In this document: one piece after another, positions 1-64,000 of the stretch
Position numbering within the stretch: the stretch's first letter is position 1
How the letters are laid out: the number at the start of each line of letters is the position of its first letter
From: Levilactobacillus cerevisiae
Lineage (GTDB): Bacteria; Bacillota; Bacilli; Lactobacillales; Lactobacillaceae
Direction of reading: 5' to 3'
DNA length: 64,000 nucleotides
NCBI RefSeq assembly: GCF_003946245.1
Contig: NZ_RHNN01000002.1
Location: forward strand, 1-64,000
The notes under the pieces: model-generated
Seen by the model: the letters and a program-made list of their open reading frames with translations, nothing else
Databases searched by the model: none
What the model was told of the DNA's origin: nothing
Translations under genes and position numbers: made by a program

Positions 1-7
1 CTCAAAA

Positions 8-40
8 AAAATTGCCTAATCTCAAAGGATTAGACAATTT
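8..40. terminator. bidirectional hairpin terminator
   Basis: A stem of about 11 bp (ATTGCCTAATC against GATTAGACAAT, one mismatch) sits around a 6-nt loop, with an A run on one side and a T run on the other. It could end transcription from either side. The gene it serves on the left lies outside the window. Confidence 0.6.
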
Positions 41-121
41 TATAAATGGAATTACCAACAACAGTTGACATAGAACCCCTTTTTTGCTGGCTTGAGATGG
101 GGTGGCCGCTTCTCGGCGGAT

Positions 122-152
122 AAAAAAACTACCCAAGTGGCGGGTAGTTTTT
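122..152 (-). terminator. terminator of the 188-655 gene
   Basis: Perfect 11-bp inverted repeat AAAAACTACCC / GGGTAGTTTTT with a 7-nt loop, placed 36 bp beyond the stop codon of the minus-strand secreted-protein gene. Read on the minus strand it ends in a U run. Confidence 0.8.
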
Positions 153-187
153 GCGTGTTCTGATAGTAGTGGCTGGGAATCAATTGC

Positions 188-655
188 CTAGTGAATCGCG
201 TATTGCCACTTCTTGTAGTAATCGTAAAGTCCAGAAGATTTCATGTACTTCACGGTTTTGTCATTGTGTTTCTTGGTTCCGGTGTACCAGAAGGCATAGT
301 CATCTTGGTAGGTGTGGTAGAAGCCGAATGTCTTCCTATGTCTTTCCGTTTCGCGATAAACCAGGAGCTTTTTACCTGTCAGTGTGTTGTCATGATGCCA
401 CTTGCCGGTTTTATGTGGTCGGGAGTACCATTTTACCTGGTGCTTTTTGACGATGACTTTACTAGCACCGACCTCCTTATCCCAGTTGTACCAAGTTCCT
501 CGTGAGCGGACCGGTGTCGTGTGGGTGTACTTGATCCCAATCAAAGTTCGGGGTGATCCATAGGACTCAGCGGCGGCACTTTGTGTGGTGATTGCGACAC
601 CACTGGCTGTACTGAAGGTGACTAGGGTGCAAAGCCAGATGATTTTTTTGAGCAT
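188..655 (-). CDS. small secreted protein, paralogue of the 19103 and 19578 genes
   Basis: Predicted 155-residue exported protein. Residues 1-29 form a signal peptide (MLKK, hydrophobic core, cleavage near QSAAA-ES). The mature part is rich in Lys, His, Tyr and Trp. It begins with a G-x-P-(K/R)-x-L-x-G motif (YGSPRTLIG) also seen near the mature N terminus of the proteins at 19103-19498 and 19578-20063, so the three look like diverged paralogues. A Shine-Dalgarno sequence (AGGAGA, at 662-667) precedes the ATG. It stands alone between terminators. No catalytic motif is visible; a surface or secreted role is inferred only from the signal peptide. Confidence 0.8.
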   Translation of the reverse strand: MLKKIIWLCTLVTFSTASGVAITTQSAAAESYGSPRTLIGIKYTHTTPVRSRGTWYNWDKEVGASKVIVKKHQVKWYSRPHKTGKWHHDNTLTGKKLLVYRETERHRKTFGFYHTYQDDYAFWYTGTKKHNDKTVKYMKSSGLYDYYKKWQYAIH

Positions 656-1009
656 TGAATTCTCCTACCTTTCTATGTATGTGAAGTGTTGTGTTGTGGT
701 GGCTGAGGTCAATTGACCTGATGGGCCAACTACTTCAGGTTTGATTATACGCAGAGGGATGACACAGTGTGTCGTTGGAGAAATAATTTTGAATTTTTTG
801 GCTTGTTGTCAAAGGTTGATCTGGTACAATTTTTTGGACTCATCATCTGCATAACTTTGGGAAGTATCTGCAGGTTGTGGATTCCTTTTAATTCAGAAAT
901 AGCGAATGATTGCCGCTGGTACAGTGTTTCTATGAGGTGAGTATCTGCAGGCTATCTGCAGATTGATTTGACGTGGTTAACGTGAAGGGGGATTACTGTG
1001 ATGAACTTC
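656..1009. other. intergenic, no gene seen
   Basis: The stretch carries the ribosome-binding site of the leftward secreted-protein gene at 661-672 and presumably its promoter. A short phrase (GTATCTGCAG) occurs twice, near 870 and 942. No supported ORF or RNA gene was found. Confidence 0.4.
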
Positions 1010-1049
1010 AAAAAAATAAAAGGTGAAACCGAGACTCGGCTCACCTTTT
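1010..1049 (-). terminator. terminator of the 1093-1986 gene
   Basis: AAAAGGTGA (1018-1026) pairs with TCACCTTTT (1041-1049), and a short CCGA/TCGG stem is nested inside. On the minus strand it is followed by a U run (A run 1010-1016 on the plus strand). Confidence 0.8.
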
Positions 1050-1092
1050 ATTCAGTGCTAATTTGAAACGAGTTCCGCGAATGTGATTAATG

Positions 1093-1986
1093 TTATTGCT
1101 GAACGTTGGGAACTGGATTGCTTTCTTGGAAAATACCTTTAATCTCATCAGCCTTGTGTTGGAGTTCTGTTACCTTTTGCTTGGCCAATTTTAATCGGCC
1201 ATTTAGGTCGTTCAGCTTCTTTGCCGCGTCAGAATGAGCTTTGTCTGAATTTAAAGCGGCTGTATAAGCTGTTTTGGCTGTGTCACGCTTGCCTTCGAGC
1301 TCTTGTTTCTTGGCGGCCGTGTCCGCATTCGATAAATTACTTTCTGCTGTGTCCCAGGCCTCTTTCTTGCTTAACAAATCAGCGAATGCCGAATCATTCT
1401 TCTTTGCATCAGATTTTTCGTTTGTTAAATCTGCTACATTGGACTTTGCATCTTTCAAGTCATCAGAAACTTTTTTAACTTCTTGCTTGATTGTAGCCCA
1501 GTCCTTCACTGGTACATAATGGACGCCACCTTGACTAGTTGGCTTATCCTTATTCTTCTCAGGCTTCTTATCATCACTAACCTGAGGCTTAACCGGAGCC
1601 GGAGCAGTCTGCGTTTCCGTCGTCGTGCTCTCGTCAATGGATTGCGCATGCTTCTTCACCTTATGCGTGTAAGTCCGGGCCTTCAACCCTGCGTGGGTGG
1701 CCTTGAGCTTAAACTTCAGCTTGGTCAGGTTGTTGCTCTTCACCTTCAGCGTGAACTTGCCGTGCTTGTTGGCAGTCGTTTCTGCTTGCTCGTGGTGCTT
1801 GAGCTTCATCAACTTGACGTGGGATTGGGCCGTGGTGTAACCGGTCACCTTGTGCTTGGAGATCTTTACGTGGGTAATCTTGGCGACCGCGTGATGTGGT
1901 GTCGTCTTGGCAGCCAGGGCGCTAACTTCGCCACCGGTAACAATCGAGAGCAACGTTGCGGCGATAACAATCTTCTTCATATCCAT
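1093..1986 (-). CDS. secreted protein with Ig-like domain and coiled coil
   Basis: 297 residues. The signal peptide spans roughly residues 1-26. Residues about 35-112 form a basic, beta-rich module ending in KLKFKLKATHAGLKARTYT that resembles bacterial Ig-like (Big) repeats. An acidic, Pro/Lys-rich linker (about 118-155) follows, then a long heptad-like coiled coil (about 160-285, rich in A, K, D and E). There is no LPxTG motif or lipobox, so it is probably released or held by charge. The first ATG was chosen because an AAGGGG site lies 13 nt upstream; the internal Met (residue 3) is 6 nt farther. It is a tandem paralogue of the 2430-3257 gene, which shares the KLKFKL-x(4)-G-x-K-x-RT motif. 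A surface or scaffold role is inferred. Confidence 0.8.
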   Translation of the reverse strand: MDMKKIVIAATLLSIVTGGEVSALAAKTTPHHAVAKITHVKISKHKVTGYTTAQSHVKLMKLKHHEQAETTANKHGKFTLKVKSNNLTKLKFKLKATHAGLKARTYTHKVKKHAQSIDESTTTETQTAPAPVKPQVSDDKKPEKNKDKPTSQGGVHYVPVKDWATIKQEVKKVSDDLKDAKSNVADLTNEKSDAKKNDSAFADLLSKKEAWDTAESNLSNADTAAKKQELEGKRDTAKTAYTAALNSDKAHSDAAKKLNDLNGRLKLAKQKVTELQHKADEIKGIFQESNPVPNVQQ

Positions 1987-2429
1987 AATAAAATATAATC
2001 CCCTTTATGGTGCGTCTTGCCAACCTTTCGATTGGTTGAAGCTACTATAGCATGTGAGAGACGACCGCAAAAGAAGAGATGAAAATCAGCGAAAATGGTT
2101 CATACGATTCCCCACGTTAATCACTTATGGCGCCGGGAATCCTGGCCCCACACGTTTTCATGATAAATTTAGTAATACCCTAAAATTTTTGAAAACGACC
2201 ATTCTTGGTTACACCTTGAACCCGATAATTGCCAAATTAATAACGCAACGCAAAACAGCTCGCGGTCCCCAAACCACGGGCTGTTGGACGTCTTCTATTC
2301 GCTAGTGAGTTAAATAAAGTGTGCATATGGTGTCAGTCAGTTTGCGTTATTTATTTTGTTGGTGCAAGTTCACTAAGAAGCAGAAGAGGTGAGGCTAGAT
2401 GATCAGTGAAAGGGTGGTGCTGTCAAAGC
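1987..2429. other. intergenic between tandem paralogues
   Basis: It holds the ribosome-binding site and promoter of the 1093-1986 gene on the right-hand side of that gene. An imperfect palindrome lies near 2256-2285 (ACAGC ... GCTGT). The plus-strand ORF 2054-2305 has no ribosome-binding site and no recognisable protein features, so I do not annotate it. Confidence 0.35.
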
Positions 2430-3257
2430 TTAATAATTGATGTCTTCCGGCACGTAAGTCTTGTCCAGCGAGTACATCTCATCCATCAAGCTGCTCAGCT
2501 TCGTTCCCGCGTCATCCACCGGCTTGAGTTGGAAGAAAGCGGCGTCTCGTTCCTTTTGATTGGAAATAATCTGCCCGTTGATACTGTTGATGCGCTTGGT
2601 GGCGTCCTGGATGGCCGCTTGATCGTTGCGTCCCTTGGCGGCTGCTAAATCGTGTTCCACGACGGCGCAGTTCTCCAACAGTTTCGCATTGGCAGTCGTC
2701 AGCGCAGCAATTTTCGCCAGCACCGGTTGCATTTGCCCCTTAAGCTGCATGAACTTCGCTCTGGCCGCCGCAATTTCTGCACGCTTGGCCTTGATGGCAT
2801 CGGGACGACTCACGCCCGGCACGTCTTGGCTGCTGTAGCTAGGTTGGTGCACCGCCACTTGTGCCGAATTGCCACCCGCAGTAACCGTCCCCACGGTCGT
2901 TGCGGTCGGTGTCCTCTTCACGGCCCGTTTGATCTGCTTGTTGCTAAATGTCCGCGTCTTGTAGCCGGCCTTGGTCACGGTCAATTTGAATTTTAATTTG
3001 CTCAAGTTCTGTGACTTGACCGTGATCTTGAACTTGCCGACCTTACTGGTTTTCCCCGTTGCCAGTTTCTTCCCGTGAGCATTCACCAGTTTCACCTTAG
3101 CGTTCTTGGTGGTCTTCCCCGCCACGGTGTGCTTGGTCACCGTGACCTGTGTGAGCTGCCCGATTGTCTTGGTTTTGGCAAGAGCCCCCAGCTGTCCACC
3201 AGAAACCACCGTCAGCGTCGTTGCTACCAAAAGTAGGTGCTTGATCCCCATAGTCAT
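2430..3257 (-). CDS. secreted Ig-like/coiled-coil protein, paralogue of 1093-1986
   Basis: 275 residues. A signal peptide (about 1-27, ending LGALA-KT) is followed by one basic Ig-like module (about 35-105) with the motif KLKFKLTVTKAGYKTRTF, then a Thr/Ser linker and a coiled coil (about 155-260). The layout matches the gene at 1093-1986 on the same strand, so the pair probably arose by tandem duplication. An AAGGGGAA ribosome-binding site lies about 7 nt before the ATG. No sorting signal or enzymatic motif is visible. The function is unknown; a cell-surface structural protein is the simplest reading. Confidence 0.8.
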   Translation of the reverse strand: MTMGIKHLLLVATTLTVVSGGQLGALAKTKTIGQLTQVTVTKHTVAGKTTKNAKVKLVNAHGKKLATGKTSKVGKFKITVKSQNLSKLKFKLTVTKAGYKTRTFSNKQIKRAVKRTPTATTVGTVTAGGNSAQVAVHQPSYSSQDVPGVSRPDAIKAKRAEIAAARAKFMQLKGQMQPVLAKIAALTTANAKLLENCAVVEHDLAAAKGRNDQAAIQDATKRINSINGQIISNQKERDAAFFQLKPVDDAGTKLSSLMDEMYSLDKTYVPEDINY

Positions 3258-3443
3258 GATGTTTTCCCCTTACTCTTTAGTTTTTAGCACAATTAAATTG
3301 TGTACCATCAGTCTAGCATGAATGTCACGCAAAAAAAAGCAGAGATGAAAATCACAAACAACGATTGAGGGGCAACACTTCACTAATTCACAATTCTAGC
3401 GTAATCTGTCGTTGCTTGAAATGAAGCGATTACAGAAAAACAC

Positions 3444-3563
3444 AATTTCACAATCTCAATATTAAAAAGTTTGTGAAATTCTAGTTTTCAACACTAGAAA
3501 TAAGCGCTTTAAAACTCGTCAAAATTCATCATAGAAGCATGAACATCTAGTTTTAAACACTAG
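3444..3563. promoter_or_regulatory. cluster of palindromes upstream of the 2430-3257 gene
   Basis: An A/T-rich block. AATTTCACAA (3444-3453) is a perfect inverted repeat of TTGTGAAATT (3471-3480). Two near-identical dyads CTAGTTTT(C/A)AACACTAG occur at 3481-3497 and 3547-3563, 66 bp apart. They lie 190-306 bp before the start of the leftward secreted-protein gene and could be operator sites. The binding protein is unknown. Confidence 0.45.
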
Positions 3564-3584
3564 GTAGGTCAAAAAAGTTCACAC

Positions 3585-3634
3585 AAAAACACCCACCAAC
3601 CAGTGATCAATCCGGTTAGCGGGTGTTTTTTGGT
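3585..3634 (-). terminator. terminator of cfa
   Basis: AAAAACACCC (3585-3594) pairs with GGGTGTTTTT (3621-3630), with AACC/GGTT pairing inside. It lies just beyond the cfa stop on the minus strand and ends in U residues. Confidence 0.8.
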
Positions 3635-3666
3635 CGTGTAATCCGCGGTCACACGACTCATTTGAA

Positions 3667-4863
3667 TTAGTTTGCGACCTTGTCGTGGGTACCGTCGTAC
3701 ATGTAGTCCCGCGTCATTGGTAACATCCGGGCAGAAGGGCCCTTCGAAATCAAATACTGAATCACGTCAATATTACCAGACTTGAAGGAAGCTGCGCAAG
3801 CCTGTAAATAAAGATCCCACATCCGGACGAACTTTTCGTCAAACATTTTGGCAACTTCGTCACGGTGTTCGTTGAAGTTCTGGTCCCAGATCTCCACTGT
3901 CTTTTGGTAGTGGCGACGCAGGGGTTCCATGTCATCAATTTGTAAGCCGCTTTCGATGATGCGGGTCGTGTTTTCAACCAGTCCAGGGACGTAGCCACCG
4001 GGGAAGATCCACTTGTTTAACCAACCGTTGTTGGCGCCACCCTGTTGCCGGGTGATCCCGTGAATTAAGGCCACGCCGTCGTTCATCAAGTATTTCTGAA
4101 CGCAGTCGAAGTACTGGCCCAAGTTTTCTTGACCCACGTGCTCGAACATCCCAACGGACGTGATGTAATCCCACTGTTCGTTACCCAGCTCACGGTAGTC
4201 TTCCAACCGAACTTCGGCGACGTTTTCGAGGCCTTGGTCCTTAATTTGTTGGTTCACGTAGTCGTATTGTTCCTGGCTGAGCGTGATGCCGGTAACGTGC
4301 AGACCGTAGTCCTTAGCCGCCGTCAACATCAACGTGCCCCAGCCACAACCAATGTCGAGTAACGTTTTACCCGGTTGCGGGTTCAACTTCTTGATGATGT
4401 GGTGCACCTTGTTCATTTGCGCCGTGTAGAGCGTGTCTTCCGGCGTTTCAAAGTAGGCACAGGAGTACGTCATGGTATCATCCAACCACAAGTCGTAGAA
4501 ATTATTACCGATATCATAATGGTTCTGAACGTCGGCCTTACTTTCCTTTTCCGTGTGCTTTTGCTTAGGCAAGAAATGAATATATTTCTTATTGTGGAAG
4601 AAGCTGTCGGCGTTTTCGTAAGCGGCCGTTAGCAAATCCTCGATACTCCCATCGATTTCAATGGTGCCGTCCATGATGGCTTCTCCCAGCGCGATAGACG
4701 CGTTGCGGGAGATTTCCTTGACCGGAATGGCCTCGTGGATGGTAATCGTGATGTCAGGAGTGCCAGTCCCGTAGACATCGGAAGTGCCGTCCCAGTAATT
4801 GACGCGGACGGGGACGTTAAACGTGTGACTCAGAAACGTTTTGTAAAAAGTTTTTTCAAGCAT
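3667..4863 (-). CDS. cfa: cyclopropane-fatty-acyl-phospholipid synthase
   Basis: 398 residues, the usual family length. The enzyme adds a methylene group from S-adenosylmethionine across double bonds of acyl chains in membrane phospholipids, changing membrane properties under acid, ethanol or stationary-phase stress. The SAM-binding motif LLDIGCGWG is at residues 168-176. The family substrate-side block ([14 protein letters not shown], then MTYSCAYF) is at 115-138, and the GMFEHVG block follows. AAAGGA lies 7 nt before the ATG. The gene is monocistronic and diverges from the anchored protein at 5079; its promoter lies in 4870-5040. Confidence 0.95.
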
Positions 4864-5038
4864 GACAGGGTCCTTTCCGGTTTTCTTAGATTAAATTTGG
4901 ACACAAAGAAAACGAAATTTACTACGCCATTATACGCCTTTAAGGGGGTAATGGGTAAGGGGGAGACTTGATGTAAGCGGTTAACATTAATTTGCAATGA
5001 GTCCGCGGCAAAATCAGGCGCTTCCGCTGGTCTGCATG

Positions 5039-5044
5039 GTATAA
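5039..5044 (+). promoter_or_regulatory. -10 box of the 5079 gene
   Basis: TATAAT preceded by TGG (an extended -10) lies 35 bp upstream of the TTG start. No clear -35 box is seen. Confidence 0.5.
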
Positions 5045-5078
5045 TGTAAACATAACTAACCAGGCGGAGGTCTTTCAT

Positions 5079-5975
5079 TTGAAAAAGTGGGTATGGGTCG
5101 TGGCAACAATCGTGGTTGCACTGCTGATTGGTGGGTACGCGTACTCCAACCATCACGCAACAGCTAAGGAGTACCAAGCGGCAATGGCCAACGGACGCAC
5201 GGCCATTCAAAGTAAACACTACACGCAAGCGGAGAGCTATTTCCAAAATGCGCTCAAACGCCGACTGAACGACAAGCCAGCGCAACGGTATCTGACGCAG
5301 ACACAACGGTACGTGTCGGCTGAAAACGCACTGTCTGGCCGCAAATTTGCGCTGGCACAGAAGCGCTATGACACGGTTAAGGCAACCAAGAATGCCTCGA
5401 ATGTCCTCGTGACACGGGCAACGTCGAAGTCGAAATTGGTCAAAGGTATTAGCGCTAACGTTAAACAATTCAAGAAAATTTTAAAGACGGCTAACGGGCA
5501 GAATCAAGCCTTGAACTACGGCCAATCGAACACCACGTTGGATGAACTCTTCACCAATGCCAAGTTCCGCCAGAGTTATTACAAGAACCTGTACGATCAA
5601 GCACTAGCACTCCGGAAGGCTAACAATGCCGGTCAAACGGCGGCCATTTCCAGCAGCAGTAGCAGTGATGCGTCCAGTTCAGCGGCGGCTTCCAGCAGTA
5701 ATACCACGAACAGTTCGAGCGCCTCATTGACGTCATCCGAACAGTCGGCGGCCAAGAATTACTCTGGTAGCAACGAATACACCGTCACCAAGAAGCAACA
5801 AGAACTGAACGGCAAGACCATCACGGCGGCCCAAATCACCAGCGCCCGCAGCACCATCAACGCGGCGGGCGTCCAAGCAGACGCCATGAGTGATCAAGAC
5901 GTCCGGGTAGCCATGCAACAAGCCAGCAAGAAGGGCGTCTCGTTAACAAAGTACGCCCAACAATACTTGAAGTAG
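5079..5975 (+). CDS. membrane-anchored TPR-like protein with Ser-rich linker
   Basis: 298 residues with a TTG start, chosen because GGCGGAGG lies 8 nt upstream. Residues 4-22 are a hydrophobic N-terminal anchor that places the rest outside the cell. Residues about 32-100 read like two helical tetratricopeptide-type units (YQAAMANGRTAIQSKHYTQAESYF). A Ser/Ala-rich low-complexity stretch lies at about 188-220. The C-terminal 70 residues look helical (SARSTINAAGVQADAMSDQDV). It is related to hypothetical anchored proteins of lactobacilli; I do not recognise a specific function. It is divergent from cfa and monocistronic, with its own terminator at 6031. Confidence 0.8.
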   Translation: MKKWVWVVATIVVALLIGGYAYSNHHATAKEYQAAMANGRTAIQSKHYTQAESYFQNALKRRLNDKPAQRYLTQTQRYVSAENALSGRKFALAQKRYDTVKATKNASNVLVTRATSKSKLVKGISANVKQFKKILKTANGQNQALNYGQSNTTLDELFTNAKFRQSYYKNLYDQALALRKANNAGQTAAISSSSSSDASSSAAASSSNTTNSSSASLTSSEQSAAKNYSGSNEYTVTKKQQELNGKTITAAQITSARSTINAAGVQADAMSDQDVRVAMQQASKKGVSLTKYAQQYLK

Positions 5976-6030
5976 TTGCCGAGTGTGACTGACGGCGGTT
6001 CGCACAAACTGTAATTTGATAGTAATTGTC

Positions 6031-6079
6031 GAGGACGTTCCGCGTTGGCTAGTGACTGGCTGCGGGAGCGTCCTCTTTT
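6031..6079 (+). terminator. terminator of the 5079 gene
   Basis: GAGGACG (6031-6037) pairs with CGTCCTC (6069-6075), the stem is extended by TTCC/GGGA, and a TTTT tail follows. Confidence 0.8.
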
Positions 6080-6270
6080 GGTTAGGTGGGGATGGGTGTT
6101 TGGCGACTTGGTGAGCGAAATTTACTGGGAAAAGGTTTCCACGCTGGTAAGATCTCAGTTACCGTCTCAGTTGCCAGTGTATTTGCAGACGATTTCAGTG
6201 AAGTTGTCACTATCGTTCAGATAACCAATAGCCAATAACGACGAATAACGAGGGTGGGTGCACCCGTGTG

Positions 6271-6457
6271 AACCGGAGGCAGCCAGGTACGGAGCCAGCT
6301 GTGTCGGTGGTGTTGGACCGAGCGGGTTACTCGGCCCCACACCACGGGACGACTTTTGAGACGCGTGGTCTACGCGGCTTAAAAGCGAGCTGGAGGACCG
6401 TTTCTAAGGCCGCAAGCGGGCCCCACAGCAGGCGTAGTACCTGGAGGCCGCAGGTGT
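6271..6457 (+). repeat. structured intergenic repeat, copy 1
   Basis: The closing stem CCAGGTAC (6283-6290) pairs with GTACCTGG (6437-6444). The inner hairpin CTTTTGAG (6353-6360) pairs with CTTAAAAG (6378-6385). It shares GGAGGCAGCC, AGCTGTGTCGGTGGTGTT and CCCCACAGCAGGCG with copies 2, 10 and 11, while the stem bases differ between copies but still pair. The ORF running through it is not protein-like. Confidence 0.85.
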
Positions 6458-6559
6458 CCCAGCACGAGACCGTGTAACTATCCTGAAATGGGAACCGCGC
6501 CACGTAACGCAGACAGCGGTCAGCAGGAGTGTAGAAGACAGGGGCTTGTGTTGCCACGG

Positions 6560-6745
6560 AGCCGGAGGCAGCTGGGTGCGGAGCCAGCTGTGTCGGTGGT
6601 GTTGGACCGAGCGGGCTACTCGGCCCTACAGCACGGGGCGACCTTGGAGACGGGCGAACTTCACGGCTTCAAGTCGAGGTGGAAGCCCGTTCCCCAGGCT
6701 GGAACCGACCCCACAGCAGGCGTAGTACCCAGAGGCCGCAGGCGG
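6560..6745 (+). repeat. structured intergenic repeat, copy 2
   Basis: A direct tandem neighbour of copy 1, same strand, about 100 bp away. The closing stem is CTGGGTGC (6572-6579) with GTACCCAG (6725-6732), which keeps pairing while differing from copy 1. The inner hairpin is CTTGGAG (6643-6649) with CTTCAAG (6667-6673), held by G-U pairs. The conserved core CCCCACAGCAGGCG is present. Confidence 0.85.
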
Positions 6746-6827
6746 AGCAACAAACACAAACCAAACGTATTCGTAGCGAAAGAGTTCAGGAGATTAAGTA
6801 AGAAACTTTACCATTTCCAACGAATAA

Positions 6828-7010
6828 GTGGCAAAACTTGACACGAAAGGCAAGTTAGTAAACAAATCGACTAATCAGCTGATTGGCCAAATGAGTAACA
6901 GAATGGACGATTTTGGTGCTTCTAAGCCCGACCTAGCAGGACTTCACCCCAAATCAGTCGCCAAAACCGTCAAAAATTTCACGAGTCGTTTTCCAAGCTA
7001 TATTCGTTAG
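6828..7010 (+). CDS. short doubtful ORF
   Basis: 60 codons from a GTG that directly follows an in-frame TAA. The product is basic with no signal or membrane segment (it ends SRFPSYIR). No convincing ribosome-binding site precedes it. It may be a remnant of a longer gene disrupted by the neighbouring repeats, or chance. I do not recognise it. Confidence 0.2.
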   Translation: MAKLDTKGKLVNKSTNQLIGQMSNRMDDFGASKPDLAGLHPKSVAKTVKNFTSRFPSYIR

Positions 7011-7173
7011 GAGGATTTACTATATAGTTAGAATCAGAATCTACAAGGGGGGTTAGGTAACGCGACCCCCACAAATAGCGGGTGAGCACCAATCTTGGGG
7101 GATGGGGCAACCTAAACTGATTTGATTCCCGAATCGCCACAAGCTATTTCAGGGGCACGTTATCAAGAAAATT

Positions 7174-8358
7174 ATGATTATCAACAAACACATTATGCGC
7201 ACCACCAATGAGAAACAGGTTTTGCAGCAAATTGTGAATGCTGGTCCGATTTCTCGGAGCCAGATATCACGAAATCTTAGTTTGAACAAGGTTACGGTCT
7301 CGGATATTTATAGTCAGTTACTACATGAAGGGTTGATCCGTGAGGTTGGTCACGGTGTTAGTACCCGGAATGGTGGGCGAAAGCCCGTTATGGCATTACT
7401 AAACGTGGGGTATGGTTATGTCATCAGTATCAACATTTTACGGTCACGCTTCTCGATGATTACCTGTAGATTGGACGGGCGGTCGGAGAATTATGAAAGC
7501 GTCTCGACGCGTGACGTTGACTTAACCTCGGTCCTGGATATGATTGATGAACGGATTGCCAATATCATGGCGGCAAGCCCGAACCGGTTGTTGGGGATTG
7601 CCTTTGGGTTGGACGGCACAATTTACAAGAATCAGATTTTGGGCGCCTCACTGAAGGGCTTCAAGAATTTTGATTTGGCAAAATACTTCAGTGATAAATT
7701 CCAGATACCCGTTATTTTGGAAAATTTGGCTAACGAATCGGCCATTTATGAACGGGACTTTTCCGGCGAAGGCGTGTATGAAAACTTGATCTCGGTGACC
7801 ATCCGTGACCAGGTCTCCGCTGGGATTGTGACGGAGGGCCACCTGTATCGGGGGCACAACGGTGAGGCCGGTAATATCGGTAACTGTCCGTTGGCTGATC
7901 GGTATAAAGAAGATAATATGGAAGACGTCAACCACTACGTCGCAGAGGGCAACGTGCTGCAACGGATCATGGCCTACCAAAACATTGATCGAGTTGACGT
8001 CAATCGAATTCGGCGTGACTACTTGGGTCACCGGCCTGAGCTGTTGGCTATTTTGGACGAGTTTGCCTACTACCTGAGCAAGGTCTTGGGCAACCTGTCC
8101 AGCACGTTTGCGCCGGATGCCATCATCGTCAACGCGCCAATTTTGGAGCTGTTGCCGGAATTGATGGACAAGGTCCGCGACTACGTGGGCCAGTTAGACA
8201 TTTTAAGAAAAGCACCGTTACTCTTGACGAAGAACTCCAAGGAAGCAGCGTTGATGGGTGGGGCTTCGGCCATCATCCACAAGGCGTTGGCATTGGATGA
8301 CTTACAACTGACCTTCAGCAATCAGCGGTCGGCAGTCTTAGAGGGCGTCGAATCATAA
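7174..8358 (+). CDS. ROK-family transcriptional repressor
   Basis: 394 residues. The N-terminal winged helix-turn-helix is at about residues 12-65 (GPISRSQISRNLSLNKVTVSDIY), followed by a ROK sugar-kinase-like domain. This is the layout of XylR/NagC-type repressors, which sense a sugar or sugar phosphate. The family zinc site (GCGxxGCxE) is replaced by NIGNCPLADRYKEDN, so most zinc-ligand cysteines are missing, and the DxGxT phosphate motif is changed to GLDGTIYK. It is therefore probably a regulator without kinase activity. The start could be ATG 7174 or 7195; AGGGGC lies 17 nt before the first. No sugar operon adjoins it, so the ligand cannot be inferred. Confidence 0.85.
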   Translation: MIINKHIMRTTNEKQVLQQIVNAGPISRSQISRNLSLNKVTVSDIYSQLLHEGLIREVGHGVSTRNGGRKPVMALLNVGYGYVISINILRSRFSMITCRLDGRSENYESVSTRDVDLTSVLDMIDERIANIMAASPNRLLGIAFGLDGTIYKNQILGASLKGFKNFDLAKYFSDKFQIPVILENLANESAIYERDFSGEGVYENLISVTIRDQVSAGIVTEGHLYRGHNGEAGNIGNCPLADRYKEDNMEDVNHYVAEGNVLQRIMAYQNIDRVDVNRIRRDYLGHRPELLAILDEFAYYLSKVLGNLSSTFAPDAIIVNAPILELLPELMDKVRDYVGQLDILRKAPLLLTKNSKEAALMGGASAIIHKALALDDLQLTFSNQRSAVLEGVES

Positions 8359-8386
8359 AGAAAATTGATTGGGTTACCACATAGGG

Positions 8387-8424
8387 ACTCCTGTTCAGTA
8401 CAAGCTGGGCAGGAGTTTTTATTT
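8387..8424 (+). terminator. terminator of the ROK gene
   Basis: ACTCCTG (8387-8393) pairs with CAGGAGT (8410-8416), followed by TTTTATTT. Confidence 0.8.
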
Positions 8425-8458
8425 ACCAGTTTCAATTGTGTGGGGGTTACACCTTACC

Positions 8459-8625
8459 GGGTGACGAAAATAAACCGGAACGCTGTGGGCGGGCGCCTAG
8501 AGCCGAAAGGCGGTCTCTAGGCTTACTTTGAGCCGCTATGGAACGCGTCTCAAAGGTACCAATGATCTAACCGGCTAAGAACGCCGCTAAGATCATTCCC
8601 ACGACTGAGTTTGTTTTCGTCGCCC
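8459..8625 (-). repeat. structured intergenic repeat, copy 3 (long-armed form)
   Basis: The terminal arms GGGTGACGAAAA and TTTTCGTCGCCC pair over 12 bp. A GTGGG/CCCAC stem then closes three hairpins: GCCTAGAG (8495-8502) with CTCTAGGC (8515-8522), CTTTGAG (8526-8532) with CTCAAAG (8549-8555), and AATGATCT (8561-8568) with AGATCATT (8590-8597). Read on the minus strand the core CTTTGAGACGCG...CTCAAAG and CCCACAGC match the plus-strand copies. It lies between terminator 8387-8424 and the promoter of the next gene. Confidence 0.9.
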
Positions 8626-8842
8626 TCACGGCATATGTGGTCGGAACTGGCAACTAAAAACGTGTTGGTGGACAATCAATGTGTGGTTGAAGTGGGCCGG
8701 CCAGTGTTGACTACAGGCACAAGTGACTTGTAAGCGTATCCATCGCTGGTGCCATACCTACCAGTCATTACCGACCCAACCAGCTCAATTTCGCCAGTTG
8801 ACAAAAATCATCTAAACCACTAGGGAATCTGGCGAGATACGG

Positions 8843-8848
8843 TATAAT
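8843..8848 (+). promoter_or_regulatory. -10 box of the AI-2E-family gene
   Basis: TATAAT, 32 bp upstream of the GTG start at 8881. The -35 box is not obvious. Confidence 0.45.
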
Positions 8849-8880
8849 GAAGCTATTGAATGGATGGGGGAGATTCACAA

Positions 8881-9972
8881 GTGAGTTTATGGCATCGCTT
8901 CATTGAAAACGTCCAGCTTCGGCGCTTTACGGTGCTGGCGCTGATTATCTTTGTCCTGTGGCTGATCAGGGCGGAAATGAACATGATTCTGTTGACGTTC
9001 ATTTTCACATTTTTAGTGCTGCAACTGGTCAAGGCGGTCCGCAAGGTGGTTAAATTACCACCGGCGTTGATTGTCTCGCTAACGTACATTATCGTGATTG
9101 GCGCGCTGTATTGGGCGGTCACGACCTACTTGCCGCAGATTTTAAACTCGTCGATCAGTGGGATTGAGCACCTGTTTAAGTTTTATCAGAATCCGAAAAA
9201 TGATAGCAACGAGATAATCAGTTACGTGGCGAATTACATCAAGACGTCGGACATCGTGAACCAGCTTCAGAGTGGGGCTAAGCTAGTCTTGACCTACGTT
9301 TCCACGATTGGTTCGTTCGGGGTCACGCTGTTCATGTCGATGATTTTGAGTTTCTTCTTCACGATTGAAGACAAGCAGATGGGCGAATTTTCCAAACGCT
9401 TCCTGACCAGTACGTACGGTTGGTTCTTTGAGGATATTAAATTCTTCGCCACCAAATTCGTTAACACGTTCGGGGTCGTTTTGGAAGCCCAATTCTTCAT
9501 CGCCCTGTGCAACACCGTGATTACCACGATTGTGCTGGCTATCATGGGGATGCCGCAGTTGCCGACGCTGGCGATTATGATCTTCATTTTGAGCCTGATT
9601 CCAGTGGCCGGGGTCATCGTCTCCGTGGTGCCACTGACCATCTTGGGCTACTCCGTGGGCGGTTTCCGCTACGTGGTCTACATCCTGGTGATGATCGTCG
9701 TGGTCCACGCACTCGAGGCCTACGTCTTGAATCCGAAATTCATGTCGAGCCGCACGGAATTGCCAATCTTCTACACGTTCGTCGTCTTGTTAGCGGGCGA
9801 GCAACTGTTTGGCGTTTGGGGCCTGATTGTCGGGGTGCCAATCTTCACGTTCTTCCTGGATATCTTGGGTGTCCGGCCGGTTCACGGCTTGCATCAGCCA
9901 CCACACGTAGACGTGCAAAAATTACGGGAAATTCGACGCAATTACGGGTCAAATAACGATAAAGATGAGTAA
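8881..9972 (+). CDS. AI-2E family transporter (PerM/TqsA type)
   Basis: Integral membrane protein of the AI-2E/UPF0118 (DUF20) family, 363 residues from the GTG start. That start is preferred because GGGGGAG lies 8 nt before it, whereas the in-frame ATG at 8860 puts that ribosome-binding site inside the gene. About eight membrane segments are visible: two pairs at the N terminus, a soluble loop (about 95-150), then the conserved C-terminal block with LIPVAGVIVSVVPL, ALEAYVLNPKFMSSRTELP and GVWGLIVGVPIF. Members export small molecules or ions; the substrate cannot be told from sequence. Monocistronic, with a terminator at 9977. Confidence 0.88.
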   Translation: MSLWHRFIENVQLRRFTVLALIIFVLWLIRAEMNMILLTFIFTFLVLQLVKAVRKVVKLPPALIVSLTYIIVIGALYWAVTTYLPQILNSSISGIEHLFKFYQNPKNDSNEIISYVANYIKTSDIVNQLQSGAKLVLTYVSTIGSFGVTLFMSMILSFFFTIEDKQMGEFSKRFLTSTYGWFFEDIKFFATKFVNTFGVVLEAQFFIALCNTVITTIVLAIMGMPQLPTLAIMIFILSLIPVAGVIVSVVPLTILGYSVGGFRYVVYILVMIVVVHALEAYVLNPKFMSSRTELPIFYTFVVLLAGEQLFGVWGLIVGVPIFTFFLDILGVRPVHGLHQPPHVDVQKLREIRRNYGSNNDKDE

Positions 9973-9976
9973 AATG

Positions 9977-10011
9977 AGTGGCGCAGCCGATGAGGCGAGT
10001 GCCACTTTTTG
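9977..10011 (+). terminator. terminator of the AI-2E-family gene
   Basis: AGTGGC (9977-9982) pairs with GCCACT (10001-10006), followed by TTTTTG. Confidence 0.75.
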
Positions 10012-10145
10012 TTAGGTGCCGCTTGCTCTAAGAGTTCTCACAGAAGAAAACGGTTACATGTAAAGAAGCACACAATTTAGCTGAAATTCGCGGCTAGATG
10101 GTGTAAAATGACAAAGTATTCTACGACAGAAAGAGGTTATAAGTG

Positions 10146-10838
10146 ATGGCAAAATTAGTATTGATTCGCCACGGCCAAAGTGAATGGAACTTGGCCAACA
10201 AGTTCACTGGTTGGGTTGACGTTGATTTAAGCGATAAGGGTGTTGAAGAAGCCAAGGCTGCTGGTCAAAAGATCAAGGAATCTGGCATGAAATTCGACTA
10301 CGCCTACACGTCAGTTCTGAAGCGGGCAATCAAGACGTTACACTACGTTTTGGAAGAATCAGACCAACTTTGGATTCCAGAAACCAAGACTTGGCGTTTG
10401 AACGAGCGTCATTACGGTGCATTGCAAGGCTTGAACAAGAAGGAAACCGCTGAAAAGTACGGTGACGACCAAGTGCACATCTGGCGTCGTTCTTACGATG
10501 TCTTGCCACCACTTTTGGCCGCAGACGCTGAAGGCTCAGCTGTTAAGGACCCACGTTACGCTAACTTGGACCCGAACATCGTGCCTGGTGGCGAAAACTT
10601 AAAGGTTACCCTGGAACGCGTTATGCCATTTTGGGAAGACGAAATTGCCCCAAAGCTGCTTGATGGCAAGAACGTCATCATCGCCGCTCACGGTAACTCA
10701 TTACGTGCCTTAAGCAAATATATCGAACGGATCTCTGATGACGATATCATGGATCTTGAAATGGCAACCGGCGAACCAGTTGTCTACGACTTCGATGACA
10801 AGTTAAACATGACTAGCAAGACGAAGATGGGTAAGTAA
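10146..10838 (+). CDS. gpmA: 2,3-bisphosphoglycerate-dependent phosphoglycerate mutase
   Basis: 230 residues. It interconverts 3- and 2-phosphoglycerate in lower glycolysis (cytosol). [10 protein letters not shown] at residues 6-15 contains the phospho-accepting His9, FTGW follows, the ERHYGALQG block carries the catalytic Glu, and the second histidine is in AAHGNSLR near residue 180. Length and motifs are complete. AAAGAGG precedes it; ATG 10146 is preferred over GTG 10143 by spacing and by the family N terminus ([10 protein letters not shown]). Codon use is that of a well-expressed gene. Monocistronic with its own terminator. Confidence 0.96.
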
Positions 10839-10854
10839 TTCCCTGATTCGTTGA

Positions 10855-10883
10855 AGCCGCCTTGAATGTAGAGGCGGCTTTTT
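10855..10883 (+). terminator. terminator of gpmA
   Basis: AGCCGCCT (10855-10862) pairs with AGGCGGCT (10872-10879), followed by TTTTT. Confidence 0.9.
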
Positions 10884-10941
10884 CATGGCCTGAAAGTGGC
10901 TGGCAGCGTGAATAGTTAGTGCTGCTGTGGAGGTACGTGAG

Positions 10942-11412
10942 GTGCAGATACGTAGATATCAGGCGACTGATTTAGCCGATGTGATTCAACTGTTTCGGGC
11001 CACCATCAGTGAAGTTAATCAGCAAGACTATTCACCGGCACAGCTTGCTGCGTGGCTAGGGCCAGACACACCGGCCGTTCGCAACTGGTGGCAGAAGACG
11101 CTGTTGGCACACCAAACTTATGTGGCACTAGTTGCTGATGAATTAGTTGGTTTTGCTGATATGACAGGTGATGGCTATTTAGACCACTTATTTGTCAGCG
11201 CGGACCACCAACGTGCGGGCATTGCGACGGCGCTGTTAACGACGCTTGAACAGACCGTTCCGGAACCCTATACGACGGACGCGTCGCTCACCGCGCAGCC
11301 ATTTTTCAAGGCACGAGGTTACCGAAGGGTGAAGCGCAACCTGGTCGTTCGGGATGGCGTGGGCTTAATTAACGAGACAATGACAAAAATAGACAAAGAG
11401 AAAAGAGATTGA
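10942..11412 (+). CDS. GNAT-family N-acetyltransferase
   Basis: 156 residues. The GNAT fold is recognised by IRRYQATDLADVIQLFRATI at the N terminus, the beta strand VALVADELVGFADM, and the acetyl-CoA-binding motif LFVSADHQRAGIATALL (R-A-G-I-A, about residues 91-107). The C-terminal FFKARGYRRVKRN is also typical. It resembles YafP-like acetyltransferases; the acceptor substrate is unknown. The GTG at 10942 is preferred because GGAGG ends 8 nt upstream; the earlier in-frame GTG at 10927 overlaps that site. Its stop overlaps the next gene by 4 nt, so the two are translationally coupled. Confidence 0.85.
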   Translation: MQIRRYQATDLADVIQLFRATISEVNQQDYSPAQLAAWLGPDTPAVRNWWQKTLLAHQTYVALVADELVGFADMTGDGYLDHLFVSADHQRAGIATALLTTLEQTVPEPYTTDASLTAQPFFKARGYRRVKRNLVVRDGVGLINETMTKIDKEKRD

Positions 11413-11666
11413 ATTTGGCAGAAAAAGAAGTCACCCAGATTGAAATGATGAAGATTATCGCGCTGTTTCGTAAGGAAGGTTTCAAGGGAGAGTATGAGAC
11501 TTTCCAACGCGTGAGTGGCACCGACCGGGAGTTCTTCGTGGTCATGAGTAATGAGCAAGGCATCAAGGCGTTGTTCAAGGCGAGCTTGATGTTGAACGCC
11601 GTTGAGTTCCAGTACGTGTTGGATGACAAGCATACGTTTGTGACGGAAAATGCGGACGCCAGCTAG
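11409..11666 (+). CDS. hypothetical small protein coupled to the GNAT gene
   Basis: 85 residues, TTG start overlapping the GNAT stop codon (ATTGA). A soluble, mixed alpha/beta-looking protein (EMMKIIALFRKEGFKGEYETFQ...EFFVVMSNEQGIKALFKASL), without signal peptide or membrane segment. I do not recognise the family. The next reading frame (DUF3781 pseudogene, 11650) starts inside its 3' end, which suggests a three-gene operon. A second TTG at 11415 is possible as the start. Confidence 0.6.
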   Translation: MNLAEKEVTQIEMMKIIALFRKEGFKGEYETFQRVSGTDREFFVVMSNEQGIKALFKASLMLNAVEFQYVLDDKHTFVTENADAS

Positions 11667-11922
11667 TCAGGCACTACGGAAGACAATCAGTGAGAATATC
11701 TGCGATACCGAGCTGGTGTATGAACGGGTGAACAAGAAGCTCTCAGTTGACTGGTCCCACAGCGAGACTGAGACGTAGGTACAGGCCATCTTGTGTGATC
11801 CGGACTCTTTGGTTGAGCGGCGTGGTAAGAATTATTACGTGGCTAATCAGAGGCGTAGGGGACGACTGACCATCAACGCCCAGAATTACCGGTTGATTAC
11901 GGTCAATCGGCTATCAGAATAA
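11650..11922 (+). pseudogene. DUF3781 family gene interrupted by an in-frame TAG
   Basis: Starting at ATG 11650 (overlapping the previous gene), the frame reads MRTPASQALRKTISENICD, then TELVYERVNKKLSVDW, hits TAG at 11776-11778 (codon 43), and continues VQAILCDPDSLVERRGKNYYV ... LTINAQNYRLITVNRLSE to TAA at 11920-11922. The pattern (ELVYERxNKKL, ERRGKNYYV, Y-R-LITV) is that of DUF3781 proteins, which are about 90 residues long. The stop falls where the family, as I recall it, has an aromatic residue. Apart from the single nonsense codon the gene is intact, so the loss looks recent. A related 3' fragment lies at 16385-16440. Confidence 0.75.
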
Positions 11923-11931
11923 TGAGCTAAC

Positions 11932-11975
11932 AAATACGGCTAGATTTCCTGTTGGGGGAATCTAGCCGTATTTGT
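11932..11975. terminator. strong bidirectional terminator
   Basis: Perfect 15-bp stem AAATACGGCTAGATT (11932-11946) / AATCTAGCCGTATTT (11959-11973). Closely related hairpins follow the remnant at 16449-16492 and stand at 18877-18911. Confidence 0.85.
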
Positions 11976-12108
11976 GATAGGCAAGCTAATGCCATGCGAA
12001 GTGAAAAGTAATCTGTCTTTCTCCCAAGGACCGTGGTACAATACCTGTATCTTGGGGATTTGCAGGCGATACCCATGACTAACATTGCCGGTGATGGAAA
12101 GGTTCTTT

Positions 12109-12774
12109 ATGCGCATAAATGTTTTGCAACATACACCAAATGAAGGTCCCGGGAGCATTGCGACTTGGGCCGAATTGCACGGTCATGCGCTGTTTACGTA
12201 TCATCCCTATCAGTTCGGCCAACTGCCCACAGCAACGGACACGGACATGCTGATTATTTTGGGTGGGCCAATGAGTCCTAACGATGACTTGCCGTGGATT
12301 AAAGCCGAACGGGTGCTCATTCAAGACCTGTTGGCGCGCGATGTTCCCATATTTGGCGCGTGCTACGGTGCGCAGCAAATTACGAAAGTACTGGGTTATC
12401 CGGTCAGCAAAGCGCCGGCCAAGGAAGTCGGTTGGGCGCCGGTACAGCGGCAATCGTCAGTGATTCCGAATCTACCAGACACTCTAAATGTGTTACATTG
12501 GCACGAAGAGATGTTTCAGATTCCGACCGAGGCGACGTGGCTATTTGCGAGTGCGGCAGTTCGTAACCAGGGATTTGTGTTGAATCACCGGGTTGTGGGG
12601 CTCCAATTTCACGTTGAACCCCGCCAGAACAATGTGCGTGAGATGGTCGTCAATGACTTTCCCTATATCGCGGGATCGGTGCTGAATCAGACCGCCGAAG
12701 ATATTTTACGGGTAACGGTGCCCGAAGAAAATGAACGGGCATTGTTTGCCATTTTAGATTATATTACTGAATGA
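12109..12774 (+). CDS. class I glutamine amidotransferase (GuaA-like domain protein)
   Basis: 221 residues from ATG 12109, chosen because GGAAAGG lies 6 nt upstream; the upstream in-frame ATG at 12085 lacks one. A stand-alone GATase1 domain with the full triad: nucleophile Cys85 in FGACYGAQQ, His168 and Glu170 in LQFHVEP. ILGGPMSPND is the oxyanion-side motif. Such proteins hydrolyse glutamine, or gamma-glutamyl compounds in the gamma-Glu-X hydrolase branch. No synthetase partner is adjacent, so the acceptor is unknown. Monocistronic, followed by a long hairpin. Confidence 0.88.
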   Translation: MRINVLQHTPNEGPGSIATWAELHGHALFTYHPYQFGQLPTATDTDMLIILGGPMSPNDDLPWIKAERVLIQDLLARDVPIFGACYGAQQITKVLGYPVSKAPAKEVGWAPVQRQSSVIPNLPDTLNVLHWHEEMFQIPTEATWLFASAAVRNQGFVLNHRVVGLQFHVEPRQNNVREMVVNDFPYIAGSVLNQTAEDILRVTVPEENERALFAILDYITE

Positions 12775-12788
12775 TGATGTTACCGAAT

Positions 12789-12840
12789 AACTAAGAGACT
12801 GGGTCATTGAGGAAATCCTCATAGGTCCAGTCTCTTAGTT
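12789..12840. terminator. long hairpin after the amidotransferase gene
   Basis: AACTAAGAGACTGG (12789-12802) pairs perfectly with CCAGTCTCTTAGTT (12827-12840), and TGAGGA/TCCTCA pairs inside. There is no U run, so it may be a processing or weak termination hairpin. Confidence 0.6.
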
Positions 12841-12842
12841 GT

Positions 12843-12905
12843 CTGATCAACGCCGAGACCGGCTGGCTTTTTTGGCGGAAAATACCGACGCCGGCTAGTC
12901 AGCCA
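12843..12905 (+). pseudogene. chimeric gene scrap (TetR-like plus DUF3781-locus end)
   Basis: Bases 12845-12871 resemble a segment of the TetR gene near 15004-15032 (TCAACGCCGA...GGCTTTTTTG). Bases 12872-12905 resemble the junction at 11640-11680 (GCGGAAAATnCnGACGCC, CTAGTCAG). This is decayed, non-coding debris that records old local recombination. Confidence 0.45.
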
Positions 12906-13028
12906 CTAATACTAGACCCGAACATCTTCAGAAAGAACGGCCAGTCCTTGAGGGTGCAATGCAGATTGGTGAAGTCCTTTCGTGATTAAGGGTGAGTACC
13001 CAATAACCGACTGTTTGCAGATGAAAAA

Positions 13029-14423
13029 TCAATCTAACGGCACCGTTGCCGAGGGACGTTTGGGCGTTAGGAAGGCAACGACCAGTAACCCGACTGACAC
13101 CACCGCCATTCCCAGGTAGGCCACGTTGACCCCCCGCATCAGAGCAGAACTGGCGGCCAACTGACTCGTATTTTTAGCGACGAAATTCATGACGCCAACA
13201 AAGATTGCGGAACCAATGGCGCCACCAATAGTTCGGAGTGCATTGATTAGTGCAGTGCCATGGGCCATTTGTGTTGGCGTAAAGCTGGCCATTCCCCAGG
13301 TCACCAAGGGCATCATCAGGCAGCCAATAGAGACGCTTCGAAGCACGTTCCAGGCCGCAAAAGTAATCAGTGAGCTGTGAACACCAAGTGGGACCATGCC
13401 CAGGTTACTGAGAACCAGGCTGATTCCTCCCACAATAAATAGCCGTCGCATCCCGAAGCGGTCATAGATTCGGCCGACAAAGGGACTAATGATGGCCATC
13501 GCTAGGGAACCTGGTAGTGTGACTAGTCCGGATACCGTAGCGGAAGCACCTTGTACGGTTTGGACCATTAACGGTAGGATAATTGAAGACCCCATCATTG
13601 CAAAGTAGAGTAAGACACTACCGATGACGGCGAGACTAAAATTACGGTCTTTGAAGGTCGTTAAATCAAGAAAAGGATCGGTTTGTTTAAGCTGTCTTCG
13701 TGTAAAAAGCACACCAGCTAGTAGCCCCAGAACAATGGGTAACAGGACAGTGACGGAGACAAACTTCGCTGTGCCGACGTTGCCAATGCCAATGGTGAGG
13801 CCGGCAAAGGCGATGGCACTGATCACAAATGAGCTGACATCAAATTTCTGCTTACGCACGTCCAAGACATTTTTAAAGACGATCAGCGCCATGATTAACG
13901 CAACCGTTAACAGACCAATAATTAAGTAGAAAATAGATTGCCAACCCCAGGTGTCGACGAGGATTCCGGCCAGGGTTGGTGCCAGGACGGGAGCCGCGCC
14001 GATGGACAGCCCATACCAGCCCATAATTGAACCGCGCTTTTCTGGCGGGTAAATGGCCAGTAGAATGACTTGCGCCATTGCGCTCAAGAGACCGTTACCG
14101 AGTGCTTGCATGACCCGGCCAATCATCATAATGGTAAAATTAGGCGCAATCACCGAGATGACCATCCCCGCAATCAACAGGGAAATCCCGGAAATGAAGA
14201 GTGGTTTCGTTGGGAACCGGGTAATTAAGAATGCGGTTAATGGCATCACAATCCCCATCGCGAGGGAAAAACCACTAGTCAGCCATTGGCCCGTGGTGAC
14301 TGAAACGTGAAATTGATTGATCATCACGGGCAGGGCTGTGCTTAAAGCAGTGGCTAAGGCCGACCCCGAGACGACAGTAACCATGATATCTAGAAAAATT
14401 AACGTGCGTTGACGATTTGTCAT
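13029..14423 (-). CDS. MFS drug:H+ antiporter, DHA2 (EmrB/QacA) type
   Basis: 464 residues with about 14 membrane helices, the DHA2 hallmark. Visible motifs are GSALATALSTALPVM in TM1, WLTSGFSLAMGIVMPLTAFL, the G-R-x(3)-G block GRVMQALGNGLL, and motif C GAAPVLAPTLAGIL. It likely expels toxic organic compounds. The ATG at 14423 is preferred over 14486 because GAAGGAG lies 7-8 nt before it. It is divergent from the TetR gene at 14592, and a palindrome in the 168-bp gap is a likely repressor site. The pair is a standard inducible efflux unit; the inducer is unknown. Confidence 0.9.
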   Translation of the reverse strand: MTNRQRTLIFLDIMVTVVSGSALATALSTALPVMINQFHVSVTTGQWLTSGFSLAMGIVMPLTAFLITRFPTKPLFISGISLLIAGMVISVIAPNFTIMMIGRVMQALGNGLLSAMAQVILLAIYPPEKRGSIMGWYGLSIGAAPVLAPTLAGILVDTWGWQSIFYLIIGLLTVALIMALIVFKNVLDVRKQKFDVSSFVISAIAFAGLTIGIGNVGTAKFVSVTVLLPIVLGLLAGVLFTRRQLKQTDPFLDLTTFKDRNFSLAVIGSVLLYFAMMGSSIILPLMVQTVQGASATVSGLVTLPGSLAMAIISPFVGRIYDRFGMRRLFIVGGISLVLSNLGMVPLGVHSSLITFAAWNVLRSVSIGCLMMPLVTWGMASFTPTQMAHGTALINALRTIGGAIGSAIFVGVMNFVAKNTSQLAASSALMRGVNVAYLGMAVVSVGLLVVAFLTPKRPSATVPLD

Positions 14424-14487
14424 TAAAAGACTCCTTCTCTCAATAGGCTCGGAGTGGTAGTATACGCTGGTGACGGGGAAAAACAAT

Positions 14488-14510
14488 CAACAATCTGTCG
14501 ACAGGTGTTG
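14488..14510. promoter_or_regulatory. candidate TetR operator
   Basis: A 23-bp interrupted palindrome: CAACA and TGTTG flank the perfect 10-bp core CTGTCGACAG (14495-14504). It lies between divergent MFS and TetR genes, the classic place for such a site. Confidence 0.6.
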
Positions 14511-14591
14511 GGATAATGACAGCCGTGACTCGCGATTGAGGAGCCGGTCAAAGCGACAATAGCATTCCTGAAATCAGAAAGGAGCGGTTCC

Positions 14592-15131
14592 ATGAATACG
14601 GCACACAACCAACGCGCCCAAGAGACTGAAGCGCACATTAAATCCGTGTTTCTATCAATGCTAGCACAACGAACGGTGCAGCAATCAATGAACGTCAAGC
14701 AGCTATGTGTGCATGCGCACATTAATCGCAGTACTTTTTACGTTCATTACAAGGATATTTATGATTTAGCTGAAAAAATTCAATTAGACCAGCAGGCCCA
14801 GGTGATTCAATTACTAGATCACTCGCTTGCCGTAGCACCGGACAACTTAGCTTTCGTCATGACGCGCTTATTTGAGTTTGTGTATAAAAATCGTTATTTC
14901 TACCAAGTGTACTTGCAACGCCACTCAGGTATTCTCCTGTTCGATTCTACAGAGTTTCAAAAGTTTATGACAAAAATAGCCGTGCCACTGCCCCACAATC
15001 CTGTTCAACGCCGATACCGGATGGCTTTTTTGACGGCCGGGGTGGGAGCAATGATGCGACAATGGTTAAAAGATGATTGCCAAGAAACACCGGTTGAAAT
15101 GGCACAGTTAGTGGATTTGGCGTACCGGTAA
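14592..15131 (+). CDS. TetR/AcrR-family transcriptional regulator
   Basis: 179 residues. N-terminal helix-turn-helix (AHINRSTFYVHYKDIYDLAEKI, about residues 38-60) and a C-terminal ligand domain ending in a TetR_C-like segment (FLTAGVGAMMRQWLKDD). AAAGGAG precedes the ATG. It is divergent from the MFS exporter and so probably represses it. Part of its 3' region has a decayed copy at 12845-12871. Confidence 0.88.
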   Translation: MNTAHNQRAQETEAHIKSVFLSMLAQRTVQQSMNVKQLCVHAHINRSTFYVHYKDIYDLAEKIQLDQQAQVIQLLDHSLAVAPDNLAFVMTRLFEFVYKNRYFYQVYLQRHSGILLFDSTEFQKFMTKIAVPLPHNPVQRRYRMAFLTAGVGAMMRQWLKDDCQETPVEMAQLVDLAYR

Positions 15132-15319
15132 AGGTAGAAGTTGCGTAAGTATCAAGAGGTTAATCAAGAGACGTTGACCCCACTTTGGGAGGGCAGCGTA
15201 TTTTTTTTGCATGCTGTGGTGAAAACTCGCCTTTTAATATGAGACGTTTGCCTCAGCTTGCATACCAACGTCTGCGCATCTTCATCCCCCAAAGCGGCTA
15301 GACCTGAGACTGAGGCATA

Positions 15320-15357
15320 CCCCTAAAGTTAAAGTGAAAATCACTTAACTTTAGGGG
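15320..15357. terminator. long hairpin followed by GGCTCTC
   Basis: A 17-18-bp stem (CCCCTAAAGTTAA...TTAACTTTAGGGG, loop about 4 nt). The right arm runs straight into GGCTCTCTTATGCG (15354-15367), which resembles the GGCTCT ends of ISL3-family elements. A 19-codon ORF at 15365-15424 follows. It may be a terminator, or the scar of a lost insertion sequence. Confidence 0.45.
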
Positions 15358-15505
15358 CTCTCTTATGCGTAAAATTTCAAAGCAAATAGAATACCTTCGC
15401 AATTTAACTGAATATGCGCGATAATTAACATGTATCTAATGCCGATTCAATTCCGGGATGAATTTGTCGTCACTAGCAATTCCACGTTAAAGAGGAGGGG
15501 CACCA

Positions 15506-16339
15506 ATGAAAATAAAGACCACACTATGCCTAATTATCGCCGCCTTCACGGTAGGCGCGGCCGGTCTGGGAACCCAGGCCCAAGCCAAGTCAGCTGCCGT
15601 TAAGATTGGTAAGATTATGGTATCACGCGAATACCTGCATACGAATACGTTCTACCGTGCGAAAAAGGCCGTGACAATCAAGGTAACCGCGAACCACACG
15701 GACGGTACTTATGCGACGAAGACCGTCAAGATTCCCAAGAACACGGTTGTTTCGGGGCGAAAGGTCAACCTGAACAGTAAGGACCAAACGTTGTGGATCA
15801 ATCTGCGTGACGAGTTAAGCTACCACGTCTTGAAGACGGCGTTTACGCAGCGCCCTAGTTACGTTCCTAGTGTGCAGAACCTTGCAGTCAGTCCGCAAGC
15901 CTTCAAGAAAGTTAAACGGCCGGTATCCTTGCCAACTTGGAGCTACGGGGACTTTTATCTTGGCGGTAAAGCCGCAATTTTTAAAAACACGACCACTCAG
16001 AAAATTCAATTTACTTCAGATGGCTACCTAGAAATCCACAAGTACGTGGCCGCAACTGGTACCACCACGCCTAAGCCAACACAATCGGCTAAAATCAAGC
16101 GCGTCCAGGTAAACGGGTCAATTCGCTACTACTATTTCAATAAAAAGATCAAAGGATTGACGTTGAAACCCGTGACGCAGCACGGCCAGAAGCAGTATCG
16201 GCTGACTGTCAAAAATTTACATCAACCACAACACAAGGCTGGTTTCTCAGACGACGACATACCGGGAACCTACTACAGTCTGTACAAGTTAGGCGGTAAA
16301 ACCACCTTCACGCCAATTGCTGAGGATACAATCTACTAA
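15506..16339 (+). CDS. secreted protein, DNYLQYY paralogue family, divergent member
   Basis: 277 residues with a signal peptide (1-27, AQA-KS). The layout matches the proteins at 20222-21064 and 27763-28590: an N-terminal beta-rich part, a middle Y-L-x-(I/Y) segment (TSDGYLEIHKYV), then S-x-K-(I/V)-x-(K/R)-V-x-V-x-G with a terminal Y-R-L-T-V block. Identity is low, so this is the most diverged of the three. AAAGAGGAGGGG precedes the ATG. There is no anchor motif. Function unknown; probably a secreted cell-surface-associated protein. Confidence 0.8.
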   Translation: MKIKTTLCLIIAAFTVGAAGLGTQAQAKSAAVKIGKIMVSREYLHTNTFYRAKKAVTIKVTANHTDGTYATKTVKIPKNTVVSGRKVNLNSKDQTLWINLRDELSYHVLKTAFTQRPSYVPSVQNLAVSPQAFKKVKRPVSLPTWSYGDFYLGGKAAIFKNTTTQKIQFTSDGYLEIHKYVAATGTTTPKPTQSAKIKRVQVNGSIRYYYFNKKIKGLTLKPVTQHGQKQYRLTVKNLHQPQHKAGFSDDDIPGTYYSLYKLGGKTTFTPIAEDTIY

Positions 16340-16384
16340 TACTGATAAGGGCCTAGTAGACTTATCAATTGACGATTAACAACT

Positions 16385-16440
16385 GGCCATCAACGCTGGG
16401 AATCGCCAGTTGATTACGGTCAATCGACTATCAGAATAAT
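16385..16440 (+). pseudogene. 3' fragment of a second DUF3781 gene
   Basis: The frame reads LAINAGNRQLITVNRLSE then TAA, matching the C terminus of the pseudogene at 11650-11922. The following hairpin is also shared. Everything upstream of the fragment is gone, so it is a decayed duplicate of the DUF3781 locus. Confidence 0.65.
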
Positions 16441-16448
16441 GAGCAAGC

Positions 16449-16492
16449 AAATACGACTAGATTTCCTGTGAGGGGAAGCTAGCCGTATTTTT
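16449..16492. terminator. hairpin terminator, duplicate of 11932-11975
   Basis: AAATACGACTAG... pairs with CTAGCCGTATTT, followed by TT. It is homologous to the hairpin after the DUF3781 pseudogene, so gene end and terminator were duplicated together. It may now serve the leftward HxlR gene. Confidence 0.75.
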
Positions 16493-16511
16493 CAGTCGTA
16501 GATTTATCAGA

Positions 16512-16874
16512 TTAGTCGTCACTATCCGCAGCGTTGGTTAGCGCCCGGATATAACTCTCACCCCAAGCGTCCATTAACTGAATAACGGGCACCAAGGAGC
16601 GACCAAGGCTGGTGAGGTGGTAACTGGTCTTGATGGGCACGTAACTGGTGTCGATTTCCTTTTGAATGATGTGATCATTTTCCAGTTGGGCTAACTGCAG
16701 GGACAGCATGCGCCGGGTACAGCCGGATAGCGTTTTTAGCAGTTCCGTGTAGCGCAATTCCTGGTTCATGAGGCGACAGAGGATAATCGATTTCCATTTA
16801 CCATCTAAAATTTTTAACGTCGTATCTAACGGGCAGGCCTCACCGTGTCGCGTTTGCGTGGTTAAAGCATCCAT
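16512..16874 (-). CDS. HxlR-family transcriptional regulator
   Basis: 120 residues. The HxlR winged helix shows CPLDTTLKILDGKWKSIILCRLM (with the family-typical Cys15), the RYTELLKTLSGCTRRMLSLQLAQLE recognition region and the wing SYHLTSLGRSLVPVI. Family members sense reactive electrophiles or redox state, often through that Cys. AGAGGTTG precedes the ATG. It diverges from the MFS gene at 17057, its probable target. Confidence 0.92.
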   Translation of the reverse strand: MDALTTQTRHGEACPLDTTLKILDGKWKSIILCRLMNQELRYTELLKTLSGCTRRMLSLQLAQLENDHIIQKEIDTSYVPIKTSYHLTSLGRSLVPVIQLMDAWGESYIRALTNAADSDD

Positions 16875-16979
16875 TGGTCACCAACCTCTATTCGCTGAAT
16901 TTCGTTAAATTGTAGCATGGTCAGTGCAACCAAGATAAGCCATTGGCGTTGGTTCGTAAGGTTGCTCCGGGTAATTGAT

Positions 16980-16992
16980 GATACCAGGTATC
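16980..16992. promoter_or_regulatory. candidate HxlR operator
   Basis: The 13-bp palindrome GATACCAGGTATC lies in the 182-bp divergent gap between the HxlR and MFS genes. Confidence 0.5.
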
Positions 16993-17056
16993 CTTTAATT
17001 CCCGTATTGCATTTACGCTGGTCGCCACCAATAATGGCCCTATTGGGGGGATCCTG

Positions 17057-18229
17057 ATGAAATTTAAGCAGACTTTGTTTGTGAGTGGGCTGTGCTTAAT
17101 CGTCTTTATCATTGGGGCGGATTCATTTGTCATTGCGCCACTATTGCCAGCGATTGAACGTGGATTTCAAATTAACCTAAGCCAGGCGGCGTTCGCGGTA
17201 TCGGCTTACGCAATCAGTTACGCGGTCGGGGCGCCGCTATTGGGACCGCTGGGCGATTGCTATCCACGGAAACGGTTACTCCTAACTGGCATCGGTCTTT
17301 TTATCCTTGGCAGTTGGCTATGTGCAGTCGCGCCAACCATTATGAGTTTCTACCTCTTTCGGGCAATGGCGGGGATTGGCGCAGCGCTGACCCTACCAAA
17401 TGTGTGGGCGTTGATTGGCCAGACATTTCGGGGACGCCAACGCAATGTCATCATGGGGATTACAATGTCGGCGCTGTCGTTATCGATTGTTATCGGCGTT
17501 CCGCTGGGGACCTGGGTGGCACAATTAGCAAGCTGGCAGTCAGCGTTTTGGCTTTCGGCGGGGGTGTCAGCAGTAGCCTTATTGGGGTTAAGCGTGGTCA
17601 TTCCAAGCACCATCACGGTGAAGCGGTCAATCACCTATTTACGTAGTTATCAAGCGGTCTGGGCGTCGCATCAAACCTGTTTGACCTTGGTGGTCACCTT
17701 AATCTGGATGACAGGCTTTTACTCGGTCTATACATTCTTAGGAACCTTTGCGACGACGCAGTTTCACTTAAACACGTTGCAAGTGGGCGAGTTGTTCAGC
17801 CTCTATGGTGCCTGTAACTTTGTGGCCAGTTTCTTCAGCGGCCATTTGATGACCCACGTGGGCGCGCTAAAGGCAGTCAGGGTCCACGGCACGTTATCAG
17901 CGCTGATGATTTTGGGCATGGTTGCGGGCCGCCATAGCTTGGTGATTGTGGCTGTTAGTTTAGGCGGGTTGGCGCTGGTCCAGGGCCTGGGGGTGCCCGC
18001 GTTGACGACATACGTGGTAAATCTACTGCCAGCCCAGCGGTCGACTGTGACGGCTTTCAACAGTTCATTTCTGTATCTCGGCCTGACGCTCAGCTCACTA
18101 GTGGGCGGGCAGGGCTACGCGCGGATCGGCTTCAGCGGGATTGCTTTGGTTGCGGCTGGCATGCTGTTGTTGGCGGTTGGGTTGACGGTGCTGGTTGAAC
18201 GGGTTAGTGGTGATGAAGAGGATGGGTAA
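17057..18229 (+). CDS. MFS transporter, DHA1 type (AraJ-like)
   Basis: 390 residues, about 12 membrane helices. TM1 is LIVFIIGADSFVIAPLLPAI; the D-x(4)-R-(K/R) loop is GPLGDCYPRKRLLL; motif B is FRAMAGIGAALTLPNVWALI; motif C is SLSIVIGVPLGTWV. A proton-coupled exporter of sugars or drugs; the substrate is not predictable. GGGGGG precedes the ATG. It diverges from the HxlR regulator, a common arrangement for an electrophile- or drug-inducible exporter. Confidence 0.9.
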   Translation: MKFKQTLFVSGLCLIVFIIGADSFVIAPLLPAIERGFQINLSQAAFAVSAYAISYAVGAPLLGPLGDCYPRKRLLLTGIGLFILGSWLCAVAPTIMSFYLFRAMAGIGAALTLPNVWALIGQTFRGRQRNVIMGITMSALSLSIVIGVPLGTWVAQLASWQSAFWLSAGVSAVALLGLSVVIPSTITVKRSITYLRSYQAVWASHQTCLTLVVTLIWMTGFYSVYTFLGTFATTQFHLNTLQVGELFSLYGACNFVASFFSGHLMTHVGALKAVRVHGTLSALMILGMVAGRHSLVIVAVSLGGLALVQGLGVPALTTYVVNLLPAQRSTVTAFNSSFLYLGLTLSSLVGGQGYARIGFSGIALVAAGMLLLAVGLTVLVERVSGDEEDG

Positions 18230-18255
18230 TCCTGACATTTTATGTTGGCGAATCT

Positions 18256-18582
18256 TTGGACCCAACAATTGAAAAGATTACGCTCAGTCTTCAAACCGCA
18301 GCCGATTTTTGCCAGCTGATGATTGCTGTAAAAAACAAGATTGCTGAAACGAATCAGCTTAAAACACCCGCTCAGCTATGGTTAATGCCCGTTTCCGTTC
18401 AAGATCGTCCTGAAGCAAGTAAGTTAATGGATTTGATGGCTAAAGATAGCAAAAATCTGCTAGAGAAATTCTTAGTTGTCGTCGATGAGCAGGACCAGGT
18501 GAGCGATGGCGTTTTGATGCGTAACCTTCCGGAGGAGATGCTGGCCAAAATAAATAAGCAGCAGTCTTTGCGAAGCAATTAG
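18256..18582 (+). CDS. hypothetical protein, possibly 5'-truncated
   Basis: From TTG 18256, 108 residues; soluble and helical (ITLSLQTAADFCQLMIAVKN, then PAQLWLMPVSVQDRPEASKL). The reading frame stays open upstream with protein-like sequence (LTFYVGES before LDPTIEK) but has no ATG, GTG or TTG before it runs into the MFS 3' end. Either a non-canonical start near 18232 is used, or the gene has lost its 5' end. I do not recognise the family. Confidence 0.5.
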   Translation: MDPTIEKITLSLQTAADFCQLMIAVKNKIAETNQLKTPAQLWLMPVSVQDRPEASKLMDLMAKDSKNLLEKFLVVVDEQDQVSDGVLMRNLPEEMLAKINKQQSLRSN

Positions 18583-19093
18583 AGTATCAGTGCCGATGTA
18601 ACACAGGAAGTTAATTCGTTTGAAGTGATGCCTGTTTTTTCAGAGTTAGGCAATAACTTGGAGGAGAAGCAGTCATTGTATTTATGCTCTTGGGTGCGAA
18701 TGTTTTTAGTTTGGAAAAAAGGAATACGTTGCTGTGAAAGGCATTCGGCCACTGATGTTTTGAATTAGGAAAAGGAAATGATACTGAATTTTTTAATTCT
18801 GACACGTGTTCTGGTGGAAACATCGGGTGTGTTACACCGAGTAAACAAGGTAGCATTAGCGGATAATGACGACGAAGGCTAGATTTCCTGAGTGGGAATC
18901 TAGCCTTTTTTGATGAATAAATTAATGGGGATGTCATTAACGCTCTGGCCGCTCTACCACGGTGATAGATTCTGAATCGCGTCATCATAAGTGTCAGTGA
19001 AGGTCACTTATAAGGAAAAGTGCATGCCACTAAGCACTTGAACCCTTCCATAGTTCAGGTATAGTTAACCATGAACACCACATTTTTAAGGGG
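18583..19093. other. intergenic, no supported gene
   Basis: Apart from the terminator at 18877-18911 and the ribosome-binding site of the next gene I see nothing coding. The minus ORF 18611-18988 has no ribosome-binding site or protein features. Confidence 0.35.
18877..18911 (+). terminator. terminator, same family as 11932 and 16449
   Basis: AGGCTAGATT (18877-18886) pairs with AATCTAGCCT (18897-18906), followed by TTTTT. The GGCTAGATTTCCTG phrase is shared with the two hairpins of the DUF3781 loci. Confidence 0.8.
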
Positions 19094-19102
19094 ATGGACA
19101 AA

Positions 19103-19498
19103 GTGAAACTGAATCAAGCGATTAAATTGGCGATTGCAACGATGACCATGGTTGTTGGGGTGTCGGTGGGAACCCAAATGCACGTTGACGCAGCAACGTG
19201 GCACAAGGGTACGCCAAAGGTGTTGCGGGGTAAGTACAAGCGTGGGCGATCAACGGGTACGGGGGCATTAACTTGGATGCAAATCCATGTCAATAAGTCC
19301 TCTTATGAATTTGCCCAACACGATTCCCCGGTACAGGTTGTGAAGCATGTGTCGTATAAAAAGCTTGGCAAGCACACCTATAAGCTCCGTGGAACTGGCA
19401 TTCGAAGCGGCTATTATTTGGGCGGTAAAACGTCAATGACGCTTAAGAAGAGTGGCCATCGGGTTGTTCTGGGAACCCTGACGTTCCACAAATACTAG
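19103..19498 (+). CDS. small secreted protein (G-T-P-K-x-L-x-G-K family)
   Basis: 131 residues from the GTG at 19103, preferred because AAGGGG abuts the ATG at 19094 but lies about 9 nt from the GTG. Signal peptide about 1-30 (cleavage near VDAA-TW). The mature protein starts WHKGTPKVLRGKYKRG and is basic and beta-rich. It is paralogous to the next gene (TNGMPKQLVGKRWR) and to the 188-655 gene. Only 79 bp separate it from the next paralogue, so they are probably co-transcribed. Function unknown. Confidence 0.78.
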   Translation: MKLNQAIKLAIATMTMVVGVSVGTQMHVDAATWHKGTPKVLRGKYKRGRSTGTGALTWMQIHVNKSSYEFAQHDSPVQVVKHVSYKKLGKHTYKLRGTGIRSGYYLGGKTSMTLKKSGHRVVLGTLTFHKY

Positions 19499-19577
19499 AA
19501 GCCATTCATTAGAAAATCGGGTGGCAGTTCACGCCGTTAAAGTGGGTCATGACATTTCAGAAATGAGGGAAGATTGT

Positions 19578-20063
19578 ATGCACAGAAAACGATTATTACT
19601 TATGCTAGCAGTTGTCATTGGTTTTATCGGCTTGAGTTTTCAGGTGGCAGAGGCGTCCGTGACTTATACGAACGGTATGCCCAAACAGTTAGTGGGCAAA
19701 CGTTGGCGCACCAAGATTAAGCGCAGCACAGGGCGTGATGGGTATGCCAAAGGGTTTCCTAAATTTGTTTACGCTAAGGCAACCAAACATTCCTTTGGTG
19801 CCACTGCTTCTGGTGGAAATGGGGAAGCAATTTACAGTCATGTGAGTTATTACAAGGAAGGTACCAGGCACTGGTTCCTTGCAGGTGATTCCGGTAATAA
19901 GAGTAATGCGTTCAATTATTTTGAAGTTAAGCTGAGTAAAAATCATCGGACACTGAAATTTAGCAATATGTTTACGGATAAGACTTGGAATGATCAGCGG
20001 CGTTTTTACACAGCCCATCAATTCACCCATTTTCCTAAATGGCATGGACACGCAGTACGGTAG
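19578..20063 (+). CDS. small secreted protein, tandem paralogue of 19103
   Basis: 161 residues from ATG 19578 (GAGGGA 7 nt upstream; the longer ORF from 19521 has no site). Signal peptide about 1-27 (VAEA-SV). The mature part begins TYTNGMPKQLVGKRWRTK, the shared family motif, and ends in an aromatic/His-rich tail (FYTAHQFTHFPKWHG). No anchor. Same direction as the preceding paralogue and sharing its terminator. Function unknown. Confidence 0.78.
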   Translation: MHRKRLLLMLAVVIGFIGLSFQVAEASVTYTNGMPKQLVGKRWRTKIKRSTGRDGYAKGFPKFVYAKATKHSFGATASGGNGEAIYSHVSYYKEGTRHWFLAGDSGNKSNAFNYFEVKLSKNHRTLKFSNMFTDKTWNDQRRFYTAHQFTHFPKWHGHAVR

Positions 20064-20074
20064 AAAACTCATTA

Positions 20075-20130
20075 GACACAGTAAAAACGGCTAATTCCCC
20101 AGTCAGGGAGTTAGTCGTTTTTGTTGTGTC
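20075..20130. terminator. bidirectional terminator between convergent genes
   Basis: Nested stems: GACACA/TGTGTC outside and AAAAACGGCTAA / TTAGTCGTTTTT inside, with CCC/GGG at the top. It serves the convergent secreted-protein genes on both strands. Confidence 0.85.
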
Positions 20131-20221
20131 CAATAGTTATTCCTGCACATACTGGACGAATCGTTTGGAAGAACTGATCACTTGGACACGAATCCAATCT
20201 GAACTGGTTATGCCAGACCAG

Positions 20222-21064
20222 CTAGTCATCGACATAGTCTTTAACCTCAATCGATTGGCCAACGTAGTAGCTTTTCCCATTAACTTTGTAAGTTGTCCAC
20301 GTGGCTTCTTGCGTATAGCCATCTGGGAAGAACGTTTTATGGTGCTTGGTAGGATTATGCACGACTGTTAAACGGTAATGGCCACGACTGATTTTCTTGT
20401 TGGGCATCCCCTTGAGTGGCTTAGCATAATCTATCGTGGTCGTCCGACCCTTGACGGTGACTTTGCTGACCTTGACCGAGGCAGTTGGTTTCCAAACGTT
20501 TAGGCCGCCGACAGATTGATAGAGTCCACTCGGCGCAACCTTGGCAAGATCACTTGCGCTATAGTATTGCAGATAGTTATCGAGCGTCAGGTAGAAGGCC
20601 GGCGTCGTGACCAAATCATCCTTTTTCGGAGTTAGTTTAAATCCAGTGCCAGATTGAAATAAAAGTGTTCTGTCGGGAGCCTTTAGTTTGACGGGTGTGA
20701 AATTAGCCTTGGTAAATGGGACAAGCACGGGATGTAGATTATCCATGGTCATATACTTTAGATTTTTTGCACGGCTGTAGTGAATGGCGCCGGATGTGAG
20801 ACCAGCTGTTGGAACGTATTGCCCATTAACTTCGTTTCTATTCACCCCCGAGACCGCCAGCAGAGAACCCTTCTTTTTCAGCAGCTTCTTGTATTGCTTG
20901 CCAGATTTTTGGTAAAATCCCACGTCCATAGTCTTCTTCAGTCGAACGTATTGCGTCGTATCCGACAGGTATGGCGAGGAACTCTTGGTAGCGGCTTGGG
21001 CATTATTAGCCAAGCCTAAGATACCAGCAGCAATCAATGTCGCGCTCAGCAACAATCTTTTCAT
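20222..21064 (-). CDS. secreted protein of the DNYLQYY family
   Basis: 280 residues from ATG 21064 (AGGGGAG 9 nt upstream; the longer frame to 21142 has none). Signal peptide 1-24 (NNAQA-AT). The core FYLTLDNYLQYYS and S-V-K-V-S-K-V-T-V-K-G, then GHYRLTV and a C-terminal T-x-Y-x-V-N-G-K-(S/A)-Y segment, match the protein at 27763-28590 closely and that at 15506-16339 loosely. No anchor signal. Function unknown; likely secreted and loosely wall-bound. Confidence 0.82.
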   Translation of the reverse strand: MKRLLLSATLIAAGILGLANNAQAATKSSSPYLSDTTQYVRLKKTMDVGFYQKSGKQYKKLLKKKGSLLAVSGVNRNEVNGQYVPTAGLTSGAIHYSRAKNLKYMTMDNLHPVLVPFTKANFTPVKLKAPDRTLLFQSGTGFKLTPKKDDLVTTPAFYLTLDNYLQYYSASDLAKVAPSGLYQSVGGLNVWKPTASVKVSKVTVKGRTTTIDYAKPLKGMPNKKISRGHYRLTVVHNPTKHHKTFFPDGYTQEATWTTYKVNGKSYYVGQSIEVKDYVDD

Positions 21065-21241
21065 ATCAGAAATCTCCCCTAAATGCCGCGTGCACACATG
21101 ATGTTTCCAAGCGCACTCGGTAAAATTAAAATGTTTAGTCATATTGGTCCTGCAACTAATAATTCATGACAATACCAATAGCTCTGACTATATTCTACAC
21201 CAAGACTACCGAGTTAAACGCATTTTCATTTAACAGGGTAT

Positions 21242-22336
21242 TTAGCCCACCGGTTGCTGCTGCGTCACGCAATGCAGCATCCCCCCGTACCGGTACAGCG
21301 CGGTCACATCAATGCCCACAACTTTCCTGTCGGGATACAGTCGGCGGTAAATCTGCAGCGCCGCCTGATCATTGCGGTCGTGGTAAGTCGGCACCAGGAC
21401 AACTTTATTGCCCACGTAATAATTCAGGTAGCTTCCCTGGTAGTCCAGGCCCCGCACATTCTTGGCAGTTAGCGGGAGGGTCACCAGTTTATAACGCTTG
21501 CCCGCCGCGTTGGTCGCCGTCTGTAGCCGCTCGTAATCCTGCTGGTGAATGCCGTCATAGAGCCGGTTGAAGTCACTTTTGGATACCGTCAGCAGCGTCC
21601 GGTCGTCGTAAAACCGTGCCATGCCATCAATGTGGGCGTCGGTGATGTCCTCACCTTTTACGCCGTCCAGCCAGATGAAGTGGGTTACGCCAAAGGCCTT
21701 CGTCAATGCCGCCTCCGCCTGGGCCTGGCTGACCCCCGGATTGCGGTTACGATTCAAAACGGAACTCCTGCACAACATCGCCGTACCGTGGCCGTCCATT
21801 TCTATCGAGCCGCCCTCCAGTACGAGCCCCGGCATCCGCAGTAGCGGCAGCTTCTTGGCCTTAGCCACGGCCGCGGGGAGGCGGTTGTCGTACTGGTGCG
21901 GCGCCTTGTTTCCCCAGCCGTTAAATTTAAAATCAGCGATTGCCAATTTGCCGTTGGGTTGGCGAACGAACAGGGGCCCCGTATCCCGCGCCCAGACGTC
22001 ATCGCTCTTCGCCAGGGTGAAATCGACCTGACTCATGGTCACCTTGGCATGCGTGAGCAGTTTAGTGATTCGCCGCTGTTCGGCCGCGTTGTAAGCAATG
22101 ATGTGCACCCGTTCGTCGCCCGTCAGTGCCTTGGTCATCGCTATCCAGGTGGGCTCAATTTCCGCGCGGTAGTGCCGGCCATAGGTGTAGCGCTGGGGCC
22201 AAGTCAGCCAGGTGCCTTCGTGTTGCGCCGATTCGCTGGGAAAATAATTTGTGGTCATTGCCGTCGCCTCCTTGTTGGTGCTGCAGCCACTGAGAAACAG
22301 TAAGAGAAAACAAAGTGTCAGTTTGAAAAATTTCAT
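21242..22336 (-). CDS. lipoprotein agmatine deiminase / peptidyl-arginine deiminase-like enzyme
   Basis: 364 residues. Residues 1-18 form a lipoprotein signal with lipobox LSGC (Cys18), which would place the enzyme on the outer face of the membrane. The rest is a PAD_porph (PF04371) domain: WLTWPQ, DDVWARDTGP, LEGGSIEMDG, DAHIDGMARF, and catalytic Cys356 in GGMLHC. The known reaction is hydrolysis of a guanidino group (agmatine to N-carbamoylputrescine plus ammonia). Cytosolic agmatine deiminases lack a signal, so export is unusual. It lies 54 bp downstream of a MerR/GyrI-like regulator on the same strand. AAAGGA precedes the ATG. No putrescine carbamoyltransferase or antiporter gene is adjacent, so this is not a standard agmatine operon. 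Confidence 0.88.
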   Translation of the reverse strand: MKFFKLTLCFLLLFLSGCSTNKEATAMTTNYFPSESAQHEGTWLTWPQRYTYGRHYRAEIEPTWIAMTKALTGDERVHIIAYNAAEQRRITKLLTHAKVTMSQVDFTLAKSDDVWARDTGPLFVRQPNGKLAIADFKFNGWGNKAPHQYDNRLPAAVAKAKKLPLLRMPGLVLEGGSIEMDGHGTAMLCRSSVLNRNRNPGVSQAQAEAALTKAFGVTHFIWLDGVKGEDITDAHIDGMARFYDDRTLLTVSKSDFNRLYDGIHQQDYERLQTATNAAGKRYKLVTLPLTAKNVRGLDYQGSYLNYYVGNKVVLVPTYHDRNDQAALQIYRRLYPDRKVVGIDVTALYRYGGMLHCVTQQQPVG

Positions 22337-22368
22337 CGCGGTCGTCCTTTCTCGATTAAGGAAAGAAT

Positions 22369-22399
22369 ACCCCTTGACACTGTGTGAAGGTCAAGGGGT
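22369..22399 (-). terminator. hairpin overlapping the merR-like stop codon
   Basis: ACCCCTTGAC (22369-22378) pairs perfectly with GTCAAGGGGT (22390-22399). The right arm contains the regulator's stop codon. The U run is weak, so it may attenuate rather than block read-through into the deiminase gene. Confidence 0.6.
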
Positions 22400-23215
22400 G
22401 ATTTGGACGGAAATTTCCGTGATGTAATCGTGGCTGCTGGCGGCAAAGGTCTGGTCTAAAAAGTAGCGCTCGATGAAGGGCGTGGTCAGCCGCTGGTGGT
22501 GTTGCTGGGCGTACTGGACTAGGCGGTCATAGGCCATGGCAATGTTGTCGTAGCTGCCGAAATGCAACGTTGACAGGTAGGTGCCGGCGGGCAGGGTATC
22601 GCGAGTTAACGCGGCTGGAGTAGTGTTAAATGCGCAGGGCACGGCCACCCGGTAAGCGGTCGTCGCGGCGTCGGGGTCGCACAGCAACAGGGCCAAGCCA
22701 GCCGGTTGAACGGGGATGCTGGCCAACGTGTGGTACAGGCGCGCAAAGGCAGTGTCGATGTCAGCCTCGTCAGCCGCGGGCTCGCAGACCAGGTGGCGTT
22801 CAGGCTGCTGGGTCACCGAAACGGCGTCGTCACTGGGAAGTGAGGCGGGCGCGTCGCCCAATAGCGTGGCGAGCAATTCCCCGGCCTGATCCTGCTGCAC
22901 GTCTTGCTGGGCGAGTTGTCGCTGCTTGGCCTGTGCCAGCTGTTGAATGGCCGCGTCACTGGCGCCCAGCAACTGAGAAATTTCGGCCAAGGTGAACCCA
23001 CAGGCCTGGTACTTTTTAATTAAGGAAATTGTGGGGATTTGCGTCGAAGCATAGAAACGGTAGCCGTTGGCCAACACCGTCTGTGGCTTGAACAGGCCAA
23101 TCTTATCGTAGTGGCGCAACATCCGGGCACTGATTTTATTGATGGCGGCAAACTTGCCGATGGTGTAGCCAAGGTCGGCATCACTGGGATGGGACGACTG
23201 GTCATTGGGGGTCAA
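22391..23215 (-). CDS. MerR-family regulator with GyrI-like effector domain
   Basis: 274 residues. The MerR DNA-binding domain (YTIGKFAAINKISARMLRHYDKIGL, about residues 17-41, then ANGYRFYASTQI) is followed by a coiled linker (about 85-115) and a C-terminal GyrI/BmrR-type ligand domain ending HDYITEISVQI. BmrR-type proteins activate exporter genes on binding cationic lipophilic drugs; here the neighbour is the lipoprotein deiminase, so the target is open. The N terminus includes a short Ser/Asp extension before the fold. Confidence 0.88.
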   Translation of the reverse strand: MTPNDQSSHPSDADLGYTIGKFAAINKISARMLRHYDKIGLFKPQTVLANGYRFYASTQIPTISLIKKYQACGFTLAEISQLLGASDAAIQQLAQAKQRQLAQQDVQQDQAGELLATLLGDAPASLPSDDAVSVTQQPERHLVCEPAADEADIDTAFARLYHTLASIPVQPAGLALLLCDPDAATTAYRVAVPCAFNTTPAALTRDTLPAGTYLSTLHFGSYDNIAMAYDRLVQYAQQHHQRLTTPFIERYFLDQTFAASSHDYITEISVQITP

Positions 23216-23313
23216 GGCGACTGCTCCTTTCGTTGCGGCATTTTTTAAAGCTTACGCCACCTATTTTACAGGTCCGTGGGGGTGACGGCAATCATGAGGG
23301 ATTGCCCATGCCA

Positions 23314-23342
23314 TTGCCTTCGCCTCGGTTGCTTGCTATAGT
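23314..23342 (+). promoter_or_regulatory. promoter of the 23377 gene
   Basis: -35 TTGCCT (23314-23319), 17-bp spacer, -10 TATAGT (23337-23342). It lies 34 bp before the TTG start, which supports that start. Confidence 0.6.
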
Positions 23343-23376
23343 GGGAATTAACAAGGTTCAGGAGGGGCGCAATAAT

Positions 23377-24783
23377 TTGGATGACGAACGGAAATTACAA
23401 CCAGAAAAATATGCCGAAGTCGCGAAGGTAGTCGCTGCAGCCGACAATGAGCAGGTACTAGATTTTTTGACGCAGATGTTAGTCAAGGATCCGGAGCTAG
23501 CGCGAACGTTCAAGCGGCGGACAACTAAACGATCTGCGAGCGAGGCTTTTCAGAGTTATCACGCACAAATTGGCGATATTTTTAACGCTTACATGGATAG
23601 TGATGCCTTTATTGATACCTATAATGCTGGCGCGTTTACGGATGAAATCAGGAATTTTGTTGCGGATGACGTGCAGACCTTAATTAATGATCAGCAACTA
23701 AGCCTGGCTTTGCGGGTCGTGAACGATTTAGCAACGATGTTAGCTCAGCTGGATATTGATGATTCTGATAGTGAGCTCATCATTCTCAGTCAGGAGTGTT
23801 GCGAAGCTTGGGAGAACATCCTTGATCCAGCAAAGCCACCATTGCAACGGCGGGCCTTCAGGTGGTTTCAGAAACGCGCCAGTGAAGAAATGGGACCCCT
23901 TGAGGATTCGATTGAATACCTATTATTTAAACGATTTACCACACCTGATTTTTTAGAAAATAAGCTGAGCTGGACGGCACAAAAACTGCATGACGCCGAG
24001 CAACTTGAGGATGATTCGGAACGGACCTACTTTGGTGGTAAGTGGGCGGCGTATCATGTACAGGTGATGCAGGAACTTAATCGGCCAGCGAAAGAGGTCG
24101 AGCAGTTCTGCGTGGCCAATTTAAGCTACCAACCAGCGTTACAAAATTACGTCGAAAGTTGTGTTCAGCGGCAAGATTACGAGCCGGCAATTCGCATTTT
24201 ACAAGCGGGTAAAGAGCAGGCGCAGGGTCAGCACGGAAACGTAGCGGGATATAGCCGGCAACTTAGAAAGGTATACCAACAGGCCGGTCAGATAGAAAAT
24301 TACCAGCACGAATTGTGGCTGTTGCTCACAGCATATGATCCGGCTGATATTGACTTGTACCGAGAATTCAAACAGCTATATTCTCCAGAAGACTGGGTTG
24401 GTCAACGTGACAAGTTTTTTAAAGCGTTGCCACTAACGGTGGATCTCAAGCCATTATACGTTGAGGACCAGCTATACGATAAGTTACTAATTGCGGTGAT
24501 GGCTAATTCAGGCCTGGCAGGCGTCTACACCTATGAAGCACTGTTGAAACCGCGGTACCCTGAACACCTGCTTAAGAAATACAGTCAAACGGCGCAGAAT
24601 ATGGCAAGGAAAACGGGTGACCGCAAGCACTACCGGAAATTGGTTAAAATTTTGCTCCAAATGATGAATTACCCGTCTGGCGGTAATGAAGTGGCACGGC
24701 TTATTAAGGAGTGGCGGGTAACCTACGCTCGGCGCCCAGCGATGATGGCGGAACTCGATTGGTTTGACTCAATTCAGTTTTGA
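23377..24783 (+). CDS. SWIM-protein C-terminal-region homologue lacking the zinc finger
   Basis: 468 residues from TTG 23377 (AGGAGGGG 9 nt upstream and a promoter at 23314; the ORF extends back to 23233 without support). Residues about 18-160 align with residues 100-245 of the truncated SWIM protein at 37439 (QVLDFLTQML / QVRDFLTRVL; LDIDDSDSELIILSQECCEAWE / LDIDDSDGETMIIVQECVDAWE). The Cys-x-Cys...Cys-x-His finger of that protein has no counterpart here. The rest is an all-helical solenoid. No catalytic motif. It may be a natural finger-less paralogue or a gene that lost its 5' part. Function unknown; SWIM fingers bind DNA or protein. Confidence 0.7.
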   Translation: MDDERKLQPEKYAEVAKVVAAADNEQVLDFLTQMLVKDPELARTFKRRTTKRSASEAFQSYHAQIGDIFNAYMDSDAFIDTYNAGAFTDEIRNFVADDVQTLINDQQLSLALRVVNDLATMLAQLDIDDSDSELIILSQECCEAWENILDPAKPPLQRRAFRWFQKRASEEMGPLEDSIEYLLFKRFTTPDFLENKLSWTAQKLHDAEQLEDDSERTYFGGKWAAYHVQVMQELNRPAKEVEQFCVANLSYQPALQNYVESCVQRQDYEPAIRILQAGKEQAQGQHGNVAGYSRQLRKVYQQAGQIENYQHELWLLLTAYDPADIDLYREFKQLYSPEDWVGQRDKFFKALPLTVDLKPLYVEDQLYDKLLIAVMANSGLAGVYTYEALLKPRYPEHLLKKYSQTAQNMARKTGDRKHYRKLVKILLQMMNYPSGGNEVARLIKEWRVTYARRPAMMAELDWFDSIQF

Positions 24784-24910
24784 GAATAAGAGAAGTGGCT
24801 AATCGGTTTGGGCTTTTCGTTTTCAGAGAAGGTAAACGATAAATTGTGATTTCCTCATTGCATTACTGACGTCAGCGGTAGCGAAACACCGCGAAAATAA
24901 GTGCAGAATA

Positions 24911-24958
24911 AAGATGATCACACGCTAAGTTGTTACCAGGGAGCGTGATCATCTTTTT
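24911..24958 (+). terminator. terminator of the 23377 gene
   Basis: AAGATGATCAC...CGCT pairs with AGCGTGATCATCTT (2-nt bulge), followed by TTT. Confidence 0.85.
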
Positions 24959-25033
24959 AACGTCCATAGATTTCCGTGGATGACAGCAACGTTGTCTGTC
25001 ACTCCCATGAAAGCTGAAGTCACTCAGAACGAA

Positions 25034-25780
25034 CTAATCCGCAATGAAATCGGCCACGAGTGCTAGCACGTCATTGCGAGCTGTGCCAGTGAGCGAATGG
25101 TTTGCCCCGGACAACAGGTGGAGCGTGCTCTGGGCGTACACGTCATGGTAGCGTTCGGACGCACGATGGGCCACAACCTGGTCGGCATCCCCGTGAATCA
25201 GACAGACGGGCCCCGTGAAATTCTGGGCCGTCTCGTAGATGGGGAGCAGCTGTGCCGTCCGTAAATAGAAGCCACCCAGCGTGATGTTCTGGTCAAGGGG
25301 GAGTTGCGCAGGGATGTGTTGGGGATCGTAGACTAAGCCGCGAGTGTGGCCGGCTAGCGCGTCGTCCTTGAGCGTGGCAGCTGGCGCCATGAGCACCAAT
25401 TTGTGAATCAAATCAGCATCGTACCCCGCTACCATACTGGCGACGACACCACCCTGAGAGTGCCCTAGCAAATCAATGTGTTGCGGGGCCAGCCGGGTCT
25501 GTACCGCCGTCAACACCGCCTGGGCGTCAGCGATTTCGTTCAAAACGGTCATGTCGGCGAAGGCCCCGTCACTTTTACCACACCCGTTGAAATCGAAACG
25601 CACGGTGCCCACGCCAAGGCTTCGTAAACGTTTTGCCAGCTGGACCAGTAGTGATGAGGCCGTGTAGCCGCGGTCGCTGATAAAGCCATGAAGGAGGATG
25701 GCAATCGTGCCCGTTGGTTGCGGGGCGGGTTCATAGATGCCAGCTAGGGTGAGGCCATCTCGTGTGACGTTAAATTCCAA
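25034..25780 (-). CDS. cinnamoyl (feruloyl) esterase, alpha/beta hydrolase
   Basis: 248 residues, TTG start with AAAGGGAG 8 nt upstream. It hydrolyses esters of hydroxycinnamic acids (ferulic, caffeic, chlorogenic) from plant material. The triad is Ser108 in GHSQGG, Asp200 in HGDADQVV and His228 in GANHSL, spaced as in the characterised Lactobacillus johnsonii enzyme LJ0536. HGF (31-33) is the oxyanion motif. RFDFNGCGKSDG and the lid-type insertion (LAGHTRGLVYDPQHIP to LGGFYLR) are also typical of that subfamily. No signal peptide, so cytosolic. Monocistronic. Confidence 0.9.
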   Translation of the reverse strand: MEFNVTRDGLTLAGIYEPAPQPTGTIAILLHGFISDRGYTASSLLVQLAKRLRSLGVGTVRFDFNGCGKSDGAFADMTVLNEIADAQAVLTAVQTRLAPQHIDLLGHSQGGVVASMVAGYDADLIHKLVLMAPAATLKDDALAGHTRGLVYDPQHIPAQLPLDQNITLGGFYLRTAQLLPIYETAQNFTGPVCLIHGDADQVVAHRASERYHDVYAQSTLHLLSGANHSLTGTARNDVLALVADFIAD

Positions 25781-25874
25781 GGTTAAAACTCCCTTTCATG
25801 CTTGCAGATATGATTAATATAGTTGAAAAAAGGCGATTTGTCACTGGGTTATCGTGTCAGGGGAGCTTATGAGA

Positions 25875-25919
25875 AAGAAGGTCAACCACTAAGGAGATTC
25901 CTTGGCGACTGACCTTCTT
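25875..25919. terminator. hairpin terminator after the 25922 lipoprotein gene
   Basis: AAGAAGGTCA (25875-25884) pairs with TGACCTTCTT (25910-25919), with AAGG/CCTT inside. Confidence 0.8.
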
Positions 25920-25921
25920 GT

Positions 25922-26329
25922 TTAGTCCGTCATATATTTCTGTGGATGGCTCAACTTGTGATAGTTCTTCTGGTTAAGCTTCACGACACCGCCGCCAACC
26001 ACCGGAACGCCGGAGAGCTTGGCATACCGCGTGTTGGCGTAAACCTGGATGGTTAATTTAACGTCGTGCTTAGCGTGGTGCATGACGTAACGGTAGCTGG
26101 GACGCGCGTTCGCTGGAATCTTTTGCTTTGAAAGATTATTGTAATTTTGGGGGATGCGAGCAACGATGGTCCTGCTCTGCTTCCCCGTGACAGCGTAAAT
26201 CTGCTGGTTCTTCGCGTTATAAATTTTTAGGTAGTCGCTGCCATGAGTCCCCGTACTGATGGTGGTGCAGCCGCCTAAAGTCAACAACGTCGGAACGCCG
26301 ATGATGAGTGGTATTAATTTGTGTGACAT
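25922..26329 (-). CDS. small lipoprotein
   Basis: 135 residues. Lipoprotein signal with lipobox LGGC (Cys21). The mature part is basic (DYLKIYNAKNQQIYAVTGKQ; YRYVMHHAKHDVKLTIQVYANTRYAKL) and looks like a small beta fold. AGGGAGGA lies 8 nt before the ATG. No recognised domain. Membrane-anchored on the outside; function unknown. Confidence 0.8.
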   Translation of the reverse strand: MSHKLIPLIIGVPTLLTLGGCTTISTGTHGSDYLKIYNAKNQQIYAVTGKQSRTIVARIPQNYNNLSKQKIPANARPSYRYVMHHAKHDVKLTIQVYANTRYAKLSGVPVVGGGVVKLNQKNYHKLSHPQKYMTD

Positions 26330-26807
26330 TGGTTCGTCCTCCCTAAGATTAACCTGGTAAATAGCCCCTTGCCACTACCAGTATAGCATGAAAGGATTAC
26401 GGGACTATGCATTGCTGGCAATTAGCGCGCAAGCCTTGTAAATGGCTTTAGATGCCCGAACGGGAGATGCCAGAGGTCGCCGGGAAATACCGGGAGATAC
26501 CAACTGAATTCGGCTTGAGAATCTTGGTCTTGGTGACGCTCCAGTCGATTGCGGGAACAACAGCCGGCAAAAGTGTCAGATTACTGTGAAGATGAGAATC
26601 TTTATCACTATCAGGTCGGCAAAACTAGTTTTATCCGACTGCTCAAGTCATGCTGATTGGCTAAATATTAGGCCGAAATTTTCTAAAAATCAGTGTACAT
26701 CCTTGAAACACCGGCACTTAGCAATCCGTCGCCTAGTGAGCAAGTGGTCACTCCCCTAAAACATTGTGCCTTTTAGAGTATCTTAATATATTACAGTCGA
26801 AATTCCA
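26330..26807. other. intergenic, no supported gene
   Basis: Nothing with a ribosome-binding site or recognisable protein features was found. The minus-strand frame near 26475-26570 reads protein-like (PAVVPAIDWSVTKTK) and may be a decayed gene, but this is weak. Confidence 0.3.
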
Positions 26808-26845
26808 TTGACATAGTTCTGTAATATTTGTATGATAGCTGTAAT
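26788..26845 (+). promoter_or_regulatory. promoter with ATATTACAG/CTGTAATAT dyad
   Basis: -35 TTGACA (26808-26813), 17-bp spacer, -10 TATGAT (26831-26836): near consensus. ATATTACAG (26788-26796) is a perfect inverted repeat of CTGTAATAT (26819-26827), which lies in the spacer; a third CTGTAAT (26839-26845) follows 20 bp on. This looks like operator control of the secreted repeat protein. Confidence 0.7.
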
Positions 26846-26869
26846 CTTTTGGATAGGGGAGTCGAGCAT

Positions 26870-27562
26870 ATGAAAAAATCTTTAGTTTTGATGACAGTTT
26901 TAGGATTGGTTGCACCCATGGCACTGGCCGTACCAGCGTCCGCTAAGAGCACTACTACCGCGGTAACCACGTCCGCCAAGAAGAGCCAAACGTACACCAT
27001 CGTTTCTTCCAGCTTCTTCAAGAAGGCCAAGACGGTCCACACCAAGGATGCCAAGCCAGTGGTTTACAAGGCCAGCATCGCTGCTGATCGTCCAACTATG
27101 ACGCTGACGGCCAAGGGCAACTTAAAGGCCGGCACGACTTACAAAGTGACGAAGCAAGCCAAGCTCAAGTTGAACACCAAGACGCAGAAGTACAGCTACG
27201 TTAAGGGCCAAGGCTGGGTTGTTGCCAGCAAGTTAACCGCCGGCAAATTCAAGGCGGCTGATGGTGTGAAAGCCAAGTCAACCAGCTACACAATCGTTTC
27301 TTCCAACTTCTTCAAGGCAGCCAAGACGGTACATACCAAGGATGCCAAGCCAGTAGTTTACAAAGCAAGTATTGCCGCTGATCGTCCAACCGCAACGCTG
27401 ACAGCCAAGGGTAACTTAAAGGCGGGCACGACTTACAAAGTTACGAAACAACTGAAACTCAAAAATTCAGCCAAGAAGACACAGACGTTTAGCTACGTTA
27501 AGGGTCAAGGCTGGGTTCTGGCATCTGCCTTAACCAGTGGTCAATTCAAAGCCGCTGACTAG
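26870..27562 (+). CDS. secreted protein with two near-identical ~96-residue repeats
   Basis: 230 residues from ATG 26870 (AGGGGAG 8 nt upstream). Signal peptide 1-27 (VPASA-KS). Two tandem modules follow (about 38-130 and 142-230), each starting Y-T-I-V-S-S-x-F-F-K and containing VHTKDAKPVVYKASIAADRP, GNLKAGTTYKVTKQ and SYVKGQGWV. The modules resemble SLAP/SH3-like surface repeats, but I cannot assign the family. No sorting motif, so release or charge-based wall binding is likely. The promoter is strong and carries a dyad. Confidence 0.82.
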   Translation: MKKSLVLMTVLGLVAPMALAVPASAKSTTTAVTTSAKKSQTYTIVSSSFFKKAKTVHTKDAKPVVYKASIAADRPTMTLTAKGNLKAGTTYKVTKQAKLKLNTKTQKYSYVKGQGWVVASKLTAGKFKAADGVKAKSTSYTIVSSNFFKAAKTVHTKDAKPVVYKASIAADRPTATLTAKGNLKAGTTYKVTKQLKLKNSAKKTQTFSYVKGQGWVLASALTSGQFKAAD

Positions 27563-27607
27563 TTGGGGAACTAGTAAAGCACAATGGTCACTGAAGTAAG
27601 GGGAGTG

Positions 27608-27644
27608 AAGCACCAGTCATCCGGGAGATGGCGGTGCTTTTTAT
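27608..27644 (+). terminator. terminator of the 26870 gene
   Basis: AAGCACC (27608-27614) pairs with GGTGCTT (27633-27639), CATC/GATG pairs inside, and TTTT follows. Confidence 0.85.
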
Positions 27645-27762
27645 TTTGGCTTGATCGGTATGTCTCCAGTTTGAGAAGACTATATATGTAGAATTGTAAC
27701 CCGTTTGACACGGCCTTATAAACCTCATAGTGTATACTAACAAGTAAACTGGAGGAGATTAC

Positions 27763-28590
27763 ATGAACAGACAGAAGCAATGGTGGCTGGCCGCAGTGGT
27801 TGGCCTGGCTGTCACGGGGATTGGGGCAACGACGGCCAACGCCGCCACGACTAGCGGCAAGTATTTGTCCGGCAACGTTGGCTACGTGCGGACCAAGCAG
27901 GCCATGTACGTGGGCATTTCCAAGAAGACCAATGGCAAATACAAACAGGTCAAGGTGAAGAAGAATACGCTATTGGCGGTTGGGAGCACCCTATCATCGG
28001 ACGATGGCAACGGTGGCGTGAAGACGACAGCGATGTTCACGTACGGCGTGGTTAATTACAAACGGGCGAAGACGTTGAAGTACAAGGATATGGCCACGAT
28101 TCCATTTACCAAGGCGAATTTCAAACGGGTCAGCCTAAAGGCGCCGATCCGCACCCAAGTTTTTTTGGCAGGTAAAGGGTATACGGCCAACAGCACGAAT
28201 ACCAAAGCGGCACCAACGGCCGGCTTCTACCTGACACTGGATAATTACCTGCAATACTACAGCAAGGCTGCAATGGCCAAAGACAGGTACCTATTCGGCT
28301 CCCGGTGGGCTGACACAACGAACGTGTACAAGCCGACCAGCTCCGTGAAGGTGTCCAAGGTGACGGTGAAGGGGAACACGACCAAGGTCGATTACAACAA
28401 GGCGTTACAGGGCCTTCCAAACCGGAAGCTCAGTAAGAATCACTACCGGTTGACGATTACAAACCAACAGACGACGGGGAGCTTGGGCATTCTCCCGGTC
28501 GATGACACGTTTGATGCGATTGCCAGTTGGACCAATTACACCGTCAATGGCAAGGCGTATCACTTTGGTGAGATTGAATACGGAAACTAA
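27763..28590 (+). CDS. secreted protein of the DNYLQYY family
   Basis: 275 residues. Signal peptide 1-28 (TTANA-AT). The core FYLTLDNYLQYYSKAAMAK, SSVKVSKVTVKGNTTKVDYN and NHYRLTI match the protein at 20222-21064, with the third family member at 15506. GGAGGAG lies before the ATG, and TTGACA stands about 60 bp upstream. No anchor. Function unknown. Its own terminator follows at 28671. Confidence 0.82.
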   Translation: MNRQKQWWLAAVVGLAVTGIGATTANAATTSGKYLSGNVGYVRTKQAMYVGISKKTNGKYKQVKVKKNTLLAVGSTLSSDDGNGGVKTTAMFTYGVVNYKRAKTLKYKDMATIPFTKANFKRVSLKAPIRTQVFLAGKGYTANSTNTKAAPTAGFYLTLDNYLQYYSKAAMAKDRYLFGSRWADTTNVYKPTSSVKVSKVTVKGNTTKVDYNKALQGLPNRKLSKNHYRLTITNQQTTGSLGILPVDDTFDAIASWTNYTVNGKAYHFGEIEYGN

Positions 28591-28670
28591 CCTGGTTTGT
28601 CCTTCCTGGAGACATGTCCGGTCACGGTGCTTGCGTGGACTACCGAGTCGGTGATCACGCGGGCAAGCTA

Positions 28671-28719
28671 AAAAGTCCTAACAGTTCTGAGTCATTTCAG
28701 AGTCGTTAGGGCTTTTTTT
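28671..28719 (+). terminator. terminator of the 27763 gene
   Basis: A long stem (AAAAGTCCTAAC...TCTGA against TCAGA...GTTAGGGCTTTT) followed by TTTTT. Confidence 0.9.
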
Positions 28720-28802
28720 GGCGCTAATGCCTTAATTTTGATAGCGTTTCTGTCCCGTCTTACATTGTTTTTCATGCAATTGACGGAAATAAAAATAATC
28801 CC

Positions 28803-28842
28803 TTGACTTACCATATCCATGGATATATACTATCCGTGGATA
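28803..28842 (+). promoter_or_regulatory. promoter with twin palindromic operators (Rrf2 target)
   Basis: -35 TTGACT (28803-28808), 17-bp spacer, -10 TATACT (28826-28831). The perfect 14-bp palindrome ATATCCATGGATAT (28813-28826) fills the spacer, and a second copy TATCCGTGGATA (28831-28842) overlaps the -10 and start region, 17 bp centre to centre. It is the likely binding site of the Rrf2 protein encoded two genes on. Confidence 0.8.
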
Positions 28843-28870
28843 ATAAAAGTCTTAGGAAAGAGGCCAGTTC

Positions 28871-29446
28871 ATGACAAAAAATATTGTTTTATTAGGCGGC
28901 AGTGGTTACATTGGCCGGGAGCTCGTTAAGGCGTGGCGTTCCCGCGTTGCTGATACAGAATTCTGGGTACTCTCGCGTTCGGGCGCCACTCGCTTAGACC
29001 TTCCCGGTGTACACGGGGTGGCGGTTGACTTACTACGGCCCCAGCTGGCCGATGACGCGTTGCCGGCCCAGGTCGATTACATCGTCGACCTGGTTGGTGG
29101 TCCCAAGGATGATCCGCAAGAGTTGGCGGACTTCAACCGACTGCCGGCCCAATTCATGCAACGACTGGCGGACCAGTACCACCCCACCGCCATGGGCTTC
29201 ATCGGCGGTAAGCTGGGCCCCAAGGCATTCGTGGCCACCAAACGGGACCTGATTCAGGAACTCCAATCCAGCCCCACGCCACTGGCCGTCGTCGAACCGA
29301 CGCTGGTCTATGGCGCTGGACGCAAGGACCAAATGACCCGCTTCGTGCCGCTCTTACGGGTCCTGGGTGCGGTCATTCCTAGTCTCCGACCGGTAAAAGT
29401 GGACACCGTTGTGATGACTTTATTAAACGAATTATTAGCGAAATAG
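28871..29446 (+). CDS. NAD(P)-binding Rossmann protein (atypical SDR)
   Basis: 191 residues. GGSGYIGREL (residues 9-18) is the dinucleotide-binding loop of extended/atypical short-chain dehydrogenases. No Tyr-x-x-x-Lys site is obvious (VATKRDLIQEL is near the place), so it may be an NADPH sensor or a reductase. VVEPTLVYGAG is typical of the NmrA/epimerase branch. It is the first gene of an operon with an Rrf2 regulator 10 bp downstream, under twin palindromes. A redox-related role is inferred from that context. Confidence 0.85.
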   Translation: MTKNIVLLGGSGYIGRELVKAWRSRVADTEFWVLSRSGATRLDLPGVHGVAVDLLRPQLADDALPAQVDYIVDLVGGPKDDPQELADFNRLPAQFMQRLADQYHPTAMGFIGGKLGPKAFVATKRDLIQELQSSPTPLAVVEPTLVYGAGRKDQMTRFVPLLRVLGAVIPSLRPVKVDTVVMTLLNELLAK

Positions 29447-29456
29447 TGAGGACATT

Positions 29457-29921
29457 ATGAAAATTAGCAAGAGTATTGAACAGGGCATTTACGTCATCTT
29501 GATGATGGCCGTCCAGACGGAACACGCACCGCTGAAGAGCCAACTGTTGAGCCAGCGCCTAGAAGTTTCCGATTCTTATTTGAAAAAGATTCTGCGTAAA
29601 TTGGTGATGGCGGGTCTCATCGAATCGGTTGCCAGCAAGGATGGCGGCTTCGTCATTCACAAGAGCGTGGCGGACATCACGCTCTACGACGTCTGTGCGG
29701 CGCTGGACGACCTGGACACGTTAACGTTGCCGACGCTCCATCTGGCGGCGAAGATTTTTCCCGGGGATGCCGCCCACATTCAACGCAGTGAAGACATTGC
29801 GGTGGACGCGTTCACGGCCGCTCACGATGCCTATGCCGCGTCGTTGAAGCAGGTGCCGCTGAGCAGTTTTCTGGAAGCAGGCAGTTATGAGACCGGCGTC
29901 GTGGATTGGCGCCAACTGTAG
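29457..29921 (+). CDS. Rrf2-family transcriptional regulator
   Basis: 154 residues. Winged helix (KISKSIEQGIYVILMMAVQ, LKSQLLSQRLEVSDSYLKKILRKLVMAGLIESVASKDGGF) with the family-typical G-G-(F/Y)-x-(L/I) wing. The C-terminal part lacks the three-cysteine Fe-S cluster site of IscR/NsrR, so it probably senses a non-iron signal. It is cotranscribed with the Rossmann protein and is likely autoregulatory through the palindromes at 28813 and 28831. Confidence 0.9.
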   Translation: MKISKSIEQGIYVILMMAVQTEHAPLKSQLLSQRLEVSDSYLKKILRKLVMAGLIESVASKDGGFVIHKSVADITLYDVCAALDDLDTLTLPTLHLAAKIFPGDAAHIQRSEDIAVDAFTAAHDAYAASLKQVPLSSFLEAGSYETGVVDWRQL

Positions 29922-29932
29922 GTTATTTGGCC

Positions 29933-29995
29933 ACAGGAATTTTAGTAGTTGTTTGATTACAGGAATTTTAGTAGTTGTTTGATTACATGAATTTT
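29933..29995. repeat. tandem 26-bp repeat, 2.4 copies
   Basis: A 26-bp unit beginning ACAGGAATTTTAGTAG is present identically at 29933-29958 and 29959-29984, with a partial third copy (ACATGAATTTT). It forms the leader of the diacetyl reductase gene and could vary in copy number. Confidence 0.9.
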
Positions 29996-30012
29996 GAAGG
30001 AGGACGTTTCAG

Positions 30013-30771
30013 ATGACAAAAGTTGCGATTATTACGGGTGCCGGCAAGGGGATTGGCAAGTCGATTGCCAGTCAGTTGGTTGCGGATGGCTTTCAGGTGG
30101 CAATTGCCGATATGGATTACGACAGCGCGGTGGCGACGGCTGACGAGCTGAGTAACGCGCGGGCTTACCGCGTCAACGTGGCGAATCACGACGCCGTGTT
30201 CCAGTTGGTGGACCAGGTCGTCCAGGACTTTGGTCAGCTAGACGTCATGATTAACAACGCTGGGATCACCAAGGAAATCATGCTGGAAGACATGGCGGAG
30301 GACGATTTTCAGGCGCTGTTCGACGTCAACGTGAAGGGCGTGCTATTCGGCATTCAAGCTGCGGCCGCCCAGTTCAAACGGCAAGGTTCCCACGGGAAGA
30401 TCATCAACGCCGCCTCGATTGGCGCCTATTCCGTGGCCGAAAAACACAGCGGCTACTCCGCAACTAAATTTGCCGTGCGCTCACTGACGCAGGGGGCCGC
30501 CAAGGAATTGGGTGGCGACCAGATCACCGTCAACGCTTACTGTCCTGGCTACGTGGAAACGCCCATGATGGACGCCATTTTGCAGAACTATGCCGAACAG
30601 AATGGCACCACGGTTGAAGAAGAGATTGCACGCGGGTCCCAACGAATCGCGTTGCGGCGACCAGAAAAGCCCGAAGACGTGGCGCAGGTCGTGTCCTTCT
30701 TGGCGAGTGAAAAGGCCGATTACATTACAGGACAAGCCATTGTGGCCGACGGCGGGGTCATTTACAAATAG
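30013..30771 (+). CDS. butA: diacetyl/acetoin reductase (SDR, 2,3-butanediol dehydrogenase type)
   Basis: 252 residues, classical SDR. Cofactor loop TGAGKGIGKSIA (9-20), NNAG (about 81-84), catalytic Ser in NAASIGAY, Tyr-Lys in YSATKFAV, and the family C terminus ADYITGQAIVADGG. The NAxSI-GAYS pattern and CPGYVETPM fit acetoin (diacetyl) reductases, which turn diacetyl to acetoin and on to butanediol with NADH, a redox sink in lactic acid bacteria. AAGGAGG lies well placed before the ATG. It is followed closely by the metallo-hydrolase gene, 18 bp downstream, so they form an operon. Confidence 0.88.
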   Translation: MTKVAIITGAGKGIGKSIASQLVADGFQVAIADMDYDSAVATADELSNARAYRVNVANHDAVFQLVDQVVQDFGQLDVMINNAGITKEIMLEDMAEDDFQALFDVNVKGVLFGIQAAAAQFKRQGSHGKIINAASIGAYSVAEKHSGYSATKFAVRSLTQGAAKELGGDQITVNAYCPGYVETPMMDAILQNYAEQNGTTVEEEIARGSQRIALRRPEKPEDVAQVVSFLASEKADYITGQAIVADGGVIYK

Positions 30772-30789
30772 CACAGGAGGCGCAGCGTG

Positions 30790-31593
30790 ATGAAAATTTC
30801 AATCTGGCATACGGGACTGGTTCGGGTGGACGAAGCCACACCGTTTCGAAATTCCTCGCGGCTACCCCTGGGACTGGGGCGCGGGCGGGAGCACCAGGTG
30901 GTGTTGCCGGTGTCCAGCTACCTGATTGAACACCCCAACGGTCCCATCTTAGTGGATGCCGGCTGGAGCCAAAACGTTCGGCGGCATCCCGTCCAAGAGT
31001 TGGGGCTAACGCGTTTCGCTGCCAAGCCGGTGTTGCCTGCTGGCTGGTCTGTGACCGAGCACCTGCAGCGGCGGGGGATTCAGACCAGCGACCTCAACAG
31101 CGTGTTGATGAGTCATTTGGACACCGATCACGTTAGCGGGCTGCTGGACGTGAATCCCACGCGGCCGGTGTACGTCAGTGGTCGGGAACTGGCCGCTGGC
31201 AACGACCGGTTCAATCCGCGCTACGTCAAACGGATGTGGGCGGGTCTACAGATGACGGCGATTCCCTATCAACGGACGCACCACGGACCGTTGGGCTGGT
31301 CGTGGGACCTGTTCAACGACGGTCGGATTGAGCTGATCCTGACGCCCGGCCATTCCACTGGGCTGATGACGGTCAAGGTGACTGGCGACGACGGCCATTA
31401 CGTGCTGCTGGCCAGTGACGTGGGCTACGACCAGTTGAATTTGACCAAGCTCATTTTACCCGGCATTCTAACCAGTGCCACTCAAGAAATGGCGGCACTA
31501 GGCTGGGTCCAAGCCTGCGCGGCCGACCCGCGGTGTGACCGGGTGATTTTTAATCATGATCGCCAGGTACGGGAAGGCGTGTTGACGGTTTGA
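30790..31593 (+). CDS. metallo-beta-lactamase-fold hydrolase, AHL-lactonase-like
   Basis: 267 residues from ATG 30790 (AGGAGG 9 nt upstream). Zinc motif SHLDTDHVSG gives H109-x-D111-x-D113-H114. Further ligands are His in TPGHSTG, Asp in ASDVGY and His in IFNHDR. The N-terminal part (SSYLIEHPNGPILVDAGWS) and this motif set match the AttM/AiiA-type N-acyl homoserine lactonase group, which opens lactone rings. Many such enzymes act on other lactones, so the substrate is uncertain. It is in an operon with diacetyl reductase. Confidence 0.85.
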   Translation: MKISIWHTGLVRVDEATPFRNSSRLPLGLGRGREHQVVLPVSSYLIEHPNGPILVDAGWSQNVRRHPVQELGLTRFAAKPVLPAGWSVTEHLQRRGIQTSDLNSVLMSHLDTDHVSGLLDVNPTRPVYVSGRELAAGNDRFNPRYVKRMWAGLQMTAIPYQRTHHGPLGWSWDLFNDGRIELILTPGHSTGLMTVKVTGDDGHYVLLASDVGYDQLNLTKLILPGILTSATQEMAALGWVQACAADPRCDRVIFNHDRQVREGVLTV

Positions 31594-31693
31594 GAGAGTG
31601 GGACGAAAGGCGGTTAGCTGGCGAGCATTAAGGCTGACAACTGAAATCAACTACCTTCTGGCATACGTTTTAACAAGTTAAATCAAGAGACGA

Positions 31694-31727
31694 AAAACGA
31701 TTGTGACGGCGGTCACGGTCGTTTTTT
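31694..31727 (+). terminator. terminator after the metallo-hydrolase gene
   Basis: AAAACGA/TCGTTTT outside and GTGAC/GTCAC inside, with a TTTTTT tail. Confidence 0.85.
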
Positions 31728-31801
31728 CAGTTGTAGAGGTTTACCATCCGTGTAGCCCCCAAGTAAGCGTATACTTTAGAGTAAACAAAGGCGATGGTAG
31801 C

Positions 31802-32383
31802 ATGAAAAAATGTTTGGTGATGTTGTATCCAGGCTTTTGTAACTTTGAAATTGCGGCGTTGACGGAAATCTTGGCGTTTGAAGAAGACTGGCAGGTCAGC
31901 ACGGTGGGGGCGGATGCCAAGCTGTATGCGGGAGAGGACGGACTACAGGTCATGGCACAGCAGGCATTTTCGCAAGTGAATCCACTAGATGCCGACTTAC
32001 TCATCTTGCCGGGGATTGACGACTACCACGTACCGTTAAGCGACCCACGGAACGCGGCGTTCTTAGCGCAACTGGTCGGTGTCACTAAGCGGCCAATTGT
32101 CGCGGCCATGTCGAGTTCACCAATTCTGCTGGCGAAGGCCAGCCTGTTAGCCGACACGCAGTTCACTGGCGGTATTTTTGAAGAGACCTATGCGAAGAAC
32201 CCCTTTATTCCAAAGGAAAACTTGGTACGCCAACCCGGCGTCTTAGATAATGGCATCGTGACCGCCAGTTTTCAGTTCTTCCGGGAGTTCGCCGTCGCGG
32301 CGGCCCGAGCCTGTGACATTCCGGTAGGTGATCGGTTCCTGGAACCAGCCCGGACAGACCGACCGACCGTACACGGCGGATGA
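31802..32383 (+). CDS. DJ-1/PfpI-family protein with Ser for the nucleophile Cys
   Basis: 193 residues from ATG 31802. Class I GATase-like fold: MLYPGFCNFEIAALTEIL with the conserved Glu16, DADLLILPGIDDY, and the elbow AAMSSSPILLAKA (about 101-113). Members with deglycase or protease activity have Cys at this elbow (A-x-C-x-(G/A)-P); here it is Ser, so the usual chemistry is probably absent. FTGGIFEETY and VTASFQFFREFAVAAA complete the fold. The ribosome-binding site is weak, and the upstream ORF extension to 31703 covers the terminator, so it is rejected. Confidence 0.82.
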   Translation: MKKCLVMLYPGFCNFEIAALTEILAFEEDWQVSTVGADAKLYAGEDGLQVMAQQAFSQVNPLDADLLILPGIDDYHVPLSDPRNAAFLAQLVGVTKRPIVAAMSSSPILLAKASLLADTQFTGGIFEETYAKNPFIPKENLVRQPGVLDNGIVTASFQFFREFAVAAARACDIPVGDRFLEPARTDRPTVHGG

Positions 32384-32445
32384 GCTGACTTATCATTTTC
32401 AGGGATGAGAATGACCGTTGAAGTGACTGAGAAAGGTGTGGTCTT

Positions 32446-32712
32446 GTGGAAAAATTAACGCCGCAAAACGCGCGGAAGAATCTTTATGGCCTCATCCAAG
32501 CCGTTAACCGGCAACAGAAGCCAATCCTAATTGCACCAGCTAATGGCAATGGAAAATCAGCTGCGGTGCTCGTCAGTAAAGCGGACTGGGATGCTCTCCA
32601 GGAGACGCTTTACCTCGGAAATGCTGGCGTTCTGGCCAGGGTTCGTGAACGCAGGCAGAGTGGCGGGGATGATTTTTTTGAGATTGATGATGTCGATTGG
32701 CATGAGTTGTGA
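32446..32712 (+). CDS. Phd/YefM-family antitoxin without adjacent toxin
   Basis: 88 residues, GTG start, GAGAAAGG upstream. The Phd fold (LTPQNARKNLYGLIQAVNRQQKPILIA, SAAVLVSKADWDALQETLYL) and a C-terminal tail (RVRERRQSGGDDFFEIDDVDWHEL) like the toxin-binding region of YefM-type antitoxins. The 120 bp downstream hold no RelE/YoeB-like frame before a terminator, so the partner is lost. It could still repress its own promoter or counter a toxin elsewhere. Confidence 0.82.
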   Translation: MEKLTPQNARKNLYGLIQAVNRQQKPILIAPANGNGKSAAVLVSKADWDALQETLYLGNAGVLARVRERRQSGGDDFFEIDDVDWHEL

Positions 32713-32835
32713 GATTTAGAAATGCGTGATGAATGTCCAGAAAGAACAAACGCATCCAGCTCAATCGAAATATGGTGCCTAGTCCAAACCATGAAGAGTC
32801 GATGGCGCTCATTCAAAATGAAACTGGAAGACAGT

Positions 32836-32872
32836 AAAGCACGCCCCCAGAAATAAGGAGGCGTGCTTTTTT
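32836..32872. terminator. terminator between the antitoxin and marR genes
   Basis: AAAGCACGCC (32836-32845) pairs with GGCGTGCTTT (32860-32869), followed by TTT. Confidence 0.88.
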
Positions 32873-32912
32873 AATGTTCTAACATGGTGCTATCACTAGT
32901 CCAGCGCCGTCC

Positions 32913-33431
32913 CTACAAGAACCAGTCTCGCAGGTGGTCAGACATATTCCGTTGAAATTTATTAAACCAGGTCGGATCGGTTTTCGCAATCTCGTCGTAC
33001 AGGCTTTCGTTTAGCTTGGTGAGAATGGCGCTCAACTGGTCCAGTTCTTCGTCGGACAAGACGTTTAGAAATTCTGGCACCTTCGCGGACTCTGCGGTTG
33101 CCGTTTCCCGGCCCTGGTCAGTCAGTCGAATGATGGTCTTGCGGCGATCGGTCGTTGACTTTTCTTTGGTGACCAAGTCTTTTTTGACCAGCTTATTGAC
33201 AAATTCAGCGGTGGATTGCGCCGTTAAATTTAAGCGGGCGGCTAATTCCTTTTGCGACAAGCCATCCGCCTGGGACAGTGCCAGTAAAATCTTGCCTTGG
33301 CCCTGGAACATGGATTGCCGTTCTCCCCGGCGCGGGTGGCCGTGGTGAGCCATTTCATCCGCTATATGCTGGACCATGCCGAATTCAATCAGCTTGCCAG
33401 CAGCGTTCTTTTGTTTCAGTAAATTGGGCAT
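32913..33431 (-). CDS. MarR-family repressor of the adjacent ABC exporter
   Basis: 172 residues. Winged helix: ILLALSQADGLSQKELAARLNLTAQSTAEFVNKLVKKDLV, wing KSTTDRRKTIIRLTDQGRE (the D-R-R-x(3)-(I/V)-x-L-T-x-x-G signature). A His/Gly-rich stretch (AHHGHPRRGERQ) comes before the fold. AGGAGG precedes the ATG. It diverges from the ABC exporter genes; two TCAGG-n-CCTGA palindromes in the gap bracket the exporter promoter, so repression of the exporter and probably of itself is inferred. Confidence 0.92.
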   Translation of the reverse strand: MPNLLKQKNAAGKLIEFGMVQHIADEMAHHGHPRRGERQSMFQGQGKILLALSQADGLSQKELAARLNLTAQSTAEFVNKLVKKDLVTKEKSTTDRRKTIIRLTDQGRETATAESAKVPEFLNVLSDEELDQLSAILTKLNESLYDEIAKTDPTWFNKFQRNMSDHLRDWFL

Positions 33432-33480
33432 GGGTGATACCTCCTAAAACCATTATACCTGCTGGCAAATAAAAAGAAAG

Positions 33481-33553
33481 TCAGGTGACCTGAATAAAAG
33501 TGTTGACGAATTCATCAGGGGGCCTTATAATAATTTTCGTCAGGTAGCCTGAC
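33481..33553 (+). promoter_or_regulatory. ABC exporter promoter with two MarR operators
   Basis: -35 TTGACG (33503-33508), 17-bp spacer, -10 TATAAT (33526-33531). Palindromes TCAGGTGACCTGA (33481-33493) and GTCAGGTAGCCTGAC (33539-33553) lie just upstream and just downstream of the core promoter. Confidence 0.85.
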
Positions 33554-33583
33554 TATTATTTTAAAACTAAGAGGGTAATGTGG

Positions 33584-34519
33584 ATGACGCAAGTACAGGC
33601 AATCGATGTGCAACACTTAACGAAAAAATTTGACCAAAAACTGGTCGTGGATGACGTTTCCTTCACCGTCAAGCAAGGGGAAGTCTTCGGCTTGCTGGGA
33701 CCAAACGGCGCGGGGAAGACCACCATTCTGCGGATGATGACCACACTCCTAAAGGCCACGCAGGGCAGCGTCCAGATCTTTGGTCACGATACCGTTAAGG
33801 AAGGGCGGGTGGCCCGCTCACTGTTCGGCCTGACAGGGCAGTACGCCTCGGTCGACGAGGATATTTCAGCGCGGGAAAACTTAATGATCTTCTCGCGACT
33901 GAATGGCTTGTCCCGCACGGCTGCCAAAGCGCGGACGACGGAATTGCTAGAGACATTTTCACTGGTTGAGTCAGCCGACAAGTCGCTGAAGAACTTTTCT
34001 GGCGGGATGCGGCGCCGTTTGGATTTGGCAGTTAGTTTAATCACGCGACCGGCACTGATTTTTCTGGACGAGCCGACCACCGGCTTGGATCCCCGGACGC
34101 GGACGCAGATGTGGGCCACCATTCGGGACTTGGTGGCGCAGGGGTCGACGATTGTCTTAACCACGCAATATCTGGACGAGGCAGATCAGCTGGCCGACCG
34201 GGTCGCCGTGATTGACCACGGCAAGTTGGTTAAGATTGGGACGCCCACGGAATTGAAACAGCAGGTGGGCGGCACGACCTTGCAGTTCACTGTCGCACAA
34301 CCGGCTGAGGTGAATCCGGCAATAAAGTTGTTGGCCGACCGCTTACATGCCGCCGTCCAGCACAGTGGTCAGCGGGTGAGTGCACGGCTGACTGCGGCCA
34401 CGCAACTCGCCCCCGTGCTGACCGCGCTGCAGCAGGCGCAAATTAGCGTCAGCCATTTAACGGTTCAGGAGCCGTCGCTCGATGACGTCTTCATGGATCT
34501 CACCGTTGGCAAAAATTAG
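33584..34519 (+). CDS. ABC transporter ATP-binding protein (DrrA-like)
   Basis: 311 residues from ATG 33584 (AGAGGG 8 nt upstream; ATG 33578 is too close). Walker A GPNGAGKT (39-46), signature FSGGM (138-142), Walker B ALIFLDEP (157-164), H-loop region LTTQYLDEAD. The C-terminal extension (about 215-311) with DDVFMDLT is typical of DrrA-type drug-resistance ATPases. It energises the ABC-2 permease encoded 17 bp downstream. Under MarR control. Confidence 0.93.
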   Translation: MTQVQAIDVQHLTKKFDQKLVVDDVSFTVKQGEVFGLLGPNGAGKTTILRMMTTLLKATQGSVQIFGHDTVKEGRVARSLFGLTGQYASVDEDISARENLMIFSRLNGLSRTAAKARTTELLETFSLVESADKSLKNFSGGMRRRLDLAVSLITRPALIFLDEPTTGLDPRTRTQMWATIRDLVAQGSTIVLTTQYLDEADQLADRVAVIDHGKLVKIGTPTELKQQVGGTTLQFTVAQPAEVNPAIKLLADRLHAAVQHSGQRVSARLTAATQLAPVLTALQQAQISVSHLTVQEPSLDDVFMDLTVGKN

Positions 34520-34536
34520 AGAGGAAGTTAACGCTT

Positions 34537-35313
34537 ATGGATATCCAAACGCATCGCGGGAACGTGGTCATGAACACGGCGACCATGGCCTACCGTAATT
34601 TACTCAAAACAGTGCACAATCCAGACAGATTTATGGACGTTCTGGTCCAACCCATCCTATTCATGGTGATGTTCGGCTACTTGTTTGGCGGCGCCATCGC
34701 GGGTGGCGTGCAGGCCTACCTGCCGACCATCGTGCCGGGAATTCTGATTCAGACGATGCTGTCGGCGGCTTCCGGGTCGGGTTCACAGATTAGAGAGGAC
34801 TTGGACTCCGGCGTCTTCGACCGTTTTAAATCGCTGCCGATGGCTCACATTGCGCCGTTGGCGGGACAGCTCTTCGCTGATAGCTTGCGGCTATTGATTG
34901 CGACAATCACTTCGCTGGCCACCGGTTACGTGATGGGCTGGCGACCGGCCGCTGGCTTCGGCTGGGTCGTGATTAGTGGGTTGCTCGCCATCTTCACCGG
35001 ATGGGCACTCTCCTGGATCTTTGCCCTGCTGGGGTTGCTGGCGAAAAACGCGACAACGGTTCAGAGCTTTTCCATGATTACGATGCTGGTCCTGTCGTTC
35101 GTGTCCAACGCATTCATTCCCATCAAGTCCTTGGCAAAGCCAATGCAGGTCGTTGCCAACTTGAACCCCGTCACCCACGTGATCACGGCCATCCGGCAGA
35201 TGTTGGCGACGGGCAGTTGGACGTCCGAGGCCGTGTTGGTGCTGGTCTTTGGCACTGGAATTGTTTTGATCTTCGCGCCGCTGACGGTTTGGGCTTATAA
35301 CCGGAATAATTAA
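34537..35313 (+). CDS. ABC-2 type permease (DrrB-like)
   Basis: 258 residues with six membrane segments: N-terminal amphipathic NTATMAYRNLLKT, then PILFMVMFGYLFGGAI, and the ABC-2 signature region around SGVFDRFKSLPMAHIAPLAGQLFADSLR. The C-terminal AFIPIKSLAKPMQVVANLNPVTHVITAIRQ is also typical of the family. With the DrrA-like ATPase it forms an exporter for a hydrophobic drug or lipid. GAGAGGAAG precedes the ATG. The terminator at 35336 ends the operon. Confidence 0.92.
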   Translation: MDIQTHRGNVVMNTATMAYRNLLKTVHNPDRFMDVLVQPILFMVMFGYLFGGAIAGGVQAYLPTIVPGILIQTMLSAASGSGSQIREDLDSGVFDRFKSLPMAHIAPLAGQLFADSLRLLIATITSLATGYVMGWRPAAGFGWVVISGLLAIFTGWALSWIFALLGLLAKNATTVQSFSMITMLVLSFVSNAFIPIKSLAKPMQVVANLNPVTHVITAIRQMLATGSWTSEAVLVLVFGTGIVLIFAPLTVWAYNRNN

Positions 35314-35335
35314 TGAAAATACATGACAAAAAGAC

Positions 35336-35374
35336 GGTTCATTCCTGGTACAATAGGAACTGAACCATTTTTTT
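35336..35374 (+). terminator. terminator of the ABC exporter operon
   Basis: GGTTCA-TTCCT pairs with AGGAA-TGAACC, followed by TTTTTTT. Confidence 0.85.
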
Positions 35375-35418
35375 GCCGTCCAATCAGGAAATGAAAATCA
35401 AAAGGGGTAGACGAAACT

Positions 35419-36909
35419 ATGGATATTGATCAAGGAATCTTAAACGCTGTCGAGCAAGCAGCACAGGGGGCTCCCAGCGTCCGGGCAAGTAAGCACACCT
35501 ACACGGAGAAGCAAATTAATGCCGAACTGACACGGGTGATTGGGTTTGCCACAGATTCGACGGTATTGGCGAAAGCTCAGTTTGACTCTGAGGGCTTAAA
35601 CGACTTTGCCCAAAGTCTCGTGATTTTGCAGATGCGGGTCTTTCACCGCAATCTGAAACAACTGACGGCGGAGTCCTTGGCTGATGTGGTGCTTGTTGGT
35701 TTTGCGGCGATTATCAAAGACGCAAATCTACTGACGGGCATGGTTCAAATCGTGCATTTATTCGCCGACTATCTGGAAGAACGGGGCCTGGCCCAATTTG
35801 GTTTGACCGCTAAATTTGATGCAGTCATTGAACAACGCCGTCCGGACATTGCCGCGGCGGCTTGGGAAGCGGAGCCGGTATTGGGAAAGCCAGAACTCTT
35901 TTCAAATGCCCCGCTGACGCTAGCCCCTTTCGAGGTGACCAACATGTTTGCCCAGACTGAAGTCGGTGATGTCGATTTCAATGACTTCTTAGACCAGATA
36001 GCAAGACGGCGCAATCCCGGGCAATTGCGCTTGGCTGAAGGTTTATTCGTGACGGATCACCCCATTTACTATTCCTTGTTGGGCTGGGCAGAGCGCCTGG
36101 CTCATGGGTCAGTCAACTTTCCCGAGGAGCAAGTTGACATTTACGTGGGCGCCCTCTGGGCATTTGCGAAGGGCCTAACTACGGCGGGACTCATTGACTT
36201 GGCAAAGGTGGTTCACTGGTATTTGAAATTCTGCTTGGACCACGAACTCATTCAAGCGCGCGAGTATGCTAAGTTGCTGAAGTTCAGTAATCGCGGGATT
36301 GTGAGAGCCGTTGCGATTGGACCACTCACACCTGACAACATGGACTTGTTTCCACAGTGGCATGAAGAAGGCGTGGCCTTGGCTGATAAAATTTTTACCA
36401 AGCCCAATTACACCATTGATGCGGTCAAGGCGGAGAAAATTCTGGGTCAGTTGCATTTACAACCCGTTGCCACGTTGATGGATCCAACGATAAAATTAGT
36501 CCTAAAAAAGCCGCTGTCGGAGGACCAAATCATGATGGAACGGCTCCGGGCACGGGACTGGGCCGCTGATACGTCAAAATTACTTGGCAACGCGCTGTCC
36601 GCGGAAGACCGTTTGATTTACGAGTTAGCCATTTCCAATATTCACCGCTATATGACGGGCGACTTAAACCGGCAAGTCAAGCAGTGGTCTGGCGACAGCT
36701 TGGAAGCGGCCATGATTCACCTGTTTCAAACGGAGGACGGGTTTGACCGCAAGCCGGCCTTCCTGCGGTATTTCCAGCTCTATCTGGGCCGTCTCCACGA
36801 TGAAGGCGTGATTAAAAGTTGGCCTGCGCTACACAAGGGTCTAGATAGAGCCATGTATGAATATATTTGTTGTAGCACGGTGCGGTTGCTGGCTGAATCC
36901 GCGCGTTAA
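35419..36909 (+). CDS. unrecognised ~500-residue cytosolic protein, paralogue of 43651
   Basis: 496 residues, no signal peptide or membrane helix, mostly helical. It shares an end-to-end layout with the protein at 43651-45147: MTAESLAE/LTAESLAD near residue 95, (D/N)DMFAQ...DFNEFL/VDFNDFL near 190, LKFCLD...LLK(A/F)SNRG(V/I)(I/V)R near 290, ADAIFTKPNYTID/ADKIFTKPNYTID near 340, and W-(S/T)-x-DSL-x-A-A at the C terminus followed by LFQT and FLRYFQ. No catalytic signature was recognised. The two copies flank the XrtG cluster. AGGGGTAG precedes the ATG. Confidence 0.75.
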   Translation: MDIDQGILNAVEQAAQGAPSVRASKHTYTEKQINAELTRVIGFATDSTVLAKAQFDSEGLNDFAQSLVILQMRVFHRNLKQLTAESLADVVLVGFAAIIKDANLLTGMVQIVHLFADYLEERGLAQFGLTAKFDAVIEQRRPDIAAAAWEAEPVLGKPELFSNAPLTLAPFEVTNMFAQTEVGDVDFNDFLDQIARRRNPGQLRLAEGLFVTDHPIYYSLLGWAERLAHGSVNFPEEQVDIYVGALWAFAKGLTTAGLIDLAKVVHWYLKFCLDHELIQAREYAKLLKFSNRGIVRAVAIGPLTPDNMDLFPQWHEEGVALADKIFTKPNYTIDAVKAEKILGQLHLQPVATLMDPTIKLVLKKPLSEDQIMMERLRARDWAADTSKLLGNALSAEDRLIYELAISNIHRYMTGDLNRQVKQWSGDSLEAAMIHLFQTEDGFDRKPAFLRYFQLYLGRLHDEGVIKSWPALHKGLDRAMYEYICCSTVRLLAESAR

Positions 36910-36929
36910 TGGCGGATGACTTGGAATTG

Positions 36930-37117
36930 CCACCTGCGGCTGCCAGAGATTCCGGCTGCTATGGGGACCGCCTGCGGCCTGGGGAGCGGTCCTCCGGCTC
37001 GGTTTGAAGCCTGCCAAAGGTCGTCAGTCTCCAAACGCGTCCCACGACGTAACCTGAGAAGAACACTCAGCTAACGTCGTCGCCACAGCTGCCTCCACCT
37101 CTGGCCTCCTCCGGTTA
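36930..37117 (-). repeat. structured intergenic repeat, copy 4
   Basis: Closing stem CCAGAG (36943-36948) with CTCTGG (37099-37104). Inner hairpin GTTTGAAG (37002-37009) with CTCCAAAC (37029-37036). Another hairpin is CTGAG/CTCAG near 37050-37070. Read on the minus strand it matches copy 9 (55466) along its length: GGAGGAGG, GGGACGCGTTTG, GAGCCGGAGGACCGC and CAGCCGGAATCTCTGGCAGCC. Confidence 0.88.
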
Positions 37118-37438
37118 GGAGTGTTCTTTAAGATGACATTGCCGTGACAACCGCTGGACTGGCAACGTTTGGCTACCATGGTTTGATACAGCCTAAATTT
37201 GGTAAACGGTAGGCCAGCTGGTTTAGACCGTGCCGTCAATATCCAGTGTTATATCCTTACTATGTAGCGGGCTATACCAACAATTTAACCTTTAACCTTT
37301 TTAGTTGCCAATTAGACCTGCTTAAAAGATCCGCGGAATTTTCAGACGTCATCGCTCAGCTAAATCATTTTTCATGAGTACGCGGTGGACCCGCAAATCT
37401 GATATAGTAGTAGCAAGGCTACGAAAGGAGATCAGCCA

Positions 37439-38248
37439 ATGGACTGGGAAACACTGTTTCAATCTCAGATTCTCAATCGGGGATACGATTACTATCAACG
37501 CGGCTTGGTTAGTCAATTTAAGCAAACACCTACCCGCATCACCGGCGTGGTCACGGGCTCCACGACGTACCAGGTCAGCATAGAAATCAGCGGTGGTCGT
37601 TTCGTGCAGGGCGATTGTACCTGTCCCTACGCCGCGGAGGGTAAGTATTGCAAACACATGGCGGCGGTTTTATTCACCTGGGAGTCAGCGGCCGACGACA
37701 CCGACCAGCCAACCGGCAAAGCAACGTCGACGGTCAGTACGCTGGTGGCAAATGCGAGTGACCAACAGGTGCGCGACTTTTTGACGCGAGTCCTGACGGC
37801 TGACGGTCGGTTGGCCCAGCAGTTTAAAACCATGGTCAGTCCGGCTGCCAGCAAGGAGGCTTTGCTGGAGTACCGCTTGCTCATCACCAGCCTGTTCCAA
37901 TCACACATGGACCGCTCTGGCTTCATTGATTATCGCGCGGCAAGGGCCTTTGGCAATGATGTGGCGGACTTTATGCAAGGGGACGTCCAGAAGATGATCA
38001 TCGACCAACGCTTGGGGCTGGCCTTTGACGTGGTGGCGGTCGTGGCTGAGCGGGTAACCAATTTAGACATCGACGATTCCGATGGCGAAACGATGATCAT
38101 CGTGCAAGAGTGTGTGGATGCCTGGGAACAAATCGTCCAGCAAGCCGACCTGACCTTGCGTCGCCAAATGTTCCAATGGTTACGGCACAGGCTAGTGACA
38201 ACATCACAATTGATGGTAAGTTTTCGGATTGGGATAACGCGAATTTAA
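37439..38248 (+). pseudogene. SWIM zinc-finger protein, truncated and fused to surface-protein DNA
   Basis: Begins with AAAGGAG and ATG. Residues about 10-80 hold the SWIM finger: GCxCPxxxxxxxYCKHM-type, seen as GDCTCPYAAEGKYCKHMAAVLFTW. Residues 100-245 match the helical region of the 23377 protein up to F-Q-W-L (near 38185). There the homology stops and the frame runs into the DNA that encodes the XrtG-type surface protein, ending after about 20 unrelated residues. Family proteins are normally twice this length, so this is a truncated gene. The junction coincides with a visible change in base composition. Confidence 0.82.
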
Positions 38249-39327
38249 CGACTGGCAATAATGAAGCGACATTTGCTATGGAGAGTAATGGCAAGTACGT
38301 TGACGTTTACGTGAACATGAAATACGGTCAGGTACCTGGTTATGGGGATTACATTTTTACCATTAACAATAAGACCTATCATGTTTGGTCTGGTAATATT
38401 CCGAGCACGGTGGCCAAAGGGGATATCAAACCTATTACGTTTAGTGGTGGGACCTATAATACTGGGGACCAATATGGGACAGTCGCTAAGGGGTATATCA
38501 CTAACGATGGGACGCATAGTATTGCTGAATTCCGGGTTGACCTGAGTATGTTTGGCCTCACTAGTTCTGACAACGGTGAAAAAGTATCAATGACTAACCC
38601 TAACGTTGGGGGAACAGCTACTACGACGGTTGACGATTTGAGCAACAAGGACGTTAGCGCTGATGTCACGGCGACGTCCGGTGTGATCAATGGGAAGGCT
38701 GAGTCCAGTTCCAAGGACACGACGACTACCGATAACAATGCCAATAACGATAATGATAATTTGAATATTAAGATTGACGGCAAGTATGAAGACTGGAAAA
38801 ACGTCACGTTGACTGAGGGCTATGGTGGATACACAGCAATGGTGAGTGACGGTGACAAGGTCTATGTTTTCGCCAAGATGAAGTATGGCCAGGTTCCCAA
38901 AGTCGGCTACAAGTTTGAGTTCAATGGCAAACAGATTTGGGCTTGGGCTACTGACATTCCAGATACCATCGTTAAGAATGGTGAGGCAACCGAGGTTAAC
39001 TTCTATGCCGGTAATACGGAACAGGATTACAATGCTAATGCTGACTATGGTAAGGTCGGCGTGGGTTATGTGTCGAGCGATAGTGAGGGTCATAGCATTA
39101 TCGAATTTGAAATTGACACCGGTAAGCTAAAGCTCTCAAGCATGACTGGACAAACCATTACCATGAATAATGCTAGTATTGGGAACGAAAAGGTCACCGT
39201 TGCCGGTGGGTCCACGGGTCCCTACGTGATCGCCGGAATCGGCGTGCTCATCGCGGGCTTCGGTTACTGGCGACTCCGCAAGTCGGGTAAACTGAAACGC
39301 CGGCAGGACCAGATGTCAGGTAAGTGA
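38176..39327 (+). pseudogene. XrtG-type surface protein (Firmicu-CTERM) that lost its signal peptide
   Basis: From ATG 38176 the frame reads MVTAQASDNITIDGKFSDWD: TAQA-SD looks like the end of a signal peptide and cleavage site, but the hydrophobic part is missing because upstream DNA now belongs to the SWIM gene. Two related carbohydrate-binding-like (CBM9/DOMON-type) repeats follow (IDGKFSDWDN... and IDGKYEDWKN...), separated by a Ser/Thr/Asp/Asn linker. The C-terminal tripartite sorting signal is a Gly-rich lead, one hydrophobic helix (YVIAGIGVLIAGFGYW), and a basic tail. There is no ribosome-binding site. The gene lies 57 bp upstream of xrtG, the usual target position. Confidence 0.78.
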
Positions 39328-39384
39328 GCAAGGTGTCGCTGTGACCGCATTCGTTTGACAAGTTAACTAATAGGACTGGTATTG

Positions 39385-39984
39385 ATGAGAGTAAGTATTC
39401 TACTGGGAATCGTGGTGTGGCTGTATATCCTATCAGTGTTAAAACGAGCTCGGCTATCCGCCTATTATTTTATTGCGGGGAGTGCCGGACTCTTCTTTAT
39501 CCTGACAGCGATTAGCCGGCCGTATTGGGTCTGGTTCTTCACCCACGCAGTCATTCACGGGGTCGCCTTATTCAATGATGTGACGCAATGGTGCACCATT
39601 ATGTACAAGATGGGACTCGTTTACATCTCAAACTCCGGCAACTCCGTCATCATGTCGATTGACTACGAATGTTCTGGCATCATTGAAACCTGTGCGTTCG
39701 TGGCGCTGGTGGCGTTCTTCCCGATGTACAAGCGGCGTGAAAAGGTGTTCTACTCAGTATTTGGCCTACTGTACATCTTTGCCATTAACGTGTTGCGCCT
39801 GTGCGTGGTGATTACCTTCGTCCACTTTGGCGGCGGGGAGACCTTCTTCCTGGCCCATTCCATCCTGGGCCGCCTCATCTTTTACGGCCTGATTATTGCC
39901 CTGTACTACAACGTCTTTACCTATTCTCAGTTGGCGCAAGGACTGTATCGGGAATTTATCGATTGGAGGCACGATAAACTGTGA
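39385..39984 (+). CDS. xrtG: exosortase family protein XrtG
   Basis: 199 residues from ATG 39385. A polytopic membrane protein of the Gram-positive exosortase/archaeosortase family (XrtG, TIGR03110). The three invariant residues are present: Cys96 in DYECSGIIE, Arg138 in INVLRL, His158 in LAHSILGR. It is expected to cleave a C-terminal tripartite signal on a surface protein at the membrane, probably attaching it to a lipid or glycan carrier. It overlaps the glycosyltransferase gene by 4 nt and heads a four-gene operon (39385-43400). Its obvious target, immediately upstream, is broken. Confidence 0.92.
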   Translation: MRVSILLGIVVWLYILSVLKRARLSAYYFIAGSAGLFFILTAISRPYWVWFFTHAVIHGVALFNDVTQWCTIMYKMGLVYISNSGNSVIMSIDYECSGIIETCAFVALVAFFPMYKRREKVFYSVFGLLYIFAINVLRLCVVITFVHFGGGETFFLAHSILGRLIFYGLIIALYYNVFTYSQLAQGLYREFIDWRHDKL

Positions 39985-41348
39985 TGTACTGGATCAATCT
40001 AGCACTGACCAGAATGGGATTCTGGATTACGTGGGCGCTGATACCGATTATCGTGGAAATTATTCCCGCAATCGTTTCCACGATAAAATTAATGCGCCTG
40101 CACCTCCACCAGCCCAAACTAGTGCCACCCGGAAAATGGCCATGGGTCACGATTATCGTGCCCGTTTACAATTCCGAGGACACCTTATTTGAGTGTATCC
40201 GCTCCATCAATGAACAAACGTATCCCAAGAGTGCCATGCAGGTAATCCTGGCCAATAACCAGAGTACCGACGACAGCTTCGGCGCCTACGCCAAGGCCCA
40301 GAACACGTTTCCCGAATTAATCCTGCGCTACGTCAACACGGATAAGGGAAAGGCGCGGGCCCTGAACACCGCCATCTACGAGAGCATCGGCATCTACGTC
40401 ATCAACATCGATAGCGATGGTCTCCTGGAAAAGAATGCCGTCAAGAACATGGTGCTTCAATTTGAAAATGACACCAGCATCGCCGCTATGACCGGGGCCA
40501 TCCTGCCGAAGTGGCAAATGGTCCAGAACGTCAAGGGCCTTTGGCACAAGATGCTGGCGAAAAATGAATACTACGAGTACGCGCAGGCGTTTCTCTCCGG
40601 CCGAACGATTGAGTCCTCGCGGGATCAGTTGTTTACCATGTCGGGGGCCTTCTCCGCGTTTCGCCGGGAAGTCTTGATGGAAACCTTCCTCTACGACATT
40701 GACAGTATTGGGGAGGACACCGATATGACCTTTCAGATTCGGACGCGGCTGGGCAAAAAGGTGGTCATCTGTGCCGACGCCATTTTCTACGTCGAGCCCA
40801 TCTCCGGCTTCTCTGAGCTCTACACCCAGCGGCAGCGTTGGCAACGGGGGGAGTTGGAGGTCACCGAGAACTACATGGCCCAGTCGTCCAGTCTGAAACG
40901 CTTCTTCAACAATTTCTTGGTTCGGCGGATGATGATTGATCACACGTTTGTCTTTCCCCGAATGATTTGGACTTTCGCCAGCATCGTGTTGATTGCCTTC
41001 GGGTATTCCACGTTGGTGGTGGGGATGTCCTACCTGTTAATCTATTCACTCTACGTGTTCGTGGCGCTGATCAACTTTGCCAGTGTCGCGATCCTGTTGC
41101 GCCAGTACCCCAGTGAGCAGCACTACTACCTGCATCTCTGGTGGGTGACGCTGACCCTGCCCATCTACCAGTTCGTCAACTCGTGGATTCGGCTGGTCGG
41201 CATCATTAACGCCATGACCACCCAGGCCACCTGGCGGATGCGCGGGATTTCTGAAGAATTTCACCGACTGACCGCCGTCCTCCGTGACGATGGTCATACG
41301 CTCCGCGAGCAGTATCGACGGAAACGGCAGCAGCGGAAAGGAAAATGA
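39981..41348 (+). CDS. XrtG-associated family 2 glycosyltransferase
   Basis: 455 residues, GTG start overlapping the xrtG stop, GGAGG 11 nt upstream. N-terminal membrane helix, then a GT2 catalytic domain (VTIIVPVYNSEDTLFECIRSI, NIDSDG as the D-x-D metal site, IGEDTDMTF, QRQRWQRGE as the Q-x-x-R-W motif) and two to three C-terminal membrane helices. The arrangement is that of processive polysaccharide synthases and of TIGR03111, the glycosyltransferase encoded with XrtG. It probably builds a glycan that decorates or anchors the sorted protein. Confidence 0.9.
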   Translation: MMYWINLALTRMGFWITWALIPIIVEIIPAIVSTIKLMRLHLHQPKLVPPGKWPWVTIIVPVYNSEDTLFECIRSINEQTYPKSAMQVILANNQSTDDSFGAYAKAQNTFPELILRYVNTDKGKARALNTAIYESIGIYVINIDSDGLLEKNAVKNMVLQFENDTSIAAMTGAILPKWQMVQNVKGLWHKMLAKNEYYEYAQAFLSGRTIESSRDQLFTMSGAFSAFRREVLMETFLYDIDSIGEDTDMTFQIRTRLGKKVVICADAIFYVEPISGFSELYTQRQRWQRGELEVTENYMAQSSSLKRFFNNFLVRRMMIDHTFVFPRMIWTFASIVLIAFGYSTLVVGMSYLLIYSLYVFVALINFASVAILLRQYPSEQHYYLHLWWVTLTLPIYQFVNSWIRLVGIINAMTTQATWRMRGISEEFHRLTAVLRDDGHTLREQYRRKRQQRKGK

Positions 41349-41776
41349 GTATGAAGCAACGATCCTATAAAATTAAATCATACGTGAACGCCAGTCACGC
41401 GGTCCGCTGGAAATCCGGGACCGGGAAGAAGCACAACCACACCTGGGAAATCGTCTGTGAACTGCACGTGTTTGAGGGGATGGTCTCCTTCTTTGACATC
41501 GAAAAATCCCTGGGCAAGGCCATCAACGCCTTATCCGGGCAATATTTAAACGACCTGCCAGAATTCAAGACGGTCAACCCCACCGTGGAAAATGTCACGG
41601 AATACCTGTTCAACGAAATTGACGGCATCCTGCGCCGGAGCAACGCGGTCCTCCTGCGCATCGAGGTCAGTGACTCGCCAACCCGGTCCTTCTGCATCGA
41701 CGTGACGGAACGTAAATTCCCAACCGAAGCGGAAGTCGCAGCCGAGGTGGCGAAGCAGGGGAATGGCGATGCGTAG
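41345..41776 (+). CDS. 6-pyruvoyl-tetrahydropterin-synthase-like protein of the XrtG cluster
   Basis: 143 residues. PTPS-type fold with zinc ligands His18 (NASHAVRW), His30 and His32 (KKHNHTWE), and NPTVENVTEYLF as the family's helix. This is the TIGR03112 variant found only beside XrtG. It overlaps the genes on both sides (4 nt upstream, 14 nt downstream). The reaction is unknown; the pterin-synthase active-site Cys is not evident near the usual place, so it may make a different product. Confidence 0.88.
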   Translation: MSMKQRSYKIKSYVNASHAVRWKSGTGKKHNHTWEIVCELHVFEGMVSFFDIEKSLGKAINALSGQYLNDLPEFKTVNPTVENVTEYLFNEIDGILRRSNAVLLRIEVSDSPTRSFCIDVTERKFPTEAEVAAEVAKQGNGDA

Positions 41777-43400
41777 ATTCTATCGGTTCAGTCAAGCAGT
41801 GATCAACCTCTTTTGGCGCGTCCTGTTTTTTCTGACCCTGTTCTTCGCCGTCACGTCGCCCAACATTATCTTGGGTGACAACAATACGTTTGGGACCAGT
41901 ACCACGATGCTCACGACCGGGTTGGTGATTGGGCTGGTGGTCATCGCCATCGCAAACTACGCCTATCCGCGGGCCCACGCCTGGCTAGTCCGGGTGTTCA
42001 TCACGCAACGGCTGCGGACCGGCACGATTCTGCTGGTGATGGTGCTGATTGGACAGATTTTCTTTGTTTATTTCGTGCACCCCAACAGTGGGTTTGACTC
42101 GGGGATGTTGCTGCATACGGCGACGGATCCCAGCAGTGTCTTGGACCCGGACATCACGTCTTATTTCAGCCTGAACCAAAACAACTTGCCCATCATGCTG
42201 TTCATGCACTGGATCTCAACGACCTTTAATCAAACCACTTGGGAATTCTTTGACTTCATCACCTTATTCTTCGTGGACTTGTCAGCCATCTGTAACTTGG
42301 CGAGCGTCTGGGTCCTGAAGAAAAAAGCGCTGGGCGCTGCCATGTACATTCAGGTTGGCTGGTTGGCGGTTTTTCCCAGCATTATCATGCCCTATACTGA
42401 TGCCTGGGGACTGCCGTTGGTGTCGTTTTACATGCTCTGCTACTTCGTGATGCGAAAGTCCACGATTCATTCCCTGATTCGGGCGTCAGCCGCCAACGGT
42501 TTTGGGATTACCGTGATGCTGACGTATTTCATGAAGCCATCATCAATTATTCCGGTGATTGCGATTGTCATTATTGAAATTTTAATGGCGATGGTCAATC
42601 ACAAACATTTGCACATGGAGGCGTTGTTTATTGCCTTTGCCATGGTCCTCTTCGTTGGCCGTAGCGGCTACGAGACCTATCAATACGTGAATCATAAAGT
42701 TGAAAATCAAACGTACATTCAGATTGATAAATCCCGCGCCATCCCGGCCATTCACTTTGCAGCGATGGGGGTCTACGGTCAAGGGGGCTACAGTTGGTGG
42801 CAAGCCGTTGAAATGACGTTCTTGCCAACTAAGCAGCAGAAGACGGACTACTCCGTGATGATGCTGAAGAAACGCTTGAAGAAGTTAGGACCAGTCGGGT
42901 ACCTGAAATTTCTGGTCATGAAGCAGCGCAATAACACCGCTGACGGGACCTTTGGCTGGTTAAAGGAAGGACACTTCTTCCTGGAAAATCAAAAGCCCAA
43001 TAACAAGGGCATCACCAACAAGCTCAAGAACTTCATTTACCTGTACGGGAGACACATCGCTGACTTCCGGTTTGCGGCCCAGTTGTGGTGGATCACGCTA
43101 CTAACGATCATTGCACTGGGCTTCGGACCCGAACGCCGGGTCATTCAAATTCTGCGGCTGTCGATGGTCGGGGGCTTTGCCTTCCTGCTCCTGTTTGAAG
43201 GTGGCCGGAGCCGGTACATCATTCAGTATTTGCCGATTCTGCTCCTGCTCGCCACCATCTCGTGGGACCGCGCAGTGGCCAACGTCATGCGCCTGGTCAA
43301 TTGGTACCAGGCAAAGCTGGCCGCGGCGATTGCGGCGGATCGGCCGGGTGAAGAACCCGTGAAGCAGGATTCGGTTGGTTCGGTGAAGTCAGTTAAATAG
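41763..43400 (+). CDS. XrtG-associated large membrane protein (TIGR03766-like)
   Basis: 545 residues, about 11-13 membrane helices, with an extracytoplasmic loop carrying a GT-C-type arrangement: FVHPNSGFDSGMLLHTATDPSS and YFSLNQNNLPIMLFMHWIS after TM4. QYLPILLLLATISWDRAV is the last helix. Such proteins transfer sugars from polyprenyl carriers outside the membrane; the XrtG clusters of other lactobacilli and streptococci carry this family. A GT-C role is inferred. Last gene of the operon. Confidence 0.85.
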   Translation: MAMRRFYRFSQAVINLFWRVLFFLTLFFAVTSPNIILGDNNTFGTSTTMLTTGLVIGLVVIAIANYAYPRAHAWLVRVFITQRLRTGTILLVMVLIGQIFFVYFVHPNSGFDSGMLLHTATDPSSVLDPDITSYFSLNQNNLPIMLFMHWISTTFNQTTWEFFDFITLFFVDLSAICNLASVWVLKKKALGAAMYIQVGWLAVFPSIIMPYTDAWGLPLVSFYMLCYFVMRKSTIHSLIRASAANGFGITVMLTYFMKPSSIIPVIAIVIIEILMAMVNHKHLHMEALFIAFAMVLFVGRSGYETYQYVNHKVENQTYIQIDKSRAIPAIHFAAMGVYGQGGYSWWQAVEMTFLPTKQQKTDYSVMMLKKRLKKLGPVGYLKFLVMKQRNNTADGTFGWLKEGHFFLENQKPNNKGITNKLKNFIYLYGRHIADFRFAAQLWWITLLTIIALGFGPERRVIQILRLSMVGGFAFLLLFEGGRSRYIIQYLPILLLLATISWDRAVANVMRLVNWYQAKLAAAIAADRPGEEPVKQDSVGSVKSVK

Positions 43401-43408
43401 AAATCACT

Positions 43409-43452
43409 AGCAGGGCGCTGCCTTCCAATTCGGAGGACGGGTCCTGCTTTTC
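43409..43452 (+). terminator. terminator of the XrtG operon
   Basis: AGCAGG-GC / GTCCTGCT with CCTTCC/GGAGG pairing inside, then TTTT. Confidence 0.75.
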
Positions 43453-43650
43453 GTTGTCGTGGCAAAAAAAATTACCTGGGTTTACCCGAAATACTAGCAA
43501 TCCGCGGGTCCATGAGATAATTGTTGGCGTTTGATGATTGTTGTTCGCCTTTAAGTCTTGTATATTAGACGTGAGCATCAATTAGCGCACATACGTTTGG
43601 TGTTGACAAAAATTTTTGCATAAAAATAGAAATAGGATGTGAAATGAAAC

Positions 43651-45147
43651 ATGGCAAAAGACGAATTTTTTGAAAGAATTTGGCAGGCCACAAAGGATCT
43701 GGACAGTGTTCGCAAGCCGTTACCGAAAGAGATGAGTCAGGAACGAGTTTTCACTGAAATGACTAAAGCTAGGGGCTTTTTACAAGATCAAGCGACGCTA
43801 AATAATTTCAGTGGCTATTCGGGCGGGCTAGAAAGCCTATTGGGCACAATCGTTACGGTCCAAGTCCTTTGTTTCAATCGGGATGTTGACCAAATGACGG
43901 CTGAGTCTCTAGCAGAGGCCGCGCTGATCGGCTTTAGAACATTTACGTCATCGCCTGAGGAATTAGCAGAACTGGCAAATGCAACAAAATTTTTCTGTGC
44001 CTACTTAGAAAAGGCACACTTGGCGGCTAGCGGATTGACGGCCGACTATGAAAAGCGGGTACAAGAGTTACAGCCAGACGTTGCGGCATTCATGAACCAG
44101 CCGACATATGCGGACAACGATGATTTTTACAATCACATTTTTGCGAATGATCCCGTCATGTTATTACCGGTAAACCAAGATGACATGTTTGCTCAGGATC
44201 AGAACCTTTTTGGCATTGACTTTAATGAGTTTCTGGCCCAGGTGGCTAAGAAACACAATCCGGTGCAACTCCAGCTGGCTTATGTTCTGTTTCTGACGGG
44301 ATTCCCCATATACTCTATCCTATTGACTTGGGGCGAGCGCCTATCCACGACAACTAAATCTTTGACAGAAGATGAATACAGGTTGCACATCGGGACGCTC
44401 TGGTCATTTGCGGATAGATTGACGACGGCTGGAATTGTCGCCCTGTCTATGGTCATTCACCAATTTTTGAAATTCTGTTTAGACAAAGGAAAAATTGATG
44501 CGCGGGCGTATGCACTCCTGCTGAAGGCTAGCAATCGGGGTGTCATCAGAAGCGTCGTCATGAGTGATGGCCTGCATTTCCAAAGAGAAGAATGGCGCCA
44601 AAAGAGTCAAGAGAGTATCCAATTGGCGGACGCCATCTTTACGAAACCAAACTATACTATTGATGTTGCAAAGGCTGTTGCGCAGCTAGAAGCCCTGAAC
44701 TGGCAACCGGTCGGCATGGCGGCGGATGCCTTGACCCGGCTAACGTTGAAGAATCCCTTATCAGCGCGGATAATCGCGCGAGACCGAGCTGGTGCTCAAG
44801 ACCGTTTGACTGAGATCAACCAGGTTCTGGCTAGCACAGTTGCGACAGCGGACCTCACCGTGTATAGCGAGGCCGTTTTGCAGCTGCATACGATTATGAC
44901 GCAAACGCTACACCGTCAAAAACGACAGTGGACCAAGGACAGTTTGTACGCGGCATTGCTGCAACTCTTTCAGACCAACCGTGAGCTGGATAGTCGCCCG
45001 ACTTTCTTGCGGTATTTTCAAATCTACTTATTGGAAACGGACCGCGCGGACGCCATTAAGGACTTGGTAGCACTGAATAGGGCTTTAGCACGTTCAAGTG
45101 ATTTTTACGTGACGACCAGTGCAAACGCATTGGCGGCGAAGGACTAG
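43651..45147 (+). CDS. unrecognised ~500-residue cytosolic protein, paralogue of 35419
   Basis: 498 residues, soluble, mostly helical. See 35419-36909 for the shared blocks; both proteins are within two residues in length. Differences concentrate in the N-terminal 60 residues. Its A+T content is higher than that of the XrtG operon, and its own promoter lies in the A/T-rich 43540-43640 stretch. AGGATGTG precedes the ATG. No known domain was recognised. Duplication around the XrtG operon suggests either transfer together or repeated insertion at a paralogous pair. Confidence 0.75.
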   Translation: MAKDEFFERIWQATKDLDSVRKPLPKEMSQERVFTEMTKARGFLQDQATLNNFSGYSGGLESLLGTIVTVQVLCFNRDVDQMTAESLAEAALIGFRTFTSSPEELAELANATKFFCAYLEKAHLAASGLTADYEKRVQELQPDVAAFMNQPTYADNDDFYNHIFANDPVMLLPVNQDDMFAQDQNLFGIDFNEFLAQVAKKHNPVQLQLAYVLFLTGFPIYSILLTWGERLSTTTKSLTEDEYRLHIGTLWSFADRLTTAGIVALSMVIHQFLKFCLDKGKIDARAYALLLKASNRGVIRSVVMSDGLHFQREEWRQKSQESIQLADAIFTKPNYTIDVAKAVAQLEALNWQPVGMAADALTRLTLKNPLSARIIARDRAGAQDRLTEINQVLASTVATADLTVYSEAVLQLHTIMTQTLHRQKRQWTKDSLYAALLQLFQTNRELDSRPTFLRYFQIYLLETDRADAIKDLVALNRALARSSDFYVTTSANALAAKD

Positions 45148-45228
45148 CCCAGCTTAAAGCACGTTGCACCTTAGATTCGTAAAAATTGTTGATAAAATAT
45201 TGACTATATCTGATAATGTTAGTCGTCA

Positions 45229-45266
45229 ATAGGTTAAGTTCCCAGTGGACTTAGCCTATTTTATTT
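45229..45266 (+). terminator. terminator of the 43651 gene
   Basis: AATAGGTTAAGTTCC pairs with GGACTTAGCCTATT, followed by TTATTT. Confidence 0.8.
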
Positions 45267-45295
45267 GAGAATTTAGTGGGGACGAAAACAACCAT

Positions 45296-45395
45296 AACCA
45301 GAGGAGGACAGAGGTGCAGGCGCCGAGCCGGAGAACCGCACCCCAGGCCGCAGGCGGTCCCCATAGCAGCCGGAATCTCTGGCAGCCGCAGGTGG
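45296..45395 (+). repeat. structured intergenic repeat, copy 5 (internally deleted)
   Basis: It matches both ends of copies 4 and 9 (GAGGAGGACAGAG at the left; GCCGCAGGCGGTCCCCATAGCAGCCGGAATCTCTGGCAGCC at the right, quoted here in pieces) but lacks the two left hairpins of the core. The closing pair CAGAG/CTCTG is kept. Confidence 0.8.
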
Positions 45396-45459
45396 TAATT
45401 CTTAGTCAACGGAGTAGCTTTAAGACTGGTTAACGCTCGCTTAAGAAAGACCAGCAATC

Positions 45460-45960
45460 TGGTAGCGAATCTAAAGGAATTGCTAAACCAGCGCGCAACC
45501 TACCAGATTACCGGCAATCGCCGTAGCCATTTGCTATACTCAAGCCACGTTAAGTTGAACGACCCCCACGAGAGGAGCCGTCACAGCTGGGCGTCGGGGT
45601 AACCGGTGTGGGCAGAAACAAGGGTAGGTTACCCCAGCAAAATGCACCAAGCTAGCGTCATAAAAGAGGCTGCCGACAGTGATAGCGTTGGCAGCCACTA
45701 GGTTAACCAACAGTTAGTGACTAGCCGCTTCGGTCATTTCCAACAGCTTTCCCCGCGAAAGTTGCCGCTGAATGAGCAAACCAATGCGAATAAAGCCGAA
45801 AGTCTGCTATACTATGAGCGCAAATGTGATTTTTGCAGGTGCGTTTGTAGGAAAGCTTGCTAGACCAAGCACTAGTTGGTGTTTGACCGGCCGAAATAGT
45901 TGGCAATTGACCACTATTTTCCCAGTAAATTCTCATGAAAGCCAATTCATTTCGTAATTG
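45460..45960. other. gene-free stretch rich in inverted repeats
   Basis: GGGGTAACC (45596-45604) pairs with GGTTACCCC (45627-45635), GGCTGCC (45668-45674) with GGCAGCC (45690-45696), and CACTA (45696-45700) with TAGTG (45716-45720). No ORF of note. It may be a decayed structured element or an untranslated RNA; no promoter was identified for it. Confidence 0.35.
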
Positions 45961-45983
45961 GGACGAACCAATTTACAAAAAGG

Positions 45984-46011
45984 TTGACTTTTCGAGAAAG
46001 TTTAGTATGAT
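45984..46011 (+). promoter_or_regulatory. promoter of xfp
   Basis: -35 TTGACT (45984-45989), 16-bp spacer, -10 TATGAT (46006-46011). A small dyad CTTTTCGAGAAAG overlaps the spacer. The 5' leader is about 75 nt. Confidence 0.65.
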
Positions 46012-46089
46012 TAAAGAATACAAATTAACCTCGATCATCGATGTTGATTTAGCTGATGTAACTCAACGACACGAAGGAGTGTAAAATTC

Positions 46090-48549
46090 ATGGCAGTAGA
46101 TTACGATTCCAAGTCATACTTGGAAAAAGTTGACGCATGGTGGCGTGCCACTACGTACCTTTCCGGTGGTATGATCTTCCTGAAGAGCAACCCATTGTTC
46201 TCAGTAACGAATACCCCGCTTCAAAAAGACGACGTTAAGGTTAAGCCTATCGGACACTGGGGTACTATCTCAGGACAAACTTTCCTGTACGCCCATGCCA
46301 ACCGTTTAATCAACAAGTACGGCTTGAACATGTTCTATATCGGTGGTCCCGGTCACGGTGGCCAAGTTATGGTAACAAACTCTTACCTGGACGGCACCTA
46401 CACGGATGCTTATCCTGAAATTACTCAGGACCTCGAAGGGATGTCACGTCTGTACAAGCGGTTCTCATTCCCTGGTGGAATTGGTTCCCACATGACTGCC
46501 CAAACGCCAGGTTCCCTTCACGAAGGTGGAGAACTTGGTTACTCTCTGTCACATGCTACCGGTGCCGTTTTAGATAACCCAGACCAAATTGCCTTTACGG
46601 TTGTTGGTGATGGGGAAGTTGAAACTGGCCCAGCTATGACTGCATGGCACTCCATCAAGTTCTTGAACCCTAAGAACGATGGTGCCGTATTACCAATCCT
46701 TGACTTAAACGGGTTCAAGATTTCTAACCCAACGTTGTTCTCACGGATGAGCGATGACAAGATTGCTAAGTTCTTCGAAGGCTTAGGCTGGTCACCACGT
46801 TTCCTTGAAAACGACGATATCCATGACTACATGACTTACCACGAAAAGGCTGCGAAGTTGTTTGACCAAGCAATTGCTGACATCAAGCAAATTCAAAAAG
46901 ACGCTCGCGAAAACGGCAAGTACGAAGACGGTGAAGTTGCCGCTTGGCCAGTTGTTATCGCTCGTCTGCCTAAAGGTTGGGGCGGTCCTCAAAAGAACCC
47001 AGCCGGCGAACCTATCGAAGGTTCCTTCCGTGCTCACCAAGTTCCACTTGGCTTAGCACAAGGTAAGCTTGACGAATTACCAGAATTCGAAGCTTGGATG
47101 AACTCATACAAGCCAACCGAATTATTCAATGCTGATGGTTCATTGAAGGCAGAAGTCGCTGACTTCGCTCCTAAGGGCGACAAGCGGATGGCTGCTAACC
47201 CAGTTGCCAATGGTGGCCGTGCACGTGGCGAAAAGCCAGAAACGCTCGACTTACCTAACTGGAAAGACTACGCTAACGACATCAACGCTTCTAACCGTGG
47301 GACGAACTTGCCAAATGGCAACCAAAACATGGACATGAACGTTCTGTCAACCTTCTTTGCTGGCGTTGCCACGAAGAACCCAACGTCATTCCGGATATTC
47401 GGACCTGACGAAACCATGTCTAACCGTCTTTGGGAAATGTTCAAGATTACCAACCGTCAATGGATGAGTAAGGTCAAAGAACCAAATGACCAATACGAAG
47501 CCCCAGAAGGCCGTATCTTGGATGCCCAATTATCAGAACACCAAGCTGAAGGTTGGCTTGAAGGTTACACCTTAACTGGTCGTACCGGTGTGTTCACTTC
47601 TTACGAATCATTCTTGCGGGTTGTCGACTCAATGACGACGCAACACTTCAAGTGGATCCGTCAGGCTGCTGCTGAACCATGGCGTAATGATTACCCATCA
47701 TTGAACCTGGTTTCAACTTCAACCGTATTCCAACAAGACCATAACGGTTACACCCACCAAGACCCAGGTATGCTGACCCACTTGTCCGAAAAGAAGTCTG
47801 ACTTCATTCGCCAATACCTGCCAGCAGATGCTAACTCACTCTTGGCTGTCTTTGACCGGGCCTTCAACGACCGTCAAAAGTTGAACCATATCGTTGCTTC
47901 TAAGCAACCTCGTCAACAATGGTTCTCCGTTGCCGAAGCTGAAGAACTGGCTAACACCGGTTTGAAGACTATCGACTGGGCTTCCACTGTTGCTGAAGGT
48001 GAAGATGCTGATATCGTCTTCGCTTCTGCCGGTGTTGAACCAACCATCGAAACGTTGGCTACTGTTGACTTGATCAACGAAGCTTTCCCAGCTGTTAAGA
48101 TGCGTTACGTCAACATCGTTGAATTGGAACGTCTTCAAAAGAAGAACGGGCCTTTGAACGACGAACGTGCCTTGAGCGATGCTGAATTCAGCTCATTCTT
48201 CGGCGAATCCGGGACTCCTGTTGTCTTTGGTTTCCACGGTTACGAAGACTTGATCGAATCATTCTTCTACGAACGTCAACACTTAGGCTTGCACGTTCAT
48301 GGTTACCGTGAAGACGGTGATATCACGACTGCTTACGACATGCGTGTATACTCCGAACTTGACCGTTTCCACCAAGCCAAGGATGCCGTTAACACCTTGA
48401 TCGCTAAGGGTGTAATTGACGAAGCTGCCGGTAAGGCCTTCGACAAGAAGATGGATGACATCTTAGCTAAGCACATGAAGATTACCCGTGACGAAGGTCG
48501 CGATATCGAAGAATTCACTAAGTGGCAATGGACCCCATTGAAGAAGTAA
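46090..48549 (+). CDS. xfp: xylulose-5-phosphate/fructose-6-phosphate phosphoketolase
   Basis: 819 residues, full length. Thiamine diphosphate enzyme splitting xylulose 5-phosphate to acetyl phosphate and glyceraldehyde 3-phosphate, the key step of heterolactic fermentation. Motifs: GHWGTISGQTFLYAHANR, YIGGPGHGGQVM, the ThDP/Mg site GDGEVETG...LDLNGFKI, and FRIFGPDE. Codon use is strongly biased to a small optimal set, unlike its neighbours, as expected for a very highly expressed gene. GAAGGAG precedes the ATG. Monocistronic with a strong terminator. Confidence 0.97.
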   Translation: MAVDYDSKSYLEKVDAWWRATTYLSGGMIFLKSNPLFSVTNTPLQKDDVKVKPIGHWGTISGQTFLYAHANRLINKYGLNMFYIGGPGHGGQVMVTNSYLDGTYTDAYPEITQDLEGMSRLYKRFSFPGGIGSHMTAQTPGSLHEGGELGYSLSHATGAVLDNPDQIAFTVVGDGEVETGPAMTAWHSIKFLNPKNDGAVLPILDLNGFKISNPTLFSRMSDDKIAKFFEGLGWSPRFLENDDIHDYMTYHEKAAKLFDQAIADIKQIQKDARENGKYEDGEVAAWPVVIARLPKGWGGPQKNPAGEPIEGSFRAHQVPLGLAQGKLDELPEFEAWMNSYKPTELFNADGSLKAEVADFAPKGDKRMAANPVANGGRARGEKPETLDLPNWKDYANDINASNRGTNLPNGNQNMDMNVLSTFFAGVATKNPTSFRIFGPDETMSNRLWEMFKITNRQWMSKVKEPNDQYEAPEGRILDAQLSEHQAEGWLEGYTLTGRTGVFTSYESFLRVVDSMTTQHFKWIRQAAAEPWRNDYPSLNLVSTSTVFQQDHNGYTHQDPGMLTHLSEKKSDFIRQYLPADANSLLAVFDRAFNDRQKLNHIVASKQPRQQWFSVAEAEELANTGLKTIDWASTVAEGEDADIVFASAGVEPTIETLATVDLINEAFPAVKMRYVNIVELERLQKKNGPLNDERALSDAEFSSFFGESGTPVVFGFHGYEDLIESFFYERQHLGLHVHGYREDGDITTAYDMRVYSELDRFHQAKDAVNTLIAKGVIDEAAGKAFDKKMDDILAKHMKITRDEGRDIEEFTKWQWTPLKK

Positions 48550-48570
48550 TTTCTTCAATCTGAATTTTTC

Positions 48571-48611
48571 AAAAGAGGATTACTCCCAATTTGGGGGTAG
48601 TCCTCTTTTTT
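48571..48611 (+). terminator. terminator of xfp
   Basis: AAAGAGGA-TACTCCC pairs with GGGGGTA-TCCTCTTT, followed by TTT. Confidence 0.92.
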
Positions 48612-48683
48612 AGTCGGTGAGCTTTATCAGTTGCTTATACGTACAGCTAACAGTACAGTAATTTTAGAAAGGGGCGGAGTAGT

Positions 48684-48950
48684 ATGGATGCTGTTTCTTA
48701 TTCCGTTTTTCGGCGGAACTTAAAGACTTACCTGCGACAAGTTAATGAGGATGCCACAACTCTATTAATTACTAATCGGGATACTGGCGATGATACAGCG
48801 GTCTTAATGTCAAAGAGAGATTACGATAGTATGACTGAAACGATGGAAATTTTGAGCAACCCGGCTTTGATGGCTAAAATTCGTCGCGGTCAAGCACAGA
48901 TTACAGCCGGAAAAACAACTCGGCACGAGCTGTTTGATCCAGAGGATTAA
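48684..48950 (+). CDS. Phd/YefM-family antitoxin
   Basis: 88 residues. VSYSVFRRNLKTYLRQVNEDATTLLITNRD and DTAVLMSKRDYDSMTETMEILSNPALMAKIRRGQAQI are close to YefM antitoxins of yefM-yoeB modules. GAAAGGGGCGG precedes the ATG. The toxin gene that should overlap its stop is broken (see 48950), so this is an orphan antitoxin. The C-terminal toxin-binding tail (HELFDPED) is intact. Confidence 0.9.
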   Translation: MDAVSYSVFRRNLKTYLRQVNEDATTLLITNRDTGDDTAVLMSKRDYDSMTETMEILSNPALMAKIRRGQAQITAGKTTRHELFDPED

Positions 48951-49021
48951 GGCATGGACTGATGACGCATGGGAAGATTATATGTCCTGGTATGAACAGA
49001 ATGACAGACAGACGTTTAAAT
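48950..49021 (+). pseudogene. remnant of a yoeB-type toxin gene
   Basis: In the frame after the antitoxin stop the DNA encodes IKAWTDDAWEDYMSWYEQND then RQTFK and TGA, which matches the first ~25 residues of YoeB toxins. The expected start codon is AGG instead of ATG or GTG. After TGA the sequence no longer resembles YoeB. The toxin has therefore lost both its start and about 70% of its length. Confidence 0.8.
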
Positions 49022-49082
49022 GAATAAAATGGATGAAGCTCAGCTGGCCATGATCATCGATGCTAGGCTTGTTAAAGGTTGT

Positions 49083-49108
49083 TACCTGTGGCTGCCAGAG
49101 ATTCCGGT
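49083..49108 (-). repeat. structured intergenic repeat, copy 6 (end fragment)
   Basis: ACCTGTGGCTGCCAGAGA and TTCCGG match one end of copy 4 (36932-36955) in the same orientation. Only this end remains. It lies in the former yoeB region, so the repeat probably took part in the loss of the toxin. The 68-codon ORF across it (49020-49226) is not considered a gene. Confidence 0.6.
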
Positions 49109-49206
49109 TAAGGCTGTTCTTCAACATGGTGGATTGATGGGATTCATCGCTGAACAGATACCACGTCTAGGCAACGCTACTGTCATTCCATTAGAGGCCA
49201 TGATAA

Positions 49207-49243
49207 AACCCGGCCACTCTGGATAATCCAGGACGACCGGGTT
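49207..49243 (-). terminator. hairpin terminator candidate
   Basis: AACCCGG (49207-49213) pairs with CCGGGTT (49237-49243), with CTGGA/TCCAG inside; a T-rich tail follows on the minus strand. It resembles the hairpin at 58672. Confidence 0.6.
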
Positions 49244-49361
49244 ACATAATATTATTTGTTTAGGCGATTAACCCAGCGTTGATGTTAGTAATCTCGGTTC
49301 CGTCCATATGGAAAATACTGGTTAGAATCAATCGGAACTGGGGACGACAAGGGTAGCCGCA

Positions 49362-49529
49362 GGGAGGGTGAAATGAGCCAAGCCGTGGGAATTCCCTTAG
49401 CGATGGGCTATGTCGCTTAGGGAATTGCTATCTTTGAGACTCGGCTCATGAGGCTCAAAGTAAGCGCGGAGACCGTTCCTTGGCTCCGGGCGTGCGCCCA
49501 CAGCGGTCCGGTCTCATTTTCACCCTCCC
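49362..49529 (+). repeat. structured intergenic repeat, copy 7 (long-armed form)
   Basis: Arms GGGAGGGTGAAATGAG and CTCATTTTCACCCTCCC pair over about 16 bp with one bulge. Hairpins: AATTCCCT (49390-49397) with AGGGAATT (49419-49426), extended by AGCGA/TCGCT; CTTTGAG (49432-49438) with CTCAAAG (49454-49460); CGGAG/CTCCG after that. It begins 22 bp past the stop of the leftward TetR gene, so it could be part of that transcript's 3' end. Confidence 0.9.
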
Positions 49530-49550
49530 GGAGGCGGTGCCGATGGTGGC

Positions 49551-50093
49551 TCACAGTCCCTTGGCAATCAGATGCCAAAGCCGATTGAAGCGCGCCTCAT
49601 AGTCTGGTTCATTCCAAGTGTCCTTGAAGGCGGGCAACGCAAAGACGGCGAAGGCAGACAGAATGGCTTCGGCGCGCTCGTAATTGGCATCGTGGTAACC
49701 CATAATGGCTTCCACGGCCTGGTAGGCGCTGGTGAGGACGTGGCGGAGGGCAGCGGGGTTGTTGTCAACGTAACGGGTATTGAGCGCAAACATCTTGGGA
49801 TCGGCGTTAGACGCCCATTTTTTTGCGTTGACGAAGGCCCACAGCCAGTTGTGCAGCTGTTCCGTTGGTGTCCCCATGGATCGGGCCTGAATTTGGTCGA
49901 TGATGGTGCGCTGGAACCAAGCCGTGGCCACCGCCTCCCACAGGGCCTGCTTGTTTGTAAAATGCTTATAAATGGCGGCGTGCGTCATGCCTAACTCCTG
50001 GGCAATCTGCCCCAGGGTGACTTCCGGCTGGTCGTTTTGCACAATCAGAGCTTCAGCAACGCTGATGATTTTTTCACGGGTATTATTCGCCAT
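49551..50093 (-). CDS. TetR/AcrR-family regulator
   Basis: 180 residues. Helix-turn-helix ILGQ-type region VTLGQIAQELGMTHAAIYKHFTNKQALWEAVA (residues about 25-56), C-terminal all-helical ligand domain. It diverges from the oxidoreductase gene at 50251, and two related 24-bp GTTAC-containing sites lie in the 157-bp gap. Probable repressor of the oxidoreductase. Confidence 0.9.
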   Translation of the reverse strand: MANNTREKIISVAEALIVQNDQPEVTLGQIAQELGMTHAAIYKHFTNKQALWEAVATAWFQRTIIDQIQARSMGTPTEQLHNWLWAFVNAKKWASNADPKMFALNTRYVDNNPAALRHVLTSAYQAVEAIMGYHDANYERAEAILSAFAVFALPAFKDTWNEPDYEARFNRLWHLIAKGL

Positions 50094-50153
50094 GCGTTCT
50101 CCTTTGGTTCACTTAATTTGATGAGTTCAGTGTAACACAAAAGGTTGGCTAAG

Positions 50154-50225
50154 TTACTTTATTTGACTTTTGTTACCAAATATATTAGTCTAATCAGGAA
50201 GTTACAAAACAAATAAAAAGTAACC
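50154..50225. promoter_or_regulatory. pair of 24-bp operator-like sites
   Basis: A GTTAC...GTTAC block at 50154-50177 and a GTTAC...GTAAC block at 50202-50225, each 24 bp and 48 bp apart start to start, are near inverted copies of each other (GTTACTTT-ATTTG against CAAAT-AAAAAGTAAC). They lie between divergent tetR-like and oxidoreductase genes and overlap a TTGACT box. Confidence 0.65.
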
Positions 50226-50250
50226 TAAAATCACTCAGGAGGCATCAGCC

Positions 50251-51258
50251 ATGCAAGCAGCCCAATTAACCAAGTACGCCAAGGATTTCAAGCTCGTCAT
50301 CAACGATATTCCCGTTCCCCAACCGGGCCCGACCGAGGTACTGGTCAAGGTGCGGGTCGCCGCCGTCAATCCGTTAGAACAATTGATTGGCACCGGGAGC
50401 GTCAAGCTGATTCAGGACTACGCCATGCCCGTGACCATGGGCAATGAGATTGCCGGCGTGGTGGCTGCGGTGGGCGCGAGCGTCACGGACTTTTCCATAG
50501 AAGACGCGGTGTATGCGCGCTTGGCGTTGCCGAAAATGGTTGGCTTCGCTGAATACGTGGTCGTTGACCAACAGGACTTGGCACCGATGCCGACAACCTT
50601 GGATTTTGCCCACAGTGCGGCAGTCCCCCTGACCGGCTTAACGGCGTACCAGGGCCTGCATGAAGAATTGCACGCCCACCCCGGGCAGAGCGTCCTGATT
50701 CCTGGTGGCTCGGGGTCGTTTGGCCAGCTGGCGATTCCATTGGCGCAGGCGTTGGGGTTGAAGGTCTTCGTCAGTGGCAATGCGCGTTCCCGCGAGGCCG
50801 TCATGCGGTTGGGCGCCACCCAGTATTTTGATTACCGCCAGGAAAACTACTGGGAAGCGATGGCACCCGTGGACTACGTGATCGATACGGTTGGCCCTAA
50901 AGAGTTGACGCACGAGTTGCAGGTCCTGAAGCCCGGTGGCAAGCTGTTGTCGTTGAAAATGGGGCCGAACCGGCAGTTTGCCAAAGACCACGATTTACCG
51001 TGGTGGAAGACAGCGCTCTTCTCTCTAGTGGGCCGCCGCCTCGACGCCCAGGTCAAGCAAGCTGGCGGGCAGTACCGGTTTATCTTTGTTCGCAGTGACG
51101 GCCAGCAATTACGCGCCGTGACGAAAATAGTTGAACAGGAACACCTGGTGCCGGCGCTTGACCCGACCGTGTTCAAGTTAACCGACGTGAATGCCGCTCT
51201 GGACCTGGTGGCGACTGGCCATCCGCAGGGGAAAGTACTGATTCAGTTTGCGGACTGA
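50251..51258 (+). CDS. NADPH:quinone-reductase-type oxidoreductase (MDR superfamily)
   Basis: 335 residues. GroES-like N-terminal domain (PGPTEVLVKVRVAAVNPLEQL, GNEIAGVVAAVG) and Rossmann domain with the NADPH loop IPGGSGSFGQLAIPLA (about 149-164). The zinc-ligand cysteines of alcohol dehydrogenases are absent, as in zeta-crystallin/quinone reductases. It likely reduces quinones or reactive carbonyls. GGAGG precedes the ATG. Divergent from its probable TetR repressor. Confidence 0.9.
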   Translation: MQAAQLTKYAKDFKLVINDIPVPQPGPTEVLVKVRVAAVNPLEQLIGTGSVKLIQDYAMPVTMGNEIAGVVAAVGASVTDFSIEDAVYARLALPKMVGFAEYVVVDQQDLAPMPTTLDFAHSAAVPLTGLTAYQGLHEELHAHPGQSVLIPGGSGSFGQLAIPLAQALGLKVFVSGNARSREAVMRLGATQYFDYRQENYWEAMAPVDYVIDTVGPKELTHELQVLKPGGKLLSLKMGPNRQFAKDHDLPWWKTALFSLVGRRLDAQVKQAGGQYRFIFVRSDGQQLRAVTKIVEQEHLVPALDPTVFKLTDVNAALDLVATGHPQGKVLIQFAD

Positions 51259-51308
51259 GTTGACATATTACAGTTATATTATTTTTTTATGAATTTCATT
51301 TGAGTTTA

Positions 51309-51361
51309 GTCTAAAAATGCCGTCAAATCACGAAAACGTTGATTTGACGGCATTTTTAGAC
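51309..51361. terminator. 22-bp perfect inverted repeat
   Basis: Arms 51309-51330 and 51340-51361 are perfect reverse complements over 22 bp with a 9-nt loop; each ends in a T- or A-rich stretch (GTCTAAAAATGCC...). It ends the oxidoreductase transcript and would act in both directions. Confidence 0.85.
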
Positions 51362-51423
51362 TGTCCACGATTTTATTTCTCTTTTGATTTTGTTGATATT
51401 CATATGTAAAGAGGTGTGTAATT

Positions 51424-51546
51424 ATGGAAAGTCGAAGAAATAGAAGATTGAAAATGGAAAACGAACATTTACTGGATTTGACAGATAAAATAATAATTTC
51501 GATAATCACAGGTCTCATTTGCTCAATAATCGAATCACTATTTTAA
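51424..51546 (+). CDS. 40-residue small protein with C-terminal hydrophobic helix
   Basis: Begins 8 nt after AAAGAGGTG and ends just before a hairpin terminator. The first half is charged (MESRRNRRLKMENEHLLDLTDK); the second is hydrophobic (IIISIITGLICSIIESLF). A/T-rich DNA unlike its flanks. It looks like a small membrane-active peptide, possibly a type I toxin or a regulator of a membrane protein. No family was recognised. Confidence 0.5.
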   Translation: MESRRNRRLKMENEHLLDLTDKIIISIITGLICSIIESLF

Positions 51547-51560
51547 TAATGACCTCCCAT

Positions 51561-51591
51561 CCTCATCAAATTATTTGATGAGGATTCTTTT
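51561..51591 (+). terminator. terminator of the small-protein gene
   Basis: CCTCATCAAAT (51561-51571) pairs with ATTTGATGAGG (51573-51583), then ATTCTTTT. Confidence 0.8.
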
Positions 51592-51838
51592 AAAGTTAGT
51601 GTGTTGAAATAGGCTGAATCTAGAGTGAAAAACACAAATAGAACACTGATGATACCTAGTAAATGAAAAGGGTAGCCACGAAGCACAGTGTCGCCTATCG
51701 TCATGTTTGTATATACAGTTACGAGTTTTTTGAGGGGAGCCTCGTGCGGAAACCTTAGGCTTTGGTAAAGCAATGCAAGCAAAAAAGAAAAACATGTTAG
51801 AATAAAAATATCATGAAGAATTAAAGGGGCGGACGACC
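51592..51838. other. intergenic, no supported gene
   Basis: Two overlapping minus-strand frames with hydrophobic stretches exist here (51543-51795), but they lack ribosome-binding sites and run through the terminator at 51561. The right end holds AAGGGGCGG, the ribosome-binding site of the response regulator gene. Confidence 0.4.
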
Positions 51839-52543
51839 GTGAAAATAACCATTTTGTTAGTCGAGGACGAAGAAGGACTGCGCACGCTGCTGAGTGCCGA
51901 ATTAGGCTTCGAGGATTACACCGTGATTCCCTGTGCCAGTGGGGAAGAGGCGCTGACCCAGTTTGCTGAACACCAGAGTGACATCTCGTTGATTATTTTG
52001 GACTGGATGTTACCGGGTATTGATGGTCTCGGCGTGCTCCGTAAGATTCGGCGGCATTACGACGTGCCCGTGATCATGATGACCGCGCGGAACTACGTCG
52101 GGGACAAGGTGTCTGGCCTGGACGCCGGCGCCGATGACTACATTACCAAGCCATTTGACACAGAAGAACTGCTGGCCCGGATCCGCGTGATTCTGCGTCG
52201 CAACGTGGTCAAAAACAGCAATGACAAAATGTTTCGGGTGGGCGCCCTGGCGCTGGATACCAAGACGCGCCAAGTGTTCGCGGCCGACGTCGAGATCCAA
52301 CTCACCCAGCGGGAATTCGACTTACTCCTAACGTTCATGCAGCATCCCGGTGAGGTCATGACTCGTGACGACCTGCTCGACGCCGTTTTGGGCACTAATT
52401 TTGACGGGCAAATCAATATTGTGGACGTGTACGTCCGGTACCTCCGCAACAAACTCAAGGAAAGTGTGGCCAGCCAAATGATCCAAACGATTCGCGGCGT
52501 GGGCTACAAACTAGGCGATGGCGATGAAGAAAACGCTCTTTAA
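51839..52543 (+). CDS. OmpR/PhoB-family response regulator
   Basis: 234 residues, GTG start, AAGGGGCGG upstream. Receiver domain with phospho-acceptor Asp55 (LIILDWMLPG), acidic pocket VEDEE (8-12), switch Thr in MMTARN and Lys in YITKPFD. The C-terminal winged helix shows IQLTQREFDLLLTFMQHPGEVMTRDDLLDAV and VDVYVRYLRNKL. It works with the kinase encoded by the overlapping next gene (26-nt overlap). Target genes unknown. Confidence 0.93.
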   Translation: MKITILLVEDEEGLRTLLSAELGFEDYTVIPCASGEEALTQFAEHQSDISLIILDWMLPGIDGLGVLRKIRRHYDVPVIMMTARNYVGDKVSGLDAGADDYITKPFDTEELLARIRVILRRNVVKNSNDKMFRVGALALDTKTRQVFAADVEIQLTQREFDLLLTFMQHPGEVMTRDDLLDAVLGTNFDGQINIVDVYVRYLRNKLKESVASQMIQTIRGVGYKLGDGDEENAL

Positions 52544-53912
52544 TACCAGTGCGGCGCGGATCACGCGGGTGTATGCGCTCCTCTTGATGGGCATCACCGT
52601 CATTTTGAGCTGCGTCATCATGTCCGTCGTCGGGCTGAAACAGTTTCAGGTACAACGTCAACAGGCTCTGGGCATCGTGCGCGGGTTAAAACGCAGCTTC
52701 ATTGCCAATCAAAATGACTGGTACTGGTGGCGGATGGGCAGTTGGGCCGACACCAAGTCAACCTTCATTCGCATCAGCGTGGACAAGTCCGGCAAGGCCA
52801 ACCGCTATCTGTACTCGCCGAATGCCAAGGCCTTTCTGGCTACCAAGTCGCGGGGCACCGTTCACCGGTTGACCCACAACATTCATTACCTGGAAAATAC
52901 CGGGCTGTACTACCACGTCCGGGCGTCCGACGTCTCGACCAGCGCCAAGGACCCGACCGTCCGTTATGATGTATGGATGAAACTAAACGGCGTCACCAAC
53001 CTGTTGTGGCTGTTGATCCGCTTGATTTTGCTGATATCACTGGCTTTTCTGTTGCTGGGGACCTGGTTCATTTACCTGCTGGCGCGAAAATTAAACCAGC
53101 CGCTGGTGGAGTTGACCGGGACCACCAAGACCATCAACGCCGACATTTCAGAAAATTATCAGCGGCAACTGCCCGTCCCGGCTTCACCCCAGGAAGTTCA
53201 CGACTTAACCGTGGAATTTAACCTCCTATTGCATTCGCTGAGTGAGCAGGAACAGGCCGACCGGCGTTTCGTCGCCAACGCTTCGCACGAGTTGAAGACG
53301 CCCATCGCCACGATTCGCGGGTACGTGTCCATGGTCAATCGTCGGGGGGACGCCCATCCCGAGGTGATTCCGACCGCGCTGGCATTCATCGACAAGGAAT
53401 CGGAGCGGATGCAGCGATTGGTGGAAAGCCTGCTGACGTTATCGCGGGCCAATCAACTCGAGTTGACGACCTCCGCGGTAGACTTAAGCACAATCATCAC
53501 CGACACCGCCATCAGTTACGGTGAGTCGATGGGCCGAGAAATCCAGTTAGAAGTGCAACACCACGTCATCGCGCAGGCCAATCAGGACAGCGTTGAACAG
53601 GTCCTGACCAGTCTCTTAAATAATGCGCAGAAATATTCACCGGCCGACACGCCAATTACCGTCAAACTGGCGGCCGTGGGCAAGACCTTAACGCTGGCCG
53701 TCGCCGACCAAGGCATTGGCGTACCCGATGCCGAGAAGGACGTCATCTTTGGTCGCTTCTACCGGACTAGTAGCGTCCGCAACACTGTGGCGGGCAACGG
53801 CTTAGGTCTGGCCATCGTCCACCAGCTGGTCACCCTGAGTCACGGCCAGATTGTCGTCAAGGACAACCAGCCGCAGGGTAGCATTTTCGAAGTCATTTTA
53901 CCCCGCCAATAG
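52518..53912 (+). CDS. sensor histidine kinase
   Basis: 464 residues. TM1 about 17-40, an extracytoplasmic domain of about 120 residues (rich in W, Y and R), TM2 about 161-188, a HAMP segment, then DHp with phospho-acceptor His257 (FVANASHELKTPIATI). The ATPase domain has an N box (LLNNAQKYSP), G1 (VADQGIGVP), an F box (IFGRFYR) and G2 (GNGLGLAIV). The external domain is not a standard PAS fold to my eye, so the signal is unknown. ATG 52524 is an alternative start. Cotranscribed with the regulator. Confidence 0.93.
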   Translation: MAMKKTLFNTSAARITRVYALLLMGITVILSCVIMSVVGLKQFQVQRQQALGIVRGLKRSFIANQNDWYWWRMGSWADTKSTFIRISVDKSGKANRYLYSPNAKAFLATKSRGTVHRLTHNIHYLENTGLYYHVRASDVSTSAKDPTVRYDVWMKLNGVTNLLWLLIRLILLISLAFLLLGTWFIYLLARKLNQPLVELTGTTKTINADISENYQRQLPVPASPQEVHDLTVEFNLLLHSLSEQEQADRRFVANASHELKTPIATIRGYVSMVNRRGDAHPEVIPTALAFIDKESERMQRLVESLLTLSRANQLELTTSAVDLSTIITDTAISYGESMGREIQLEVQHHVIAQANQDSVEQVLTSLLNNAQKYSPADTPITVKLAAVGKTLTLAVADQGIGVPDAEKDVIFGRFYRTSSVRNTVAGNGLGLAIVHQLVTLSHGQIVVKDNQPQGSIFEVILPRQ

Positions 53913-54203
53913 CCTTTCTGAGAAATTCTCAGACCGAACTCTTTTTAAAGTGATAGCGGCTCTTCTGTTAACCGTGTAGAATGAATTTCAGTTAATCAGG
54001 AAGCAAATTCTTGATTAAAGCACCACGTGACAGTCTGCCGGGGAACGGCCATTGGTCGGGCAGAGGTGCGCTATGGCTAAGGAGTATTGGGGTTAGCAGA
54101 ATAGAAGTTAAACTGGTTATTGGACAAATGGTTATCGGAGTAAAAAACAGCATTTCGTTGGTTGTCGTGGGGACGGCGGCCAGCACCGAGAGGGGGAAGT
54201 CGT

Positions 54204-54872
54204 GTGAGTCGTAAATTAAGTATTCGGGGGATGCGCTACGAAGACGTGCCCGCGTTGGCAAAAATCGTGGGCCGGCTGTGGCGGTTTGATCCCACGGATG
54301 ACAAACGCAATGAATTAGCAGCGCGCGTGTACCTGCGAACCTGCATGACGCAACAGAATTACGTTCGTGTGGCCGTTTGGGACGACCAGGTGGTGGGGAC
54401 CATCTTGGCGGATACCAAGTACCGTAAGAAGGAACGGTCGTATGATCTGTGGCAGTTGTTGGTGGCCAAGGCGGCTTTAGCCGTTCGGCCGGGGGGCCGG
54501 CAACTGTTGAAGCAGCTTAGCGAGCGTAGTGAAATTGACGAACACCTCTTGGCAAGCTTACAGCGGCGCGATTTCTTGGGGGAAATCGTCCTGCTGATGG
54601 TCGACCCAGAATATCAAAATCTGGGGATTGGCCGCCAACTAGTCCAAACGGTTGCTGAGTATTGGGATGCAGCGCCGGTGGATAAGGTGTACCTGTTCAC
54701 GGCCACACCGGGGTTAGGCCGTTTCTACCAACAACAGGGCTTTAAGGAAAATCAGCACGAACAGGTAGACTGGCAGGGCGCTGACCAACAGCGCCAGTTG
54801 GCCGGTTACCTGTACACGGGCCACGTCAGCGATCTCAGATCGGCGGCGGAGCACCACTTGTTGATTGACTGA
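54204..54872 (+). CDS. GNAT-family acetyltransferase
   Basis: 222 residues from GTG 54204 (GAGGGGGA upstream; the ORF to 54162 covers that site). LSIRGMRYEDVPALAKIVGRLW at the N terminus, VVGTILADTKY, then the acetyl-CoA motif VDPEYQNLGIGRQLV (Q-x-x-G-I-G). A helical insert of about 60 residues (KKERSYDLWQLLVAKAALAVRPGGRQLL) sits between the core strands, a feature seen in several lactobacillal GNATs. C-terminal FYQQQGFKEN is the usual beta-bulge end. Acceptor unknown. Confidence 0.85.
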   Translation: MSRKLSIRGMRYEDVPALAKIVGRLWRFDPTDDKRNELAARVYLRTCMTQQNYVRVAVWDDQVVGTILADTKYRKKERSYDLWQLLVAKAALAVRPGGRQLLKQLSERSEIDEHLLASLQRRDFLGEIVLLMVDPEYQNLGIGRQLVQTVAEYWDAAPVDKVYLFTATPGLGRFYQQQGFKENQHEQVDWQGADQQRQLAGYLYTGHVSDLRSAAEHHLLID

Positions 54873-54890
54873 GGTTTACTGGTTGGCTTG

Positions 54891-55131
54891 AGGTTAAACG
54901 GCTGTCGGTATTGTTGGATACCTGCCGGCTTGCCGTTCGCCACATTTAGGCCGGAACGCTGTGGGTAGGACGGCCCAAGCCGAAGAGCGGTCTTGAACCT
55001 CGTCTGTGAACCGCCAAGACCGCGTTTCACAGACGCCATTTTCCAAGTTAACCCACATGGAAAATCCCACGGCTGAGCCTAAATGTGGCTCGCTCACGCC
55101 TACATTGTTGAGGCCAATGACAGCCGTTTAA
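54891..55131. repeat. outer inverted repeat enclosing structured repeat copy 8
   Basis: TTAAACGGCTGTC (54891-54903) and GACAGCCGTTTAA (55119-55131) are perfect 13-bp inverted repeats that enclose copy 8 plus about 35 bp on each side. Confidence 0.8.
54940..55088 (-). repeat. structured intergenic repeat, copy 8 (long-armed form)
   Basis: Arms CCACATTTAGG and CCTAAATGTGG (perfect 11 bp). Hairpins: CAAG/CTTG (near 54975-54995), GTCTGTGAA (55002-55010) with TTCACAGAC (55026-55034), ATTTTCCA (55038-55045) with TGGAAAAT (55058-55065). The unpaired core CCGGAACGCTGTGGG and CCCACGGCT is shared with copies 3 and 12, but every stem differs in sequence from theirs and still pairs. Confidence 0.9.
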
Positions 55132-55158
55132 GTCGTTAAGGGCCAAAGCAAGATTGAT

Positions 55159-55185
55159 GTACGCCAATCTCATGGGTTGGCGTAC
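55159..55185. repeat. perfect hairpin GTACGCCAA/TTGGCGTAC
   Basis: A 9-bp perfect stem with a 9-nt loop in the gene-free stretch between structured repeats 8 and 9. No U run, so termination is unlikely. Confidence 0.6.
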
Positions 55186-55465
55186 AGCCACAGATAGGCG
55201 CTTAGCAAGTGACTGTGTAAGGTGATTCACAACAGCCGGCGAATGGGCTTGAGTTCGCTGACATAAAGTATTTTCTTCCAAACAAACATGCGAGACTAGC
55301 TAAGTGACGGCTGGTCTTTTTTTGCGTTGGTGAAAGTGTTGGCAAGACAGCTCCATTGGAAAGTCTCACAGCGGCGTCTAGAATCGGTTCACTCGCGCCT
55401 AGACAGTGGCCAAATGTTGCCAGGCCAGCGATGTTCACCTCAATGTCGTGTTAGAAATCAATCCT

Positions 55466-55648
55466 AACCGGAGGAGGACAGAGATGGAGGTAGCTGTGTC
55501 GACGGTGTTAGCTGGTGAACCAGCTTACAGCGTGGGACGCGTTTGAAGACTGTCGGTTCTGGACAGGCTTCAAACCGAGCCGGAGGACCGCCCCTCAGGC
55601 CGCAGGCGTTCCCCACAGCAGCCGGAATCTCTGGCAGCCGCAGGTGGC
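55466..55648 (+). repeat. structured intergenic repeat, copy 9
   Basis: Closing stem CAGAGAT (55479-55485) with ATCTCTG (55627-55633). Hairpins: AGCTGG (55510-55515) with CCAGCT (55520-55525), and GTTTGAAG (55541-55548) with CTTCAAAC (55568-55575). Highly similar to copy 4 in the opposite orientation. Confidence 0.88.
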
Positions 55649-55969
55649 AAGTTAGTTCAATTTAGTGGCATCGATCCGTGTCAGCTGGGTTTGCTTACAA
55701 ATGTAGTTAATAACTAAACCCAATCCGCTATAGAAATTGTTTACATAATTCAGCACTTAGCCCTTTCTGGTAATAGTTTTCTCAGCGGAAGTGGCTTAAT
55801 ATAGGGCACATACAACGAAGTGGTGTCCCACCGGTAGGCTATCGTAGCCAGAAAACAACCGGTTGCACCGGGACTAATCGGCGACGATTAATTCCTCAAT
55901 AAATGATAAAGACCAGGGCCAATGGTGGTTCCTGGCTATTCACGCAAACTTAAAAGAAGAGGGTTACAA

Positions 55970-57100
55970 ATGACTTGGTCTCATTGGCAAGTACCACCAT
56001 TTATCACGAGTGTCTTCTTTGTCCTCGGCGTCCTAACGCTGTACTGGGTCTCGTACAATTGGCTGGCTTCCCTGGCGCAAAAGCACCATCTGAAAATTTC
56101 AGACGAAGAAATCAACACCTGGTATGGGATTATTTATATGTTTGTCTTTGCCTTTGGCATTCAGACGTTGGTCATCGGGCAAAGTGACTCCTGGGAGTTC
56201 ATGAACTTTCAGCTGATTGCGGTCATTTTCGTCGCGTATTTTTTAAATATCCACTTACCGTACTGGCTATTTTTCCCGATTCTCATTCTGTACATGACCT
56301 TTAACGGGTCGCTGGGGTACTGGCAATCCTGGGGTCACGCGGTCACGCTGATGACGTTCTTCGTGGTGCTCAATGTTATTCGGGTGAAGTTTCACAATCA
56401 TCGGTTGGCACCAGTCATGTATTTGCTGGTCGGCATCCCGTTCGGTGGCCTGTTGTGGCTGTGGATGAAATTGAAATTTAATTTCACGTGGATGACGCTG
56501 GGGCAGGAATGGATCTACTTGATCATCTTCGAAATCCTGCTCTACGTCTACGTTTCCATGTTGACGCACGACGTCGAATTAAAAAGTCGCTTGGCGAAAT
56601 TTGCCAGTCACGATGCGCTGACCAAGGTGGAAAACTTTGCGGCGTACACCGATGCCATGGAGTACTTGTTTGAGGAACACGAGAGCAGTCGCCGCCCCCT
56701 GGCCATGATGATGTTTGACATTGACCATTTTAAACAGATCAACGACACCTACGGCCATTCTGCCGGGGACGCCGTTTTGAAAGAGGTTGCGGACACAGTC
56801 CAGACGGTGCTAGCGGCCAACGATGCTACCGTGAAATTGTATCGGACCGGTGGTGAGGAATTTAATATTCTTTTCCCGGGGTATGACTTAACGGAGACCA
56901 AGCAAATCGTCAATCAAATCTTTGTTGCGGTTAACCATTTGGCCGTGCACTCCGCCAAGACTGTGATCAACGTGACGATTTCTGTTGGGGTTTCTGGGGC
57001 TACGGGGGATGACCAGTCGCCGATCGATTTCTACAACCGTGTCGACCACAACCTCTACCACTCCAAGCGCAACGGCCGGATGCAGGTTACTGTGGCCTAG
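55970..57100 (+). CDS. membrane-bound GGDEF protein (putative diguanylate cyclase)
   Basis: 376 residues from ATG 55970 (AGAAGAGGG 6 nt upstream). Six to seven N-terminal membrane helices (about 8-198), a short linker, then a GGDEF domain: FASHDALTKVENF (211-223), FDIDHFKQINDTYGHSAGD (249-267) with metal-binding Asp, and GGEEF (294-298), the active loop. No RxxD inhibitory site is seen before GGEEF. The expected reaction is two GTP to cyclic di-GMP. No EAL domain or PilZ receptor is encoded in the window, so output is unknown. Flanked by structured repeats 9 and 10. Confidence 0.9.
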   Translation: MTWSHWQVPPFITSVFFVLGVLTLYWVSYNWLASLAQKHHLKISDEEINTWYGIIYMFVFAFGIQTLVIGQSDSWEFMNFQLIAVIFVAYFLNIHLPYWLFFPILILYMTFNGSLGYWQSWGHAVTLMTFFVVLNVIRVKFHNHRLAPVMYLLVGIPFGGLLWLWMKLKFNFTWMTLGQEWIYLIIFEILLYVYVSMLTHDVELKSRLAKFASHDALTKVENFAAYTDAMEYLFEEHESSRRPLAMMMFDIDHFKQINDTYGHSAGDAVLKEVADTVQTVLAANDATVKLYRTGGEEFNILFPGYDLTETKQIVNQIFVAVNHLAVHSAKTVINVTISVGVSGATGDDQSPIDFYNRVDHNLYHSKRNGRMQVTVA

Positions 57101-57138
57101 TTTATACTTGCTTAGTGATTGTTAGATTGTGGATGACT

Positions 57139-57328
57139 GGCCGCCTGCGGCTTCCAGGTACTACGCCTGCTGTGGGGTCGGTTCCAGCCGGAGGGCGGGC
57201 TTCCACCTCAACTTTGAGCCGCAAAGTTCTTGCGTCTCAAAGGTTGTCCCAGGCTGTAAGGCCGAGAAAATCGCTCGGTCTAACACCCTCGACACAGCTG
57301 GCTCCGTACCTGGCTTCCTCCGGCTCCT
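57139..57328 (-). repeat. structured intergenic repeat, copy 10
   Basis: Closing stem CCAGGTAC (57154-57161) with GTACCTGG (57306-57313); inner hairpin CTTTGAG (57212-57218) with CTCAAAG (57236-57242), with GCCGCAA/TTGCG-type pairing inside; CCGAG/CTCGG near 57263-57278. It is about 39 bp past the GGDEF stop. Confidence 0.88.
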
Positions 57329-57476
57329 GGTTGCTTTCTGACTAGAAGTTGGTTTCGGGGCGCCGTAACCTGCCGCAGTTGATCGTTGGTTTGTGGCTGG
57401 CACGGTAGGCCATTCGAGTCGTTAGGTTGGGTGGATGAGCCCCTGGCAACGGCCCCATTAAAATTACTGTAGACCC

Positions 57477-57520
57477 AAAATACTGAGTACCCAATCGTGT
57501 TGGGGCTCAGTATTTTTGTG
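57477..57520 (+). terminator. terminator after copy 10
   Basis: AAAATACTGAG (57477-57487) pairs with CTCAGTATTTT (57506-57516), followed by TG-rich sequence. It ends read-through from the GGDEF gene. Confidence 0.8.
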
Positions 57521-57593
57521 CTATGCTTAATTTTAATTGGGAACGACGCAACGCTGTAGTCTGCGTTCTCCTATTCAAATTGGAGTGAGTAGT

Positions 57594-58340
57594 TTGCGAA
57601 AATTATTAATGAAAACAGCCTTGTCTGTTGGCGCCTACGTGGCGGTTAAACGAACGCCGTACTTGAATAGTTTTGTCTTTGGCAACTTGCCAAAATTCGC
57701 AGCGACCCGGTCCGTGGTAAATCCCCAATCGCCGCTTTATGGCAAGCGAATCGCCTTTCTCGGGTCGTCCATTACCTATGATGCCGCGGCTCATGGCGAT
57801 TCTTTCGTCGATTTTCTGGTTGCCCAGGACGGGGTGATTGCGACTAAAGAAGCCGTCAGCGGGACGACCTTAGCTGGCACTGGGCCCAAGACCTATGTCA
57901 GTCGGCTGCGGCAAAATATTCCCGTCGACCAGCCACTGGATCTCTTCGTGTGCCAGTTGTCGACCAACGACGGCCGGCAGGGAATCCCGCTGGGTGAGCG
58001 GACGCCCGCCAATCAACGGGATGGGTTCGATGCGACCACAACGCTGGGCGCAATCGAGGATATTCTGGCGTACGTGCATCAGCGGTGGCAAGTGCCGGTC
58101 GTCTTTTACACCTGCCTGCGCAAGCCAGATTCAGACTACGCCGAGTTAGTGGCTCAGCTAAAATTATTACAAGCAAAATGGGGCTTTCACCTCATCAATC
58201 TATGGCAGGACCCGGTTGTCCACGCAGAGAACCAAGCCCAGCCACTAGCCATGTTTGACGACGCTCACCCAACGCGCTTAGGCTACCGAAATATCTGGAC
58301 GCCTATTTTCCGCCAGGCGTTGACGCAGGTCTTGCCGTAG
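57594..58340 (+). CDS. SGNH/GDSL hydrolase
   Basis: 248 residues from TTG 57594, chosen for the GGAGTGA site upstream. N-terminal hydrophobic stretch (MKTALSVGAYVAVK) may anchor it. SGNH blocks: AFLGSSITYDAAAHGDSF (block I, Ser nucleophile in GSSIT), SGTTLAGTGPKTYVSRL (block II), CQLSTND (block III, Asn), FDDAHPTRLGY (block V, Asp and His). An esterase or O-deacetylase of lipids or wall glycans; the substrate is unknown. Confidence 0.85.
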   Translation: MRKLLMKTALSVGAYVAVKRTPYLNSFVFGNLPKFAATRSVVNPQSPLYGKRIAFLGSSITYDAAAHGDSFVDFLVAQDGVIATKEAVSGTTLAGTGPKTYVSRLRQNIPVDQPLDLFVCQLSTNDGRQGIPLGERTPANQRDGFDATTTLGAIEDILAYVHQRWQVPVVFYTCLRKPDSDYAELVAQLKLLQAKWGFHLINLWQDPVVHAENQAQPLAMFDDAHPTRLGYRNIWTPIFRQALTQVLP

Positions 58341-58442
58341 CACGTGGTGAAGTGTATTGGAAATGTTATAAGAAATGCCAGCGTTCAGTGGCTATCTGGT
58401 GCGCAACGGGCTAAACGACCCGACAGTCAGAAAGATAATCAA

Positions 58443-58624
58443 GAGCCGGAGGAAGCCAGGACGGAGCCGGCTGTGTCGGTGGTGTTAGACCGAGTGAACT
58501 TGGCTCGGCCTTACAGCACGGGACAACCTTTGAGACGCGAACTTCGGCTCAAAGTTGAGGTGGAAGCCCGTCCTATGGCTGGAACCGGCCCCACAGCAGG
58601 CGCAGTCCTGGAAGCCGCAGGCGG
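58443..58624 (+). repeat. structured intergenic repeat, copy 11
   Basis: Closing stem CCAGGAC (58456-58462) with GTCCTGG (58605-58611). Hairpins: CCGAG/CTCGG (58490-58509) and CTTTGAG (58528-58534) with CTCAAAG (58548-58554). It shares AGCCGGAGGAAGCCAGG, CTGTGTCGGTGGTGTTAGACC and CCCCACAGCAGGCG with copy 10 (there on the minus strand). Confidence 0.88.
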
Positions 58625-58671
58625 CCAATTTACCACTACCAGAACTATCCATTTAAATCCAGAGCACACAG

Positions 58672-58711
58672 AAAACCCGGCTAAGTCCATACGGAGGCTT
58701 AACCGGGTTTA
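58672..58711. terminator. bidirectional terminator
   Basis: AACCCGG-CTAAG (58674-58685) pairs with CTTAACCGGGTT (58698-58709), with A and T runs outside. It serves the leftward antitoxin gene. Confidence 0.8.
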
Positions 58712-58773
58712 AGGCGCCATTCAATAAATGTGTAGGGGATTACAACGTCAGCGTTTGAACGGCGCGGGACTTG

Positions 58774-58971
58774 CTAGGCTGTTAAGAAAGAAACATCACG
58801 ACCCAGCGAGGCCCGGATGATGGCACGGGCCGTCTCCAGGTCGGCCTGGTTAATCAGCACCACGGCAGGACCGCCAGTAGTATTTTGCAGCTTGACCGGG
58901 TGATGTTGCGTCCCGGCCTGTTGGATGAGTTGATTCAAGTCATTAGTTGATGCATTCAGTGTATTTTTCAT
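58774..58971 (-). CDS. small Phd-like antitoxin, orphan
   Basis: 65 residues from the ATG at 58971 (GGAGG 8 nt upstream; the ORF extends five codons further without support). STNDLNQLIQQAGTQHHPVKLQ and GGPAVVLINQADLETARAIIRA follow the Phd/YefM N-terminal fold, and the C-terminal toxin-binding tail is very short (SLGRDVSFLTA). No toxin frame lies downstream. It is the third orphan antitoxin-like gene in the window. Confidence 0.72.
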   Translation of the reverse strand: MKNTLNASTNDLNQLIQQAGTQHHPVKLQNTTGGPAVVLINQADLETARAIIRASLGRDVSFLTA

Positions 58972-59325
58972 GAGGAAAACCTCCAATTGTAAGTTTGCTT
59001 TTAGTTGGTGTCAGTCAAAAGTGAAATACAGGATAGCAGCTCTCTCTGAAGCAGATGCCTTATCCTTATAACGTATAATAGCCGCTTTCGGCCAGGGGTG
59101 CACTGGGGTTTTCCTGAACTTTTACTGATAAATTCTCAGATAAGGAGATAGTGGCAAATGAATCACCGGTGACTAGCGGTTTGGATGCCGTGGAAGTTTA
59201 TCAATGTCATGGCAACGACAGGCAGCGGGTTCCGCTTAACACTGCTAACCAAACAATCCAAGCCCGGGATTCTTCGGTTAGCACCGTTAATGCTCGCCAG
59301 CTAACCGCCTGTTGTCGCACTCTTT
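58972..59325. other. intergenic, doubtful 60-codon ORF
   Basis: AAGGAG (59141-59146) precedes a GTG at 59151 that opens 60 codons to 59333, but spacing is short, the product is featureless and it overlaps the convergent WxL gene's end. I leave it unannotated as a gene. TATAAT-like sequence stands near 59076. Confidence 0.3.
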
Positions 59326-60798
59326 TTAACTAGGTGCCACCGACAAGGTCCAGGTGACGACGCTCTGGTAGTCGCCCGCCGTGACCAGTGGTGCCTGGCC
59401 CAGCACGAGCTGGCTATTGCTGACGTCAAAGTCCTGGCCGTCGTAGTCGCTGGAGGTGTAAATCTTAGTGGCCTCGTTGTTGGTCGGCACGGTTTCGTCC
59501 AGGCGCGCGTTCGGGTCATAAATGTCGAGGTCGACCGTGCCCAAGTGGCCGTCCGTCCCATCGCCGTTCAGGGTGAAGGGGGCCACACTGGCCGTCAGCG
59601 TCCAATCACCACCGGTCTCCCGGCTATCGGTGACGGTCAGTTCACCATTGTTGTTGCCATCGTAGGCGCTACCGTTGGTGGTGACATCCATATTTTCCAG
59701 GGTCATTTCGCTCTGGTTCAAGGTCTCCACATCGATGTCGCCAAAATTGAAGTTCGGCACGGCTGTTAACGCCAGCAGGCCGCTCTTTTCAACGGTTAGG
59801 CGCGCGGCGTTGGTGTTGACGGTCTTGGTACTACCGTTGACCGTGTAACTCAGTTCGGCGTAGTAGGAAGTCCCGTTGTCGCCAGCCACCGTAGGATTAT
59901 TAATGGTATAGCTGGTATCCGTCGAGTTCAGTGCGGTCGTATTGCCGTCCGCATCGACCTGGTACCAATTTGCTACACTCACACCGTCTGGTAAATCATT
60001 CAGGGTAAACGTGGCCGCTTTGCCCTCGACCGTTGAAACGTCTTGTAGCCCCCCAATCGCAATTCTCACGGAGTCGCTGTGACCGTTGACGCTCCCGGTA
60101 ATGGTGACGATGCCGTGGTCGTTCGCGGTGCCACTGGTGTTGTCAGAGGCCACATCAGCGGCAATCACGTTCCCATATTCATCAACGTAGGCCAAATCCG
60201 GATTGCTACTGGTCCAGGTAATCGGGTCGGTCGCGGTGCTTGGCGTCAAATCGGCGTGAACCGTCGTAGCTTCGCCGTTATACAGGGCGTCTGAATCAGT
60301 CGTGACTTTAATGCCAGTCGCTGGCACCCGTTTTGGCAAGACGTCTACGGTCGCAATCCGTGACCACTCACTGTGGAAGAGGCCGACACCGGTAAAGTCA
60401 TATTCAACTTGAAAATAGATGGGCGTTTCCGTCGTGACGGTTGGCGCGGTGAAGGTAAACGTATTGCCGCTAGTGCCGACCGTGTTGTACGTGTCCCCGC
60501 CATCCGTGGACTCCCACCAGACTAATTTCCGACTGCCAAAGGGGTTCGTGATGGCTTCCAAAATGTTCCGGGTGCCCTTCGCGCTTAGCGTAACGGTTTG
60601 GCCCGAGAACGTGTTGGAATCGATGGGTTGTTGCGTGAAGCCACCGGCGAGGTTAATGCCCATGATGGACGAAGGGGGGGACGTCGGTGTCTGGGGCGCA
60701 CTAGCTGCCGCTTCGGCCGGCACACAGAAGCTGAGCCAAGCCAGGAAAGCCAGTAACCCCACGAGTCCAAATTTAAGTTGTCGTTGCCACTTGCGCAT
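59326..60798 (-). CDS. WxL-domain surface protein with Ig-like repeats
   Basis: 490 residues from ATG 60798. Signal peptide about 1-31 (AEAA-AS). Residues about 45-150 and 150-255 look like Ig-like domains; the second (TGIKVTTDSDALYNGEATTVHADLTP...ITWTSSN) is a Big_2 domain. The C-terminal WxL domain (about 345-490) has the paired motifs DWTLTAS and TWTLSV. WxL domains bind peptidoglycan non-covalently. It is the last gene of the minus-strand cluster WxL - DUF916/DUF3324 - WxL. Such clusters assemble protein complexes on the wall of plant-associated lactobacilli. Confidence 0.9.
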   Translation of the reverse strand: MRKWQRQLKFGLVGLLAFLAWLSFCVPAEAAASAPQTPTSPPSSIMGINLAGGFTQQPIDSNTFSGQTVTLSAKGTRNILEAITNPFGSRKLVWWESTDGGDTYNTVGTSGNTFTFTAPTVTTETPIYFQVEYDFTGVGLFHSEWSRIATVDVLPKRVPATGIKVTTDSDALYNGEATTVHADLTPSTATDPITWTSSNPDLAYVDEYGNVIAADVASDNTSGTANDHGIVTITGSVNGHSDSVRIAIGGLQDVSTVEGKAATFTLNDLPDGVSVANWYQVDADGNTTALNSTDTSYTINNPTVAGDNGTSYYAELSYTVNGSTKTVNTNAARLTVEKSGLLALTAVPNFNFGDIDVETLNQSEMTLENMDVTTNGSAYDGNNNGELTVTDSRETGGDWTLTASVAPFTLNGDGTDGHLGTVDLDIYDPNARLDETVPTNNEATKIYTSSDYDGQDFDVSNSQLVLGQAPLVTAGDYQSVVTWTLSVAPS

Positions 60799-60815
60799 CT
60801 CCAACACCCCCAAAC

Positions 60816-61919
60816 TCACACATCATTGTTTTGATCATGGTGATCATCTGTTTCATCGTTTGCATTATCATCAATTTCGTCTTCGTCTTCATCGTCGTCA
60901 CGGTTCCGCCGGGTGCCTAACCAGTAGGCTGCCAGCGCTAACAGGATGGCCAATAACAGGAAGAGTAAGAGCCACAGCCACCAGTAATTTGGCTGCTTGT
61001 CCGACTTAATCAGGGAATTGTGCTCGGCCGTTTGTGACCGGGTGAGGGTAAACGTGCCACTGAAGTTCCAAACCCGTTTACCACTGGTCACGTCGAGCTT
61101 GAGCGTGTATTTGCCGGCAGTGAGTTTTTTTCTACCCAGAGGAATGCTGTAATTGAACCAGCTGTTGGGCGCCATCGAGCCGTTCTTCAGCGACTTGGTG
61201 GCAATTTGTTTGCCCGTGCTGTTCTGCATGACTCGCGCGTTGATTTGCAGGTCACCGAACAGGGCGGGGGTCAGGTTGCGGATCTTGCCAAAGGCGACGG
61301 GCAAGGTGTCCGGTTGTTTCACGCCCACACCACCGAATTTCAAATCGGTGCGAAAGGTTTGACCGGTCCGGCACTGTAGCGCAACGGCGGTCACCTCGGC
61401 GTACCGATTGTTCAGGCGAAAGTCAGAGCCCGGTTCACGGTCGCCAGTTGCCGTGGGATCCGTCACAAATAAACCACCGAGGACTTCACCAGAGAAGCCG
61501 GTCGTTGGAATCACGGTGCGGAAGGTCACGGTTTTGCCTTGGCGTGGTGCCAGGCTCACACTGACGGATCCGCTGGTCATTTTTGTAAACGTGGTCTGCG
61601 CCGACGGATCCGTCCGATTCGACGGAATGTAGACGGCGTTGCCACTGTCAGAGGTCGTGGCGTTGACCGGAATCACCTGCAACGTCCGCCGCTTATTGCT
61701 GGGATTGGTCACGGATAACCGCAACGTCTGGGTTGTCCCTGGCGTGACTTTCAAGTCAAAGTAGCCGGCTTTTTTACTCAGCTGGTTTTTAGGTAGTAGG
61801 GGCGTCGCAGCGAAGTTCTTCGGCAGTTGCGCGGCACTGGCCATTGCGCCACTGCCACCTAAGACCCCGGCAAGTAGGACGCAGGCTACCAGCCAACCCA
61901 TTTTCCATTTAAATTTCAT
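60816..61919 (-). CDS. DUF916/DUF3324 WxL-complex protein
   Basis: 367 residues. Signal peptide about 1-30, DUF916 domain (YFDLKVTPGTTQTLRLSVTN, a peptidoglycan-binding module in known members), then DUF3324 (RYAEVTAVALQCRT...NLTPALFGDLQINARV; host-binding in known members). A membrane helix (about 310-334, WWLWLLLFLLLAILLALAAYW) is followed by an unusually acidic cytoplasmic tail of about 30 residues (D/E/N-rich). It sits 17 bp before the Ig-WxL gene and is cotranscribed with it. One C-terminal Cys-bearing segment (LQCRTGQTF) is unusual for a secreted protein. Confidence 0.92.
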   Translation of the reverse strand: MKFKWKMGWLVACVLLAGVLGGSGAMASAAQLPKNFAATPLLPKNQLSKKAGYFDLKVTPGTTQTLRLSVTNPSNKRRTLQVIPVNATTSDSGNAVYIPSNRTDPSAQTTFTKMTSGSVSVSLAPRQGKTVTFRTVIPTTGFSGEVLGGLFVTDPTATGDREPGSDFRLNNRYAEVTAVALQCRTGQTFRTDLKFGGVGVKQPDTLPVAFGKIRNLTPALFGDLQINARVMQNSTGKQIATKSLKNGSMAPNSWFNYSIPLGRKKLTAGKYTLKLDVTSGKRVWNFSGTFTLTRSQTAEHNSLIKSDKQPNYWWLWLLLFLLLAILLALAAYWLGTRRNRDDDEDEDEIDDNANDETDDHHDQNNDV

Positions 61920-62063
61920 ACTACTCAGCCCCCACTTTCACTTATTTTTGAGTCCGTTCACTACCAATGCAAATAACCCAAGTAATGGCCGCATTGGTGT
62001 GAGGAGTTCGTCATTTACTGGTTCAGCACATCAAGTGTCGACCAAGGCGGTTGGGCACCTTGG

Positions 62064-62105
62064 CCCGACCGTGGGGACTGACGTGATCAGTCGCTCACGG
62101 TCGGG
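62064..62105 (-). terminator. terminator of the 62137 WxL gene
   Basis: CCCGACCGTG (62064-62073) pairs perfectly with CACGGTCGGG (62096-62105), with GACTGA/TCAGTC inside. No U run, so partial read-through into the DUF916 gene is possible. Confidence 0.75.
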
Positions 62106-62136
62106 GAGATACCTAACCGCCGACGATGCTCACCCG

Positions 62137-62868
62137 TTATGTTGCGGGCGTCGTGGCTGCTGGGGCATTTTGCAAAGCCCAGTAGAGTGTGGCGTCGTAA
62201 GTGCCGGCGACAATGTTGGATTGCTTACCGATTGCCAAGTTGCTGCTGGCCGCGGTCGTGGCACTGTTCGTCCCTTGACCGGTGTTAGCAGCGGCATCCC
62301 AGAGCGTTTGGGGACTGGTGATCCAGCCGTTCGTTACCGTGGACTGAGTTAATTTCAAATCGTTAGGTACAGCCGTCGCGGTGTTATCCATCGTGCCGGT
62401 TGTCTGGTTCAGTGACAAGGTAGCGTCCGTAATGGTCGCCTTCGTGCTCGACGTAAATGGACTCATCCCAACGGTCAATGACCACCCGGAGTTGTCCCCC
62501 CGGAAGTCAGTCACGTTGAGGGCTCCCTCGTTGTTGCCGTCGTAAGCGGTTCCAGCGGTGGGTGCCCCAGTCGTGACGTTTAACGTCGTGGTCGGGCCAG
62601 TGGCGATATCCTTAACCGTCGTGCTGCCTAACATAATGTTGGGTACCTGGTTCAGGCTCAGCGCACCAGCCGTTACCGTAAATTCGGCGTCGCTAGTAGC
62701 TTGGGCATTGCCCGTGCTGTCCGCGACGTAGCCATCGGAAACGGTCGTCAGGTTACTGCTGGCGGTCCCAGGACCGGATGCCAGTGCAACTGCGGGGACC
62801 ATTGTCAATGCCACCAAGGCAACGGCCGCGGTGCCGGTTACACCGCGCATTAATTTCGTGATACGCAT
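62137..62868 (-). CDS. WxL-domain surface protein
   Basis: 243 residues from ATG 62868 (GGGAGGA 7 nt upstream; the longer ORF begins inside that site). Signal peptide about 1-31 (ALA-SG). Almost the whole mature protein is one WxL domain: AEFTVTAGALSLNQVPNIMLG, GSTTV, YDGNNEGALNVTDFRGDNSGWSLTV with the first WxL motif, and YWALQN with the second. First gene of the WxL/DUF916 cluster; DUF916 proteins help tether these proteins. Confidence 0.92.
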   Translation of the reverse strand: MRITKLMRGVTGTAAVALVALTMVPAVALASGPGTASSNLTTVSDGYVADSTGNAQATSDAEFTVTAGALSLNQVPNIMLGSTTVKDIATGPTTTLNVTTGAPTAGTAYDGNNEGALNVTDFRGDNSGWSLTVGMSPFTSSTKATITDATLSLNQTTGTMDNTATAVPNDLKLTQSTVTNGWITSPQTLWDAAANTGQGTNSATTAASSNLAIGKQSNIVAGTYDATLYWALQNAPAATTPAT

Positions 62869-63275
62869 AATATTTCCTCCCATCTGTTTGCTTCAGCTCA
62901 GGGGAACCCACATGGCCTGCGGTGAAATGGGTCACCGGTAAAAATAGGGGATGGCGCAAGTTTCGCCGCGTGGTATCAGCTAAGTTAAGTTGGCATTATC
63001 TGAAAAACCAAACAAAATCAATCAGCTATAAAAAGTTATCTATTTTGGTGGCAACTGTATGGTAGCAGTATTTCGTTAATGAGTGATATCCAAACACAAT
63101 GATTGCCTACGTGGCTGTCCTAACTGGTAACCGTGAACTTGTCTGGCTGGTGTTTTGGCAGATTTCGTCACCAGCGTTTATGGGCAGAAAAAATAAGCTC
63201 ACCAATCCCTTCGATTAGTAAGCTTATTTATGGTTGATCCGTTTACTTTGTGTTTGTGTTGTTGTCAGCGCCTCC
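62869..63275. other. intergenic upstream of the WxL cluster
   Basis: It should hold the promoter of the leftward WxL cluster (A/T-rich 62985-63085). A hairpin AAATAAGCTCACCAATCC...ATTAGTAAGCTTATTT-like lies near 63189-63232 (AATAAGCT/AGCTTATT), a possible terminator. No gene seen. Confidence 0.4.
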
Positions 63276-63447
63276 GGGCTGGTGAAAACTGGGCCGGAAC
63301 GCTGTGGGCGGGCGCCTGGAGCCTAAGGGCGGTCTCCAGGCTTACTTTGAGTCGCTGAAGTGCGCGTCTCAAAGATACCAATTGCCTAAGCGGCCAAGCC
63401 CTCGCCGCTAAGGCAATTCCCACGGCTTAGCCCATTTTCACCAGCCC
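63276..63447 (-). repeat. structured intergenic repeat, copy 12 (long-armed form)
   Basis: Arms GGGCTGGTGAAAA and TTTTCACCAGCCC (perfect 13 bp), continued by TGGGC/GCCCA. Hairpins: GCCTGGAG (63314-63321) with CTCCAGGC (63334-63341), CTTTGAG (63345-63351) with CTCAAAG (63368-63374), AATTGCCT (63380-63387) with AGGCAATT (63411-63418) extended by AGCGGC/GCCGCT. The shared core with copy 3 is CCGGAACGCTGTGGGCGGGC. Confidence 0.92.
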
Positions 63448-63523
63448 TGCGGCTGACACTGGTTCGGGACGGACGGCTCAACCACAGCGCTGTGGTGGTG
63501 TTTTTTTGGCAACAGAGTTGTGG
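63433..63523 (+). repeat. 91-bp direct repeat, first copy
   Basis: Starts inside the right arm of structured repeat copy 12 (CATTTTCACCAGCCC) and ends TTGTGG. It contains a terminator (ACCACAGCGCTGTGGT then GGTGTTTTTTT, 63481-63507). It is repeated at 63762-63852 with a few changes, exactly 329 bp on. Confidence 0.9.
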
Positions 63524-63619
63524 GAACGTGTGCCATTACCTCGGGGGTGGTGAAATCCGTGTTGGTCCGCTGTAGGTTGATACGTGGAGTCTAAACCGTT
63601 GTGGCATTCCGTTCCCGGC

Positions 63620-63705
63620 GGCGAGTCAAGGTGCCCTGCTGTGGGGCCGGCTCCAGCCTGAGGGGCGGTCTTCCACCTCGACACAGCTGGGCACCTTGAC
63701 TCGCC
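63620..63705 (-). repeat. structured intergenic repeat, copy 13 (compact)
   Basis: Arms GGCGAGTCAAGGTGCC (63620-63635) and GGCACCTTGACTCGCC (63690-63705), a perfect 16-bp inverted repeat. The inside holds CTGCTGTGGGGCCGGCTCC and TTCCACCTCGACACAGCTG, i.e. the two conserved edges of copies 10 and 11 with the middle hairpins deleted. Confidence 0.85.
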
Positions 63706-63754
63706 TCTGGTCACTTGACATGGATGTTCTCGGCTTCAATGGGTGGTAACTGTC

Positions 63755-63852
63755 GTTGGCTCATTTTCACCAGCCCTGCGGCTGACACTGGTTCGGGGCG
63801 GACGGCTCAACCACAATGCTGTGGTGGTATTTTTTGGCCACTGAGATTGTGG
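63755..63852 (+). repeat. 91-bp direct repeat, second copy, with solo repeat arm
   Basis: TTGGCTCATTTTCACC (63755-63770) followed by AGCCC is the right end of a long-armed structured repeat with no body attached. The 91-bp unit then continues (63762-63852) with its own terminator (CCACAATGCTGTGG, T run 63830-63835). Confidence 0.85.
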
Positions 63853-63894
63853 ACTGTACGACCATTTCAGCGGTGGGGTTGGGATTGCTCCAGC

Positions 63895-64000
63895 CTAAGC
63901 CTCATCCTCTAGCCGTTGCATTAGCGTGACGTCGTTTAAAATATCTTGAAGCGTAATCTTGGCCATTTTGGCCTCTGCCGCCGCTTGGATTTCGTTGTAG
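63895..64000 (-). CDS. 3' end of an unrecognised gene
   Basis: The last 34 codons of a minus-strand gene that starts beyond the window. It reads YNEIQAAAEAKMAKITLQDI then LNDVTLMQRLEDEA and TAG: a charged helical C terminus. No family can be assigned from this length. Confidence 0.6.
   Translation of the reverse strand, partial: YNEIQAAAEAKMAKITLQDILNDVTLMQRLEDEA

Follow-up and report, generated by a model that had tools for sequence, protein, structure and literature searches.

In the stretch of Levilactobacillus cerevisiae DNA analysed here (64,000 nucleotides, referred to as the window), the remnants of a SWIM zinc-finger protein gene and of a Firmicu-CTERM protein gene meet in different reading frames at 38174-38190, ahead of an XrtG operon that is intact (Table 1). 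Both truncations, their one meeting point, and the intact forms of the genes and their order in related species are directly supported by our data. We consider it likely that a single deletion brought the downstream Firmicu-CTERM gene, from its signal-peptide cleavage region onward, up to codon ~249 of the SWIM gene. One such deletion would explain the two truncations together, and we infer that the lesion was one event. The lesion is an ordinary pseudogenisation in a known, little-studied system, real and mildly useful. The loci used for comparison come from other species of the genus, with all 35 genus genomes searched including the window genome; the window lies on contig 12 of a draft genome of 3.375 Mb in 82 contigs.

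Table 1. Features around the junction (positions in the window)
Feature	Position	Strand	Remarks
5' remnant of SWIM zinc-finger protein gene	37439..38187	+	codons 1 to about 249 of about 550
Junction zone	38174..38190		CTERM homology starts 38174/38178, SWIM homology stops ~38188
Firmicu-CTERM protein gene without start, RBS, signal peptide	38174..39327	+	two family-domain repeats, C-terminal sorting segment kept
Exosortase family protein XrtG, intact	39385..39984	+	TIGR03110 253.6 bits, cut-off 102.75; low dN/dS
XrtG-associated glycosyltransferase, intact	39981..41348	+	TIGR03111
6-pyruvoyl tetrahydropterin synthase-related protein, intact	41345..41776	+	TIGR03112
XrtG-associated glycosyltransferase, intact	41763..43400	+	TIGR03766

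The SWIM remnant and its family

The open reading frame at 37439-38248 comprises 269 aa and matches the Pfam SWIM family (PF04434) with 31 bits, the cut-off being 19.6. SWIM zinc fingers follow the motif CxC...CxH, and the one in the remnant reads CTCPYAAEGKYCKH. The frame reaches its stop at 38248, out of frame with the CTERM gene behind it. Among the 35 genus genomes, 15 contain a SWIM match (E <= 0.001) if the window genome is counted, i.e. 14 of the 34 others, and 12 of these 14 have an unbroken frame of 542-593 aa; the two interrupted relatives are G013 (internal TGA) and L. brevis CD0817 (two frames). The remnant falls short of the about 550 residues that are usual for SWIM proteins of the genus, its homology reaching to about codon 249. 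The main alignment with all 14 relatives stops at query residue 249-253, and with the nearest relative as the query (554 aa, from L. mulengensis) the match in the window stops at 38188. A preliminary description of this DNA, made from the sequence, had placed the end of the SWIM homology near 38185, which is borne out by these end points. In an alignment of 13 relatives and a paralog, similarity extends through F-Q-W-L-R-H and is absent beyond, and 12 of the 13 relatives continue; the row of G013 was stopped at its TGA (225 aa). The SWIM gene had also been called destroyed. This holds for its 3' half, which is gone, but the open reading frame is shortened rather than lost: the first ~249 codons, including the zinc finger, are still open and are preceded by the RBS-like AAAGGAGA.

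A second SWIM-family gene is found in the window at 23233-24783 (516 aa). It lacks the 5' part bearing the zinc finger and starts beside an opposite-strand gene (22391-23215) that we take to be MerR-like. Both SWIM genes of the window genome are truncated, at opposite ends, and are ~40% identical across their overlap. Searching the window genome with the full-length L. mulengensis protein returned the remnant and this paralog (23410-24771, 42% identical) and nothing else. Separately, a Lactobacillus MAG with affinity to L. fuyuanensis (L067, 5569-6565) has before the CTERM gene a SWIM sequence whose first 220 residues or so show no homology; some such lesions in relatives may be sequencing errors.

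The Firmicu-CTERM remnant

The CTERM protein matches TIGR04145 with 226.9 bits against a cut-off of 50, in two stretches. Across the junction its frame reads ...SPNVP-MVTAQASDNITIDGKFSDW (also given as SPNVPMVTAQASDNITIDGKFSDW), and the same region in L. lanxiensis, L. wangkuiensis and L. mulengensis reads MKLWKLMMAGVVALGLA...VTAQASDNITIDGKFSDW. Homology to other Firmicu-CTERM proteins starts at the end of their signal peptide, at the cleavage site; on the DNA level the onset lies at 38174 against L. lanxiensis and L. wangkuiensis and at 38178 against L. mulengensis. The sequences of CTERM relatives agree with the earlier reading of an out-of-frame signal-peptide end with its cleavage site (VTAQA-SDNI) at the junction, which had been located within 38150-38200 and indeed falls there. 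Of the 15 named loci matched by the window Firmicu-CTERM protein, the 8 most similar belong to Levilactobacillus.

The CTERM frame is open from 38050, and from GTG 38110 onward it holds 405 codons without a stop. This GTG and ATG 38176 are the in-frame start codons close to the junction, and no RBS-like sequence was found before either of them; a GGGAGGA ribosome-binding site is present in the CTERM genes of 8 of 8 relatives compared and absent before the starts in the window. Signal peptides were judged by a hydropathy screen (best 12-residue window). Across the 35 genomes, 24 of 26 Firmicu-CTERM genes carry a signal-peptide-like hydrophobic segment in frame, with a best 12-residue mean of 2.16-3.2, and the two exceptions are the gene in the window (0.5 over the first 75 residues of the frame) and that of G024 (0.62). 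We take the N-terminal signal peptide as a Firmicu-CTERM trait from the genus itself; the sections of PMC3237569 considered here state it for LPXTG and PEP-CTERM proteins. In G024 (L036, contig C68), a signal-peptide-like sequence lies just upstream of the CTERM gene, in another frame than the mature part, by either a frameshift or a sequencing error.

Given these data, it is hardly credible that the junction created a working fusion, in which the CTERM protein would be made from ATG 38176 or GTG 38110 without a signal peptide and would have an intracellular role. The long open frame would suit such a fusion, as would the low dN/dS of the remnant against three near relatives (0.10-0.12), but that ratio mostly reflects the time before the lesion, neither start is preceded by an RBS-like sequence, and a signal-peptide-like segment is the rule in the genus, the other exception having one out of frame upstream. 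Under the deletion that we favour, the target would no longer be secreted and would probably hardly be translated, and the SWIM protein would be reduced to an N-terminal fragment.

The junction and its occurrence in the genus

The SWIM and CTERM homologies overlap by at most ~15 bases (38174-38188), with some bases assignable to either gene. This overlap allows a possible short imperfect microhomology, which perhaps primed the deletion; no paper on microhomology deletions in Lactobacillus was found in the open-licence literature searched. A 21-base junction pattern was searched for in the 35 genus genomes with up to 1 mismatch, the backward pattern serving as control. It occurs once in the window genome and once in G007 (1 mismatch), where the match lies on contig C63 and the SWIM gene on contig C38, and in none of the other 33 genomes; the backward pattern gave one match, in G013.

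These results bear on the question of whether the contig falsely joins two chromosomal places that are not adjacent. False assembly joins usually need a long shared repeat, and here the shared stretch is at most the ~15 bases given above. Furthermore, the junction pattern is present once in the assembly, no other contig yielded the lost pieces, and the same-strand placement of SWIM upstream of CTERM is the order in 3 of 9 relatives. Such an artefact therefore appears distinctly improbable to us, even for a draft genome in 82 contigs and even considering that GlyGly-CTERM sequences without a predicted signal peptide appear, according to the sections of PMC3237569 considered here, to be overwhelmingly gene-model or sequencing errors.

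The locus in related species

In L. mulengensis, the genes stand on the same strand in the order VOC, SWIM (554 aa), NERD-like, CTERM and XrtG, and in L. fuyuanensis, likewise on one strand, in the order VOC, SWIM, CTERM and XrtG, where VOC and NERD-like are names that we presume from the gene sequences. L. angrenensis has SWIM upstream on the CTERM strand, 2.0 kb away, the interval holding plus-strand ORFs (176 and 106 aa). These are the 3 of the 9 other genomes with a long CTERM gene in which a full-length SWIM gene precedes CTERM on its strand within ~2 kb. In G025 and L. brevis CD0817 the SWIM gene has the same orientation but is more distant, roughly 10 and 20 kb upstream, and a SWIM match is absent in 4 of the 9 (L. 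lanxiensis, L. wangkuiensis, G004 and G010). L. lanxiensis and L. wangkuiensis have VOC, NERD-like and CTERM, without SWIM. The order in the window is a gene pair that we take to be an ABC transporter pair, the gene for a 496-aa protein, the SWIM remnant, the CTERM remnant, XrtG and the TIGR03111, TIGR03112 and TIGR03766 genes; 3' of the latter follow a gene for a 498-aa protein and a large gene at 46090, presumably phosphoketolase-like. In L. mulengensis (locus L048), the NERD-like gene is interrupted by a TAG and the TIGR03111 glycosyltransferase aligns as two overlapping pieces in different frames, reflecting either decay or sequencing errors.

The deletion implied is about 1.3 kb on the L. 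fuyuanensis layout and about 2.2 kb on the L. mulengensis layout; if the ancestor was like L. mulengensis, the deletion would also have taken the NERD-like gene. The assembly gave no match to the signal-peptide segment and, for the 3' half of SWIM, none other than the 42% identical paralog at 23.4 kb. With 651 bases of L. lanxiensis that lead from before CTERM into CTERM as the query, the window genome matches only from 38174 (other matches E 0.29 and 0.55), and with the L. lanxiensis NERD-like protein it yielded nothing but a weak match (31%, contig C20), as did most genomes. The preliminary description had one event removing the SWIM 3' half together with the ribosome-binding site, signal peptide and promoter of the target. 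Gene order and sequence of the relatives argue for the first three, whereas the loss of the promoter is something that we infer. The deletion would have taken the CTERM promoter, and a scan of 801 bases from a relative gave no promoter-like site in the forward direction. In the window, 37200-39600 contains 9 promoter-like sites on both strands compared to 3.0 (sd 1.9) in shuffles; among the forward ones, three lie inside the CTERM remnant (38732, 38951 and 39142) and one inside XrtG (39439). A minor internal promoter for the XrtG operon is possible, as is transcription of the operon from the SWIM promoter or from the promoter-like sites in the CTERM remnant; after the deletion, any transcription of the operon would have to start at the SWIM promoter or at a minor internal one.

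Some observations count against the deletion. A close upstream SWIM gene occurs in only 3 of the 9 long-CTERM relatives and is missing in L. lanxiensis and L. wangkuiensis, which both rank among the three closest relatives by the XrtG operon, and the SWIM remnant is 54-55% identical to its L. mulengensis counterpart versus 92% for XrtG. The 496-aa gene stands upstream of the SWIM remnant where L. mulengensis and L. fuyuanensis carry the VOC gene, and the VOC gene of the window genome (80% identical) lies on contig C6 (L080, G000:C6:21146-21607), in surroundings where a comparison with the loci of four relatives gave no match beyond the VOC gene. From the gap between SWIM and XrtG identities, the displaced VOC gene and the 496-aa gene, we conclude that the neighbourhood was rearranged more than once. 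The SWIM-XrtG region is flanked by two 39% identical paralogs (35419-36909, 496 aa; 43651-45147, 498 aa), for which no Pfam or NCBIfam match was found at E 0.01; members of this family occur in 3 of the 35 genus genomes, i.e. the window genome, G013 and G018.

The junction could accordingly be one edge of a segment replacement, in which the native sequence from VOC through the signal peptide gave way to a foreign block, made up of the 496-aa gene and part of a SWIM gene, and the junction marks the recombination edge. The much greater divergence of the SWIM remnant than of the XrtG operon from the nearest relative points in this direction, as do the position of the VOC gene elsewhere and the rare 496/498-aa family flanking the region, a member of which stands ~24 bases behind the SWIM gene in G013. 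However, SWIM proteins are diverged across the genus generally (46% identity between L. mulengensis and L. fuyuanensis, but 87% between L. angrenensis and G025), and in the SWIM tree the remnant is closest to the gene of L. mulengensis (weak support, 80/78), whose SWIM stands upstream of CTERM. The G+C content of the remnant, 55% against 51% for the window, is not decisive, and a break inside a gene fits a deletion equally well. We regard the replacement as unlikely and keep to the single deletion.

The XrtG operon and its substrate

The four proteins of the operon score above the cut-offs of TIGR03110, TIGR03111, TIGR03112 and TIGR03766, and XrtG adjoins the target, as in a dedicated system. 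There is no stop or frameshift in any of these genes and dN/dS stays low. The catalytic residues of exosortases are Cys, Arg and His; between the XrtG of the window and 13 others, 11 positions with C, R or H do not vary, and these may include the catalytic ones. The sorting operon is thus intact in its coding sequence, as first described; its usual upstream region is gone.

The window genome has one XrtG gene and one Firmicu-CTERM gene, the two TIGR04145 matches being its two repeats. Each of the two families was found in 20 of the 35 genus genomes. All 26 CTERM genes lie within 1044 bases of an XrtG gene (gaps of 25 to 1044 bases between matches), and all 23 XrtG genes of the 35 genomes have a neighbouring CTERM gene, the split XrtG of L. 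brevis CD0817 being entered as one gene. The sections of PMC3237569 consulted regard a sorting enzyme as part of a dedicated system where the genome has just one target for it. It had been suggested that XrtG may serve other targets, to be sought in the genome by their shared C-terminal signal. The suggestion finds no support: the CTERM gene is the only one in the genome, all 26 CTERM genes found in the 35 genus genomes stand beside XrtG, and a search with the last 45 residues gave a best other match of E 0.42. A hidden second XrtG target was rejected on the basis of the TIGR04145 and C-terminal 45-residue searches, that other match showing 36% identity. XrtG and its partners would therefore seem to be left without their dedicated substrate. 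We see only a slim chance that in this species the operon acts on a substrate so far unrecognised or serves a second purpose; if so, the strain would be a natural target knock-out in which such a role becomes visible.

In L. brevis CD0817 (L052, 8205-9542), an insertion has split XrtG; it carries a 391-aa ORF, which we take to be IS256-type transposase-like, and the target gene retains a signal-peptide-like segment. This split and the out-of-frame signal peptide of G024 are signs of dispensability of the system, to which the present case adds.

As its enzyme genes are intact and the only target is beheaded, the strain would offer a natural control for the surface function of the target. XrtG and Firmicu-CTERM targets are hardly studied in the open-licence literature searched; PMC12854382, the one paper found there to name both, in the part considered here describes a complete XrtG system as over-expressed in L. 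plantarum strains activating interferon responses.

Age of the lesion and selection

No stops were found in either the SWIM or the CTERM remnant, and therefore the lesion is probably recent. With neutral evolution, every 0.01 substitutions per site would be expected to bring 0.71 stops over the two remnants together (0.29 + 0.42), which suggests that the lesion is younger than about 0.04 substitutions per site, if both fragments are free of selection. Between the window and the three nearest relatives, dS is 1.7-2.1 for the CTERM remnant and 0.7-0.8 for XrtG. The dN/dS of the CTERM remnant against L. lanxiensis, L. wangkuiensis and L. mulengensis, given above, compares with 0.16-0.24 among those three; against L. 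angrenensis, we obtained 0.142 for the window genome, 0.119 for L. lanxiensis and 0.078 for L. mulengensis. For the operon genes, dN/dS is 0.023-0.068 in pairs with the window genome, mostly above the 0-0.029 among the three relatives, and against L. angrenensis the window genome is somewhat above its relatives in each gene; dS is near saturation in many of these pairs, and the TIGR03111 sequences of L. wangkuiensis and L. mulengensis are partial. A slight relaxation of selection in the window lineage is possible. As proof of decay, dN/dS was discarded as not conclusive, considering the near-saturated dS and the partial sequences. The proposal that XrtG is on its way out is accordingly possible: lesions in relatives and the slightly higher dN/dS (perhaps an effect of saturation) speak for it, the unbroken operon and its low dN/dS against it.

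Comparison with known systems

The locus shares with the dedicated XrtG / Firmicu-CTERM system the gene set, the gene order, the adjacent target and the C-terminal sorting segment, and differs from it in a target without start, RBS and signal peptide. The Firmicu-CTERM protein of L. lanxiensis 13B17 is 75% identical over the mature protein and has the identical cleavage-site sequence VTAQASDNI, but, unlike the gene in the window, it has a complete signal peptide and RBS, and there is no SWIM match in that genome. In L. mulengensis 112-3, SWIM and the XrtG operon share a strand, with SWIM upstream, as in the window, whereas its SWIM protein has 554 aa, the signal peptide is full and an extra gene stands in between. 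GlyGly-CTERM proteins without a predicted signal peptide, as treated in the sections of PMC3237569 considered here, likewise combine a C-terminal sorting tag with the lack of an N-terminal signal; there, such cases are for the most part put down to truncation or error, with perhaps some non-functional genes among them. Unlike the system in the window, the GlyGly-CTERM system relies on sorting by rhombosortase.
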